Assembly (NCBI GenBank): GCA_025558075.1
Contig: JAHLKF010000015.1
Location: forward strand, 248,001 to 312,000
From: Gaertneriomyces semiglobifer
Taxonomy: Eukaryota; Chytridiomycota; Chytridiomycetes; Spizellomycetales; Spizellomycetaceae
Direction: 5' to 3'
DNA length: 64,000 nucleotides
Positions within the stretch are counted from its first letter, which is position 1, and every line of letters begins with the position of its first letter. The translations under genes and the position numbers were made by a program. Below the pieces are notes generated by a model. That model did no database searches. It had not been told where the DNA came from and saw only the letters and a list, made by a program, of their open reading frames with translations. Of this stretch, positions 1 through 64,000 are shown one piece after another.

Positions 1-9
1 ATCTCATGC

Positions 10-1601
10 TCAAACCTGGCGAGGACGGAAAATCTTGAACTCTGGATCATCCAAACTCTCCAAGCAATGTGCTAAAAAGCCGACAGCCCTAGGTACAGTC
101 ATCAGAACTGGAAACATATCTTCAGGAAACCCAACGGTGTGAAAGACGATGGCTGTCCAATAATCGCTGTTGGCATAAAGAGACCGCTGCGTGAACCATT
201 CGTCCGCATGAACTGCCTCCTCAACTTGTATCGCCAACTCGGATATATCATCCCTTCCCATCAGTTCAAAAAGTTCAAATGCGAGCGTACGGATCACATG
301 AACACGCGGGTCGCCTCGCTTGTATATGCGATGTCCGAATCCCATTAGTCGCAGCGGACGAGAAAGCTTGGAAGCAGAATCAGAAGCAGAACCACCGAAC
401 TTGACTTTGGTGTTGCCAAGTTTGGACGCATCTGTTTCCTTCCTCTTTACCATTGACAAAAATAGCTGTATCTTTTCCGGTTTAGCGATGGTTTGCAGCA
501 TGTGAATGACAGCGCTAGCTTTACGTTCGCCGAACAAAGCACCTGCGGCCCCCGACAGAGCAGTATACGGATCCACTCCAGAGGATGTAAGGTGGCGCAT
601 AAGGACCGTAGAGCAGGCCGATCCGTTCTCAGCTAAGACGATGAACATTTTGTCCAAGATCTTGATCAATCGCGGGTCCGGCCGATAGTCGTCTTCGTTG
701 AGACGATCCATCATGTAAAGCAGATTCTCAGCATAGGACGAGCACTTGGGCATGGGGTGATTGTAAGGACGACCTAGGCGGTGGTTATAACAGTTTGCGG
801 CAATCGTGGCGACTTTACCGATGATACGGTTAATGGCTCTATTGCGTGCTTTTCGGACGCTTTGCATCTTTTCTGCTTCTTCTTCGGTGGGTTCGCGACC
901 GGCAGGGACTTTCGGCATCAAATAAAGATCGACACCATGAAGGGCAGGGTTTGCTTCTGGATGAAAGGTACTGAGCGACGCAATAGTGGCGATGAGCATG
1001 CCGTGAGGGTGAGCATCGAAGCGGAAGGTCGACATCTGTTTCTCTAGTTCAGAATGCAAGTACGTGTGCCTCATAATCGCGTTCGTCCAGTTCTCCAGTT
1101 CGGCTGCGTCTGGTAAGCGGCCATAGATAATCAAGAACGCTGTTTCCAAGAAGTTCCCACGTTCAACAAGTTCTTCAACATCATATCCGCGGTAGTAAAG
1201 TTTCTCGGCTTCAACATCGATGTGCGACACTTTTGAACGGCAGACGGTGGTATTTTTGTAACCAGGATCGTACAGACGGAGTGGTACCAAATCGTCGGGC
1301 AACTCTGCGGGCGGGCAAGTTGGCTTGAGCTTAAGTTGGGTGAACACGGTTCCTGGAATGGTTTTAGATTTTGGGTCGATCGGGATCTTTATGGTTTTCC
1401 CAGAGCGAGGGTCGTGTACGGTCAAGTAGTTGCTGTACATATTCGTACGAGACAGATGGGGGGGAGAGAGAAACAGAACGAAACGGATGCACAGGCAATC
1501 ATTAGATATTGGCACTCTCTCAATAGATACGCTGCGAGACGCTGAACTTACTTGTCCACGTCGCCCGCGACGACAGGCGTTTGAACGCTTTCCGTCGCCA
1601 T
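10..1601 (-). CDS. Citrate synthase, bacterial/glyoxysomal (type II) class
   Basis: Condenses acetyl-CoA with oxaloacetate to make citrate. Two exons, 1552-1601 and 10-1432, are joined over a 119-base GT-AG intron to give 490 residues starting MATESVQTP. Family motifs are visible: LYYRGYDVEEL, the FDAHPHGM histidine region, MGFGHRIYK with a catalytic histidine, and RAVGFLAH near the C-terminus. About 20 extra residues lie before MGFGHRIY, as in glyoxysomal enzymes. The overall sequence fits the bacterial/peroxisomal class better than fungal mitochondrial CIT1. The C-terminus (RPRQV) is not a PTS1 and the N-terminus has no Arg-rich presequence, so its location is unclear. The upstream gene UAP1 is divergent. 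Confidence 0.93.
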
Positions 1602-1908
1602 CTTGCAGTGGATTTCCAGTTTAGCGGGCTATTCACAATCGCTGTTTGCTCCACCTCTCTCTCCTCTCTCTCCTTCTCGCTGGCCAGCAACAGGAAATAC
1701 TATAGGAGGCAATGTCGAGAAGCGCTGGGTGTACATGCAAGCGCTAATAATGGTTGTCCTGGCTAACAACACGCGAGGTCACCTGTGACCTTTGATCTTC
1801 AGAGGCTTTTTACGCTACGCATCTCGGCCATCCATACCAAATATACCTTGTTACGCTTTTTCCTGTGAGCAACAAATAGCTCACGCAAACGCCTGAATCA
1901 GCTACAGA

Positions 1909-3499
1909 ATGACCACCACTGTGGGCCGTCAACGCTCTTTGCAAGCGATTGGGGAGAGCTACGAATCGTTACGCGAGAAGTTCACCAATGCAGGCCAAGG
2001 CCATGTATTCGCATTCTGGGATGAGCTGAACGAAGACGAGCGAGAAGTCCTCCTGTCTCACCTCAGACGGATCGATGTGGACCGGGTTAACCGTATTTAC
2101 CATAAATCTACAACGTCGCCACCCAAACCACAAGTTGCCAGCATCGGGCCTTTGCCTCAGGCTCGGTTAGCCTCCACCATCAACAATGCCAACAAGGTGT
2201 CAGCATGGGAAGAGCGAGGTTTGAGGCTCATTGCGCACAACAAGGTCGGAGTCATCCTCTTAGCTGGAGGACAAGGTGAGGGTTTATTCGCGATTCATCA
2301 TCTGTTGTGCGTTTCCTCAGATACAACCCTCTCGTCTAGGAACACGCCTTGGATCATCTGCACCGAAGGGATGCTACGACATTGGTTTGCCCTCGCATAA
2401 ATCTTTGTTCCGCATTCAAGCCGAACGTATCAGGCGCCTGGAAAGTCTTGCTACCAAGTATGCCACCGGAACCGAGAGGATCGTGATCCCTTGGTACATC
2501 ATGGTTTCTGGCCCGACAAAGCAGCCAACGGTTTCCTATTTCCGCGACAACAACTTCTTCGGCCTGGACCCTGAGAATGTCTTCTTTTTTGAACAGGGCG
2601 TTCTGCCTGCTTTCACAAATGAAGGCAAAATATTCATGGAGACAAAGTGTTCCCCTTCTTTGGCTCCTGATGGCAATGGTGGTATTTATGCTGCCTTGCA
2701 ACGTGAAGGTGTCATTAAGGACCTCGAGCGTCGGCGCATTCAGTATGTTCACACGTACTGCGTGGATAATTGCTTAGTCAAGGTAGCCGATCCCGTGTTC
2801 ATCGGCTACTGTGTTGAACAAGAAGCCGAATGCGGCGCTAAAGCGGTTCCAAAAGCATCTCCCGAGGAATCGGTTGGTGTCATTTGCTTGCGGGATGGCA
2901 AGTTCTCTGTTGTTGAGTACTCCGAGATTGACAAAACCATGGCTGCCGAGCGTAAGCCTGACGGGACCCTGGTTTATAATGCGGCAAATATTGCCAATCA
3001 CTTTTATACCGTTGACTTCCTTCGCCGCGTTGATGAGCTTGAAGGAGAGTTGGAGTACCACATTGCGCACAAAAAGATCAAGCACGTCGATTTAGCCACT
3101 GGCGAACCCGTTGCACCAACCTCGAACAACGGTATCAAACTCGAGATGTTTATCTTTGATGTTTTCCCCTTCATTGACAAGATGGCTGTGTTGGAGGTGG
3201 ACCGTAAAGACGAGTTCTCTCCGTTGAAGAATGCCCCGGGTTCTGGATCAGATTCGCCCGAGACATCTCGTGCTGACATTCTTAACCAGTGCGTCCGATG
3301 GGCGCGGGCTGCTGGTGCGAACGTGATCAAGCCCGAAAGGCAGGCTGATGATGTCATTGTTCTGGAGATCAGCCCTCTCGTGTCATACGCCGGTGAAGGT
3401 TTGACTTCTCTCAAAGGAGTCTCAGTGAACACGCCCAAATACCTTGAAGACGCCCAAGACCTGAAGGATCTGATCGATCCACAAGATTATTCCCTGTAG
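1909..3499 (+). CDS. UAP1: UDP-N-acetylglucosamine pyrophosphorylase
   Basis: Makes UDP-GlcNAc from GlcNAc-1-P and UTP, the precursor for chitin, N-glycans and GPI anchors; cytosolic. Exons 1909-2275 and 2340-3499 give 508 residues, the usual length for the family. The single 64-base intron splits the nucleotide-binding loop, which is restored by splicing to LAGGQGTRLG followed by PKGCYDIGLPSHKSLF. The downstream MVSGPT, NGGIYAAL and VDNCLVKVADPVFIG segments are uridyltransferase hallmarks. The start ATG is preceded by an A-rich context and follows the divergent citrate synthase by about 300 bases. Confidence 0.96.
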
Positions 3500-3776
3500 A
3501 TATCTCAACAGGGAGGACATGCACTTAGGCAGACTTATATACCTTGGAACAATGTCGGGTTTGTGAGAAATGGACTAGTTTACTTGTGACTTGAAACCAT
3601 GTTTTGTATATGTACACTATTAAAGTCTGATTTCTTGATGGCCAACCATGCGCGATTCGTCCTAAGCTGTAGTGTTGGCGTTCATAAAAATATTATTTCT
3701 CCGATGGCCAGGTCATGCCTACTCCATCCTTCTACCACAAAACAAGATTCCAAACCTCGTATGCATTACTAAAAGC

Positions 3777-6025
3777 TCAATCGTCCTCTAGCAAGCCTTC
3801 CTTTTCAGGCACCATGCCAGCACGGTCCTTCCGATCGACGACTTTGCAGATTTCGACCTGCCAGCCTGCAGCAGCTAAAACATCCATCCACATCAGCTGC
3901 TTCTCACTCATGCGGTCTCCTGGACCTTTCACTTCCACCAGCCGTATTTGACCAGTAGATTGTGCGCTGGCTTGCCATAGAACCAGGTCGGGTAGGCCTC
4001 CGCTGTGGTCCTTATACGACGTAGCCATGCACTTTAGAACAGCAACAACGGGGCGTGGTTGCATGCAGCTGATAATTTCTGTGAAATTATCCTCGTCGAG
4101 TGTGTCCCAAGCGAAACCCACTGCTCGGATCTTCCGCATCCGAAATCTGGCGTCGGCCTCAAGCACCTTTGTTTGAAATGTCTGCGTATCCCAACTACAT
4201 ATTTCATCACACCGAGAGTTGATGGAAGTTTCACGGTCAAAAAAGAATCCGTCAGTAAATAAGTCTAAGGGATGCGTCTGAAACCGGGTTTGAAAAACAC
4301 TTTTCTTGGGAGAAAACAGGATATCGTAAAACAATAGTGTGAAGATATGATGAAAAAGTGCGTTTTCCACATGCAGGCCCACAAATCCAGAAGTGGCATA
4401 TTGAGACAAGGCATATGCCTCCACCGAGACAGTCGCTTGCACGCCTTCTGGTGTCGATAGTATCCAGCTCGCCTTCTGGCCAGAACTCCCTTTCTCAACC
4501 TTCACACCTTCGAAAATAATAACAGTCGGTTCCTTGACGGTTAGATCGACGATCCGTGGTCGAACATCAACTGGTATCATTGTTTCCCAACTGTGCAGTG
4601 CGGCCTTCTTTGCACGCTTGCTCCCTTGCAAAGAACGCATCGATTTCTTTGCTATCCGCTCCATACGCCTTTTGATTTTAACAATCCAAGCGGCGTGCAC
4701 GTACACGTCCCTCAGTGCTTCGACACAGAAATCCATTGACAGCTGCTCCCGGCTACTGCCATCGCCAGGGCCATAGTTTAATGCTAAATGGCTGAGTTGA
4801 TCCCACCATTTTCCGCGAGATCCTAGACCGAACGTGTGCTGCGATAACAGTAGTTGCAAGATAGTCATGGCTTCATCATACTTGCGCAGTGGTGGCAGGA
4901 TCTTCATGGCGTACATGGTCAAAATGCTCGTATGTACTCGCGCTGTGGTGGCCAAATCAGATCAACAGCGAGCCCGCGACATCAATCAAAACAATGTTGA
5001 ACACATACTGCTGGTAAACTGAAGAAGAAAGTACTCGGAAGGAGCAGCCGGCCTGGAATTGGCCAAACCGTTGTGCCATTCTGCGTGGAGCTCATCTAAA
5101 AGCCTTATAGTATCTGTCAACCGCTTCTCAGTAATAAGAAGCTCAACCTTAGCGTGCAACTGCAAAGCATCGTAATCTGCGCGCGAAGGAATATGAGTAA
5201 AGGGATTAAGGATGTTTGATAAAAATGTGACTTACAATGTAGATAATCCTGTCTCGTAGGGAATACTACCGTTCCCTGGTCAACTTGATATTCCGGAAAG
5301 GTCCATCGATGAATTTCGGACATAATCCCCGCGGTCATGGGCCTGTCAGAAAGGTCCAGGCAGCGAAAATAAAGTACCATTATCCGCTCAAAGCTGTCAT
5401 AGATATCCTTTCGCAATCGAACGAGTGGGCCAATGATCGTGACAACACGCTTTCTCATTCTGTCGTAGGGGCTGCCCATCAACACTTTTTGGGTCTTCAC
5501 GTAGGTCTCTATGGCCTTTACAAGAGATTCTTTGACGGTCTTCCCTTTCAATGCAGCGTGGCTCGCCTTTGCTAGAACTTTCAGTTCGGGGCATGTCATC
5601 AGATGTAGCAAGTCGGTGAGGGAAATTGCATCATCGTCCGTGAAGGCGACAGCAGAGAGTTCCTTTAGAGCCTCCACCACGTCAATATCCGAATAGTTGA
5701 ACGATCTTGAGCGAATCCACTTCCACTGCCTGGAGAACAGGCGAACAAAGAGCCGTTGCGCATTCGCCGAAAGCCCAAAATATTGAGCTATCAGGGCCGT
5801 TTCCCGGTCATCCAGCAAGTGGGCATCGCATTCAGATGTCTTTTTTAAAGCTTCTGAGAAGACACGCTGATAGTAAGAACCGCCCAAATCGCTCTGATCT
5901 ATGGCTTCGATGAGACCCGAGGATGATTCTGAACTGTTCAAGAAGGCACGTTCTAGCAAGCGTTGTCTCTTCTCTGGGGTATCAATGTGATCAGGAGCGC
6001 GCTTTTGTGGTTTCTTGCCTTCCAT
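3777..6025 (-). CDS. FAN1: FAN1-type structure-specific nuclease (VRR-NUC)
   Basis: Nuclease for DNA interstrand-crosslink repair. Exons 5236-6025, 5009-5176 and 3777-4942 sum to 707 residues. The start ATG lies just after an in-frame stop. The N-terminal half carries FAN1-like helices (NAQRLFVRLFSRQWKWIRS, DLLHLMTCPELKVLAK). The C-terminal VRR-NUC domain shows GLHVENALFHHIFTLLFYDI, then GGLPDLVLW (Asp about 638) and LVEVKGPGDR (Glu about 656, Lys about 658), the expected D...ExK metal site. No zinc-finger (UBZ) is seen at the N-terminus, unlike the human protein. Its start is about 200 bases from divergent DIS3. Confidence 0.93.
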
Positions 6026-6228
6026 CACATTTTTCTTCAATCAGCGCCAAGGCCCGCAGGGCCACGTCCTCGTTAGCGATGCCGGTGCGGCATAACCTTC
6101 TCTTCCGCCAGTGTTCCTTGCGATGAAGCGTTCGCGCAGTGGTCTGGAAATGCGTTTTTCGCAGGTAACGCGCTGGGGTTAGCTGAAGCGAGTAATTAAA
6201 TTAGGGTTACGGGTTTCTCAACACAAAA

Positions 6229-9200
6229 ATGTCCTTTGAAGCGAACGTTCATCTCACGAAAGCAAACCACGCAGAAACGAGGATCATGTTGCGAAATAAA
6301 GCATTCGTGCGCAAGACCAAGCGGGGTACCGTCGTCAAGGTGGTTAAGGAGCATTATCTGCGGGATGATCTTTCATGTGGTTGGGCGCATTGTGAACAAT
6401 GTAGTAATAAGGACCATACCCTGACATCGCCGCGAATGGTGCCCGAGATCAGTAATATGCCTCACTACCTTGTCCCTGATACCAATGTTCTTTATCATCA
6501 GGTGAGAGCTTCATAATGTTAGGAAGGCTCGTACCGAATAGTTTCTGACCTTCACTTTCCAGATCGACGTTATGGAACACAAAGTTTTCACCGATGTCAT
6601 TATTCTACAAACGGTTCTAGACGAGTTGAGACATAGGAGTATGGCAGTTTACAATCGGGTTAGAGCCTTAGTTTCTGATCGGACGCGACGTCTGTTCGTT
6701 TTCTGCAATGAGCATCACCGTGATACATATGTTGAGAGAACGCTGGACGAGACACCGAACGATCGCAACGACCGAGCCATCCGGACCGCAGTGGAATGGT
6801 ACAATGCTCATATGCAAGGAGACGCTGTCGCAGTTCTCCTGACGGACGATGCTGCGAATCGAAACAAAGCGATCAGTCAGGGACTCATCAGTTTCTCCGT
6901 TCGGCAGTACGTCCACTTCTTGAAGGATGCCCCCGAGCTAATAGACATGGTTGCAAGCGTTGATGAAGACAACATCGATCAAGAGGATAAGTTCATGTAC
7001 CCGGAACATCTCTCAGCCAATCAGATCTCTAGTGGTCTCAGATCCGGCGCGTTCATACAGGGAAAGCTGACAATCAGTCCAAGCAATTTCCTGGAAGGCA
7101 GCATATTCGCCGAGGTAGACAAGGAAGAACGCTCAGTACTAATAATTGGGCGCGAACATTTAAATCGCGGCATTGACGGGGATGTGGTGGCTGTCCAATT
7201 GTTACCGCGATCTGAGTGGAAGGCGCCAGCAGAAGTGATTATTGAGGAAGAAGAAGTCGAACGCGCAGATGGCGAAGCTGATGCAACGGATGACTTGTCC
7301 GAAGCGATTTTGGCAAACACCCCAAGCCAAGGCGCTTTGCCTACAGGCAAAATTGTCGGAATCATAAAACGCAATTGGCGACCCTATTGCGGGACAATTG
7401 AACAGTCCTCTATGAAAACTGGGAGTAGCCTCTCATCGCAACGGAGTGTATTCTTTTGGGCGATGGACCGAAAGATCCCGAAAATTCGCATCAGAACACG
7501 ACAGGCTGAGACCCTTGTTGGCAAACGGATAATAGTGGCCATTGACGGTTGGGCAAGAAATTCAAAATACCCATTTGGACATTATGTCCGCACTCTGGGA
7601 GAGGTGGGCGACAGGGTTACCGAGACGGAGGTGGTGTTACTTGAACATGACGTACCATTCGCGCCGTTTTCTGCCAATGTACTCAGTTTCCTGCCGCCCG
7701 AAGGCGAAGAGTGGGTGGTGCGAGACGAACACCTGCATGGAAGAGAAGACTTTAGGGGTTTAGACATTTGCAGTATCGATCCGCCTGGATGCACAGATAT
7801 AGATGATGCCTTACATTGTCGTCCATTACCCAACGGCAATTATGAAGTGGGGGTTCATATCGCGGATGTGAGTCATTTTGTAAAACCGGACAACGCTATG
7901 GATCTAGAAGCCCGTCGGCGCGGAACAACCGTTTATCTCGTTAACAAGCGGATCGACATGCTGCCTGGCTTGCTGGGGACTAATTTGTGTTCGCTTCGTT
8001 CGAACGTGGATAGGTTAGCATTTTCGACAATTTGGGAGATGACAGCCGAGGCCGAAGTTGTCAGCGTTCGCTACACGAAAAGTGCCATTCGATCCAAGGC
8101 GTCCCTGACGTATGACGAGGCTCAAGCTAGACTAGATGATCCCACTCTGCAGGACCCTGTCACTATTGGGATCAAGGCACTGAATGCACTTGCCAAAAAA
8201 TTGAGAGGACGAAGAATCCAGGCAGGTGCTTTAACGCTTGCTTCACCAGAAGTGCGCTTCAAGTTAGAGGACGATCAGCAAGATCCAGTGGATGTGGAAA
8301 TGAAGGAGTTAAAAGAGACCAATGCCCTTGTTGAGGAGTTCATGTTACTCGCGAACATTTGGGTAGCGGATAAAATTCACAAGGCATTCCCGGAAACATC
8401 TATGCTCCGTAGACATCCTAAGCCACCGCAATCCAACTTTGAGACGCTCATCAAAGCCGTTAGCGAGTTGGGCATCACATTGGACGTGTCTACGTCAAGG
8501 GCATTGGCAGATTCCCTTGATAAAGCTGTGAGCGCGGATGACGCATATGTCAACAAGCTCATCCGTATCATGACGACCAGATGTATGATGCAGGCCCAGT
8601 ATTTCTGCTCTGGCACGGTGCCAGAAACCGATTTCTGGCACTATGGTCTCGCCACCAGAATATACACACATTTCACGTCCCCTATCCGTCGTTACGCCGA
8701 CTTAATTGTACACAGACTATTGGCGGTGGCAATTGGTTACGATAAATCTTACAAGTCGGAACTCGTCAACAAGACGAGCCTGAAAGAGCTTTCGGATGGT
8801 AAGTTACTATTGAGCCTTGCGGGTTGGGTAGCGTCTCGCTTACTTGTCCTTCGTCCAGTCCTGAATTATCGTCACCGGATGGCACAACAAGCTTCGCGAT
8901 CTTCCGTCGAACTGTTTACAAATCTGTTCTTCAAAGACAAGGTTGTCAAAGAAGAAGGCTACGTTATAAGAGTAATGAAAAACGGTTTTTCGTTGTTGAT
9001 ACCCAAGTACGGCATTGAGGGTTACGTCTACGCAACCCCAGATACTAAAGGCGCCGAGTCTCCTTTCACATATGATGGTGAACGCAACCGCTTGATATCC
9101 GATGAAACGGTTATCCAGCTGTTTGACAAAGTGACCGTCCAAATATCCGTGGAAGAAGCAGGCGGTGCTGCAAGACGCAGTAAACTGACGATGAAATTGG

Positions 9201-9319
9201 TGGAGCCAAGAGTTGCAGGCTTGAGTATCGGTACAGAAAATGTCGCTTCTGATCCGATGGATGTGGACGGAGCGGCTTCTGCAAGGCCCGCAAAGAAAGC
9301 TAGGAAGGATGGTAGATAG
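6229..9319 (+). CDS. DIS3: Exosome exo/endoribonuclease DIS3 (Rrp44)
   Basis: Catalytic subunit of the RNA exosome, with an N-terminal PIN endonuclease and an RNase II/R-type 3'-5' exonuclease. Exons 6229-6501, 6563-8798 and 8859-9319 give 989 residues. The PIN start (PHYLVPDTNVLYHQIDVME) is restored by intron 1. The RNB signature CTDIDDALHCRPLPNG and the segment HFTSPIRRYADLIVHRLLA are present. Intron 2 (8799-8858) is 60 bases and has no in-frame stop, so an uncorrected reading carries 20 extra residues. Removing it restores LNYRHRMAQ, a conserved block. The C-terminal tail is basic and may hold a nuclear localisation signal (PAKKARKDGR). Confidence 0.96.
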
Positions 9320-9454
9320 TTTCCAGGATAATGTATTCGCTTAATTTTATTGTAAATATTACATCGCTGTGAGTTCAATGAAACGATTGGGATTCGGTCG
9401 CGCTGGTATTTTCAAGCGGTTAAGTACTGTAGTGACGCTGGCGTTCAAGGAACT

Positions 9455-11307
9455 ATGATGTCTTCAGATGGACACTATTTTTGTTGCCACTGCTCCCAAC
9501 CGATTAAACTTGATGATTCGTTCTCAAATACTGGTTTCGATGAAACTTTAGGTAGGTCCATGGATGTTCTCCTTCGCGCGCGAAGGCATAACTGACCGGG
9601 TAGCAATGACCAGAGCTTGTCGTCGATTCTAATGTAGACGCAGACAAAACGCAGGAGAGTTTGGGGAACGAAGAAGCGAGGCACATCGAGTCGCAAAAAA
9701 GCTCCTTGAGTGAAGATGACACCGTTCCGAGACAGCGCCATCTGCGGCGAAGACCACCTGGATTCAACGTACCCGTGCAAGATTCTTTTGTGATGCTCTC
9801 AAAGTCACAAGTGTCACCACTACTGTTTGCCCACACGTCAGACGCTAACGCCAAAGCCGACGAACTGCAACGGGGCAGTATCAGTCACCGACTGAAAACG
9901 ACTGCCAAACTCTTTGAATTGATGTCAAAAGTGGCCGATGTGGACCACCCGTTGTGTCAAGGCTGTGCGGATGACTTGACACTCAAATTAGAGAAACGTT
10001 TGAGTGATGTGAGAAAGGAGAAGGAGACTTATGAGACATATCTTTTGACGTTGAAAGAAAATCAAGAAGCAGAATTTGCAGCCATTCTCACTGAAGATGA
10101 TCTTCAGCATGTGGGTTGTCGAGCCAACTGATTGCCTTGTTCATGCACGTACCTTACATTGTATTGGCAGTTGCGTGACGAAGAGGCTGCGGCGATAGAG
10201 GAGTATCGGCAATTGGAGCGGGAAAAGCAAGCGTTGAATGACGACTTGGAACGAATAAGACTGGAGCTTCAAAATCTTGATACAGAAAAGGAGAGGTTTG
10301 TTTCCGCGCATTTACCGAAATCAGGACCTCATTTGTTGACGAAATGTTCTCAGTTACTGGAAGTCTTTGAACGATCACCAAACGTCAGCTCGAGAAGCCT
10401 TGCTGGACCACGACAGTTTAAAAGCCAGTCTGGAATGCGCAACCCGGCAGTTGGACAAGCTGAAGAAAACGAATGTTTATAATGACACTTTTCGTATATG
10501 GCACGACGGCCCATTTGGGACGATCAATGGTATGTGCACTTAGTTTTTAACACGCCATGGTAGCTGCTTACTATCGTTGCACAGGTTTTCGAATGGGTCG
10601 CCTACCCAATCAACCGGTAAAATACCCTGGTTAAGCCGATGTATGTATCCTACACTCAAGTGTTAAACATCGCGCGCCGTTAGATTGATTGGAATGAAAT
10701 CAACGCGGCAATGGGTCAAGCACTACTGTTACTTGATACTATCGCCGTCAAGCTTGGGTTCACATTCAAGAGGTGAGCTTGATTGTTACGCCACACCCTC
10801 ATACTTGTACGCTTAATGTCATTTCAAGGTACCGCTTAGTGCCATTGGGGAACTTCTCAAGAATAGAGAAACTTGAAGGAGATAAGAGCATTTATGAGCT
10901 GTGCGTATGAGTGGTACCGGCTTTCATAAGTCACCTGGAGCTAAATCGCATTTGCCAGCTATGGTTCTGGTGACCTTAAGGGAATGTTGTTTTGGAACCG
11001 GCGATTTGACAATGCCTTGGTGGTTTTCCTGAACTGCTTGCAGCAGATCGGAGATTACGCTGAGCAGCAAGACAAGAACTTTCGTTTGCCTTACAGGTAA
11101 GAGATGGGGCACATTCCTCTATACATCGGCCACTGGATAACGTCTACTGTTATAAGGATCAACAAAGACAAGATCGGAGAGACATCCATACGGCTGCAGT
11201 TCAATCAAGAAGAAGCATGGACGAAAGCATTGAAGTGCATGCTGATCGATTTGAAATGGGTATTAGCATTTTGTTGCGCCCGGTCCACCTCTCAAGGGGT
11301 TCAATGA
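9455..11307 (+). CDS. ATG6: Beclin-1/Atg6, PI3-kinase complex subunit
   Basis: Scaffold of the Vps34 PI3-kinase complexes in autophagy and vacuolar sorting. Nine exons: 9455-9551, 9638-10110, 10171-10295, 10354-10529, 10585-10616, 10684-10772, 10829-10900, 10959-11096, 11157-11307; 450 residues. The N-terminal Cys-containing motif ([15 protein letters not shown]), a central coiled coil ([19 protein letters not shown]) and the C-terminal BARA domain ([36 protein letters not shown]) appear in family order. Some donors are weak (GTTTGT after exon 3). Exon 5 is only 32 bases. Every junction keeps frame and the conserved sequence. Confidence 0.95.
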
Positions 11308-11747
11308 TGAGTACGCCGGGCGTAGGATGGAACCTCCATTCCGTAGTGCAACTTTCGAGTCGACTGCCATCGTAGATCGGTGCCGTCTAGTATTCATTAC
11401 ATCACGATTCCTATGTGCCACTTGTCGCTGCCGTTTAAGAACATGTCCCGTATAGGGTCAACTTCTCACGCCTACTCAGGCGGGAGACCCGAACCTTCAG
11501 TTGTAAGAAGAACTGGCATCTGGGGGGAGTGCTTGCGCTCTTTGCACTAGTTCAAATCCGTTTCTAGCATTGTCTACCCTGGCGTTTGTTTTGTAGCTCT
11601 TTATTATGCGGAGACGTGGCATATATTTAGACTTCTCCGCGTGTCGCAAATCGCGATGGGTCTTCTCGCCCAAAGCTAAAATCGTGTGGGGCTTCCCCAG
11701 GTTCCTCGTTCGCAGCTGTGACCGTTTATTGTGGAAAAACTACAGGA
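11308..11747. other. Intergenic gap between ATG6 and FAD1
   Basis: Same-orientation spacer of about 440 bases. No coding exon could be supported. A tRNA-like patch near 11480-11570 was examined and rejected because no acceptor or T stem pairs. The stretch presumably holds the ATG6 3' end and the FAD1 promoter. Confidence 0.5.
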
Positions 11748-12748
11748 ATGACCTTTCCGGAACATGTTGACAAGGATGCGTGGGCGGAAGAGCGGTGTTA
11801 CGCCCTTGTCTCACCATTCACATCGTCGGCCCTAAAAACCGAATCGGAGAGTACATTCAATCCTTTGGCGGATGTTCATCGGGTGCTAAATGAGCGGAAT
11901 GGTAATGGAGTTGAGGATGGATTGAGGTGGAAAGTCAAGGAGTCCATGGAAATTGTTATGACCGCATTGGAGCAATATGGGTATGTAAGACTTACTTACT
12001 TCGTACCAGCTAGCTTTCCTCTTTCGCCGCAGACTGACAGTGTCGACGATGTCGCTTTCGTACTAGACCAGACCATGTGGGTCTTTCTTTCAACGGCGGT
12101 AAAGATTGTACACTTCTGCTACACATTCTCTATGCTGCTCGACAAGCGTATGCCATCGCACATCCCGGTCAAACGTTCAATGAACGCATTTCCACACTGT
12201 ACGTGACCTACCACGATACTTTCCCAGAAGTCGAACAATTTGTTGAATTTTGCATCAAAAGGTATGTTGTACGAGCATCAAAGTTCGTAATATGTGACAT
12301 CTTCTTACCTGCCTCTGTTAACCTCAGATATAACCTGTCACTCACCCGTCTGTCACACCCAATGCTCCCTGCTTTAACAACCTATATGTCCACGCACCCA
12401 CACGTAGATTCCATGCTCATCGGCACTCGTCTGTCGGACCCTTACAGCCAAAATCTCCGTCCTTTCCACCCAACAGATGCGGGATGGCCATCCCTCATTC
12501 GCGTGCATCCCATTTTAACTTATACCTACACCGACATATGGGATGCGATGAGATTGTTGAAAGTACCATGTTGCGTGTTGTATGAGAGGGGCTATACTAG
12601 TTTAGGTGGTATGAAAGACACGAGAAGGAATACCGCCTTGAGGAGGAAGCCGGAAATGGAAGGAGAAGAAGGATATGAGCCAGCATGGATGCTGCGAGAA
12701 GATGGACTAGAGAGATCTGGGAGGGAGAAGTCGGTAGAGGTTTTGTGA
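11748..12748 (+). CDS. FAD1: FAD synthase (FMN adenylyltransferase, PAPS-reductase fold)
   Basis: Adenylates FMN to FAD in the cytosol. Exons 11748-11980, 12067-12261 and 12328-12748 give 282 residues. The first intron acceptor (TACTAG, ending at 12066) was chosen because it alone joins EQYGPDHVG in frame to SFNGGKDCTLLLH, the ATP pyrophosphatase P-loop of this family. Other motifs are TYHDTFPEV, MLIGTRLSDPYSQNL and the C-terminal RGYTSLGG. The protein is a single FAD1-type domain like yeast Fad1, without the molybdopterin-like domain of animal FLAD1. The start is the first ATG of the frame. Confidence 0.92.
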
Positions 12749-13142
12749 CATCTGATTCAAACGGAGAACGTTCCGGGTGAGAGGAACGAAGACCGAACAT
12801 TGCAGGCGCTGTGTAGATAGTTAGATAGGTAGTGCACTAGAAAAGTTGGGTGAATGCATATTCAACAGAGAAATTTACGGCATATTGCTTTTCAAACGGG
12901 CGTTGCAGAACCTTTTTTCGACTTTTTCGTCTGAAATACCGGTGCAGTTGGAGGAGACCTTGGAGAGCCATATGCAGGATCTCCGCCGCGACGTAGACTG
13001 TACAGTGAAGGCGAACTCCGCTCATCATGAGGTAGCATTGCTTCACGTCCATTCCGTTGGATGGCCGCAGGGTTCCTACCAAACCGATCCATCAGGGACG
13101 GACCTTCCAAATGATGTTCATCCTGCAAACCCACACCGTTTA

Positions 13143-14444
13143 TTATCGAGTCATCATTTTCTCCTTGGCATATTCAACAAACATGTCAATAAGAACAGGC
13201 CATGCGCTCTCTGTGTCGTGATTGGAGAAATTCTCATCAGAGGCTCTGATGAACTCCAAGAACTGATTCCATGTATCTTTGCTGATGGACTTCCCATAGT
13301 TTTCCTTGATAAGATGACCGAAAACGGTTAGTCTATGGTCTAACGTTGGAAAAAAACACACTGCCGCTGCGCTGTCATACCTGCACGAATTGTAACCAGA
13401 GGTCCAGATGCTGAAATTTTTCTCGTAGGAGGAGCTCCCAGAAAGCAACGGCAGTTTCAAGAGCTGCATCTCTCCAGTTAGCGGGTCCGCCCACTTTGAA
13501 CGACACGGAGCATGCAGCATTTACCGAGACTCTTCTGGCCGTCTGCCTTTGCAAAACCAAAGGTAAACTGGTATATCTCTTTGAACTTTGCGGGATCATC
13601 CAGCTCTTTCCTCATGGTGGGTATAGTATCTCGCATCTTCTCAATGGTATCAGCTCTATGTGCATAGATGAATGTAAGATTTTGTGCAACGGTCACCCAA
13701 ATATTCGGCGTTGAGTTGAGGTCACTACCTACCCAAGCTCTGACCAGCCCTTCAGCCAGCCATCTCGACGGAAATCACACATATGTGGACATTGCAGATG
13801 CCATGCAAGAACTAGTGTCACCACATCCGTCGGATCCACCCCTAGATCCTCTAAAAGCAACAGCGCAATTTGAGTGTTCAATGTTGATAGTGTTTATACC
13901 AAACGTTAGCCATACCACATAATGTCTCCGTTCCCTCGACAAGAATCGCCTCGTCGTCTGCGTCTGTTGACAGTGCCAATGCGGTGAATAAGCCGATGAG
14001 CGAGCATCCATCTGGAATTTCTATTGGATACCTTTGTATTTGTCAAAGAGTGCAGAAAGCTTCTTCTGATCAACTGACGACGTCGGACGTGAAGCGGTGC
14101 TTTGAGAGTAGTATCCGTCTATCGCGTACTCCAGGTTCCAGTCTTGGCACGGCGCCTTAGTGTCATCGGAGGCATGCGATGCTCATCTGTGGTGTACTCA
14201 CTATATTCCTTCAGAAATTTCTGGGCGTACTTTTCGCTAATACATAAACTGGAGGTCAATGGCTGGCGAATACATTCAGCGTGATGGTAGCCCTGGATCT
14301 AGCACTAACCTCGCGCCTGTCAATCCCGTGAACTGTTTGACTTTCTCTGCTTGTGCAGATTTGATGGAACTGCTTGAGAAGAACGACTGCCAAACCACAA
14401 ACCGAGATTAGTAAGGATTGCCACAGTCCGCCAAACGTTACCAT
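13143..14444 (-). CDS. DCN1: DCN1-like neddylation E3 (UBA + PONY domains)
   Basis: Promotes Nedd8 transfer onto cullins. Nine exons (minus strand): 14442-14444, 14310-14386, 14202-14236, 14032-14142, 13916-13963, 13733-13850, 13525-13655, 13381-13469, 13143-13304; 257 residues. The UBA part (SAQAEKVKQFTG, ASEKYAQKFL, NWNLEYAIDGYY) is followed by the PONY domain (CEDLGVDPTDVVTLVLAW, DPAKFKEIYQFTFGFAK, HLDLWLQFVQ, SISKDTWNQFLEFI, AWPVLIDMFVEYA). Eight introns in 774 coding bases is very dense. The first exon is just the ATG, inferred because the next exon opens with an in-frame stop upstream. The kinesin gene is divergent. Confidence 0.93.
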
Positions 14445-14813
14445 CCTGCGTTACTACAAACCATACTCTATAATTGTGACACCGTCTGTGGCCGCTATCC
14501 TTCAGATATATATCCTGTTCAAAATTCGCAGCATGGCATCTTTTTGGTGACGACGGGGCACACTCCGCGGCGTTATTGATAATTCAGCCGCGGCATGTCC
14601 GATAGAACACAAGAACATTCGAATTTCACACAAGTGTTCCAGAAAGCAGCAGCAGCAGCAGCGGACAACGGCGAACAGTTGGGAAGTTAACTTGTTTTCG
14701 AGACGAAGTGAAACAGCAAGAGCGCCTGCTGGAAACAAACAAGCGAACACACTTGAAATTGCAAACATGATTCGGGCCCCAATGGGTAGGCAAGCTTGAT
14801 TTTCAGTTGTCCA

Positions 14814-16424
14814 ATGAATTCAATAAATCTTATCAACTCCAACCTAGACAAAGTATCCCAAGACGAGAAGCTGCTCTCCTCCCGCCCACGCATCGAAAAA
14901 GCCATCTCGCGTTACGCCGAATCTAAGTCGCCACTGCCGTTTCCTTTCTCTTCCAATCTGCAAAGCGCTCTATCCCATGACCTCTCCGATGCCTCTCTGG
15001 ATATTTCGGTCTGTCTTCGTATCCGCCCCATACTGGCTCATGAGAAGCGGTCTCAGATGTTCCCCGCTGTCAAAGCCGTCAACCCCTCTGTCGCGTTATT
15101 TACCCCGAAATGGAAGTTTGACGGCTCGTTGACGAGCCAGATGGAAAGTGTGGCAGTGGACCTAGCTTTTGGAGAAGATGTGGAGAATGAGACTGTGTAT
15201 CGGGCTACTTGTGTTGGATTGATTGGTGTCGCACTCGGTGGTGGGGTGGGCACGTTCTTAGCCTATGGACAAACTGGAAGCGGCAAGACGCACACCTTGA
15301 CTGGGATACAGCAATCTGTTGCGAGAGACCTTTTTGAGTATGCCAGAGAGTATCGGCAAATGCATGGTAATAGGAGTTCCAATGATATCGCAGCTACTGA
15401 ACCCAATGCTGCTCCAAGCGGGGTTGATCCAGACGACGTCGACTTCGACTTTCACGCCTCATTTTTCGAATTATTCGCCAATCAGGCCTATGATTTACTC
15501 AATGATCGCGCTATGGTTAAAGTGCAAGAAGATAAATTTGGATCCATCCAGATTCAGTCCGTTACGGAGCACCGTTTAACGTCTACGCAGCAGTTTCTGA
15601 CCCTCATTTCTCAAGCTGCTGCTCTTCGTCGCACTGAGGCTACCGCCAAAAACAGCCAATCCTCTCGGTCACATGCGATCTGTCGAATCCGCGTCACCAA
15701 CCGGCGAATTCCTTCCTTGGAGGATGGTCTCTTATATCTTGTTGACTTGGCGGGGAGCGAATCCACAAACGACTCCAAGTTTCATGATAAGGACCGACTC
15801 AGTGAGACCAGGGAGATTAATAAGAGTCTGCATGCGTTGAAAGAGTGTATTCGGAATCGTGCCCTTTCGACCTCGGGCCAACGTTTTGTGCATGTACCTT
15901 ACCGTACGAGCAAATTGACAATGCTCTTGAAGTCAGCGTTCGAGATTGCGGACATGAGACAGAGTAGAACTGTCATTGTGGGAACTTTGGCACCCAGTAT
16001 CTTCGACACTCAGCAAACCTCCAATACACTCCGGTTCATCTCAAATTTGAAGGTCGCGGTTCCTGTTACTAAACAGCTCGCCAAACCTAACAATCCTCTC
16101 GACCCGTCCTCGTGGGACAATGCATTCCTTCGATCTTGGGTTACTTCCACTTACTCGCTGATCAACCCCGAGATTTTATGTCCATATGAAAGTGGCAAGC
16201 AGTTATGCAGAGTCCCGGAGGGTGAATTCATTGAGCGATGCTTGAAGTGCCCAGGAACGACAGAGAAGCGGGTAAAAGCTTTCTATTTGAAGTTGTGGGG
16301 CATGGTTGTCGATCAACGCACACGAGGAAGGAAGGAAAAGCTGGCCTTACGACCAGGCGTTGAGGAGAGGAGGCGGGCGGAAGAAGAAATCAACAAAATG
16401 ATGATTGCGGCTGGGGAGAGGTAA
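14814..16424 (+). CDS. Kinesin motor protein, possibly kinesin-13-like
   Basis: Microtubule motor. One long exon codes for 536 residues from ATG 14814. The motor domain runs from about residue 60 to 430 with P-loop AYGQTGSGKT, switch I NSQSSRSH, switch II LVDLAGSE, and ETREINKSLHALKECIR followed by PYRTSKLTMLLK. The LKECIR and INKSLHALK wording recalls kinesin-13, but the class motifs N-terminal to the motor are not evident, so the family is uncertain. The tail is short, basic and helical. The reading frame ends at a TAA that is itself part of a GTAAGT donor. A 47-base intron would replace it with a few residues ending about 16493. Confidence 0.88.
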   Translation: MNSINLINSNLDKVSQDEKLLSSRPRIEKAISRYAESKSPLPFPFSSNLQSALSHDLSDASLDISVCLRIRPILAHEKRSQMFPAVKAVNPSVALFTPKWKFDGSLTSQMESVAVDLAFGEDVENETVYRATCVGLIGVALGGGVGTFLAYGQTGSGKTHTLTGIQQSVARDLFEYAREYRQMHGNRSSNDIAATEPNAAPSGVDPDDVDFDFHASFFELFANQAYDLLNDRAMVKVQEDKFGSIQIQSVTEHRLTSTQQFLTLISQAAALRRTEATAKNSQSSRSHAICRIRVTNRRIPSLEDGLLYLVDLAGSESTNDSKFHDKDRLSETREINKSLHALKECIRNRALSTSGQRFVHVPYRTSKLTMLLKSAFEIADMRQSRTVIVGTLAPSIFDTQQTSNTLRFISNLKVAVPVTKQLAKPNNPLDPSSWDNAFLRSWVTSTYSLINPEILCPYESGKQLCRVPEGEFIERCLKCPGTTEKRVKAFYLKLWGMVVDQRTRGRKEKLALRPGVEERRRAEEEINKMMIAAGER

Positions 16425-17018
16425 GTTCCACCGATGAACAACTTCATGAAGCCATGATCATATATAGGGGCGCTTCGGTGATGGTAAATGATTGAGACTC
16501 AAGTTAGATAGCATGCTGAGCTTAGGACTTTCTAAATGAACGTTCTTCGGTTCAAAGTTATCTACTAGAGACTAGAGGACTGTCGATTTGCAATGTAGAA
16601 CGAGACCTAATGGCAGGAACTACACCATCCAAGCGATTAGCACTGTCATTTTTTTTCTTTCATAAGCCATTAGGGCCACCCTGTTTAAGCTTTGTACGGC
16701 ATCTTGTGAAGGGTCAAGTAATAAACAGCACACTGAAGAGCCCTCCCAGAGCATTCGGCAGTTGTGAACTAGCCGTCTTTAGGCGTAGGTAGGCCGTCCA
16801 CGGCATTTAATGCTCCGTTGTATTTTGGTATCATTGATGAGCCCAATGACTGTTCGAGTTTGAACAGGTGTCCATCTGCCAGATGTGTGATGGTGGTTCT
16901 GGCGTGTAAAGTTTCCTGTAGACCAGTACAGTCATTCAACAGCGCTCTCTTTCCCATTACTCTTGCATCAATACATCAATACAAGAACCCGCTACGTAAC
17001 CACCAGCTCCACTTCATC

Positions 17019-18061
17019 ATGTCAATGGTGAATGCTGTTGTCCGAAACGGCGCTAACGAAAGACTGGCGGTCATCTATGTGGGCAGGGGGCCACAACGCA
17101 GTGTCAGTTACGAGGATGTGGTCCTGTATTTATCTATTCTAACACATACATCGATCGAAGATATCAGGACCCAATATTGTTTGCAGCCGGGGACCAAGCA
17201 TATCTCAGGGAGAGCAGGTATTACTGCAGATGGTGTTCTCATCGCTGGCCACTACACTGTTGTTCCAGCATCCCCTGGCGTGATTTCAACTGACGGCCAC
17301 CGGGCGGCAAGCAGAACCTGCTCTATTTCCATCTCGAAAACCATCACGGAGTCCTTCCGTGGCCAGCATTACTGAAGAAATGGAACACCTAAAGGTCACC
17401 GAGCAACCGAGTACTGAAGAGGATACCGCAAATCCTGAAGTCGTAAAGTGCTACGCTCGCTTCACCCTGTCCTTAGCTATGAGGGATAGACGTTGCATCG
17501 TCACCCGAAACGCAAATCCGGACGTTCTGGAAGGCGCTCGTATTATACCGCATAGCTGGAAAAGTCGTCAGTACACGGGCCTGCCTGACGACATTAGGGA
17601 CACGCTTCTGTTTGAATACAGCACTATGGGAGTAGACGATATCCGCAATGGTGCCTTGATGGAGCGCTCGGTCCACACTTCGTTCAGATTTGCAGTACTG
17701 GTCCGTGGTATGTGATAAATCTGCGGATGCTTGGAGAGTCGTTGCGTTGTCGCCGCAGGCACCACAGCATATTATTGGCACCTTGCTTGCCACCCCGGAT
17801 GTAGGCGAGGGAAATGCCGGAGAAAGATACGAAGATATGTTTATCAATCGAAGGTTTTTGGAGTTTCATCTGCAAACAGGTGTGTTCCGACGTATGCGTG
17901 GCGGGGGGGAACAGGGTGATGATGACTTTGATGACAAACCTATGAGACATGTCATCAAAGTGTGGTCAGATGAGAATAGGTTTGCGGCATATGCCGCCCC
18001 TGGTGGGGACATATCCGCCGCTACCAGAGGCGACATATCCACCGCTGTGGGGCTTGGATGA
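17019..18061 (+). pseudogene. HNH-nuclease-type gene with an apparent one-base frameshift
   Basis: Exon 17019-17217 encodes an N-terminal domain. A probable 97-base intron leads to exon 2 from 17315, which begins with a Ser/Arg-rich linker (PSRKPSRSPSVAS). Then comes an HNH core: a Cys in RRCIVTRNANPDVLEGARI, followed by IIPHSW and GVDDIRNGALMERSVHTSF. This resembles the HNH_2 family. The frame then hits a stop at 17713-17715. Shifting by one base at about 17686 opens a second frame to 18061 (QYWSVVCDKSADAW, FLEFHLQTGVFRRMRG) that continues the family pattern. No intron long enough explains this. A decayed gene, an assembly error or frameshifting are all possible. Confidence 0.6.
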
Positions 18062-19263
18062 GGTAGATCTGTGTGATCGCTCTAGCAGTAACAGGATCGT
18101 AGGTGACCATGAAAATTCCCGGCGGCGGTGCCGCCGTGGGCTTGATGTCACCCACATCGGCGAGTCTATGTTCTTGAACACAAAAGGGCTGTTCAATATT
18201 GCCGAGGATGACAGAAACAGTGGAATTTGGAGGAGACTGCATGAAATGTACGCATTGGCTGGTGGAAGAGAGGGCGGTGCAGTGAGAGAGAGGCTGAAAA
18301 AGCTGAAAATACCGAAATGTGCTGTGTCTGACTGGATCCCAATGCTGGTTGAGTTATTTACGACAATCAGTGCCCGAGAGCTGCGTTTGCGAGGTAGGTC
18401 GAGTGCAGAACACTAATCGCGCGAGACTTATCGAGGGCTATTCTACACTGCACGAGACCACCAAGCAGCAGTTCGAGGGCACTGATTGTCGTAAATAGCC
18501 CGTAACAAGCGTGCTATAACTTATTAATGCCACGTTTGGAGGACTTCGAGGGGATGAACAGACGTATCTTAATTATGCACATGGAAGGCAACGCTACAAC
18601 CCGAAGCAATCTGAACATCACTGCTAGCACTAGCACTAGGAGAAGGATGCTACCTGTTGAATTCTTATTGCAGCCCCAATGATTCTGTCTGTGTTCCAAT
18701 ACTTGTGACCTCATTGGATCAACTTGAGCACGTTGCAACACTCCACATTCCCGCAATGATCCAAGCTTCACCAAAACTGCTGATTGCTGTTAACGTTAAA
18801 TCGGAGATCATACTCATGTGTGCATTCGTTTTTCCCACGACTGAGTATTAACCCCAAGAAATAGTCCTCCGCGTGGTATTATTGCAGTTATTGGCATCGA
18901 CATTTACTTATTGGCATCGATGGTTGACGTTGCATGTGATGAGGACGCTGATGAGTATGAGGACCATGTAGAGACGATAGAGGCATGCATATAAGGAGAC
19001 CGGTGTTCGGTAGATAAACTGTATACAGGTCTATTATAGGACTTTAGAGGCGTCAATATACAGGACTTTTAGAGCAAATCTACTGAGCGCCTACAATGTG
19101 TATACTGATGATTCACAGATTTCTGTATGTTCTCTTTTTACGGCCTGCAGTGTATTGTGTCTAGTCAAAAGTGCTGTGGATGCTAACCGAGTAGTGCACA
19201 GCTAAAATTCAAAGGCTCGTGCGACTTGCACAACAAGAAATCAGCAAATCATCATATAGAACG
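18062..19263. other. Gene-poor region between the HNH gene and SDS22
   Basis: About 1.2 kb. An open frame on the plus strand continues to 18416 (IWRRLHEMYALAGGREGG), but it overlaps the HNH 3' end in another frame and has no recognisable domain. It may be a remnant. The rest shows no supportable exon. It contains the inverted repeat at 18355-18497 and a 13-base direct repeat TTATTGGCATCGA at 18888-18900 and 18908-18920. Confidence 0.4.
18355..18497. repeat. Inverted repeat, 21-bp perfect arms
   Basis: TATTTACGACAATCAGTGCCC at 18355-18375 is repeated in reverse complement at 18477-18497, with about 100 bases between. The inner flanks remain partly complementary. It could be a small non-autonomous element remnant or a hairpin. 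There is no obvious target-site duplication. Confidence 0.8.
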
Positions 19264-20517
19264 ATGTCTGATAGCAAGATAGAAGATGAGCAGCTTCCTG
19301 TCACCGCTGACCATGACAATTCCGATATTGAAGAGGAGTCGAAGGACGTCGGGCGTGCGTCTAACGGTTAGATCTTTCTTGTTGCTCGTTTGCACAAATC
19401 TCGTTGGGCGATACAAACTGAGCGATATGTAGAAGGTTTCTTGGACGATGTTTCGGATGACATAGACGAGTTGGACCTGACCCATGAGCGTCTCACAACG
19501 TTAGAGGGACTAAAGCTGGAGCGATTCAAGAAACTGCAGGTACCGGGATCTTGACGAGAAAGGTCATTACGGCAACGAAACTTACTCAATATGAAGAGGC
19601 TAGGACTTCGTCAAAACCTTATTGCCGAGATATCTTCTTTAGAGGCATTAACGAATCTGGTGGAGTTGGACATGTACGACAACCGCATTACTAGAATCAC
19701 AAATGTGGAGGAACTGACCAACCTTCAGTATGTTGGAAATTTCGCCGATCAAATATCAACGATCTAATTAACTTCGTTTGTAGGTCTTTAGACCTGTCAT
19801 TCAACAAAATCCGGCATATTGAGCGTCTTGACTCCTTGACACAGCTTACCGACCTCTATTTGGTTGCGAATAAGATATCTACGATCAATGGGCTCGACAG
19901 TCTTATCAACATAACAAATTTGGAACTAGGCGCTAACCGTATCCGGGTACGTTGACCGTGAGAGATTTTCCTTGCCGTCATTCTAACGTGGTCCACTGTA
20001 GGTCATCGAAAACCTCGACGCGCTGGTGAACCTGCAGAAACTCTGGCTGGGAAAAAATAAGATTGCAAAACTCCAGGGTTTGGAAAACCTTAAAAACCTT
20101 AAACTACTGAGCATCCAGAGTAATCGCCTAACCACGCTGGAGAACCTTTCTCAGTTGGCAAATTTGGAAGAGTTGTACTTGTCCCACAACGCCATCACAA
20201 AGCTCGAGAATCTATCACAGAACCGAAGATTGCGCGTCATTGATATCGGCAACAATCGTCTCACCCATCTCGAAGGACTAGAAGAACTTGAGGACTTGGA
20301 AGAGCTTTGGAGTAATGACAACCAGCTGGATTCGTTCCAGGAGATTGAGCAACAGCTTGCTTCCAAGAAGAACTTAAACACTGTCTATTTCGAACGCAAT
20401 CCCCTTCAGCGGAACAACGAGTCGACATACAGAAACAAAATCAGGATGCTTCTTCCACAAGTCTCACAGATTGACGCCATCGTAGTACGGGAAGGTTTAG
20501 TGGCAGGTCTGCAGTAG
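19264..20517 (+). CDS. SDS22: SDS22/PPP1R7, leucine-rich-repeat regulator of PP1
   Basis: Nuclear regulator of protein phosphatase 1. Exons 19264-19366, 19433-19539, 19597-19727, 19784-19946 and 20002-20517 give 339 residues, close to the family length. An acidic N-terminus is followed by about eleven 22-residue SDS22-type LRRs (for example LVELDMYDNRITRI, LTDLYLVANKISTI, LQKLWLGKNKIAKL, LEELYLSHNAITKL). A C-terminal LRR-cap-like end (LNTVYFERNPLQ, RNKIRMLLPQVSQIDA) follows. The exon 2 acceptor was placed at 19432 to restore frame (EGFLDDVSDDIDELDL). It converges with the oxidoreductase gene, only 34 bases apart. Confidence 0.95.
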
Positions 20518-20551
20518 GAAGCTTCATTCACATGATACACTTCTTGTGTGC

Positions 20552-21704
20552 TCAAGGCACCTCAACGATCACTTTTCCAAAATGCTTCTGCTCTTTGAGG
20601 TATTGGTAGGCATCTTTCACCTCCGTAAATGCAAAAGCTCTCTCGTCAAAAGCAGGCTTCAAGTGCACCTCGTCAATACGTTTGCACATATCTATGAACA
20701 TGCGCTTGGTACCGAGAAGCACACCGCGAACAATACACACATTAAATAATGCGTCGAGTAGTAGAGGTGGCTTCATGCCGTCAGGGCAGTCACCCAGTAG
20801 GCCCGTCGCGGTAATAAGACCGTCAAGCTTAACCGCCTTCAACGATTGATGGAGGGTAGACATTCCTCCCACGTCAATAACATTGTCGAACCCTTGGTTT
20901 CCAGGAGTCAGCAATCTCGCTGTCTCCCCCCAGGAAGCGTCGGCGCGATAGTTTATGACATGTGCTGCACCGAGTAGTTTCAGTCGTTCAGCCTTCCGCT
21001 CCGAACTAGTAGTTGCGACAACGGTCGCGCCTGCTGCTACGGCAATCTGCAACGCAGCGATACTAACGCCTCCGGTACCTTGTACAAGCACCCAATCTCC
21101 TTCCTTTACTTCCCGTCCCTTCAAACCATAGAGCGCGTTCCATGCCGTCAAAGCAGAACATGTCAACGTTGCTGCTTCCGAGAAGCTAAGAGTAGCAGGT
21201 GCTGGGACCAGAGCAGACTCATGGAATACGCCGACTGTTCGGAGTGTACCATCAATCATCTCACCCAAGCCACCTGAAATGTCCAAAAAGCCAACTAGTT
21301 TGGACGGATCGTGGTGTGGGGTCATATGTGTACAGACCTTGTCGCCTTTCTTAAAAATGGTAACCTTTGCACCTACTGCAACCACTGTGCCTGCTCCATC
21401 CGAACCCGGCACCACGTTCGGTTTGATCGGCAAATCATGCATACCCTATTGGCAATGTGTAGCGTTGTTGTGTTGATCAGGACCCGCCAGCTGAAGCACG
21501 TACCGATGCAATAGCTAGTTCCCGGTAATTGAGGGAAGCGGCATGAATCTTGACGAGAACATCATTGTCACCTAGATCAGGCACTTGAACGTTCTCCTGG
21601 AGTTCAAGGCTGTCTACGCCAGTTTGATTGGTGAGAATCCATTGGGAAGATACAGTAGCGTCCGACATACTCATTTTCGTAAAGTTGGGTTGAGAGCTTG
21701 CCAT
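20552..21704 (-). CDS. Zinc-independent MDR alcohol dehydrogenase/quinone oxidoreductase-like
   Basis: Medium-chain dehydrogenase/reductase of unknown substrate. Exons 21504-21704 and 20552-21445 give 364 residues. It has the GroES-like N-terminal domain (DVLVKIHAASLNYREL, then VVPGSDGAGTVVAVG) and a Rossmann domain (WVLVQGTGGVSIAALQIA, ATTSSERKAERLKLLGAAH, VINYRADASWGE). The catalytic-zinc cysteine and histidine positions are not filled, as in NAD(P)H quinone-oxidoreductase-like members. Its ATG is only 55 bases from that of the divergent SANT/Myb gene, so the two share a promoter. Confidence 0.92.
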
Positions 21705-21759
21705 ACGCGTTGACGACGTTTAACTTTGCACAAGTCTGCCGGTGTTCTTGCTGGAAACG

Positions 21760-23373
21760 ATGAGGAAAGTGGTTGCACTATTGGGCAACTTACGGCTTTC
21801 AAGGGCCTGCGGTCCTATCACCGTCCCCAGGCGGAGCACCATTGCATCAGGTACTTGACCACTTCATAAGTTCTCGTTTGGCTGATGGTCAACCATTCTC
21901 GATTGGACAGGAAGCTTTGCGGTTCGCACATTTACAGGTGAATCGGTGAAATGCCAGTTGTTGCAGGAAAATCAGTTGGGTGTATCAGTTGCGGACATCA
22001 GCAGCATTCAACCGCTCGTCTCAGACATCCGGAAAAGACGGTGGTCGCCTGAAGAGGACGAAACTCTTCGCAAAGGATTTGAGCTTTACGGTAATGCTCA
22101 TAAGTCCGATTTTAAAGGATCCATATGGAGAAAAATTTGCATAGAGTTCTTCCCGAACAGAACTCCTTCGCAACTCAGACGGCGCTGGGCAGCACTACAA
22201 CCTGGACTGAAGAAGGGACGCTGGCATCCCTCTGAAGACTTGGCTCTGTTGAGAGTAATTGCTACACAACCTTTGCACACCCCGAGTGGCATGCCTTTGA
22301 AAACCGCGGATAGTATGAAATTCTTTAGGAAGGCCGCCGAAGCTGTTGGGTCTCGCAATTCTGAAGCATGCTATAATCGTTTCGTGCGTCACTGGAAGCC
22401 TAAGCTATATTCAATGCTTCCACCCGAGTGGATAACGTACTTGACCCAAGGGAGAGATTTAAATTCTTCCCAAAGAGAAGCAGTTGCTAAGGCGCTTCGC
22501 TCGCTAGCTTCCAATGTAGCAGCTGATATCGAGGCGCGGATACGCCACGCACAAGCAGAAAGTGTAGCGGTACCTTCAATTCTCAGCGACTTCCCTCCGC
22601 TTTCTGATGACGAAAAAGAGCGACTCCAGCGCTTGTTCGATGTCTACGGTGGCCGCTGGGCGCTCATTCAACGGGAGTTTCCGACCAGGTCTTGTCATTT
22701 TCTGAGAACTCAATACCTTAAGTTGATTGAGAATGATCAACCTTGGCAAGTGGATGAAGACCGTCTTCTCATCAAAGGCAAAGAAGAATTTGAAGAAACC
22801 GGTTATCACTGGGTTAAGACCCGTGACAATTACCTGCCCCACCGCACAACGGACCAGCTCTCGCATCGCTACAGGTACATAGCAAATCCAGACTTGCACC
22901 TAACATTTTCAAAGGAAGACAAACAAAAGCTCATTGATGGTATACGCAAGTACGGCGCTGATTTCAATACCATACGCCGAGAGTTATTACCTCATCGATC
23001 ACCGTTCGCTCTCGAACTATGCTACATACACGACGTCTGGAAGGTGTTCTCAGACGAGTTTAGTGAGAAAGATAGGCAAACCTTGGAAATGGCATTGGAG
23101 AAGATTGGTCCCAAATGGCCCGATATTTGTAAAGAGCATTTTCCGCAATTTTCAGCCAATGGTCTACGGCGTCAATGGGAGAGTACGCTGCCGAGGAAGA
23201 AGGGATTTACACCACAAGAGTGGGATTTACTTGTACGATTAAGTAACGAGCTTGCAGAGGGTCGGATAACAAGGAGCGACGTCGCATACCAGATGAAACG
23301 AAAATGGACCTCCCTTTATCCGTATATTCGATCGATGAGTGCGAACGGACCGAGACACCGCGCGAATAGATGA
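21760..23373 (+). CDS. Multi-repeat SANT/Myb-like protein with mitochondrial-type leader
   Basis: Exons 21760-21850 and 21938-23373 give 508 residues. The second exon has no usable ATG near its start. The first supplies one and joins in phase. Residues 1-30 (MRKVVALLGNLRLSRACGP...) are Arg-rich with no acidic residue, typical of a mitochondrial presequence. The rest holds about six SANT/Myb-like helical repeats: RRWSPEEDETLRKGFELYG, KGRWHPSEDLALLRV, DDEKERLQRLFDVYGGRW, WQVDEDRLLIKGKEEF, SKEDKQKLIDGIRKYG, SEKDRQTLEMALEKIGPKW. Myb repeats usually bind DNA in the nucleus. Mitochondrial location is inferred from the leader alone. Confidence 0.85.
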
Positions 23374-23529
23374 GCTGAAAAGTCGACGCATGGCAGCGAA
23401 AAGGCATCAGTGATTATCGCCCAAAGTGGCTCCGACCAGTACTCATCAGTTGTCTATTGTACATCTTTCGTAATGAATTCAGTAGCTCTCCGCACTCTCA
23501 GAGTAATTCACATAACTGCTCGAGCTGAA

Positions 23530-24546
23530 TTAAGATCCACCAGCACCAAACTCTCCCACTTTCGATGTCATTAACAGTCCTATGATCAGTCCAAACAGGC
23601 CAATGATGGATCCAAAAATTTCAATCACCAGCACTTTGACAAAGAGCTGAGGATCCGCAGCATCAGCTATAGCGCACGTTGCGCCAGTCACCCCGACCGC
23701 TATTCCACAGAAGAGGTTCGAGAGCCCGACGGTCAGTCCAGCCCAGAAAAGGGCATATCCTAGAAAAGGAGTTTAACTTGGTTGCTTCAGAGACTCATAT
23801 ATATTATGTGAACGTACCGGCATAATACGATGATTTTGGCCATGTCGCTCCAGGGGCGAGCTCGGCGACGTTCAGCTTCGATGAGAATACAATTGCAATG
23901 ATCAGACCATAGATGGCGACAACCTCACAAAAGATAATGCTGATGAGATTCTTGGTCCGGATGCGAGGCGCCTTTACGGCAGCCCCGAGTAAACTCGATC
24001 CCGTCGTGTAGATTCCCCTGTTGATTCGTGAGAATTCCGGAGATGTACATAGAAACTGGACCACTTCACTTACCATGCCGCACCGACAACACTGAGCCCC
24101 ACAGTTAAGGAAGTCCCCAGCAATGCCCACATGTAGGGAGAAGTTTCCGTTAAAAATCTGCCGACGTTGAACTTTTCACCATTTCCGGTAAAGAGCAAAT
24201 TGAGGGCGACCAACAGGCCGAAAAAGCCAGCGCCATAGACAATATAGGCTTGTTTATTCGCGTAGTACGCCATATCGACCGGTATAGGAGGAGGTATCTC
24301 TGGAGTGCGTACGTCACTAGATAGGTTCTGCGAGTCAGTCCTTGGTTTGGTGTAACGCGATGGGAACCGTTGGCTGCTCGTTGATCTTAAAAAAACTCCT
24401 GGGGAGGAAGCGAATCTGGCTGCAGCAGTTGTCCCAGTGGTTCCGGCCGAACCGATGGGTAACAGCGGAAGATTGTCCCTAACGTCCTGATCGTCTGAAT
24501 TTAATGGTGAATAACTGCCGGAAACACCCCTTCCTCTCCTCAACAT
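23530..24546 (-). CDS. VMA16: V-type ATPase proteolipid subunit c''
   Basis: Membrane-rotor proteolipid of the vacuolar proton pump. Exons 24074-24546, 23818-24017 and 23530-23759 give 300 residues. Several hydrophobic helices are seen ([95 protein letters not shown]). The glutamates in FCEVVAIYG and VIEIFGS are the likely proton-carrying positions. Upstream of MAYYANKQ is a 90-residue Ser/Thr/Pro-rich cytosolic-type extension not found in yeast Vma16. The extension is open and in frame, but translation could start later. Confidence 0.93.
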
Positions 24547-24994
24547 GCAGTCAAACGAGGGAAAAGCTCAACCCTCAGATCGGGATGCACTGCAGTGACA
24601 ATCGGCCCGAATCCTAAAACGGGAATCCTCCAGGCAGGCGCGCGCGTAGCTCTTCACCCAATATGATACCACAAGCGGCCCTAAAGCCGTCCGAACTGAG
24701 CAAGCGTTACCCGTACAAAAATCCAACGCAATGCTATTGGAGGGGCAACGGGATCTGATACTAGCTTGGCTCGTCCCTAATCGCCGTTTGATGGGATCTG
24801 GAAGGGGGCATTCATTCATTTACGCTTGACGAGACCCAGTCTGAACGCGAGCAAGCTGTGCGTAATACCCTAACTCGTAGTGTGGCACAGCTTCAAGACC
24901 AGTTCAACGAACGATTAACAAACAGCTCGACGTAAACGTGAATGTGTTTCGTTAATGTTAAGGTGAAATCGTGTACTTGTAGCTATCATTATCT
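24545..24994 (+). other. Spacer with possible small plus-strand gene
   Basis: Between the VMA16 start and the SPF1 stop. A plus-strand ATG at 24545 overlaps the VMA16 ATG on the other strand. A helical open stretch at about 24828-24940 (TLDETQSEREQAVRNTL, SVAQLQDQFNERL, stop TAA) and another at about 24670-24790 (SNAMLLEGQRDLILAWLV) look coding. I could not find a set of splice sites joining them in frame. Product unknown. Confidence 0.25.
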
Positions 24995-27900
24995 CTAGTG
25001 CGCAGATGCCTCTTGCGGAAACAGGCTAGCCTTCGGTCTGTTATCGGAGAAAAGCGCTGTACAAATCTGTTCGACCACCCAAGCACCTGCAAAGTCGAGG
25101 GCCATTGTGATCAACAGTTTCTTCCGGAACTAATGCGAGGGTAAGAATCTCGGTTAATCAACTTGAGCCACATCAGGTTTATGTAAGTCAAATAGACGCA
25201 TACCTCATCCGGAAAGGGTACCAGCTGCATCCATTGGTTCAATCCTTCGCTGAATTCTCCAGCAGCGGCCACCGCGATGGCACCGACCATCATGAGACTG
25301 TTGTAAAGAGCCTTATTATTCCTTAAGCTTTCGCGGAAAGGCTGACCCTGGTAGTTGATCGCAAAGGTGGAAATTTGCATGATAAGCGATACCAAATAGA
25401 CTCCGCTATTGAGAAGGTTTGGCGTGAACTCTGCGTCCAGCTTGATATCTTCGTCTAAATCCTCAGAGTGCACCATCGCTTCCCTGCGGATGTAAATGAG
25501 GGAAGCAATGTGCACGGCTGCCTGACCCAGCACCGAAATGACAACGTAGTGGTTGAAAACATTTCCTTGCGGGCGCTTCTTCGACAGTTCCTCTAATGGC
25601 GTTGACTTGGCTATACCAAAGAAGCACGCTGTGATCATCATGCCGGCAATGGTCGCCTGCCAATCTCCTTGCTTAATTCCAGCAAGGTACAGCACACTCA
25701 TTGAATATGCTGAGATGAGGCAATTCAGCGCAAGAATTTTGTACATCTGCACCATTGCAACCAGCGTTGCGCGACCCTGTCGCACGATGTTGCAAACGCT
25801 CATCACACTCGATACTTTAGACGTAAACGGTGCGGCAACGGATGCGTCTCCAAATTTAATCTTCGGCACATCATCCTCCATATCTTCCATCATCTCCATT
25901 GCTCGTTTCCACTGCTCTGCCAAATCTGGCTTCTTTTGAGGTTCAGTTCTTGATCGGACGGTGTCGGTGGGCTTTTTCTCGACCGCTGTTGATTTACCTT
26001 CGGTCGAAGGCAATTCCTTATTGTTGGCCTTTTGGATTTGCTCGTAGACCTCCTGTTCTTGAGGAGTTAACGGCAACTTCCATTGTACTTTCATCTGAAT
26101 TTGCTTCTCAAGCATTGCCTTCTGGCGGCGAACTCGCATCTGCGTGTTCATTTTTTCAATATCTTCTGGGCGGCTGTCCAGAAGCGCGATGCCGACATGC
26201 GCCTGCTTAAGGGCCCCAACGTCATTGGTACCATCACCGCACATGAGGGTAGTATAACCAGCTAACTTGAGCTCAGTCAAGATAAGTTCCTTCTGTCCAG
26301 GTGAAACCCGGGCATACACCCAGATTCTCGGTAAAAGCGACGTCAAGGCTGGTGTACCAGCTATGCGCAATAGAGCCTTTCCAGTGACGCAAAGATCATA
26401 ATCTTCCAGGCGGGAGTCGAAGGTCGCTTGATTCAACTGACATTCTAATTGCACTTTTTCATCCACCGAGCGCCACGCTAGCTGACCATTCTCCCATACG
26501 TCTGCGATCAAGACTTGGCGACTAACGATTTCAACCTCTTTAGCAACATGGCAAGCTGTCAATGCATTATCACCAGTGATCATGACCGTTCGGTGGGACG
26601 ATCTGTTCAACATTCGAACTGCCTTGAGAGCATCATTCTTCAACGGACAGCCGAAGACCAGGAAACCCGCAAACTGAAGGCCACTCTCCACATCATCGCG
26701 GTGCAGATCACGAACATTAGACGGCTTCAGATTGTCGCCGTAATACTTGTAGGCGAGCGCCAACACACGCTTGCCCTTGCGAGCCCACGTTTTGTAATGT
26801 TCCGAGTAGCCTTTGGGAACGCGGGTCAGCATGGCCTCGATTGTTTCCGGAGCTCCTTTAACAGCGACAAATATCCTTTCCTTTCCATTTTCGTTGCGAG
26901 CCGAAACGGTTGACATCCGCTTGAGAGCAGAGGAGAACTGAAACCTGCGCAATATTCGAATCGAGTCCCTCGCCCCAGCTTTCTCCGTTCGAGGGTGCAA
27001 CACCTCGCCCTTGGTTAAGGTCCAATCTATAGACTCCAATGTGTTCTTCTCCATGGGATCACCAATAATTCCGTCATCTAGCATAACAAGCGCATGAGCA
27101 GCAGCCATAACGCGAACTGCCTCGGCCGGTGCATGCAAGGGGCTCACAAGGGCGTCAACACCACTGTCCACAGTTGAAATGCCTTCAACAATAAGATTCT
27201 CAGCCGTCAGAGTTCCGGTTTTATCAAAACAAGCCACGTCAATCTTTCCAGCGAAAGGAATCCGGAAAGGCTCGGTACAGTAGATGTAAGCCTTAGCCAA
27301 GCCAATCAAGGAATTATTTACAGCAAGTGACAGTTCCATCGGCAACTCGGGAGGGACCACAGCTGTAATAATGAGAATACAATCCAAAAGGACTTTCGAT
27401 CGCTTGCGCTCTTCATTCTTCATGCTTTCTGTCCAGACATACCAAGCAGCAATAATGGCGAAAACCAGTAGGAAAAGGATAAACAATAATGATTCGAGGT
27501 TGTTTGCTGTAATTCGCTCGGTACTGTAAATGATGGTCTGAACAAGTTTGCCTTGCTGCGTCGCAAATCCGGTACGGACGACGTAGGCGACAGCCCCTTT
27601 GTCAGGCGGCGGAGGAAGCCGCCCATCATCACTCGCAGGTGTAACCTGAAGAACTTTAGTTCCGCCGTAGAGGATGTTGTTTTTGTTGTCGGTATAACTG
27701 AAAAGGTCATCGTCCTCGCGGCTAGTAAGTGCCTCCTTCAGCTGTGGAGTCGACTCACCGGAAAGCATAGCTTCGTTGGCAATACAGGATCCGTCGAGGA
27801 GCACCAAATCGGCAGGAACTGGCGAATCATCTTTCTGACGTGTAACCGAGACGACATCCCCGGGTAGCAACTCATCCGTTTGAAGTACAGACCATTTGCC

Positions 27901-28964
27901 GGAACGAAATACGTTGATCGGATAAGGCTTAATCGACATCGAGCGGAATTCTTGCAGATTTTTAAGACGCTAAAATGAATTGTAAGTAAAGCTTATACCA
28001 GCGAGGGCGAACGTGAAGGCGACAAATACCTGGAACACGACTGTTGATTCAAATACAAAGAGCATGACGAGTGTGAACAAGGAATAATACCACATTTCAT
28101 CGAGGAACCACAAGGCGACGCAGAACAATTGGAAAACGAAGAAAGGTGCCATCATGTGCTCCTTGAAAAGCTCCGTAAACTTCGGAATGGGAATATCAAA
28201 CCTATTTGCAGATGTTGAGTTCAGTAGAACAAACCATGCAAAACCGTAAACAAAGCGACGTACTTATTCGCCCCATACTTGTCTACTGCAGAGGCAACTT
28301 GCCCAGCTGTATTGAACCCCGTCTGCGCTTTATAGTCAGCGACGGTTTTATGGTGATGGGTAGGGTAATCCAGTTTCTCGAAATGCTTAGTCTGATCATT
28401 GTAAATGTACTTCTTTTGTTGGAAGAAGAAAAATAAATGACTCTGCTTCGTTTCGCTGTTCTTTACGCGTTGAATGTCTGCAATGGCACCAGCGCCATTA
28501 TGAACCGTTGGTATAACCATAATCTTTGTCGCTTTGTAGGGATCCGTTTCCTAATGTGCGATTGCACGTGTAAGGTTCAATGGACTCGGACCAGTCTGTA
28601 TCAGCGCAACTACGGGGCTCACCTTTCTACACGTCATCTTCACATTAATCCGTACGCTCCACTGACAAACTAAGAACGCCAGTGCATGGAGAGACGCCAT
28701 CAAGATCAGAGCTAATCTAGCAAACTCAGGAGAGCCGCCAAAAACTTGCTCGAATCGGAAAAAATTGAGGTAGAACCAAAAGGCGTATACTACGGCGAAC
28801 GGGTATCCATACAAGTGCCATTCTGAAGGTGTGCGCACGTGAAGAGAAGCTTCCGCAACGGTCTTTGACGCAATAAGCGACCTGTTGGCACAAAGGCTGA
28901 GCTACTTCAGCGACTACATCAAAGCGCACCTTGCAACTTACTGTGGATACGTTTTGGATGACAT
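24995..28964 (-). CDS. SPF1: P5A-type ATPase of the endoplasmic reticulum (Spf1/ATP13A1)
   Basis: ER P-type ATPase that removes mis-inserted transmembrane helices. Six exons: 28942-28964, 28623-28881, 28264-28550, 28030-28201, 25204-27969, 24995-25129; 1213 residues, matching the yeast length. The phosphorylation site [11 protein letters not shown] and the P5A signature PPELPMELS are present, with [16 protein letters not shown] and TM helices at both ends. The last intron (GTATGC donor at 25203) was recognised because the C-terminus then ends with [20 protein letters not shown], as expected for the family. The N-terminal exons carry [19 protein letters not shown]. Confidence 0.96.
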
Positions 28965-29632
28965 TTTGGTGGTTCCTTTCCCGCTCGGGCTCAAGGTTTC
29001 AGCGTGCGGACGGACTAAGCAAGCGGTGTTCGTTCGTCCTTGATTCCAATCCACTCCACAAGCCTACGTTCGCATAACCCAAAGGCCAATCGTTGTATCA
29101 ATAGGTACCCGCCAACCGCCGGCCTTTCTTGTTATCCAGATCGCAGTAACCGTCTCGCTGCCAGACCAGGCCGTCAGCATTACTATAGTGGCACAGTCAT
29201 ACAATGTTCCACTTATGGATAACCCTAATTGTAACCATGGAAGAATGAGTCATCGCTGTGGGGGAGATCGTTCTGGCCAAAAACAAAGCAACCAGCGAAG
29301 GCGTTAACAGGAAGACTTACTCGCCGCCGTTCAAGAAGTTCCTGCCGCTACTACGGACCAGTCGGCAGTTCAAACGTAGCGCCTCTTGACCTTCAGCCGG
29401 TGCGTCTGCCACCAGCTTGCCGATTGGACCGCTTCATTACTGAATGTCGAGAGTGCTGTGGTGTGCCTGTGTACGAACTCGCTCTTCCATTGGACATCAC
29501 CATAATATCCGGCCGTGTCGGATTCCCAGTTTATTCTCCACAAATTCCGTAAACTACTTTGGTTCATCAACGCGAGCAACGGCCCAGCAATTACCTATCA
29601 CTCCCGGCCCTTCCACCGTGTCAAAGTTCACC

Positions 29633-32600
29633 ATGGGCATTCCAGAGAGTAAGGCACTGTTTGCGATTGGTATCCTTTTTCAACGCCGACTAAAGACCTC
29701 GTAGTCCCAGCGAGCCCATCATTTCCCAAGGAGGAGGAGAAAGTGTTACAATTTTGGAAGGATATTGATGCTTTTCAGACATCATTGAAGCTGGCGGAGG
29801 GACGACCGCCATTTTCTTTCTATGACGGGCCACCCTTTGCCACAGGATTGCCACATTATGGGCACTTGCTCGCCGGAACCATCAAGGTAGCTCATGTGCT
29901 TCCACGGACGTTCTTTCGCGAATTCATTCCGGCACTAATGAGATTATCCATAGGATGTGGTGACAAGATATGCCGCAGCGACCGGGCATTATGTGGAGCG
30001 TCGATTTGGATGGGACACGCACGGTCTTCCCGTAGAGTTTGAGATTGACAAGAAACTTGGAATCAAAGGTCCGCAGGATGTGATGGCGATGGGCATCGAC
30101 AAATACAATGCGGAGTGCAGAGCTATTGTGATGAAGTATGCCGCTGAATGGGAAACTACTGTTACCAGAATGGGCCGATGGATTGATTTCCGTAACGATT
30201 ACAAAACTCTCAACCTTTCTTTCATGGAGTCTGTGTGGTGGGTCTTCAAGCAACTTCACGAGAAGGGCCAAGTATATAGGGGTTTCCGGATTATGCCATA
30301 TTCTACTGCCATTCATACGCCATTGTCCAATTTCGAAGCGAATCAGAATTACAAGGATGTCATCGATCCTGCTGTTGTTGTTTCTTTCCCGCTTGTATCG
30401 GACCCTTCAGTTTCTTTCCTCGCGTGGACTACCACACCATGGACGCTTCCTAGTAATTTGGCACTCTGTGTACACCCGGAGATGGAGTACATCAAGATTG
30501 AAGACGGTGAAACGGGCGCTAAGTGGATTCTTTTGGAGAAGCGATTGGCCATTCTGTACAAGGACCCGAAAAAGGCGAAATACACAGTTCTACAGAAAAT
30601 GAAGGGCAGTGAACTCAAAGGACTCGAGTATGAGCCATTATTTGACTATTTTGCTGATCGTAAAGGCACTGCCTTCCGAGTTGTTGCGGACAACTACGTC
30701 ACCGACGACAGCGGTACGGGAATTGTGCACCAAGCGCCGGCTTTCGGTGAGGACGATTTCCGTGTGTGTACGGACAACAAAATCGTCACTGGCGAAGGTG
30801 ACTTGCCAAACCCTGTAGATGCTGTTGGTAATTTCACGCCGGAGGTGAAGGACTACGCTGGGATGTACATCAAAGAGGCGGATAAGCTTATCCAAAAAGA
30901 TTTGAAGACGAAAGGAAGACTCATCCGTCAGTCACAAATTTCTCACAGTTACCCGTTCTGCTGGAGATCCGATACTCCGTTGATTTATAAGGCCGTCCCT
31001 GGATGGTTTGTCCGGGTATCTAACATCAATGAAAAATTGGTTGCGAATAACAACCAAACTTACTGGGTTCCGGACAACGTCAAGGAGAAGCGATTCCACA
31101 ACTGGCTCGAGAACGCGCGGGACTGGAACATTTCTCGTAACCGTTATTGGGGAACTCCCATCCCTCTTTGGGTCAGCGATGATTATGAAGAAGTTGTGGC
31201 TATCGGATCTGTTGAAGAACTACGAAGGCTATCCGGGTGCCAGGAACTTACCGATATCCATCGGGATAAGATTGATCACATAACCATTCCTTCGCGCCAA
31301 GGGAAGGGGGTGCTCAGGAGAGTTCCGGAAGTATTTGACTGGTGAGCTGCCGTTTTATGAACTTAAATAATCCACGTGACTAATTAGTCGACCTACTTGT
31401 GCGATGACAATAGTTGGTTTGAAAGTGGAAGTATGCCGTATGCGCAGCAACACTACCCATTCGAAAATGCGCAGAAGTTCCAATCTACGTTCCCCGCGGA
31501 CTTCATTGCAGAGGGCGTGGATCAGACACGCGGATGGTTCTACACCTTGATGGTGCTGTCAACGCATCTCTTCGATAAACCGGCATTCAAAAATGTCATT
31601 GTGAACGGTCTGGTTTTGGCTTCAGATGGAAAGAAGATGTCAAAAAGGCTGAAGAACTATCCCGATCCCAACGAAGTCATGCATTCGTACGGAGCAGACG
31701 CTCTTCGCTTGTACGTTATCAACTCACCGGCAGTACGCGCAGATAACCTGCGATTCCGCGAAGAAGGTGTTAAGGAACTTGTAGCCAAAGTTTTCCTTCC
31801 ATGGTACAATGCGTACCGATTCTTCTTTGCTCAGCTCGCATTGTTGAAGAAGGAACACAACGTTGACTTTGTATACAATCCCAAAATGGATGTGTCTGGG
31901 GATCAGAATGTGATGGACCGCTGGATTCTTGCCTCAACACAAACGTTGATCGACTTTGTGCGCACTGAGATGAAAGCGTACAGGCTCTACACGGTAACTC
32001 CGCGATTACTCAACCTCATCGACGCCCTTACAAATTGGTACATTCGCTTCAACCGTAAACGGTTGAAGGGAGACAACGGACCCGCGGACGCAGTGCAGGC
32101 TCTTAACGTACTCTTTGAAGTTCTCCTCAGTCTCTGTAAGATGATGTCACCTTTCACGCCATTTATTGTTGAGACAATGTACCAGAACTTGCGTACATGC
32201 CTTCCCCATTCTGACGCTGAGGACACCCGTTCTATCCATTTCTTACCTTTCCCGGAAGCCAAGAAGGAATATTTCAATGAAGACATTGAGCGAGCGGTAT
32301 CTAGAATGCAGAGTGTGATTGAGCTTGGACGGTTTATTCGTGACCAGAAAACGCTGCCTATCAAAACACCACTGAGAGAACTCATCGTCATTAATGCCGA
32401 TCAGCAATTCCACGATGACATTCGGTCCTTGGAAAAGTACATTGTCGAGGTATTTCTCTGCCTTGTTGTGTCCAAGCGATTCTCTTTACTAATGGAGGTG
32501 TTTGGTGTGTTAGGAATTGAATGTGCGCACTTTGACCACAACGAATGAAGAATCAAAATACGGCGTGCAGTATAAGCTGGTTCCAGACTGGAAAGTTTTG

Positions 32601-33167
32601 GGACAAAAGTTGAAGAAGGATCTTTCGAAGGTCCGCGCCGGGCTTGCAACCGTATCACAAGACGATATCCGTCGTTACGTGAACGATGGCAACTTGACAG
32701 TGTCTGGTATAACATTGGGAGCGGAAGACCTGCAAGTTGTGCGGTTCTTCGCTGATACTTCATCCACGCTACACGCTCAATCCTCTGGAAATGTCTTGGT
32801 CATCATGGACACTGCTCTGGATGAATCACTGATCCACGAGGGTCTTGCGCGTGAGGTCATTAACAGAGTGCAGAGATTGCGCAAGAAGGCAGGACTAGTT
32901 CCGACGGATGAAGTTTTATACTTTGTGGACATCAAGCAAGATGATGGAAATGTGCTGGAGAAGGTGCTGCAAGAGCAGCGGAGTGTCTTGGATAAGGTTC
33001 TGAAGCAGGAGCTGCTTCTGTCTCCAAGAAGCGGTGATGTGATTATGGAAGAGGAGCAAGAGGTAGGCGTTTCTCGAATGCTAAAGTTAATACGTCTAGC
33101 CGCTCACATAGTTTGCTCATTCCAGGTCGGCAATTTCAAGTTCCTACTTTCATTAGTGAAGGCATAA
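29633..33167 (+). CDS. ILS1: Isoleucyl-tRNA synthetase, cytosolic
   Basis: Charges tRNA-Ile. Six exons: 29633-29648, 29705-29886, 29954-31341, 31414-32449, 32514-33062, 33126-33167; 1070 residues, close to yeast Ils1. The class I HIGH motif is HYGH in [19 protein letters not shown] and KMSKS is [33 protein letters not shown] and [18 protein letters not shown] are conserved. The latter is created by the intron ending at 31413. Exon 1 is only 16 bases. There is no organellar presequence. Confidence 0.97.
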
Positions 33168-33363
33168 GCGTCAATTCATGCATCATTCATAGTGCGTAGA
33201 CAGGTTGAGAATAGATTTGTAGGCCATAATGCCATTTCAACTTTATAATCCTATCGCCCCTACGGCTTTTCGTGTGCATATGTAAAGGGTTCAGACCTCT
33301 GCTCCACCAAAAAAGAGTATGTTGACAAAGCAATTTGCCAGGCATATCGTAGCAAGTTGATGA

Positions 33364-34068
33364 TCATTGCCCGCCAATTGGATTTTCGGTAGTGAAATCC
33401 GCACGTTCTTGATATGGTGGGTTCTGGAACGTAGTATTAGTGTCCAAACCACCTAAATGAGATTGACAAGATGGCATTCACCTTTAGGAACATTTTCGAC
33501 CCACGCCACCATTGTGCTTCCATACGAGCATCGCTGGACCAAGGGAGGAATACGAATGAAGGGTTAACGTAGCGCTCGGTGTGGTATACTGGTTCCGCTT
33601 GGTGGTAATCGCGTTTTCCTGCTTTTCCAACGCCAGGAGTCCGTGCCTTCAAATCCAAACCATTCCAGTCATTGACATCCTTCATGATTTCGCTCTCGCT
33701 CTTCTGCGCTGCGGCGAGACGGCGGACTAGATCACGATCTGTTTCTGCCTGTAGAAGCGGCACAAGGTTGATACGTGCCCAAGCTTTCTCACGGCGCAAC
33801 TCTCTGTCAAGGAACTAAACGTCAGCGTCTGCCTGGCGCTGTGATGCTTCATCACACGCCCACAAACGCATGGTAGATGATCATACCTCCGCTCGGCATT
33901 AGCCTTGGCTACCCAGTACCAACCATAACCCATCACAGCAAAGGCCGCTGTGAAGATGACCAGACCTGAAGGGCCTCGTCGTGGAAGGTAACGCTTGTAC
34001 TGGATGGTTTCAGGGAAACCGCCGGCAGGCGGCAAATCCTGCACCGGCGGAACTGCGGCACCGGACAT
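33364..34068 (-). CDS. NDUFA13: Mitochondrial complex I subunit NDUFA13 (GRIM-19/B16.6)
   Basis: Accessory subunit of NADH:ubiquinone oxidoreductase, anchored in the inner membrane by one helix. Exons 33887-34068, 33482-33803 and 33364-33423 give 187 residues. Visible are PPAGGFPETIQYKRYLPRRG, the membrane segment GLVIFTAAFAVMGYGWYWVA, and RREKAWARINLVPLLQAETD, all family hallmarks. The last exon was recovered by splicing at an AACGTTCCAG-type acceptor (NPPYQERADF...). It shows that the organism has respiratory complex I. Confidence 0.94.
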
Positions 34069-34349
34069 TTTTGCTGAAGGTTGACTCCGCTGTTCGTCGA
34101 CAGTGCGAGTCTCAACGATTTGGGATTGAAAGTTTCTTGATCTTACCCCACTTTGAGCGAGCTCCCCTCATGCATGCGGCACAGTCATGTTACATGGTCC
34201 TTCAAGAGCAGCATACAACATTCGGTAACTTTGAAGAAGCACGTAGGGAAACCTGGTGTTCTAGGTCAATCCTTTGAACAACGCTGTCGGTGGTGTTTGA
34301 TATTACCGACTACCAATCACCGCAGCCACCTAGTAGCCAATTAACGCTC

Positions 34350-34551
34350 ATGTCGGAAGATGCTGATGCAAGACGGTTGCTGCACCTCCGGCTCCAGAAG
34401 GACTCATGCGACAGTAGGCTAGAATGAAGTTTCTATTACTGACCTGCTTCAAATGGCCAATCACATTCGATCATTGAACCAGCAGGATACTCTCCTTAAG
34501 TATGGTCTCCGTCTTGATTTGACTGTGACGAACGATTCTGTGCAAAGTTGA
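34350..34551 (+). other. Possible small helical-protein gene
   Basis: An ATG at 34350 opens MSEDADARRLLHLRLQKDS, ending at a stop near 34427. A second frame starting just after (NEVSITDLLQMANHIRSLNQ) runs to a stop at about 34551. Together they would make a roughly 70-residue helical protein, vaguely like small Mediator-type subunits. No intron of normal size joins the frames, so this is either a mis-read splice, a frameshift or chance. Confidence 0.25.
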
Positions 34552-34555
34552 GAAG

Positions 34556-34605
34556 TCACATGACGCACGTGAACTCACATGCATTCACATGATGGAAGTG
34601 ACTCA
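34556..34605. promoter_or_regulatory. Cluster of TCACATG/CACGTG boxes upstream of DPL1
   Basis: TCACATG occurs at 34556-34562, 34575-34581 and 34585-34591, with a palindromic E-box CACGTG at 34566-34571 and a Gcn4/AP-1-like TGACTCA at 34599-34605. They sit in the divergent space between NDUFA13 and the S1P lyase gene, about 290 bases before the latter's ATG. bHLH and bZIP binding is inferred from motif form only. Confidence 0.45.
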
Positions 34606-34891
34606 TGCTGCTGAATCATGCCCAGGAATCCAGATCGCATTATCGTAATCCCTTTGAGTCCACTTTTAACTATCCAACGACTTGCAGAACCTAGTGTGCT
34701 GGCGGCTCCGTCGAGAACCTCATCAAGTCTCGACATACAACCCTCAGTGTAAGGATTCACCGTTGAGACCGAACTGGCCAACTTAGTGCCCAAGTGAATA
34801 AGGTAAGCGAAAGCTGTCAGTCGAGACAAGGCTAACTACTGTTGCCCACTTTCTCACTCAACTGATTCACGTATCATAATGAACTCTGTAG

Positions 34892-36661
34892 ATGGCCACG
34901 AATCTCCAGAGTTTGAACCAGGCTTTAAGCCGTCTTACCGATCGCACTCCGCTCATCACTTTGGCCAAGAACATCATTTTCCTCGTGATTTTCAAGCGTT
35001 ATCTTTCTTCCGTTGTTTCGACTGTACTGCTGAAAGGTCCTTTGAGAGCAGTACGGGATTATGTACGCGCGATATTGCAATTCCTCATTACATACACCAG
35101 ACGTTACGTCCCGGGCGCGAATGCCCTGGTGAACACGGAAGTTGAAAAACATGTAAAGAGCATCCAGAAAAAGATGGTCGTTTATGCCCCAGGGGAGACC
35201 ATATATCGGGAACTGCCGAAGAAAGGGTTGAGTGACGAAACAGTAAGGCAAGAGCTGGTGCGTTACCAGAGCATGGGTGGAGAAGAATGGAAAGACGGCA
35301 AGGTGTCAGGAGCTGTCTACCACGGCGGGAACGAGGTTTCCGCGCTGATTACGGAAGCGTTTGGTAGATTTTGCATTACGAATCCGTTGCACCCTGAGAT
35401 ATTTCCTGGCGTCCGCAGGATGGAAGCCGAAGTTCTCTCCATGGTCTTGCGGATGTATAACGCGCCGTCCACCGCCTGTGGAAGCATGACCTCAGGTGGA
35501 ACAGAAAGTCTCCTTATGGCCGTGAAAGCCTACCGTGACATGGCGAGGGCCACCCGTGGGGTTACCTCGCCAGAAATGGTGGTTCCTGTGACTATGCATG
35601 CAGCTTTCGACAAAGCGGAGAGCTACTTTGGCGTCAAACTCGTGCATGTGCCTATTGACCAGAAATCTGGAAAGGTCAACATTGAGAAAGTCAAGCGCGC
35701 CATTAACCGGAACACGATTATGGTAAAGTCTTATGCAAAGCTGCGGCCTATCGAAACCCCAGTTAATCTTTTCTCCCAATAGCTTGCAGGTTCAGCACCG
35801 AATTTCCCTCACGGCATCATAGATGACATCCCTACCCTTGCTGCACTTGCTAAAAAGCACAAGATTGGAATGCACGTAGATTGCTGCTTGGGTGGCTTTA
35901 TTGTGCCGTTTATGGAAAAGGCAGGATTTCCGCTAGAACATCCTGTTGATTTCCGTCTTGACGGCGTAACCTCTGTCTCAGTCGATACCCACAAGTATGG
36001 TTTTGCCCCAAAAGGATCATCTGTTATCATGTATCGTTCCAAGGAGATCCGAGACTACCAGTACTTCGTTACCACCGACTGGCCGGGAGGCATCTACGCG
36101 TCTCCTAGTATTGCCGGATCGAGGCCTGGTGCTCTCATTGCTGGATGTTGGGCCGCCCTGGTACATTTTGGCGAGGAGGGTTATGTCGAATCCACAAGGC
36201 AGATTATGACCACGGCGAGAAAGATCAAACAAGGGTAGGTGATCTCGGCGTAGTGCCAACAGCAATCCGCCATACTAACAGTCAAGTGTTCTCATCTGAA
36301 CAGAATCAAGGCGATTCCAGAACTGCACCTCATTGGAGACCCGATCTCATCCGTAGTAGCGTTTTCGGCTCAGACGCAGGGACGAACTTACGGACTCGCA
36401 GACCTCCTCTCACGAAAGCACTGGCATCTCAATGTGCTCCAGCATCCGCCAGCAATCCACGTCGCCTGCACCATGCTGACAGTGAATGCAGCGGATACTC
36501 TGATATCTGATGTGAAGGAAGCATTGGAGGTTCTCAAGAAAGATCCAGCTGCTGGTAACGGAGATGTCGCTGCCATTTACGGCACTGCTGCCAGTGTTCC
36601 TGATAGAAGTATCGTCGCGGACGTAACAAAGGGGTTCTTAGACGCACTGACGATGCTTTAA
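34892..36661 (+). CDS. DPL1: Sphingosine-1-phosphate lyase
   Basis: ER-membrane PLP enzyme that cleaves long-chain-base phosphates to fatty aldehyde and phosphoethanolamine. Exons 34892-35722, 35783-36234 and 36304-36661 give 546 residues. An N-terminal hydrophobic segment ([19 protein letters not shown]) precedes the PLP domain. [40 protein letters not shown] and [14 protein letters not shown] are present. The Schiff-base lysine lies in [13 protein letters not shown]. Intron 1 sits directly after TIM and its removal gives [11 protein letters not shown]. Confidence 0.97.
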
Positions 36662-37339
36662 TTAGGAAGCTAGCTTCTTCTATAGGTTCATCAGCTGTAG
36701 CTGCAGGCAAAAATACCAGTCCTGTAATTCTTGAAATTTTTTGTAACTGGGAAAACTTTACTTTGTTGATTGACATGGATGTGGGTGAAATACCTATAAC
36801 GTTGCAGCCACAGATAGATAGCCAAGCAACGCCTCAAACAGACACCAGGTATTCTAGCAAATCGAGCGAATATACACCTCGCCACCCTCACGTTCAACCT
36901 CTGGTGATGGTCTATACGTGAAGGTCTTTTGCGTCTCAGCCTTCGGCCGATTCAGTTTAAGAAAGCAAACAAGTTGGTCGTATCGGAGTACATGCTGCAG
37001 AACCTTGTCATTAGCACAAAGTACTGGAGCAGGTTCGCCCGATGTGCCTCTGATGAAAGCTTGTCGCTGAAGTGGAAACCGTTTGCGGACAGCAAGCGAG
37101 TTACCCCTTTTATAAGGCAGAAAATGACTGTGCCACACATCAGAGCCAGGCTCTTACTGATAACCGGACATGTGACACAACTGCTGACGTTATCCCCACC
37201 TTACCCTAACTCCTTTTTCTGGGTCGCGGCCTGCAACTTGGTGTCAACGGCGTTGTCAATTATAACACCCTTCAATTGACTTAACCATCAATCCAATCTC
37301 CATACTTCTTGGGGTGGGTTAATCGAGCCGATAGCAACA
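36662..37339. other. Intergenic region upstream of the eL19 gene
   Basis: Same-orientation spacer of about 680 bases. Several chance open frames of 60-115 codons overlap each other, but none has a recognisable domain, a good start or splice support. No RNA gene was seen. Confidence 0.5.
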
Positions 37340-38326
37340 ATGTGAGTATTTGTTGAAGTAACAGGCAAGAGCGATGCGCGGTTCGAGAGGGACGATGGGG
37401 AAAAGATGATGTGTGGTCGGGAACGATATATGCGGAACATTAATAACCGAGACTGGACCAGACCTACCGCCTTTTCGCACCAATATTTCCCTCAACTACC
37501 TGGAGTTGCTACCAGGAGCGTTGATAGGAGCGGGGCGTTTGTGATGGAAGTGACCGATATTGCAGCGCATGGGCCGCGTGGAATTATCCGAGTGAAATGA
37601 GGATCAGTCAGCTAACAGTTGATGCGTAGGCCCAACCTCCGCACTCAGAAACGTCTTGCTGCTGCCGTCCTCAAGTGCGGTGAGCGCAAGATCTGGCTCG
37701 ACCCTAACGAGGTCAACGAGATCTCTAACGCCAACTCCCGTAAGTGGACCGTGTCTCAACGATATGTAGAAGCTGTGATCGAAGACCTGACAGTGACCTA
37801 TAGGCCAGAATGTTCGTAAGTTGGTGAAGGATGGTCTTATCATCCGCAAGCCGGCCGCAATCCACTCCCGCTTCAGGGTCCGCGAGCGCGCTGCTTCCAA
37901 GCGTCTCGGCCGTCACACTGGCCCTGGTAAGAGGAAGGGTACTGCCGAAGCTCGTATGCCGACCACCGTCCTCTGGATGCGTCGCATGCGTGTCCTCCGT
38001 CGCCTCCTTCGCAAGTACAGAGAATCTGGAAAGATTGACAGGCACTTATACCACGAGCTCTACATGAAGAGCAAGGGTAACGTGTTCAAGAACAAGCGTG
38101 TGTTGATGGAATACATTCACAAGGCCAAGGCCGAGAAGCAGCGTGTGAAGCTCCTCGAGTACGTGTTTGTTTCCGTGCTTCTATTTGTGTTTATCCTAAC
38201 CCTTTTCCTTTCTTCAGGGACCAGGCGGAGGCCCACCGTCAAAAGGCTCGGGCAGCTCGTGAGCGTCGTGCAAACCGTGTTGCGTCCAAGAAGGAGGCAC
38301 TTCGCTCTGGCGAGGAGGCGAAATAA
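37340..38326 (+). CDS. RPL19: Ribosomal protein eL19 (60S)
   Basis: Structural protein of the large ribosomal subunit. Exons 37340-37341, 37630-37739, 37804-38158 and 38218-38326 give 191 residues. The start codon is split: AT at 37340-37341, then a 288-base intron (GTGAGT...GCGTAG), then G. This yields [18 protein letters not shown], as expected for eL19; the ATG within exon 2 would give an odd N-terminus. [16 protein letters not shown] and [15 protein letters not shown] are diagnostic. Codon use is rich in C/G-ending codons, as expected for a highly expressed gene. Confidence 0.96.
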
Positions 38327-39308
38327 GTGCGCAGAGTTTTTCTGTATCGTTTTCATCCAACAATATAAGGGCTGCACGGAGTTTTTTGGAGACTGGCGGT
38401 GTTACCGGGGAATAATTATTTCATTTTTGGGTTGCGGTTTGAAAGTATGATTTTACGCTCGAACCGCGTACCCGCAAGTGGTTGATTCAACAGCTGGGAC
38501 CTGTATCAAAGAAGGATTAACTGATCATTGGACGGAGGCAAGGAGAACAGTCCGCGGATTGAAGAGTTTGAGTACAGGGTAGTTGGACCTGCATATTGCG
38601 CAAATCGGAGAGAATAGGAAGCATGAAGATCTCCACAGCTACCATTGGACGAAGACCTACGATCTATGATTGCATTGGATGGGGCGCTGTGCAACTAGAA
38701 GATATGAAGTTCTCATCCTGCCTTATGCTGGATGCGTCCTATCTTTCTCACAGCAATCTGTGATGGCACCTCGCCTCTCCCGTCCATATCTTGTAGCATT
38801 CAATCGTCATGATCATATCTTCATGGCGCGACTCTGTCCAGGTCGCGTACTGCAAGGTCCTTTCCAGAGTGACAACGCCGCTACACGCGTAATGGCAGTT
38901 CGCAGTAGGTGTTTACTTCGGGTGGTGGCATTCATCTGCAGCTACAGCAGGGAACGGACGCTCGAGTCCCGCTTGCATTGTCCACCGATCTAGCGTTGTA
39001 TGGAAAAATGGTCCTCATTACAGCAAAGCTTCACCTCTTAAGAGGACTTGTGTAAGGCCACTCGCCTGCATGATGCCACAACAGGCAGAATGCACGGCAG
39101 GTACGTCCCGTATGGAGGATTCTGGCACTAAGGTCCCGCATTAGCGGCGACGACTCCATAATTCGTGTGTTTGGCCGTACGATCATCCGAGGATCCGCCG
39201 CTAAAAATATCCGATACCACGAAGAGTACCTAATCCTCTTTTCGGAGCAAACTTGGTTGACAGTTCGTTGGATTCCAGACTTGGCGGCATATCCAATCTT
39301 AAGGGAGA
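38327..39308. other. Intergenic region between eL19 and BBOF1
   Basis: About 980 bases. A 46-codon ATG frame near 38623 (MKISTATIGRRP) and other short frames exist, but nothing has family support. No RNA gene or repeat was recognised. Confidence 0.45.
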
Positions 39309-41638
39309 ATGTCTAGCAAGGGTGCGAAGCGAGGGCAAAAATCCGGGACGGCCAATGGAAGTGCCGGTGAATACATGACACAGTAATGGTTCGCGAGTCG
39401 ACTGGTGCTAACTTATCCGTTTTCAGAGGATGGGGAGCTGCGGCTAGCAGAAAAATCAAAGCTGGATGAGATTCAGATAGAGATTTATGAAGCGAAAGTC
39501 AGAGATTTGACCGAACGTCTGGCGCGATAGTAAGTCGAAGCTGATTTTCTCATGGAAATGGCATGCTGCTGAAGACCTCCTTGCACAGCAAGAAAAAATG
39601 TGACATTCTTACGACGGAGAATTTGGCACTGGGTCAGGCAAATGCGAAGGCTAGCAACGACAAGGTATTTCGGTGTTGAACCTCTGACTATGCGAACCGG
39701 AAGACTGGAAGCCTAATTTGCGCCCTTAGCAAGATATTGTCGAGTTCCTCAACATTAAAGTGGGTGAACATGAAAAGCACATCACTGGATTGGAGGAGAA
39801 GGTTGCGCAGCTGGAACAAGACAAGCGGGACATGGAAGTTCAAGCGAAAGCCGACTTGGAGAATTCTATGCGAGACGCTCACAAGGAAATAGACACACTA
39901 CAGAACAAATGCTTGACGTACCAGGCTCAACTAAATGATCTCAACGCCTTTGCTGCACGAAAGGTGAATCTCTCTATGAAGGGTTATGCGTGGGAGAGAA
40001 CTAAATTTCTTTTTGTGCAGGAAGAAACAGAAGAGCTTCTAAGGTCACTCAAAGCACAGCTTGAGAATAAAGAGAAGCAATATAAGGAAACAATCCATTC
40101 AATTGAGCGAAAGGTCATACAGGATAAGGTATGGCACTTCTGATAGTTTAAAATCTGGCCACTGATGACAGGACATCTGTCACCAAGAACTCAGTCAAGA
40201 AAGAAATGCTGCAAAAAGTGAACGAAGCGGTAGCAGGGTTTCGGAAAGTGGCCGATCAGCAAATGGCCGAAGTAAGTTACAACATAGGCACCCATTTATC
40301 TTGACCACAGCTAACAAGGGAGCCATTGTAGACGACTAAGCGTGCAATCCGCGAAAATATGGCGATCACCACGCAACTCAACAAAATGAGCGCCAAGACA
40401 CTAGAGTTGGTTGCGGAGAATGATGCACTGAAAAGCAAAGTAGCCAAGTTACGGACGGATAATGCCCTGTTGACCGAAACGGAACGAGAATTGGCACGAC
40501 GAAATCAGACTAATCAGAGGGTTATAAAGATGCTAGTTGAGAAATTAAAAGGTAGGGTAGTCGCAAAGCGAACCCCGACACCAAACTAATAGGTCCGGTA
40601 CGCAGAAAGCGACAAGATGTTGGAGCTGGCATTCGATGGAGGAGAAATGGATCGCGATGGGAACGTTTCGTACGGCGAGACGGAGCATACATTGTCATCC
40701 AACGCTAGCGTGACCAGTGGGGTAAACAAGCGCAGGACAACGGTAAGGCTCAGCGTAACTTTCGCGTACTGAACACTCCCTTATGCGTTGTATGGACGGT
40801 GCAGGGCATTTCGGAGGATCATGATCGTGATGCGCTTGAGAAGGCAGCCGCTGTGGTAGAAGAGATACATGAGTATTGGAATGCTCATAGCGAACAGCTT
40901 CCTAGCGACCTCCGCGACTTGTGGGGCCAATACTTAGCAAGGTAAGCGCCTTAGCAGGACCACAGGCATTGAGCGAGTCTAAAGCGGGGTCCAGATTAAG
41001 CAACGCGCTAACGGGCGTTCCTATTGAAGATGAACAGGCAAGTCTCTGGCTGTTGCCTTCGCTGTATTTGAGTTGACTTTTTAATCTTGTGCGTAGATAC
41101 TCCAAGCGGAGGATGGTGGGTACGGGGCGGGCACTAACAAGTAGCTAGGAGATTCCGTAGCTTACTTAACTTATCCTCAGTTGTCGAGGAGAGCCATTGG
41201 CAAGGAACTGAACGACGTGTGCCGAGTGCTGGTCCATCGAATGTTTTGGCTGGGCCGCCGAGAGCTCCAAGTCCCCGCAGGGAACAAATTAGTTTGCAAG
41301 CGGTCATTAAAGTCATACCAAGTCGGGCACCCCCGGAAGAAGAAGGGCCGGAGCCAAATATCAAGCAAAAGGACGTCGGTGTTCAGACAGCACCTTTACG
41401 GTTCAGCCAGGTGAGTGACGTATAGGTTGCATACTCCAGCCATTTTTCATTAATGACAAGGTATCTCAAGCTGGCGACCACAGAGCACCTGCTTGGTGAG
41501 TTAAGACAATGGGGACCGGCCGCGCAATCGCTCCCGAAGAAAGGGCTGGGAATTTACGTGGCACGTCGCCCAATGCACACGCAACAACTCGCCCTAGATT
41601 CTAATGTGCGCTCGGTGGGCCCACCTTTGCGGTCGTGA
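39309..41638 (+). CDS. BBOF1: BBOF1/CCDC176-like basal-body and flagellar coiled-coil protein
   Basis: Coiled-coil protein of motile cilia that aligns or maintains basal bodies. Thirteen exons: 39309-39366, 39427-39529, 39589-39664, 39730-39963, 40021-40128, 40188-40271, 40332-40556, 40593-40742, 40805-40941, 41001-41037, 41097-41115, 41181-41410, 41471-41638; 542 residues. Long heptad stretches: LRLAEKSKLDEIQIEIYEAK, NDKQDIVEFLNIKVGEHEKH, TTKRAIRENMAITTQLNKM, NQRVIKMLVEKLKG. The C-terminus keeps TTEHLLGELRQWGP. One intron (41038-41096) uses a GC donor (CAG|GCAAGT), and exon 11 is 19 bases. Exon 6 and the last acceptor are less certain. Implies a flagellated stage. Confidence 0.85.
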
Positions 41639-41692
41639 TAACATCTATGTATTGGCTGTCTAGTTAAGGTTACTTCGATGGAGATGTAGATC

Positions 41693-43286
41693 CTAGGCGG
41701 TAGTTTCCCACACATGGAAGGCATGATCATAAAAGGAACATGTTCCCAACACTGCCCTTTCCAAGTCGCCACCGCTGGTAAGCTGACGATAAGACTGATC
41801 GTAACTCCAGTCAGTTCCGTAAGCCAAAGAACTATGATCCATGTAACTTTGTCGACATTCTAAGGTAGAAGCAGCTGGACGAGGACAAGTCAGTTCGCTG
41901 ATCACACCGGCACTGCCCAGAAGGGTGACATACCAGTGTCGCAGTGCAGAATGTGGAAGCCATTATGCATGCAAGCCGCTAACAAAGTATGGGGGGCAGT
42001 TGGATGCCACTTCAGTCGCCAGACTCCACCACCGGTGGGAAAGTCGGTCAGCGGCCGACGCATATTCCTATTATCCCAAATTCCAACATTTTCGTCATAG
42101 CTAAGAAGAAATTCCGTCTAGGAATCACGTAGAGGTTGCGCGCCAACAGGTTCAGTACGCACCTGCCGCTCGCGAAAATGTGCTCCTGATGGGGATTCGA
42201 TTGAATACTGCACACACCTGCCTGATGCCTGTTGGCAATTAGAGAATGTAGAGAAACTGCTTTCAGACATCTTTGTGCTTACCACTTGCTGGTGAAGATC
42301 GGTGAAGAGGTACCGATTCGCAAATCCCATCCCTTCATTGTGCAATCATCCGCGCCTGGACAGACACAGCGATTGGCATCCTTTCCGATCACGTACACGC
42401 CGGCAGACCACTCACCAGTGTATACGGTGGTAGTTCTCCAATAATCAAAAGCAGCAATCCAGGCCTCAAAGCCATGAGCATGCCATTCGGTTTTTTTCGT
42501 TAAACTACCGTTGGCCACTGACAAAAGCGCCACATTCCCATCACTTTCGCTGATGACAATATCCACTTCATTCGATACCAAGCGATTGCTCCAATCCAAT
42601 GACAAACTCAACACCTCACTCTTCTCATTTGAGTACTGGGCCAATTGTTGGAGACTTTTGGACTAATACAGGTTAGGGCGCGGCTGGACAAACTGCCGCG
42701 CAAAAGTACATACACTGTCCAAGGTGTATAGCCGAGTTTGGCCCAACGCATCAACAGCTCCAAGGCATGGTAGGTCATTTATAAGATGATGCGCCCTTTC
42801 ATAAGGTGTATCAAATGAGGGCTCCCAGCTACAAAGGTAAGGTCAACATCTTACCATTTCAGGTCGAGTATAGCACCCGTTTCCAACCGAGAAGTTTCCT
42901 TGCTGGAAACTGCTATGAGAGTCCGCGCGATGCCTCTCACGAAACAAGATGCTCACACGCTAACAGATCCTTGAGTGTCGCAGACGTCGAACATCAGGAT
43001 CCGACCCAGTCGGCTGGTAGTAGGGGTGCTCTTTGTGTCATCTGGATTTGAATTATGATCTCCCGGAGTGGTCTCAGGAGCTTCAGGAGCCCATAAAGAG
43101 CCATCTTTCAAGACTGATGCGGTATTCATCAGTTACGCCCATCACGCATAGAGTTCGATTGAGGAACAGCTGCCTACCTTGGTAAGTACCCACGGCAACA
43201 ACGTCGTGGAAGCCATCGACTGGACAGAATTCTACAGCATCTGCGCTGTATAATGTGTCGATACGAGCATGCGTTCGTATGGGCAT
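41693..43286 (-). CDS. DPH7: Diphthine methyl ester hydrolase DPH7 (WD40)
   Basis: Removes the methyl ester in diphthamide synthesis on eEF2. Nine exons: 43178-43286, 42957-43113, 42855-42902, 42714-42828, 42416-42662, 42283-42355, 42163-42228, 41934-42100, 41693-41874; 387 residues. [91 protein letters not shown] and GTDWSY follow the family blade by blade. The 60-base intron 42356-42415 is stop-free and in frame, so it can be mistaken for coding sequence. Confidence 0.93.
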
Positions 43287-43466
43287 CCTGTGTCAAAAAC
43301 TGTACGGCTTGCCGGAATGGTCAGTTACACATAAGAGCTCGTGGAAGACGCAGACGTAAGGTATTACCAGACCGATCAGTCAACTACCGAGGAACTGATT
43401 ATATTGTGGTGTAAATCATATTTATGCTAGCTCTCTCGGCTAGAACCAAAATATAAGTATTACTGA

Positions 43467-45172
43467 CTACTGCATTATGTTGTCCTCGTCCTCGTCTCCC
43501 TCATTTTCATGTGAGTTGAGATTCATTGCCTCCATGTCATCCAGCAATTCATCAACGTCAATCTCTGGGAAATCCGCCTCAGGTTCTTCATCATCCTCTC
43601 CCATGTAGGCCGCATCCTCCTCAGGGGGTTGTTGTTGCCTGGCCTTAGCATTCGCATCCTTATATAGATTAACCATCCCACGGAGCTCCTGATCCTCCTC
43701 GAGATCACGCAAGAAGTACTCGTAATCCATCTCATTCCGCGCTTCTTCAGCCTTGGATCGGTTAACGTACTGAAGTTCTTCCTCTTTAGCAAGCGTCTTG
43801 AGTTTCCAACCTCTTGCCTTGCCCTTCTTTCTTGCGTTGGGATAACTCTTACGCACAAGCACAACATCTGGAATGTTCCCTTGAAGCCGCGCAACGCTAT
43901 TTAACGCATCCCAGTTTTCCGAATTGAAATTGCTGTGGGTGAGGTCGTAACCAAGGCAATGGTCACCAGGATTCAAGATGCGACCAAGGTGAGTTCTCAC
44001 GAGGTACGTTCTTGACATGTCGTTCGCCTTGCACACTTCAACCGTTGCAAGCGCATGGCGTCCATTAACCGGTCCTTCCAGTTGCGAGTCAATCACGTAG
44101 AATTCAACCAAGTCTTTGGTTTCGCATAATGCAGGGAAGGGTGAATCCCAGTAAACAGGCGGTCTGACCTCTACGACTTTCAAAGTGTTCGGGTCCAGCA
44201 GGTTGATTGAATTACTAACTCGGTTGCACAGAAGGAGCTGGCTCGTGTTGGAAAGCTGCCGAGCCAGCTTGCCTGATATACAGACTAGATCGTCTTTGCA
44301 GATTGGAACAAGTTCAACCGAGTAAGTGAACTTATAATTCTTTGTTCCGCTTTGAATGTCCTGGGATACCAGCTGCTCCGACGTCTTCATCTTCATCGGA
44401 ACGACCGCTTGTAGGAATTCCACCATCTTCACAGCGTGTGACCGTTGAACATAGTAGAAATCTAGACCGTCACGGTATTCTTTGATATTGGTGGTATCAC
44501 GGTGAGCATTATGTTTCAAGATAAGTTGCTCCAGCCACAAGAAAGTCCGCTTGTGTGCAACCTTTTGTCGTACTTGTACGATGGCCTTCCATGTCAGTTG
44601 TGCATCGACCCGCTGGCACTCCTCACAATGTTGTGTCGCTACAATGTACTCCACCACGAAAATCTGTTGAAGAATTGTGGATGCAAATACCTGACACACA
44701 CTCCAAATTAGTATTTCTACCCGAAAATCATCATTCACACCAGCATACACACCTCCTTCTGAATAGTAAGTTTGACTTTAAGCCTTCGAGAATGAGGCTC
44801 TGTCCATATGAAGCCGGCATCCACCAAGCGTACTTTGTTCAGACCGCGAAGCTTCTTCAGACATAATGCGAGCAGCTCTCTACTCTCCAGTTCCGCCTTT
44901 ACCCAAATATTTGGTGGTTGGAGATAGCGGTCGCAGCCTTTACAAAAATGTACTGTTGCTTGCTTGGGAATACCTTCGGTGATATCAACGTCGGATCGGA
45001 TACAGTTGACGCACATGTTCGCCGGATTCGGTGCAATCACGGTGCCACAAGATGCGCACAGACTACATAGCAGTGATAGTTAATATCTTCTACAGCATCA
45101 GGCGCTCGCTCTCTACTTTATCACATACATGCGCTGCTCCGTACGAGCGGGGTCATATATCATGCCATCCAT
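43467..45172 (-). CDS. NMD3: 60S ribosomal export adaptor NMD3
   Basis: Bridges pre-60S subunits to Crm1 for nuclear export. Exons 45129-45172, 44753-45062 and 43467-44690 give 525 residues. The zinc-binding start is rebuilt by splicing (LCASCG, then MCVNCIR and FCKGCDRYLQPP). ALESRELLALCLKK-type wording appears as AELESRELLALCLKK. The second exon ends before a GTGTGT donor, after which VFASTILQQIFVVEYIV resumes. The acidic C-terminus ends with a DELLDDMEAMNL-type segment that includes likely leucine-rich export signals. The ATG (ACCATGG context) was chosen as the start of exon 1. Confidence 0.96.
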
Positions 45173-45670
45173 GGTTGCTTCCAGCAGCGCCGAACAGGAA
45201 ACGTTGAAATCAAAATAGGAATCGCCTCTTCTCGTCGCAGGGTTGATTAGTTGACGATTCGCCTTTGAATAAGTCTTCAATTTTGAAAGCTTCTCCGCAT
45301 AGCATTGATGCAACCCTCAGAACTTAGAAATTCGCCAAAAAGAACTCAACCCGGCCGGTCACGTGTTTGTACTTATTGATAGGCAATGGCCTTGACCTTG
45401 GTGCAGATAAGCATCTCTTTGAAAAAGGTCCAAGCCGAGGTGAAGGCGACTACTTCAATTCCAGGAAGGCGAATACCTGTATGAAATGCCGCCGAGTTGT
45501 GTCCAGTGTGTTTCCGCCCGTAATGTGATGAGTCGGCTGTTTCGCTGTCGCCCAACGTCTTCGTTCAGACTGTGACAAACACGCGCTACGTAAGCAAACC
45601 CCGACAAGCTACCCAGATCTTAGGACAGCACGCCTGCCGTGACGGCGATTACCTCGCCGAGCGTACCGAT
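45173..45670. other. Divergent promoter region between NMD3 and the coiled-coil gene
   Basis: About 500 bases. A 60-codon minus-strand frame (45373-45555, ending TKVKAIAYQ) is present but is not supported by any family or splice partner. The region is best regarded as a shared promoter. Confidence 0.4.
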
Positions 45671-47375
45671 ATGCTGCCAGCAGAATGCGATCGTTATCAT
45701 GGCAAAAGTTCCAGAACGGCGTCGGAGTCGATATTGGGTGTTATCACCCGCACGGTGCCTCCTCAAGAGCTTCATGAAGTGCGGCGATTGTTGGGCTCCG
45801 ATTCCGTAGCAGCACTGGAAGACCTGCACCAAGAGCTGGATTCTCTAAAACAGGTGTATAGCGACTGTTTGGTAAGCGAAATATGCCGATAGGCGTGTAA
45901 AAAGGATTGGAGAATTTGGTTGACAACTTACAGCCCATACCAGTCAATACGGACAACTTGAATTCCTCCGGATTTGAAAGGGGTGCATTGGTTCAGCGCA
46001 TAGGCATGCTAGTCAATGACTTAACGCAGGTAATAAATACCGCAATCCTTTCTATTGAGGATGAATCTCAATCTCACCTGTTTGTCACTTGGAAATAGAC
46101 TGAGCAATCGACACTGCTAATCAGTGAAGCAGAACAGGCCTTGGGTACGTACGCATTGAGTGCGTGCTCAACTGAATGACAACTTAAACAATACAATAGT
46201 AAATCAAGTTTTGTATGAATTGCGACAGAAGAAATCCTCGAGCCGACGTAGTGAGTACTTCTGCTGATAGCACGAGAAATCACAGCGTTACCGATGCGAT
46301 CATGTTGCAGATCTTGCCAAACCGAACGGTTGTGACATTGTGCCTATATCGTGGAACGGCGTCGTTACTTATGAGAAGCTGCAGCAGTCAGAAGACGTCC
46401 TGTTTGCAATGAGGTGAGGCGATTGTGAATGATTAATTTCAGGGAAGCTATTGTAGTAATAATGTACCTATTTATGAGAGATGTGTTAGCGCTGGAGAAA
46501 TCTCAAGTGGCTCGTTCTATTGACGACATGCGAGAACGGATGGAGACCGTGCTATCTAGCAAACGGTCAGCATAGAGCCGATGCTATGCGTCGCGGTACT
46601 CCACTGACTTCCTGCGTTGAACAGAATGGCTGTTTGGGAAGAGAATAAATGCGTTCCATTGATACCTTTGCGGGAGCTTGCCAATAAACTAGAGGTGCGT
46701 CCATACCACCTTCTATTACATATCGCTCACTAAAAAAGTATCGACAGGGGCGGCAGCGGGAACGGGAGCGAATGTCACAGCTTGAAACCTTATTTGGAGG
46801 CAAAATGACAGGTATGAAAATCTTAATTTGTTTTACTCAAGAGGAGATCGCTAAATTTCGACTTTGTAGAGCAATCAAGACCTGCATCTTACCCTCTTCA
46901 ATCACCAAAACATGAGAAGAACCGCCAAGAACGAACATCGGCATCCGCGCCGGTTAAGACGCTTACTGCTGACGCAGAGCTTGCAGAGTTGTTTGCAGAG
47001 TTTGCCGAGCTGGAGCGGCCACTCACTAGAGGCAGTGTACAATTAGACATTGGTGCACCGACCGTGCCGGACAGCCCATCGTCACCATCCAAACCACTGG
47101 CTGGGGATACATCAATACCTAGCCGCGATGGGTCAGCAAAAGGATTAAGGCGTAACCCACGTAAGCCCGAACCTCCGCCCTCTAGCCCGCGACAAGCAAG
47201 GGCCAGCGCGGTAAGGCCTCGCCCCCCTCAAGCACGTCCTCCAACCGCTTTAGACCGTTCGAAACCTCAGCCTGTGCCACCCATCCGGCTGCGTCGCCTC
47301 ATCAGGCGTGATTCAGCACCTACAGGCGTCCCGATGCCACAACCAATTCCCGTAGAATCAACACACCTTTCCTGA
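45671..47375 (+). CDS. Unrecognised coiled-coil protein with proline/arginine-rich tail
   Basis: Nine exons fit in phase: 45671-45853, 45934-46029, 46099-46144, 46200-46250, 46311-46413, 46443-46565, 46625-46694, 46748-46811, 46870-47375; 413 residues. The N-terminal half is helical (QELHEVRRLLGSDS, ALEDLHQELDSLKQ, TLLISEAEQALV, EKSQVARSIDDMRERMETV, GRQRERERMSQLETLFGG). A short acidic helix (AELAELFAEFAELERPL) precedes about 115 residues rich in Pro, Arg and Ser (PSSPSKPLAG, PRPPQARPP). I recognise no domain. A cytoskeletal or centriolar role is a guess from composition. The start and some small exons are uncertain. Confidence 0.6.
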
Positions 47376-47480
47376 AGAGGGCCATTCTGTCCGCGTAGGC
47401 GCTCTAGACATGAGCGGATGTATTTGTGTTCTATCCTCTCTACTATATCACTATCTAGAACCTTTCGGGTCTGATACTTT

Positions 47481-48295
47481 CTATGGCTTTTGCACAAGCG
47501 GCCTTGGCAGTTCGAATCCGCTTGAAACCCTACCATACATGACACCACCTAAACGGCCGAGGGGCCGGAACTCTTTCATGTCCACAACACCCTGCTCTTC
47601 CTTCCAAACTCCCTTCTTCACGTGCGCCTTGATGACCTCACCTAGTACTACTCCCGCGGTAGGGCGCCCGTCTTTGTTGTGTAGTATGTTGACATGCTTA
47701 ACGCGGCACTCGAAAGACACGGCGCTTTCTGCTACGAGTGGAGGGCGAACTTCGGTAGCTGGCGTGGTTGTCAGACCGGACGGCTCAAGTTCCGAGACAT
47801 CGGGAGGATAGTTCGTCGTTGAATGGTTTGCAGACTCCACGTAGTGTTCGGACATGGTGTTGACGACGAACTCCGAGGTCGCAAGGATGTTCCGCAATGT
47901 ATCCTTCATGCCGGTGCGGCCGTAGTTTACGGAAACCTGGACGTACGTACACGATAAGAACCACCGTCTGCTACTGTGAAGTTAAGCAGTCTTACCATGA
48001 GGGTAGGGGGATCATGACAGACCACATTGAAGTAGCTGTATGGAGCCACGTTTACTACTCCAGTCGCAGGGTCCACGGTGCTCACCAAGGCAATTGGACG
48101 AGGTACAACGCTACTGATAAGCATTTTGTAGCAGTCCGGCTTGGCCATTTGGGTCGGGTCAATGACGAGGGTTTCTCCATGAGATTCTGGTGCGGGTTGA
48201 TTTACTCCCAATGTCCAGTCTGCGTGAGGCGGTGTCGTGAGGTGGAAGGAAGCATCCTCATCGAACGGAGGGAGGGCAGTTGTCGGAATAGTCAT
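47481..48295 (-). CDS. Flavin-reductase-like FMN-binding split-barrel protein
   Basis: Exons 47996-48295 and 47481-47936 give 251 residues. After a short leader, KMLISSVVPRPIALVSTVDP, VNVAPYSYFNVVCHDPP and, across the intron, VSVNYGRTGMKDTLRNI match the flavin reductase (DIM6/NTAB) family. NILATSEFVVNTMSE follows, and the C-terminal half holds the barrel. Such proteins bind FMN and act as NAD(P)H:flavin oxidoreductases, but the substrate here is unknown. Divergent from prefoldin 3. Confidence 0.9.
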
Positions 48296-48669
48296 TCTGT
48301 GGTAGGAAGTTCAGAGGTCCTCAGAGGTGTCTTACAAACTTAATCCACCGCGCTAACGTAAACAAAAGCCTTTCAAAAGCACTACGGACCACACAGAAGT
48401 CCTCCAAAATACTATTATAGACTCAAAAGCAGGCGCCTGTCTGCAGTATAAACAAAGTCTTCACGGAAGAGAACAAAGTGCGCGCGACCAAAGTGTTCTT
48501 GCTCGCGCTCTGATACGCGGCGGCACAGTTTTGAAACGTTATTCGCTGCGAACGGACAGATTCAACGTCGGCAATCAACGAAAACTGGCACCGCGCACGA
48601 TCGCAGCAGCATAACGCAGCAGCAGACGAAGGAAAGAGCTTTTCAGCACAGCACGAAGAAGAAGGACCA

Positions 48670-49475
48670 ATGGCACAGATAGAAGCGAATCCCCGCGGCA
48701 TTCCGCGGGCGCCTTTTGTGGTGAGAATGTGAAGTCGGTGTCGTGCCAGAGCCCGCGTGAACTGAACTGAGCATTTCCCTCGCTTCATGTACACAGGAGA
48801 AAGTAGAGGAGTTTGTAGCGCCGGGAGAGATTGAGAGCACCCTCAGAAAGTTTCAAGAGATGGCACAGTGCGTATTTCTGGAGTTCATGGCCAAGTTATA
48901 CTGGTTGTGACTATCGTTCGACCCGTAGGAAATACCGTTTCATGGAAACGCACCTTCTACAGCGCAAAAAGAGCCTGGAAACTAAGATGCCAGAGATAAA
49001 AAAGACCCTCGACATGGTGGGCTTTCTAATGTCAAAAAAGGTTCGCCGTTGAATTCAACGAGCTACGCTTCACGACCTCTGTTAACCATGTGGGATCGCT
49101 TAGAGCGCTGACGAACCCATCGAGACACAGTACGAATTGAATGACAGCTTACTCGCCAAAGCAAGCATTGCTCCATCGGATAAGGTGTATCTGTGGCTAG
49201 GGGTAATAATGCTGTGTTTGACCGTGGCACTATCTGGATCTTCCGCTAATGATCGGTCCCATCATTAGGCTAATGTCATGCTCGAGTATTCGAATGTTGA
49301 AGCACTGGAGTTATTAACATCGAAACTAGCGAGCGCCAAGCAAAGTTTGTCACAAGTGGATGAGGATCTGGAATACTTGCGGGAGCAGATCACAACAATG
49401 GAAGTCAACACTGCTAGGGTATACAATTACGACGTTAAGCTGCGACGGGTGAAGAAGGATAGCAATCGTGAATAA
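48670..49475 (+). CDS. PAC10: Prefoldin subunit 3
   Basis: Alpha-type subunit of the hexameric prefoldin chaperone that hands actin and tubulin to CCT. Exons 48670-48720, 48797-48867, 48929-49040, 49104-49202 and 49269-49475 give 179 residues. NPRGIPRAPFVEKVEEFV, RKFQEMAQKYRFMETHLL, ETQYELNDSLLAKASI, DKVYLWLGANVMLEY and EDLEYLREQITTMEVNTARV follow the family (VBP1/Pac10), with two helical arms flanking the beta hairpins. Confidence 0.96.
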
Positions 49476-49529
49476 TATTAAGTCTTTGTAAATGTTGCAC
49501 CACCCACAATATGAATGTCGGGCAGTTGT

Positions 49530-51626
49530 CTAGTCGGAAAGAGCCCCCCAAAGGCCTACCGCGATAGTACATATTAGTAATACAGCACTGCATTTGGTTA
49601 CAGCTCTTAGCGCCTTTGATTTCATCCGCTCCACTGGAACTGGGACCACATTCCCATACCGGTACTCGAGCACGGCATCAGCAAAAGCTGTCAGTGCATG
49701 TTCACCGTCCAGGGTGAAGGCCGGCACCATGTTGAGGACCGCAAGCGCCACCGTGACGGACAGCGTAAATCTGCCCCATGCGTCAGTTTTACTTGGACAT
49801 TCATACCGCACGATCCATATCAACACCTAAAACTTACTGCAAAAATCGCTCCAACATGTAAGGTAATCTTAGTGGCCACATGCCAAGTCGTGGTACAATA
49901 CTCCCAACTCGCACTGCAATAAAATGATAGATGAGCTATCGTGTACTCGTGAGCGTTGAATCATCCATGCCTAACCTCCTTCCCACACTTCGCGGGGGTC
50001 GCCTAGGAAGGTAATGTTTTCCGGTGCCTTGACAGAGTCTCCCCGCCAGCAATCCATAGACCCGCACACGGCGAAGCGTATTATGCGTATATAGGCGTTG
50101 GGTATGTACGGATTCATGCAGTAGGTGGCCGATGAATCGTCAGCGCAGTCACTGCTCTTGAGGCATTCAGGATGCCGCACTACAATGTCATGTAAGGGCA
50201 AGCATGATAACTGCTCCTGGGTGACGCATCTTTCCATGAGAATGGGTCGTATGCTGTTCGCGATCAGGAACACTCACTGACGGGATCTGGCTTCGGTTTT
50301 GATGCTGAACATCATGTAAACTGAAGCATTGAAAGGCCGAGTCCGAAGGTCCCAGCGGCTCCTTCTCAGTCACCTCACAGCACCGCAGGTCTTGCGCTAA
50401 AGACGCATTTTATAAACTCGAATCATCGCGCTCGTCAACAGCATCCTTCAATACCTACCCAAACGCACCTTTTCTGGTATACAGTACCCCTTTTGCATAG
50501 ACGCACTATCCATCAGGTTCTTATGTAGAAGCGACGACCAACCGCGCACGCCTGCAGTAAGCGGCGAGCCATTGACAGACATGATCATATCTCCTTGCTT
50601 CAGATGACCCCAAAGAGGCGACTCCTTCATAATATCCAGAACCACAGCACCAGAACCGTTTGTGGTCGTCTCATATCCTAATGACAGCCAATATGGAAGC
50701 GTCCAAAGAAGGCCCCAAATAGCCAGGGTCAAGGTCGCATTATGCCACACGCCGGCGCAAATCACGCGGAGTTTGTTGTACGGCCGAAGCAGGTCCATAG
50801 ACTGTTCACGCAGCTCAACAAAGGCCCCTGGAAACATGACATACAAGAAGACCCCAAACGACTGGATAGATACGTGTTCCCTAATAGCAGTGCATTAGGT
50901 GCGCGTACCAACCGCGGTCAAGTGCACATGATGGGGCTCACACTGATGCCGCAACGGCATGGCCTATTTCGTGAAATATACTTGCGACCAAAAAGGCCAT
51001 GAAGTAGTATATGAACGCTGAGAATGGCAGATTCAGGCCTGGTATCTACTTGTCAATTAGCTGACTGTACACGATCATCTGTAAAGAGAAGCCTACCAGC
51101 TCACCAATGCGACGAGGAGCTTCCCGCTTCCCATTGTCATTTCTGGGATAGTAGCGCCAGAGGAGTATAGGAGCGAGCTGTTGACGCGAAAATCCATGGC
51201 TTGGAAGGACTGGTCGGGTGGAGGTGCCGAGCCTGGCTGCCAGGCGAGCACATCAACGGCGGTGCTCCACGCTACTCGAGTCAACAGGACCATGCTCAAA
51301 ATCATGCAAGTCAATCCACACGCAACTCCAATGGAGTAAAACGCTTGTAAGCACTTGGGATACCACACACCGATCCGCTGAAAGAATCCGTTTACAGAAT
51401 TTGTTGACCATTTAATACTGTAATGTCCTCGTTCCACATGTGATCCAGATGCTTTGCTTAAGCCCCTTCTTGTATACGATGTTGCAGTGGCAGGCAACAG
51501 TCCATAATCGTAGCGGGTTCGAGTCGGGCGTCGAGTACCAGAGACATTGGATCCGGTACATCGGGCGATGAAATGCACCACACCCCAGAAAGCGACCAAT
51601 GTTCCGAACAGTTGCAAGAGACCCAT
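49530..51626 (-). CDS. Site-2 intramembrane zinc metalloprotease (S2P)
   Basis: Cleaves membrane-bound transcription factors such as SREBP within the bilayer (MBTPS2 homologue). Seven exons: 51105-51626, 50942-51045, 50459-50880, 50278-50396, 49976-50216, 49838-49913, 49530-49791; 581 residues. The zinc motif HEIGHAVAA follows GLNLPFSAFIYYFMAFLVAS. FGVFLYVMFPGAFVEL and CAGVWHNATLTL come next, then a PDZ-like insert (GDMIMSVNGSPL), a Cys-rich lumenal loop, and the third ligand motif MVPAFTLDGEHAL. The start ATG at 51626 gives a short first hydrophobic segment. An upstream exon cannot be ruled out. Confidence 0.93.
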
Positions 51627-51932
51627 CGCACAAACCGTTCGAGGCCCACTAAGCCAGCAGATCACCAATTGAGGATTCTGAGTGACCCATCTACCTTTCC
51701 ATGTCGATCTTGACTACTCGCTCGGCGCACGGTTTGCCGAATCTGTTTGCATGACAGTTGACTATTCGAAAATTGTGCCACTTGAGGCGCGCCTTGGTTC
51801 GAAAGTTTATCGAAACGCCAACTACGAAACAGTTGAGAGCTACTTGACGAGAGAACAGCGGATCATCTTCCTCTAGCCAGGAGGCTTGATGAGGCATTTG
51901 GAGGAGGTTCTGGTGTTTTGCGGGTGACGAAC

Positions 51933-53798
51933 ATGACACTGACTGTGCAACCGCTGGGACGAAAGAGAACTTTTACCGACCATTTGGGCATCCCGAAAGA
52001 GAACATGATATGTCGGGGTTGTAGCAAGGACAAAACAGCGGTCACGCCGAGTGAGGCCACCAACCAGCAGCGCACGGGAGATGTAGACAGAACTTTTAGT
52101 CCGGTGCGATCGCTCTTCAGTTTTTATGCTGGACTATGTTCATTAACCCGCCCGTATTAGGCACAGAGATTGTTGGCCAAGCTCAGAAGAAGTTTTGCAG
52201 TCAAGGGTTCGGAAAGTCCACATGCCTCCACAGAATTCACAACCTCCGTACATACGGGTATGTGGGCCGTGTCACCGTTGCAATTAGCCAGGGTACTCAT
52301 ACGCATACTAGCACGAAATCACGACTCTATAAACAATCGCTCTACCGATGAGCTATGCCAAGCGTGTGCGAAGCGAAAACAGCATCTGCGGCGTAGCTTT
52401 CACGGCCGCGCGAGCGACCCATGGGTGCCATCAGGTACCGAATTGTCGTAGGTGTCTGATGTATACTCAGCGTACATGGGTCAACCATCGATTCACTCTC
52501 CTTACCTCAGACGGTCAGGATCAACGAGGTTACATACGACTCGAGAGTACCGAGTGTCGAAAAATGCCTCTCTACGCAGGCTGTACGTCATTGCGCTTTG
52601 TGATGTTTCGACATCGGTCTAAGAGAGTGCGCATTTAGGTTTGAGGACAAAGATCGAGCACCGGCAACGCCAGCATACGACGAAATTCTGGAGCAGCATC
52701 TCAATATAGACAAAGAGGTACTGTATCATTATGAAGTTCGCTCTCGGTAGCACACCTAAGACGTCTATGCTATAGCTCGAGAAACTACGAAGAGCAACAG
52801 AAAACAAGTTACCGGAGCTTTCTGATGAGCAGCTGCAAGATGTATGTTCTCTCGCATCTAGCCTATGGTTTTTCAGCGGCTAATCCCTCTACGTACTCAG
52901 GTGCAATCTGCGCTGTGTAATCGAAGTGCAAACGCCATTCTGTCGAAAGGTTTCAAGCTCGAGATAAAGACTGGTGATATACGTACTCTACGGGACGGGG
53001 CGTGGCTTAATGATGAGGTACGCGCGCGAAGCACAGCGATGTGTGGTGCACCGAATGAGTATGCCAACCTTCCCCATAGGTTATCAACTTTTACGGTGAA
53101 CTCATCATGGACCGCGCCATCCGAAATTCCGAGAAACATCCGCCTGTCCACTGTTTCAACACTCATTTTTATCCGACCGTGAAGAATGGTTACCAGAGCG
53201 TTCGCAGGTGGACTCGCCGGGTACATTTCGCTCACAAAGTTGTAATTGCTGGATATAGGGTTGACATTAGTCTTCCAATTGTAGGTCGACCTCTTCTCCA
53301 AAGATCTGATCATCGTTCCCGTGCATCTCGGCAACCACTGGACTTGTGCGGTCATCAATTTCCGGCGCAAGCGGTTCGAGTACTACGACTCGCTTCATGG
53401 AACGAATACAAAAGTCTTTCCTGTAAGTATGGAGTCCTATGAAGCCGTTCTGGCAGCCCAGGTGATAATCTTCAAGGTCAGCTGCTTCGTTCGTACATAA
53501 CACAAGAATCGCTTGACAAAAGAAAACAACCGCTATCGCTGGAAGGCTGGACGAACTATGCGCCAACGGTATGTCGTTGATCACTCAGTTCAGTACATCC
53601 TACCAGGCTTAGTTCATCCATTTTGCATTATAGGATATACCCTTTCAACTCAATGGCAATGACTGTGGAGTGTTCACATGTGTTTTCATGGAGTATAGCG
53701 CGCGCCAGGCCCCGTTTGATTTCGACGGAAACCACATGTCATACTTCCGCCAGCGTATCATTTGTGAAATATTGGAGAAAAAACTATTGGTGGAGTGA
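51933..53798 (+). CDS. ULP1: Ulp1/SENP-family SUMO protease
   Basis: C48 cysteine protease that matures or removes SUMO. C-terminal exons are firm: 52776-52841, 52901-53017, 53080-53220, 53285-53422, 53482-53568, 53634-53798. They carry LRDGAWLNDEVINFYGELIM, LGNHWTCAVINF (catalytic His), EYYDSLHG (Asp) and FQLNGNDCGVFTCVFMEY (Gln, Cys). Upstream exons 52639-52717 and 52452-52528 join in phase (PYLRRSGSTRFEDKDRAP). A further exon ending at 52257 (HMPPQNSQPPYIR) and an N-terminal frame from ATG 51933 (MTLTVQPLGRKRTFTDH) are likely but their junction is unresolved. S2P is divergent. Confidence 0.88.
52310..52362 (-). other. tRNA-like D-arm/A-box fragment inside a ULP1 intron
   Basis: On the minus strand 52339-52355 reads TAGCTCATCGGTAGAGC, an almost perfect tRNA D-arm and internal A box. 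The following bases could form a weak anticodon stem. The acceptor stem and a T arm/B box (GGTTCRANYCC) are not found, so this is at most a tRNA relic or chance. Confidence 0.3.
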
Positions 53799-53915
53799 AA
53801 TAGCCGTAGAAGAGTCTATCGGAAATATGACAGGAGCAGTGATCATCATCACTTGCGGTACCCAAGATTAAACCACCGCTTCTCTGGCATTGACGGCTTA
53901 ACTATGGGGCGGTTA

Positions 53916-54746
53916 TCAAGAACTATTATCTGTTGTGTCGAGTGAAGTGCTACATGTTTGCGTCAGCTCACGTCGGTCGAGGCCATTGCAAAGGGTACAC
54001 CTACCTGGCAAATCTGCCATAACAAGCCTATGATTCCAGTCTGAATCGTCGTCTTTCTTCTGGAATGCAGGATTCAACTCCCGTTACATTGTCGCCAACT
54101 TTTGAGAAGGCCACCCACCTGTAGTTCAACGTGTACCTTGGCGTTGCTGCGAGGCCCAGACAAATAGAAGCGCATGAACATGACATTCCCGCCATTTTCT
54201 TTCGAAACGCTATAGCTGTTGAAATATATGAATAGGCGCAGTCAGCGTCCAAATTACGATAGTTGCTAAATACCCGAGCGTATTCCCTCGTCTTCGCCCT
54301 AGACCCGAATCAAGATGGCCTTCGATCGGTGCACCCAACGCCTTTTGTAGTTGCGAGTGCTGCTTCACCAACTCCAGTGTCTTTTCATACATGCCGTATG
54401 CCGCTTTCTGTTCCACCATCTCTTCTCGCACATAGTATATCGATGTACCTGGAAAGCAATGAGGGGTTGGTGGCAGGAACGCTTCGGTGCAAGGTGTTGC
54501 AACTCAAACCTCACCGATGATACCGAGCCCCACGACGACTATAGATCCATATCCTAATGACTGTAGAGCGTTAGCTATCCGGTCGAGTAGCGGTCCACCG
54601 CCGAACCCGGATTGCAAACAGTCGGCCGTTGCTCGGGTTGAGTACCGGCGGCTTTGCCTGACAGGTTTCAAGTGGGCTGTCGCACGCGCTAGGCTGGGAG
54701 ATGCAGCATATTGCCTCAATGAGAGCGTAGAGTAAAGCATGCGCAT
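53916..54746 (-). CDS. TIM21: Mitochondrial presequence translocase subunit TIM21
   Basis: Links the TIM23 translocase with TOM and the respiratory chain. Exons 54515-54746, 54274-54448, 54119-54215 and 53916-54059 give 215 residues. The N-terminus is a basic presequence (MRMLYSTLSLRQYAASPSL, with more Arg residues further on), then one membrane helix (GYGSIVVVGLGIIGTSIYYV). The intermembrane domain shows LQKALGAPIEGHL, RRRGNTLG, MRFYLSGPRSNAKVHVELQ and a WNHRLVMADLPG end. The family call rests mostly on domain order and the last two motifs. The extreme C-terminus may contain another intron. Confidence 0.8.
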
Positions 54747-56015
54747 ATTTGGTGTTCGCGGCCTCCTTTTGTGTGTGGATGTAGAATGAAGTGATAATGC
54801 AAAAACATTTGGAACCAGATCTTGTGCATAAATCCCTCAACTCCGGGAACTTCGCGGCCGCATCAGCACAGCGCACCACGAGGAAATCTTGGTGCTTTGC
54901 GGCATTCCAGTTGTATGCAGAGGATATTGCCGAATATCTCGGCGAATGCTTTGCCGCTACCTGAATTCAGCTCCTTTGTTTGTGGTGCAGTTGGGTCGGC
55001 CATTTGTGACTCTGTAACATTCGGATCCCGTAGGACTAGCACATCTGCATCTGGCAAAACGACAAATACAATAATCACGACCACAGGACGAAGTTCTTGA
55101 CAAGCTGCCATTCGCACTTGATGGAGGCATGCCTTGCCAAGGGTTAAGAAAGGAGTTGTCAAACTCCAGGCCTGCACACACATTTGTGCAGGAAACAACA
55201 GCACTGCAGGAGGGCTTGGCAGTTATTCCCATTGCTCTGCATCGCACACTCTCGTCCCATTATAGACGTTGGCGTTGGGAAACGGGACCACGACAATGAT
55301 GCTGATGAGGAATGGTGAGGGGGTTAGCAGTTCTGCGCCAGAAGCGCAAGAGATGACAACCATTATGAGTTCCTGCTGATAGCGCAACCATCTCAGTGAC
55401 GTTCCGAATTCGTTGAGGCTTAACTGCGTCGAGAGCGCTGCTATGGACAGCAACATTCCAACCATCCCTTCTGAGGTCGACGTATACAACCATTCGCTAG
55501 ATGTTCTCCAACAGTGCGGGTGTAGTGGGGCAGCCTTGTGGATTATCATTCATCATCTCGTACGCTCAGGTTTTGGAGGGATAAAAAGTGGGGTGAATGT
55601 ACAGGAATATCTTCAGTCCATCAGGCCTGTAACCCCACAAGATTCGTACGAAAGTAGATCACAAGCAGAGATATACCTACTCTATGGGCGACGTCGCTAC
55701 TAGTGATACCATGACTAGCAGAGAGCAGTCCGACTGAGCGCTTAAAGCTAGTCGGTCTGGTCCGAAGGAAATCTGCTAGTCACCATCAACATGCGTCGCG
55801 CCCGTCTGCATACTGCCGTATTTGGGAAGAATGACAGGCAAGCCCTATATAAGAATATATGATAAGAGTGGCGTGGAGCTAAAGCTTCGATAGGGCCAGT
55901 GGGCGAGAATATTTTGTGGAAGTAGATCCGACCGATAAAAATATAAGGTCTCTATGTTTTGTGTGGTCACAGGAAGTGTGGTGGGGTGAAGCCAGTGCAC
56001 TGTAAACGCTGCGCC
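54747..56015. other. Unassigned region with overlapping open frames
   Basis: About 1.27 kb. Three readings compete around 54800-55250: a plus-strand frame from ATG 54798 (FQLYAEDIAEYLGECFAAT, 55 codons), a minus-strand frame with a hydrophobic start (VVVIIVFVVLPDADVLVL), and a Cys-rich minus-strand frame (CGRDYCICRFARCRC). No choice is backed by a known family or a clean splice set. 55700-56015 shows nothing. Confidence 0.3.
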
Positions 56016-58183
56016 ATGTTACTCGCAAGAGCCGTGCGAGCCCTCCCATTCCGGATAGCCAAGGATACCTGCCGCGCTACATGTCTCAGAACACCGCAGA
56101 AGTTCATAGGCAGCACCGCTTCCAGCCGAGGTGGTCTGGCCGCGGCTAATGTAGAGACGGCGTCGACAACAACATCGACCACAACCACGACGGAATCGAC
56201 AAAACCTCATGAAGTAGCCGACCATAGCGAACAACATGCAGTCGTCAGTACATTTGACTTGTTCAGCATCGGTGTTGGACCGAGTTCCAGGTACCCTAAG
56301 GCGTTGCAGTAGAACAAGAAGGGACAGAGATACTGATGCAGATTCGTTCCTTAGTCATACAGTCGGGCCAATGCGTGCAGCCAAGATCTTTGTGGAGGAT
56401 TTAAAGAAAGCAGGAGTTTTGGATAAGGTCAAGATTATGAAAGTGCACCTATATGGCAGCTTGGCTTTGACGGGCGTAGGGCACGGGACACCGTAAGTAG
56501 CGAGTATGTCCATCGCGAAACCATCCATGGTCAGTAACAAGGCCACACAGCAACGCCATCCTTATGGGCTTAGAAGGTGAAACTCCCGAAATGGTAGACG
56601 CCAAATCCATCGTGTCTCGCTGCGACACCATCAGTACCTCATCCACATTGAACCTCGGCGGAACGTACCCAATCAAATTCTCGCCAAAATCGGATCTCGT
56701 TTTCCATCCACAAGCATCGCTTCCACAGCACCCAAACGGAATGCGGTTCCTCGCCATGTCGGCTAACGCAGAACTCGTGGCCTGCAACGAATACTTTTCC
56801 ATCGGCGGTGGCTTTGTAGTTAACGAACGCACGCGGGTAGCTCATGGAGAGAACGTATACTATATGTCTTATGATGTGTCAGAAGTGAAAGACGATCGAA
56901 AGAATCAGGATTTGGCGGTGACGACGGCAGCTCTCCCGTTCCGAACTGGACAAGAACTGTTGGATGTGTGTAAACGCGAGGGAATGACCATTGCCCAAGT
57001 AGTGTGGGAGAACGAAAGGAGATGGAGAAGTGCAGATGAGATCCGAGAGCGCACCCGCGCAATTTGGAATGTCATGGATCAGAGTATCGAGAACGGGTGC
57101 TTGGCGAGTGATAAAGAGATGTTGCCTGGTGGATTGCAGGTTAAGCGACGTGCCCCGGGGTTGTACCGGAAGCTACTACGGGGCTTTTATGGTAATCGGC
57201 TAGGGGCAGTAGGCTCTCATGGCAGTGCTCCGATGGTTACTGAACAAGGAACCGGACTTTATCAGCAGCAAGAAAAGCATGAGTTATTACGCGTAAGGAG
57301 GCGCAAAAGGATGGTCCTCCCGGCGTTGGACTTTCTCAGCGCGTATGCGATTGCGGTCAATGAGGAAAATGCGGCAGGTGGGCGCGTCGTTACTGCCCCC
57401 ACCAACGGAGCTGCTGGGTAAGGCACCACCGGTAGATGCAAATTATCACTGCTTTTTCTATTGATACTGAGTTTTCTTGGTTCACAGCGTCATTCCGTCC
57501 GTCCTCAAATACTACCTTGAATTCTTCTCCGACGACACTTCGTGCCCACGCACGCGTGATTCGGATATTACCGAATTCCTTTTCACAGCGGCAGCCATTG
57601 GTATGCTCTACAAGCGTGGCGCATCAATCTCAGCTGCCGAGATGGGCTGTCAAGGTGAAGTTGGCGTGGCGTGTTCAATGGCGGCCGCTGGATTCGTAGC
57701 AGTTATGGGTGGCCACCCTGAGGTAAATCCGTCTCACGTAATGCTTTTTTTTTCATTTGCCACCTATTATTGACATCCGTTTGTCAGATGGTCACGAATG
57801 GGGCTGAGATTGCCATGGAACACAATTTAGGTCTCACATGTGATCCAGTTATGGGACTTGTTCAGGTGAGCATTCAATAACCATTTCTTCAAAAATGCGT
57901 TGCTCATATGGTGCGTCACCCCAGATTCCATGCATCGAGCGTAATGCGCTCGGTGCCGTTAAAGCTGTGACAGCAGCCCAACTTGCGCTGAACGGTGATG
58001 GCCAGCATCGTGTGTCCTTGGACAACGTTATTGAGACAATGCGTCAGACGGTATGTATCCTCAGACGGTTTGATGTGTTTCCAGACGCAGCGTTAATACA
58101 GTTTTCAATAGGGTCATGACATGATGTCGAAATATAAAGAAACGTCTCTTGGAGGGTTGGCAGTGAATGTTCCTGTTTGCTAG
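56016..58183 (+). CDS. Iron-sulfur L-serine dehydratase, bacterial type, mitochondrial leader
   Basis: Deaminates L-serine to pyruvate with a [4Fe-4S] cluster. Seven exons: 56016-56290, 56355-56492, 56551-57417, 57488-57722, 57788-57865, 57925-58050, 58112-58183; 596 residues. The leader ([16 protein letters not shown]...) is basic and lacks acids. The beta domain starts [13 protein letters not shown]. The alpha domain shows [52 protein letters not shown] and [14 protein letters not shown]. Cysteines at about 481, 523 and 534 are spaced 42 and 11, the spacing I recall for the cluster ligands of the Legionella enzyme. Both domains are fused in one chain. An insert of about 65 residues ([19 protein letters not shown] region) precedes the alpha core. 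Confidence 0.94.
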
Positions 58184-58542
58184 ACAATTATTCGGACGCA
58201 TTTTTAGCCTTGTAGTTGATGGAATTGTGGCTGGAATAACAACTGCTGTTGATTGTGAAATCGCCACGGCAGTATCTGAGAAACTGGAGGGTACCGGTTT
58301 AAGCTCGTTGTGGACTCCTTTACCGAGCAGTAACGTGCGTTTCAGTAACATGTATGCATACACCAAACGTCAGAGCATCCAATGCAACTTGCCACATACA
58401 AACACAGTTGTACGAGGTGGCAAGGTAAACGGGGAGCTCGTGGCGCGAGAAAGCGCTGCTCATAATCGTGAATGTCCATTTTCCGTGAAACTTGGTAGGG
58501 GAACTTGTGGGGGACAAGGCAGGCAAGCGCCAATCACATGTT

Positions 58543-61002
58543 TCAGAGACCTAGCTTGTATTTGGCCAGGTCTTTCACATGGTATTCTTTTGGCACAAAA
58601 GTGTCCTGGGGAAAGCACATCAATGGAACCATCTCCAAACGATCAAAGAGCACGTAAACTTACTAGAAACTCTGCCGGTGTCATTGCCTCGACGCCTGCC
58701 TTGGCTCTGCTGGGTGAAACACCGGTATGGATAGACACAAAATGGCGATATCGGGATGCATGTGAGATTTGTAAAGCCGAAATCATGTAATGTGCTTGTT
58801 CATATAGACTTGCGTCATCGGAAGCAAACGCGGTCAAGGGTACGCGAAGGGTCCCGTTCGCTTTCATCCTCCGCAAGATGAACATAACACTGTTGTCGCG
58901 CCTGTGATTTATTCGTTGGTTAGATGTCGCAATGTGGAAATCCACAATCATGCACTCACAGTGGGGAGGCACATTCTTCAACAACCCGGTGCCACACCAG
59001 TGGATGCAACACACACTCCCAACGCTGAAGGGGTAGTTTGCGGCGCTGAAATGAATATTATGAGCAACGGTCGTGTAAGTTCATTCGCACCAAAGGCCGT
59101 ACTTTCAATAGAAAATTCTCTATCGTAAGCATCCACTTTAGCGCGTCACGCTCAAGAAGCGCTTCAGGTGACAACGTCAGTGCCCCGCTTTCTATCGTGC
59201 AAGTAAGAATGTACCCAATCAAGACTGCGTGATCAAAGTGTACCTCCTGGGAAGACAATGGACACCTCTGGAGATTCCTGCATCGTCGCCAGCGTCGAGC
59301 CCCATTTCAAAAAATGGACGGGGCGCCGCTTTAACTTCGTAAGCTCAGACATGGTTGGGATACGGGAGATGTATGATTGATGAATCTAAAGGATTGGCGT
59401 CAGCAAAATTGGGACCCGCAGGATTCATACGACACTTACAAATACTATGTCGGCATCTAAGGCGTGGTCAACCGTGTGTGCACCGTAATATCCAAGAAGA
59501 CATTTAAATTCTGAGGTATATCGTCCGCTTGGAGCGAACGGCCAGACTCTACTTCCCTTTAGGAATGACTGAAACTAATACGCATTATCAGTTATTGACG
59601 AGAACAGCTGGAGCCTGTGTCGGCATACACATACCTTTTTGGTAACGCCATGGAGCTTCTTATATAGTGCTCGATGGTAGGATTCCAGCAATGAATGGTG
59701 CTCATACGGAAGTTTGGGGAGGTTCAAATATGTGGACCCGAATGCCTTCAAAGCGCACGACACTTTCACAACAGAGAGTTGCAAATGGGCGACCTGGTTT
59801 ATGTCTTGCCGGAACATTTCGTTGGAGTTCTCACTGGGCGCAACGATGGCTAGAAGGGAACCGTGACTGATTAAGCCAACCTTTAAAGGATATCGCGTGA
59901 GACGGCGGAATTCAACTTCACAGTATCGATTCATAGCGGCCAGCCTACCTTCTCCTTTTCTTTCAAGTATTTCGCTAAGGACGACAGTCTTGCTTGATCT
60001 TGAAAATCTTCAGACTCAATGGGTGCTACGAGGAAGTCTTGCGCTGAGTCCCAACTTGCGTACGCTCGCTTCGCGTGATCCAGATCTAGCATGTGCCGAA
60101 GATGTAAACCAGGCAAATGTAGAAGTTCTCCCCAAATTTCTCGGCGGGCTAACGTCTCTGTAGCGCTCTTGGGTGCCGTTAATTTCACCTGGCCTACATA
60201 AACTCCATTCCCTTTATAAAGTATACATCTGTTCCAGGTAACGCGGAGCAATAATGCATTAGTGTAGCATTTTAAAACAACGTTTCAATTAACTACGTAC
60301 CGAACGGGCTCAGCGGTATCTGGCACATGTGATGATCCTGATGATACTTCTTCTGTGCTGCTTGACCTGTGCACACGTCTACGATCTCCTTGATATTCCC
60401 GTTCTCTGCTTCCCTGGCGGCTCCTCCGTTCCGACCAATTGGAGCGACTTTCCGACCTATGGATATCCTGTCCCTTTATCGAACGGCTGGAGGATTGTCG
60501 ACTGCGGGTATCATCTCGCTTTTCGCGGTAATTTCGCAACTCGGACAAGGAAGGTGGACGGGACCGGAGATCTTCCCCAGCAACTTTTCTGGGTACCCTC
60601 TCATCAAAGGATCCGCTGAAAGCCGCGACCGGTTTGCGAGAGGATGAAAATGATTCTAGCTGACGGGCGGATGACCCGCTTCGCGAGAATCTCTCCATCG
60701 AATCGCTCCGCTCGAGATGTGATCGGGGTTTCCCTTTTAAAAGGGAGTTCCCATTGAAGCTCCGTTGCCCAGTCTCATCATTAACGTGCGGCCTTTCTTG
60801 TATATGGGATGTGCTGGACGATACGCTCTCCGCAAATCGCACCTTGAATTCCCCTGAGGCATCACATGGTCATCGTAGGCCAGAATGCGTTAAACAAACC
60901 CTAGCCTAGCATACGTTTAGGCCTTTTCCTATGTTGATCATGATGTTGATCGTTCGCCTTTCGCTTCCCTAGGGCAAAACCGCCTCGATCATCGCCGCCC
61001 AT
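58543..61002 (-). CDS. SPOC-domain protein, TASOR/Chp1-like silencing factor candidate
   Basis: Ten exons in phase: 60915-61002, 60301-60853, 59949-60228, 59635-59880, 59440-59556, 59244-59385, 59103-59191, 58960-59045, 58723-58901, 58543-58658; 631 residues. Residues 1-205 are basic and Ser/Arg-rich (SELRNYREKRDDTRSRQSS). Residues about 210-330 look like a SPOC barrel (CILYKGNGVYVGQVKL, SSLAKYLKEKEKVGLISHG, LLAIVAPSE). The rest (SGALTLSPEALLERDALKWM, then RWECVLHPLVWHRVVEE, then VYVLFDRLEMVPLMCFP) has the order and wording of the region after SPOC in TASOR and, by known structure, Chp1 (a PIN-like domain). Heterochromatin function is inferred. The exon set is firm by phase and intron size. 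Confidence 0.6.
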
Positions 61003-61164
61003 TATGCTTCAGTGCTTCGTATCAGCTTCATCTATAAAGGCGAACATGCGCCCAAAACGCACATGGGTTAGTTCTCATATGCTCAGCGCTGGGAATTATC
61101 AAGGAACATAAGTGGTTACCTCGGTGCATGTAGGGTATGTTGGGAATGTATCATATTTTTACTA

Positions 61165-61374
61165 GTGGAAAATGCATTTAACAAAGCGCGTCCTGAATCT
61201 GGACAGACAGCAAGCGCCGAACGGCCTCCCGATGCAAACATGGAGGATTTACAAAACAATGATTTATTGAACAAATTGAGGCAGCTATCGACCGATTGCC
61301 CGGAAGAGTCTGGCGATGCATTTTACATCATTACCTGGCTGGAAAAGAATCCGGGTGTGCCATTTTCTAATTAA
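61165..61374 (+). CDS. Small acidic-helical protein, 3' exon
   Basis: An open frame follows a good acceptor (TTTTTACTAG, ending about 61164) and encodes about 69 residues: NAFNKARPESGQ, then MEDLQNNDLLNKLRQLSTD and GDAFYIITWLEKNPGVPFSN, ending TAA. The first in-frame ATG is 61240. An upstream exon beginning near 61046 is possible but its phase did not match. The helical, unglycosylated composition suggests a small subunit of a larger complex. No family recognised. Confidence 0.45.
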   Translation: MENAFNKARPESGQTASAERPPDANMEDLQNNDLLNKLRQLSTDCPEESGDAFYIITWLEKNPGVPFSN

Positions 61375-61416
61375 CAACATTGTATGGGCAGATGATATTG
61401 AAATGGCAATCGAGGG

Positions 61417-61481
61417 GTCTTGAATTCAGGCCTGGTGCTCCGCGTACTCAAATCTTAGAACATCTGGCCTGAATTCAAGAC
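61417..61481. repeat. 16-bp inverted repeat between convergent genes
   Basis: GTCTTGAATTCAGGCC at 61417-61432 recurs in reverse complement at 61466-61481 with a 33-base loop. It lies between the stop codons of the small plus-strand gene and the orphan minus-strand gene, so both transcripts could form this hairpin in their 3' ends. Confidence 0.75.
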
Positions 61482-61527
61482 AGTGATCCAGTTGTAGCGA
61501 AGCATATCCTTGCTTTCTACGGTCCCT

Positions 61528-62679
61528 TTAATGGCATTCGCTGTTCTCGTGCTGGTAACCACCTTTGGCCTCGTGTATTTGAATGCTATCAGTTCTCTGT
61601 CTGCCGCGCTTCTCCATGTACCTCTCAAACTGGTCAAAGGTTACCCGCCCACCCTCGACGCACCTCATGAGTGTTAACTCCATCCTCATGCGTGTTAACT
61701 CCATGAGTTCGTTCCTTTCCTCTTTGCTTGCTGAGAGGAAGTCGGATGCGTAGTCTCGCTCTTGCGGCCCTTGCTGTGGTTGACCGCTCACCCCTGTGGA
61801 TGCGTACCGCGCGTCCAGTCCTCTTCCCAACGCCCCTCCCACCGCTCCCCCTGCCCCGCCCGCTGCCAGCAGCCCGACAACACTCACGGCCCTCTCCAGT
61901 GTCAAAGTTGCACTGGTACTTCTTACAAAGTGTTTACTGGCTTCGGCTACTCTGTGTAAAGCCCTCTCAACCAGGGACAGCCCGACGCTCTGCATGTGTT
62001 GGTGCTGGTCGTCGGGAAAGAAGGACCCTGTGATTGCGAACGAACTAATGTTAATCCGGTGTCCCGCTCGTTTCCAAAAGTCAACCAACCCGGCCTGCTG
62101 GCTAAACTTACCGCTGCTAGTGGCGCGGGCTGTGCAATGGACCGGCAAAGTGGGAAGGATCGTTGCCGCGTGTGGGATCTGGATTGGGACAACGGCGGCG
62201 AGGGCAAGGTCGATTCTATCGTCCTCAGAGAGCATCACCATGGCCTTGGAGCTCTGCAGTATCCCGTTCTCAACACGGTTGGCCCCCAGCTCCAAGCGCC
62301 TCGCCAGTAGGCCGTTTGCCAGTAGGGCGACATCCATATTCGGAGACCGCACTATGAGAATGGTAACGGTAGCGTAGCGCAGCACCGCATGCGGAATTTC
62401 ATTCGCCCGGAGGATGGACGAGATCTCTGATTTCAAGCCCTCTCTGATGTCCTTGATGACGGTGACCCAGTGGTTGTCGTAACGGTGGGGCGACGGGTAC
62501 AAACGACAGTACTGGTGGAGCCACAACCAGTTGGTGGCCTGCGGAGGTGCTTCGAGCTCCAGCTCTTCAAGAAGGAAGTACCCAGGTGGCGCTGTAGAAG
62601 ACGCCGCGTTGTCGTTGGAAGTAGGAACTGTTATGGAAGCCATGACTGCCGTTGATATGATGGACGAACCAACAGGCAT
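61528..62679 (-). CDS. Orphan single-exon protein, unknown function
   Basis: One uninterrupted frame of 383 residues, unlike its intron-rich neighbours, and visibly more GC-rich. The first third has TNWLWLHQYCRLYPSPHRYDN and helical WVTVIKDIREGLKSEISS. The middle has alternating hydrophobic strands (AVLRYATVTILIVRSPNMDV, MVMLSEDDRIDLALAAVVPI). A Gly/Ala-rich hydrophobic stretch (VVGLLAAGGAGGAVGGALG) is followed by a charged helical tail (SKEERNELMELTRMRMEL). I recognise no family. Start is the first ATG, with a second at codon 13. Confidence 0.6.
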   Translation of the reverse strand: MPVGSSIISTAVMASITVPTSNDNAASSTAPPGYFLLEELELEAPPQATNWLWLHQYCRLYPSPHRYDNHWVTVIKDIREGLKSEISSILRANEIPHAVLRYATVTILIVRSPNMDVALLANGLLARRLELGANRVENGILQSSKAMVMLSEDDRIDLALAAVVPIQIPHAATILPTLPVHCTARATSSGKFSQQAGLVDFWKRAGHRINISSFAITGSFFPDDQHQHMQSVGLSLVERALHRVAEASKHFVRSTSATLTLERAVSVVGLLAAGGAGGAVGGALGRGLDARYASTGVSGQPQQGPQERDYASDFLSASKEERNELMELTRMRMELTLMRCVEGGRVTFDQFERYMEKRGRQRTDSIQIHEAKGGYQHENSECH

Positions 62680-63611
62680 TTGGCATAGGGACCTTGCTCC
62701 CCTTTTCCTCCTTTAAACTGCGAGGGGACCTTCATTTGAGCGAGCGAACGCCTTTCTCCAAACAACGAAGCTTTGCGAAGGTCAACTGATTTTAGCACGC
62801 GTGGCTTAAATACACCGAAGCCATTGTTTGGAGACCATCCCAGAAAGCCTTTTTAGGTGCAGCCCGCAGGATATCATAGTCAGCATGAATATACAAAGTC
62901 AAGAACAAAGTCGGGCCCTACAGTAACGGTATTGCACTGTGTATACTGTACGGCACTACTATAGTACTACCCCGTTTCGAAATGTTACTGCCAACGTTTC
63001 GCCTCCACATGCTCGTCCATAGCGCCAACTGAGGTTAATGAAATGAGTTATGGGTTGGTTGGCCTTGACGTTACATGCTTCTTACACTGATCTCAGCTGC
63101 GGCGATGGTTTATATGTTTCATCGTCGTCACAGGGGATGGCCTAGCTTGCCTTAGAATTAGCCCCTCGTAACGGGATGAGTTCCCAAAACCATGCAATGG
63201 CAGCGACCGACCGACAAATAATGGCACCTCATTCCGGCGGTATAATTAAAGCAGCCCTGGTTCGATTTCAAGATGGCAGAAATTTGGTTGGGTGCTGGCT
63301 GCAAGTATCGCTTGGAGCGGGTGATGCTTGCTGCAGGTTGCGCGAAGGAACTTCACGACGTGTTAGTACACTGTGATCATCTGTTTTGCAGCCGTCTGAT
63401 CCCAGATTACACGCAACATCTGTATCTCAGATAGAGCACTCCCGACGTATACCATCTGCTGCAAACAGGTAGAATCGGACGGTAACGGCATCTGTGTATC
63501 AGTTAATCGCAAGGTCATTACGACCGCGCCTGTGGATCGCAGTTGAACACTGCACTGGCCGAACTCGGAGGAAATCCAGCAGCAGCATACTACCACCACT
63601 GGAGTCAAAGC
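62680..63611. other. Intergenic region upstream of AP-3 mu
   Basis: About 930 bases. A 66-codon plus-strand frame from ATG 63176 (GGIIKAALVRFQDGRNLV) is the best open stretch, but it lacks homology and a partner exon. An overlapping minus-strand frame (63363-63608) is equally unsupported. No repeat or RNA gene was recognised. Confidence 0.35.
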
Positions 63612-64000
63612 ATGATTTCATCGCTTTTCCTTATTTCTCAAACCAAAGTCTTGATTGAGAAGCACTATCGGAAGCCCATAGCACGAACGCTCTTGTCCGA
63701 CTTCATAACATCTCTGACCACCGACGAAGACATCCCTCCCGTCACATCCATCCCGACCAGTAACGCTGACAATGGCGAGGAGCTTTATGTCTTTTGGGTC
63801 AAGGCGCCGACGAAGGTCAGCCGCAACGGCACTGCCGATAACGGAGGAGGAAATGTGGTGCTCCTTGGGGTAAGCACTGAAGATACCCCTCCAGCGTCCG
63901 TCCTTCACTTTCTGCATCGTACAATCGATCTGTTCATTGAGTACTTTGGAGCTCTCAACGAGACTATTGTCAAGGATAACTTCGTCATCATATACGAGGT
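63612..64000 (+). CDS. APM3: AP-3 adaptor complex mu subunit, 5' part
   Basis: Medium chain of the AP-3 coat that sorts cargo to the vacuole/lysosome. From ATG 63612 the frame is open to the window edge: 129 of roughly 420 expected residues. MISSLFLISQTKVLIEKHYR, IPPVTSIP, VVLLGVSTEDTPPASVLHFL and FIEYFGALNETIVKDNFVII form the longin-like N-terminal domain of mu-3. The C-terminal cargo-binding domain lies beyond the window. Confidence 0.88.
   Translation, partial: MISSLFLISQTKVLIEKHYRKPIARTLLSDFITSLTTDEDIPPVTSIPTSNADNGEELYVFWVKAPTKVSRNGTADNGGGNVVLLGVSTEDTPPASVLHFLHRTIDLFIEYFGALNETIVKDNFVIIYE

Follow-up and report, generated by a model that had tools for sequence, protein, structure and literature searches.

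Chp1, TASOR and other SPOC proteins

In the RITS complex of fission yeast, Chp1 is found together with Tas3 and Argonaute. TASOR, the scaffold of HUSH, binds MPP8 through its DomI, and MPP8 in turn supplies the reading of H3K9 methylation (H3K9me) to TASOR. According to Douse 2020 (PMC7532188), Chp1 has a SPOC domain together with a C-terminal DomII/PIN module, and the cores of Chp1 and TASOR resemble each other. In human TASOR, DomI covers residues 525-633 and DomII-PIN residues 1233-1466 (Douse 2020, PMC7532188; also PMC7618375), the latter lying some 700 residues beyond DomI. With a model of TASOR DomII-PIN as the Foldseek query, the Chp1 core (3tix) is both the first and the second match (E 2.4e-5 and 3.8e-5), and the alignment covers 3tix residues 675-956, which agrees with Douse 2020. 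A search of PDB sequences with a TASOR DomII-PIN profile stays empty up to E 10 and misses even Chp1, sequence search thus being powerless across the distance between Chp1 and TASOR.

The locus reviewed below lies in a window of 64,000 nucleotides (C15:248001-312000), here meaning the whole stretch of DNA analyzed, in the 20.86-Mb, 66-contig genome assembly of the soil chytrid Gaertneriomyces semiglobifer that was searched. Its product is tentatively read, with slightly less than balanced expectation, as a nuclear scaffold of the Chp1/TASOR kind, namely a Chp1 core (SPOC-DomII-PIN) without the chromodomain.

Gene model and deposited counterparts

The gene is real, spliced and multi-exon. It occupies the stretch and strand given in a preliminary description: on the minus strand, the ATG is at 61002 and the last letter of the stop codon at 58543, while an in-frame stop is found three codons 5' of the ATG. 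The ten exons are separated by nine GT..AG introns of 52-72 bp with agreeing phases, and the product has 639 residues, not the 631 first proposed. In the chosen frame, codon usage scores best of the six frames in all ten exons when stop codons are penalized. The preliminary description had relied on ten phase-matched exons, and these do agree; however, the whole frame also stays open with 90 alternative choices of a single junction lying up to 60 nt from the chosen sites, so that phase agreement is no proof of the exact exon set.

Two deposited hypothetical proteins correspond to the product. BC832DRAFT_116967 (P0001, 403 aa), from G. semiglobifer itself, is 100% identical over the aligned part, in line with the chytrid origin suggested at the outset; it lacks the first 81 residues of the model, corresponds to residues 82 to about 481, supports introns 2-5, and continues past the donor of exon 6 before ending. 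HDU85_007065 (P0002, 421 aa), the counterpart in the sister species Gaertneriomyces sp. JEL0708, is 78% identical to the product over 42% of the part searched; it has the same start as the model (MGGDDRG), supports introns 1-3 and has two residues fewer at intron 2. No other homologue was found among 7995 candidates scored, and P0001 alone among 567 candidates, in a search that needs shared five-letter words and that distant chytrid relatives could escape. No paralogue is found in the genome, all eight matches falling within the gene itself. The PDB search with the product as a single sequence returned nothing credible, and that with a three-row profile two weak unrelated matches.

All exons are on the minus strand. 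Exon 1 (60915..61002, aa 1-29, phase 0 start at the ATG) shares its start and junction with P0002. Exon 2 (60301..60853), which carries the Ser/Arg-rich region to aa 213, and exons 3 (59949..60228) and 4 (59635..59880), which divide the SPOC domain between them in that order, exon 4 adding a linker to aa 389, are backed by both P0001 and P0002. Exon 5 (59440..59574, aa 390-434), where the DomII-like region starts, is backed by P0001. The tail of P0002 runs out of frame over this exon and differs at 8 of the 33 codons compared; of the eight minimal changes, five are at third codon positions in the model frame, a bias that may lend mild support to this frame. Exon 6 (59244..59385, aa 435-481) is backed by P0001, which reads on through its donor.

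Exons 7 (59103..59191, SGALTLSPEALL), 8 (58960..59045, RWECVLHPLVWHRVVEE) and 9 (58664..58901, to MTPAEFL) encode the PIN-like region, and exon 10 (58543..58605) includes the stop codon; none of the four is in P0001 or P0002, and their inclusion in the model is based on codon usage and splice-site form. The C-terminal strings quoted in the preliminary description are indeed in exons 7 and 8. Both deposited gene models (403 and 421 aa) appear to be C-terminally truncated. Alternatively, the protein might really end near exon 6, as in the 403-aa model, its C-terminal domain being truncated or absent and exons 7-10 an illusion or a decaying remnant. That neither deposited protein reaches exon 7, and that ninety alternative junctions leave the frame open, would fit such an end. 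It is nonetheless improbable, since the deposited models end at two different places, by way of intron or wrong-frame sequence, the codon usage of each of exons 7-10 favors the chosen frame, and the match to the PIN profile presented below lies almost wholly in these four exons.

Regarding the neighborhood, a spliced L-serine dehydratase gene (SDH_beta 7e-26, SDH_alpha 5e-19 and 3e-22) converges on the locus from the plus strand, between 56501 and roughly 58187 of the window. Upstream, a 394-aa open frame (61531-62712, minus strand) has no Pfam match at E 0.001, and a 21-bp unit occurs twice in tandem at 61663-61704. Further away, a gene for the exosome nuclease Rrp44/Dis3 (6542-9316, plus strand; RNB 2e-104, PIN_4 3.3e-12) carries a true PIN domain unrelated to the SPOC gene.

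The N-terminal arm and the SPOC domain

Serine makes up 19.2% and arginine 16.4% of residues 1-213, where RS/SR steps number 19, and the Ser/Arg-rich N-terminus first noted is thus present. In this disordered arm, FKVRF is found at aa 32-36 (exon 2, window 60853-60301; YKVRF in JEL0708). We take it to resemble the PP1-docking RVxF motif, a pattern common by chance. As the preliminary description had it, neither a chromodomain nor a pseudo-PARP domain is seen: Pfam lists no chromodomain in the 639-aa product, nor the DUF3715 pseudo-PARP at E up to 10, which the same library finds in a TASOR protein (P0093). Given the in-frame stop 5' of the ATG and the same start in P0002, no upstream exon encoding a chromodomain is expected.

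The SPOC domain (59635..60228, minus strand, one intron; about aa 215-390) is the sole family in the Pfam list for the full product. PF07744 matches aa 249-322 with 15.6 bits (E 0.016) in the whole product and 18.5 bits (E 0.002) in the segment alone, and P0002 with 20 bits (E 7e-4), both proteins being below the curated cut-off of 25 bits. The assignment to the SPOC family, made in the preliminary description, is thus supported by sequence comparison in two species, consistently though below the cut-off. The family is marked by a distorted beta-barrel of seven strands; an AlphaFold model of P0001 (403 aa, two-row alignment) has a mean pLDDT of 33, and its fold search, with no match at E 0.001, is uninformative. 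At E up to 1, neither P0001 nor P0002 has an NCBIfam match. Matches to Amidase_3 (E 0.17), PTPase (E 0.077 and 0.14) and Bse634I (E 0.096) were dismissed as chance.

Within the domain, the product reads YLKEKEKVGLI where SHARP has YLQAKQAAGII and RBM15 has YLKQKQAAGVI, and the conserved tyrosine of this YLxxK....G.I segment is Y301. According to PMC9834408, the tyrosine of this segment is the conserved residue coordinating phosphoserine, Y3602 in SHARP; its number in the chain is presumed from the alignment and from the end of the chain. The pattern is absent from TASOR P0093, for which Pfam lists no SPOC domain either, and the SPOC domain of the product is therefore nearer to the ordinary kind than that of TASOR is.

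With such a domain, the product might instead be a SPOC adaptor of transcription or RNA processing with a Spen-, PHF3- or FPA-like role. Its barrel would read a phosphoserine peptide, e.g., of the Pol II CTD, its Ser/Arg arm would place it among splicing factors, and its C-terminus would be an unrelated lineage-specific domain. The proteins of the Spen/SHARP, RBM15, and PHF3 type share with the product the SPOC core with the YLxxK....G.I segment and the conserved tyrosine; SPOC alone comes near significance in Pfam, and the Ser/Arg content of the arm also suits an adaptor. In contrast, the anchoring arginine of SHARP, PHF3, and RBM15 is apparently replaced, as judged by eye, by Met260 in the product and by Met in P0002. 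Two further SPOC genes in the genome, one judged by eye to be of the TFIIS/Bye1 type and the other to encode a Spen-type protein with an RRM, already provide more ordinary members. Unlike the known proteins of this type, the product has no RRM, PHD, or TFIIS-like domain in Pfam and has 245 extra C-terminal residues. An adaptor of this sort is a serious possibility, short of probable, and it would make the match of the C-terminus to the TASOR PIN profile a matter of chance.

The C-terminal region

Beyond the SPOC domain, two regions can be distinguished on the minus strand: a DomII-like region (59254..59559, one intron; about aa 395-478), assigned by position only, and a PIN_TASOR-like region (58555..59253, four introns; about aa 479-636), delimited by profile alignment tests. 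For these tests, the TASOR set comprised 120 of 380 matches, with profiles built of 61 (SPOC), 48 (DomI), and 83 (DomII-PIN) segments. HMMER and HHalign found no credible match to the TASOR profiles in the product, which falls below all curated TASOR profiles; PIN_TASOR (PF24630) and TASOR_alpha-beta (PF23314) are listed neither for the product or its C-terminal pieces nor anywhere in the six-frame genome. As the TASOR profile misses even Chp1, the silence of curated profiles tells little here, and membership is not proven either.

Alignment scores were compared with those of shuffled sequences and of decoys. The latter were open stretches from all six frames of the window and fetched loci, a weak null that contains repeated retroelement copies, non-coding frames, and the window's own frames, the gene's own loci (L019-L026) being excluded. 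When the DomII-PIN profile is aligned over its whole length, the signal is weak, the score being reached by 7 and 4 of 400 shuffles and by 2 and 0 of 89 decoys; with free ends, where the outcome counts as negative, the numbers are 10 of 1000 shuffles, 2 of 88 decoys, and 1 of 80 decoys. After a post hoc split of this profile, the PIN half is matched by 1 of 1000 shuffles and 0 of 304 decoys. The DomII half alone is unsupported (43 of 1000 shuffles), a swap control being equally good.

Against aa 479-636, the PIN profile is equalled with four matrices by 0, 0, 0, and 3 of 500 shuffles and by 0 of 304 decoys each. Over all the alignment tests, about ten scoring schemes were used, and the best p values are therefore flattered. 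In the whole product, the best PIN windows start at residues 467-482. Against aa 395-639, 0 and 1 of 1000 shuffles reach the score, compared with 646 and 932 for the reversed sequence; for the reversed control of aa 215-639, the values are 8 and 10 of 1000. Among 16 control proteins, one reached 3 of 150 in the PIN tests. A block-chain test failed, and in an SSE-gapped alignment 50 of 1000 shuffles reached the score of the product. It is thus plausible and on balance more likely than not, though short of proven and with weak support from profile comparison, that the last 160 or so residues resemble the PIN domain of TASOR and Chp1. The preliminary description had seen in the C-terminus a match to the segment that follows SPOC in TASOR. 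The part of TASOR to which the tail is weakly similar lies far downstream, in the PIN domain; the segment that follows SPOC is DomI, which is unsupported: its profile gives 0.1 bits in HMMER, and its score in the product is reached by 99 and 48 of 400, 83 of 1000, and 27 of 400 shuffles.

A possible Chp1-like rather than TASOR-like architecture

A SPOC domain directly before a PIN-like tail is the order seen in Chp1, and a Chp1-like protein without the chromodomain therefore fits better than a TASOR-like one. If the PIN assignment holds, the likeness to Chp1 consists of a SPOC domain placed before a C-terminal DomII-PIN, and the spans are similar, with 421 and 424 modelled residues in the 3tix chains and about 425 residues from SPOC to the end of the product. 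The product differs from Chp1 in that no chromodomain is found, a Ser/Arg-rich arm being present instead, and it has been likened to Chp1 by way of a TASOR profile, not of the Chp1 sequence. Of the label TASOR/Chp1-like given earlier, the Chp1 half may thus be retained and the TASOR half is the wrong one.

With TASOR, the product would have in common a SPOC fold and a PIN-like tail that resembles PIN_TASOR in the alignment tests. These common parts could suggest a strict orthologue, i.e., a protein descended from the full series of pseudo-PARP, SPOC, DomI, DomII, and PIN domains, binding MPP8 and periphilin, from which parts have been lost. Such an orthologue is very improbable: the product has no DUF3715 pseudo-PARP, no supported DomI, and no long middle region, and its domain order differs from that of TASOR. 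Moreover, the match to the TASOR SPOC profile is weak, its score being reached by 9 and 1 of 400 shuffles but by 6 of 164 decoys per matrix, and in further tests by 553 of 1000 and 38 of 400 shuffles.

For the Chp1-like scaffold, the following arrangement can be hypothesized. A disordered, basic Ser/Arg-rich arm would be joined to a SPOC barrel that may act as a protein-docking surface and to a C-terminal DomII-PIN module. The SPOC domain and this module together could hold a small silencing complex on nascent repeat transcripts, while H3K9me would be read by a second protein that carries a chromodomain, in the way that MPP8 serves TASOR. The identity of the DomII region, the loss of nuclease activity, the partners, the targets, and the silencing function itself are all inferred only.

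Silencing genes in the same genome

Piwi-domain matches occur at five places in the genome, one of them being an Argonaute on the same contig (C15:411244-412207, Piwi E 4.7e-71), about 102 kb from the gene. RdRP matches are found at three places and Stc1 at two, and an HP1 gene combines a chromodomain (2.4e-17) with a chromo-shadow domain (3e-17). There are 86 chromodomain matches in the genome, and the ones inspected, in L013 and L014, belong to integrase-like frames. Seven chromodomain matches have the same score (59.9 bits) and lie on 367-aa open frames (e.g., L014-L018); L014 can be read as an integrase-like frame with a C-terminal chromodomain, i.e., a repeated retroelement. Regarding H3K9 methyltransferases, Pre-SET gave no match in a genome search that is blind to split exons and whose control was also silent. 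By eye, no enzyme of the Suv39/Clr4 type was seen in the seven loci read (L029-L034, L036) from 17 SET matches, nor among four more SET loci scanned for motifs (L039-L042), where only L041 has a SET-type motif. With regard to the earlier proposal of an early-fungal counterpart of a silencing scaffold, the gene, its SPOC domain at the level of the family, its Ser/Arg-rich arm, and the presence of Argonaute, RdRP, Stc1, and HP1 genes are shown, whereas its silencing role is a matter of inference; a link of the gene to transposon silencing is plausible, not proven.

Implications for RITS- and HUSH-type scaffolds

No report of a chytrid protein of the SPOC-PIN kind was found in the open-licence literature. 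A wider proposal, speculative and on balance unlikely, is that chytrids carry a scaffold of the RITS/HUSH type reduced to SPOC, DomII, and PIN behind a Ser/Arg arm, its chromodomain being carried by another protein, and that the cores of Chp1 and TASOR derive from one opisthokont SPOC-DomII-PIN ancestor. If this were true, animals would have added a pseudo-PARP domain and DomI to that ancestor, and fission yeast a chromodomain. With regard to common ancestry versus convergence of the RITS and HUSH cores, a chytrid SPOC-PIN protein would represent a branch between the two. Mucor species reportedly have neither Chp1 nor Tas3 and yet keep Stc1, Clr4, and parts of CLRC (PMC12863538). A useful comparison would therefore come from an early fungus in which a Chp1-like core accompanies RNAi genes, Stc1, and HP1.
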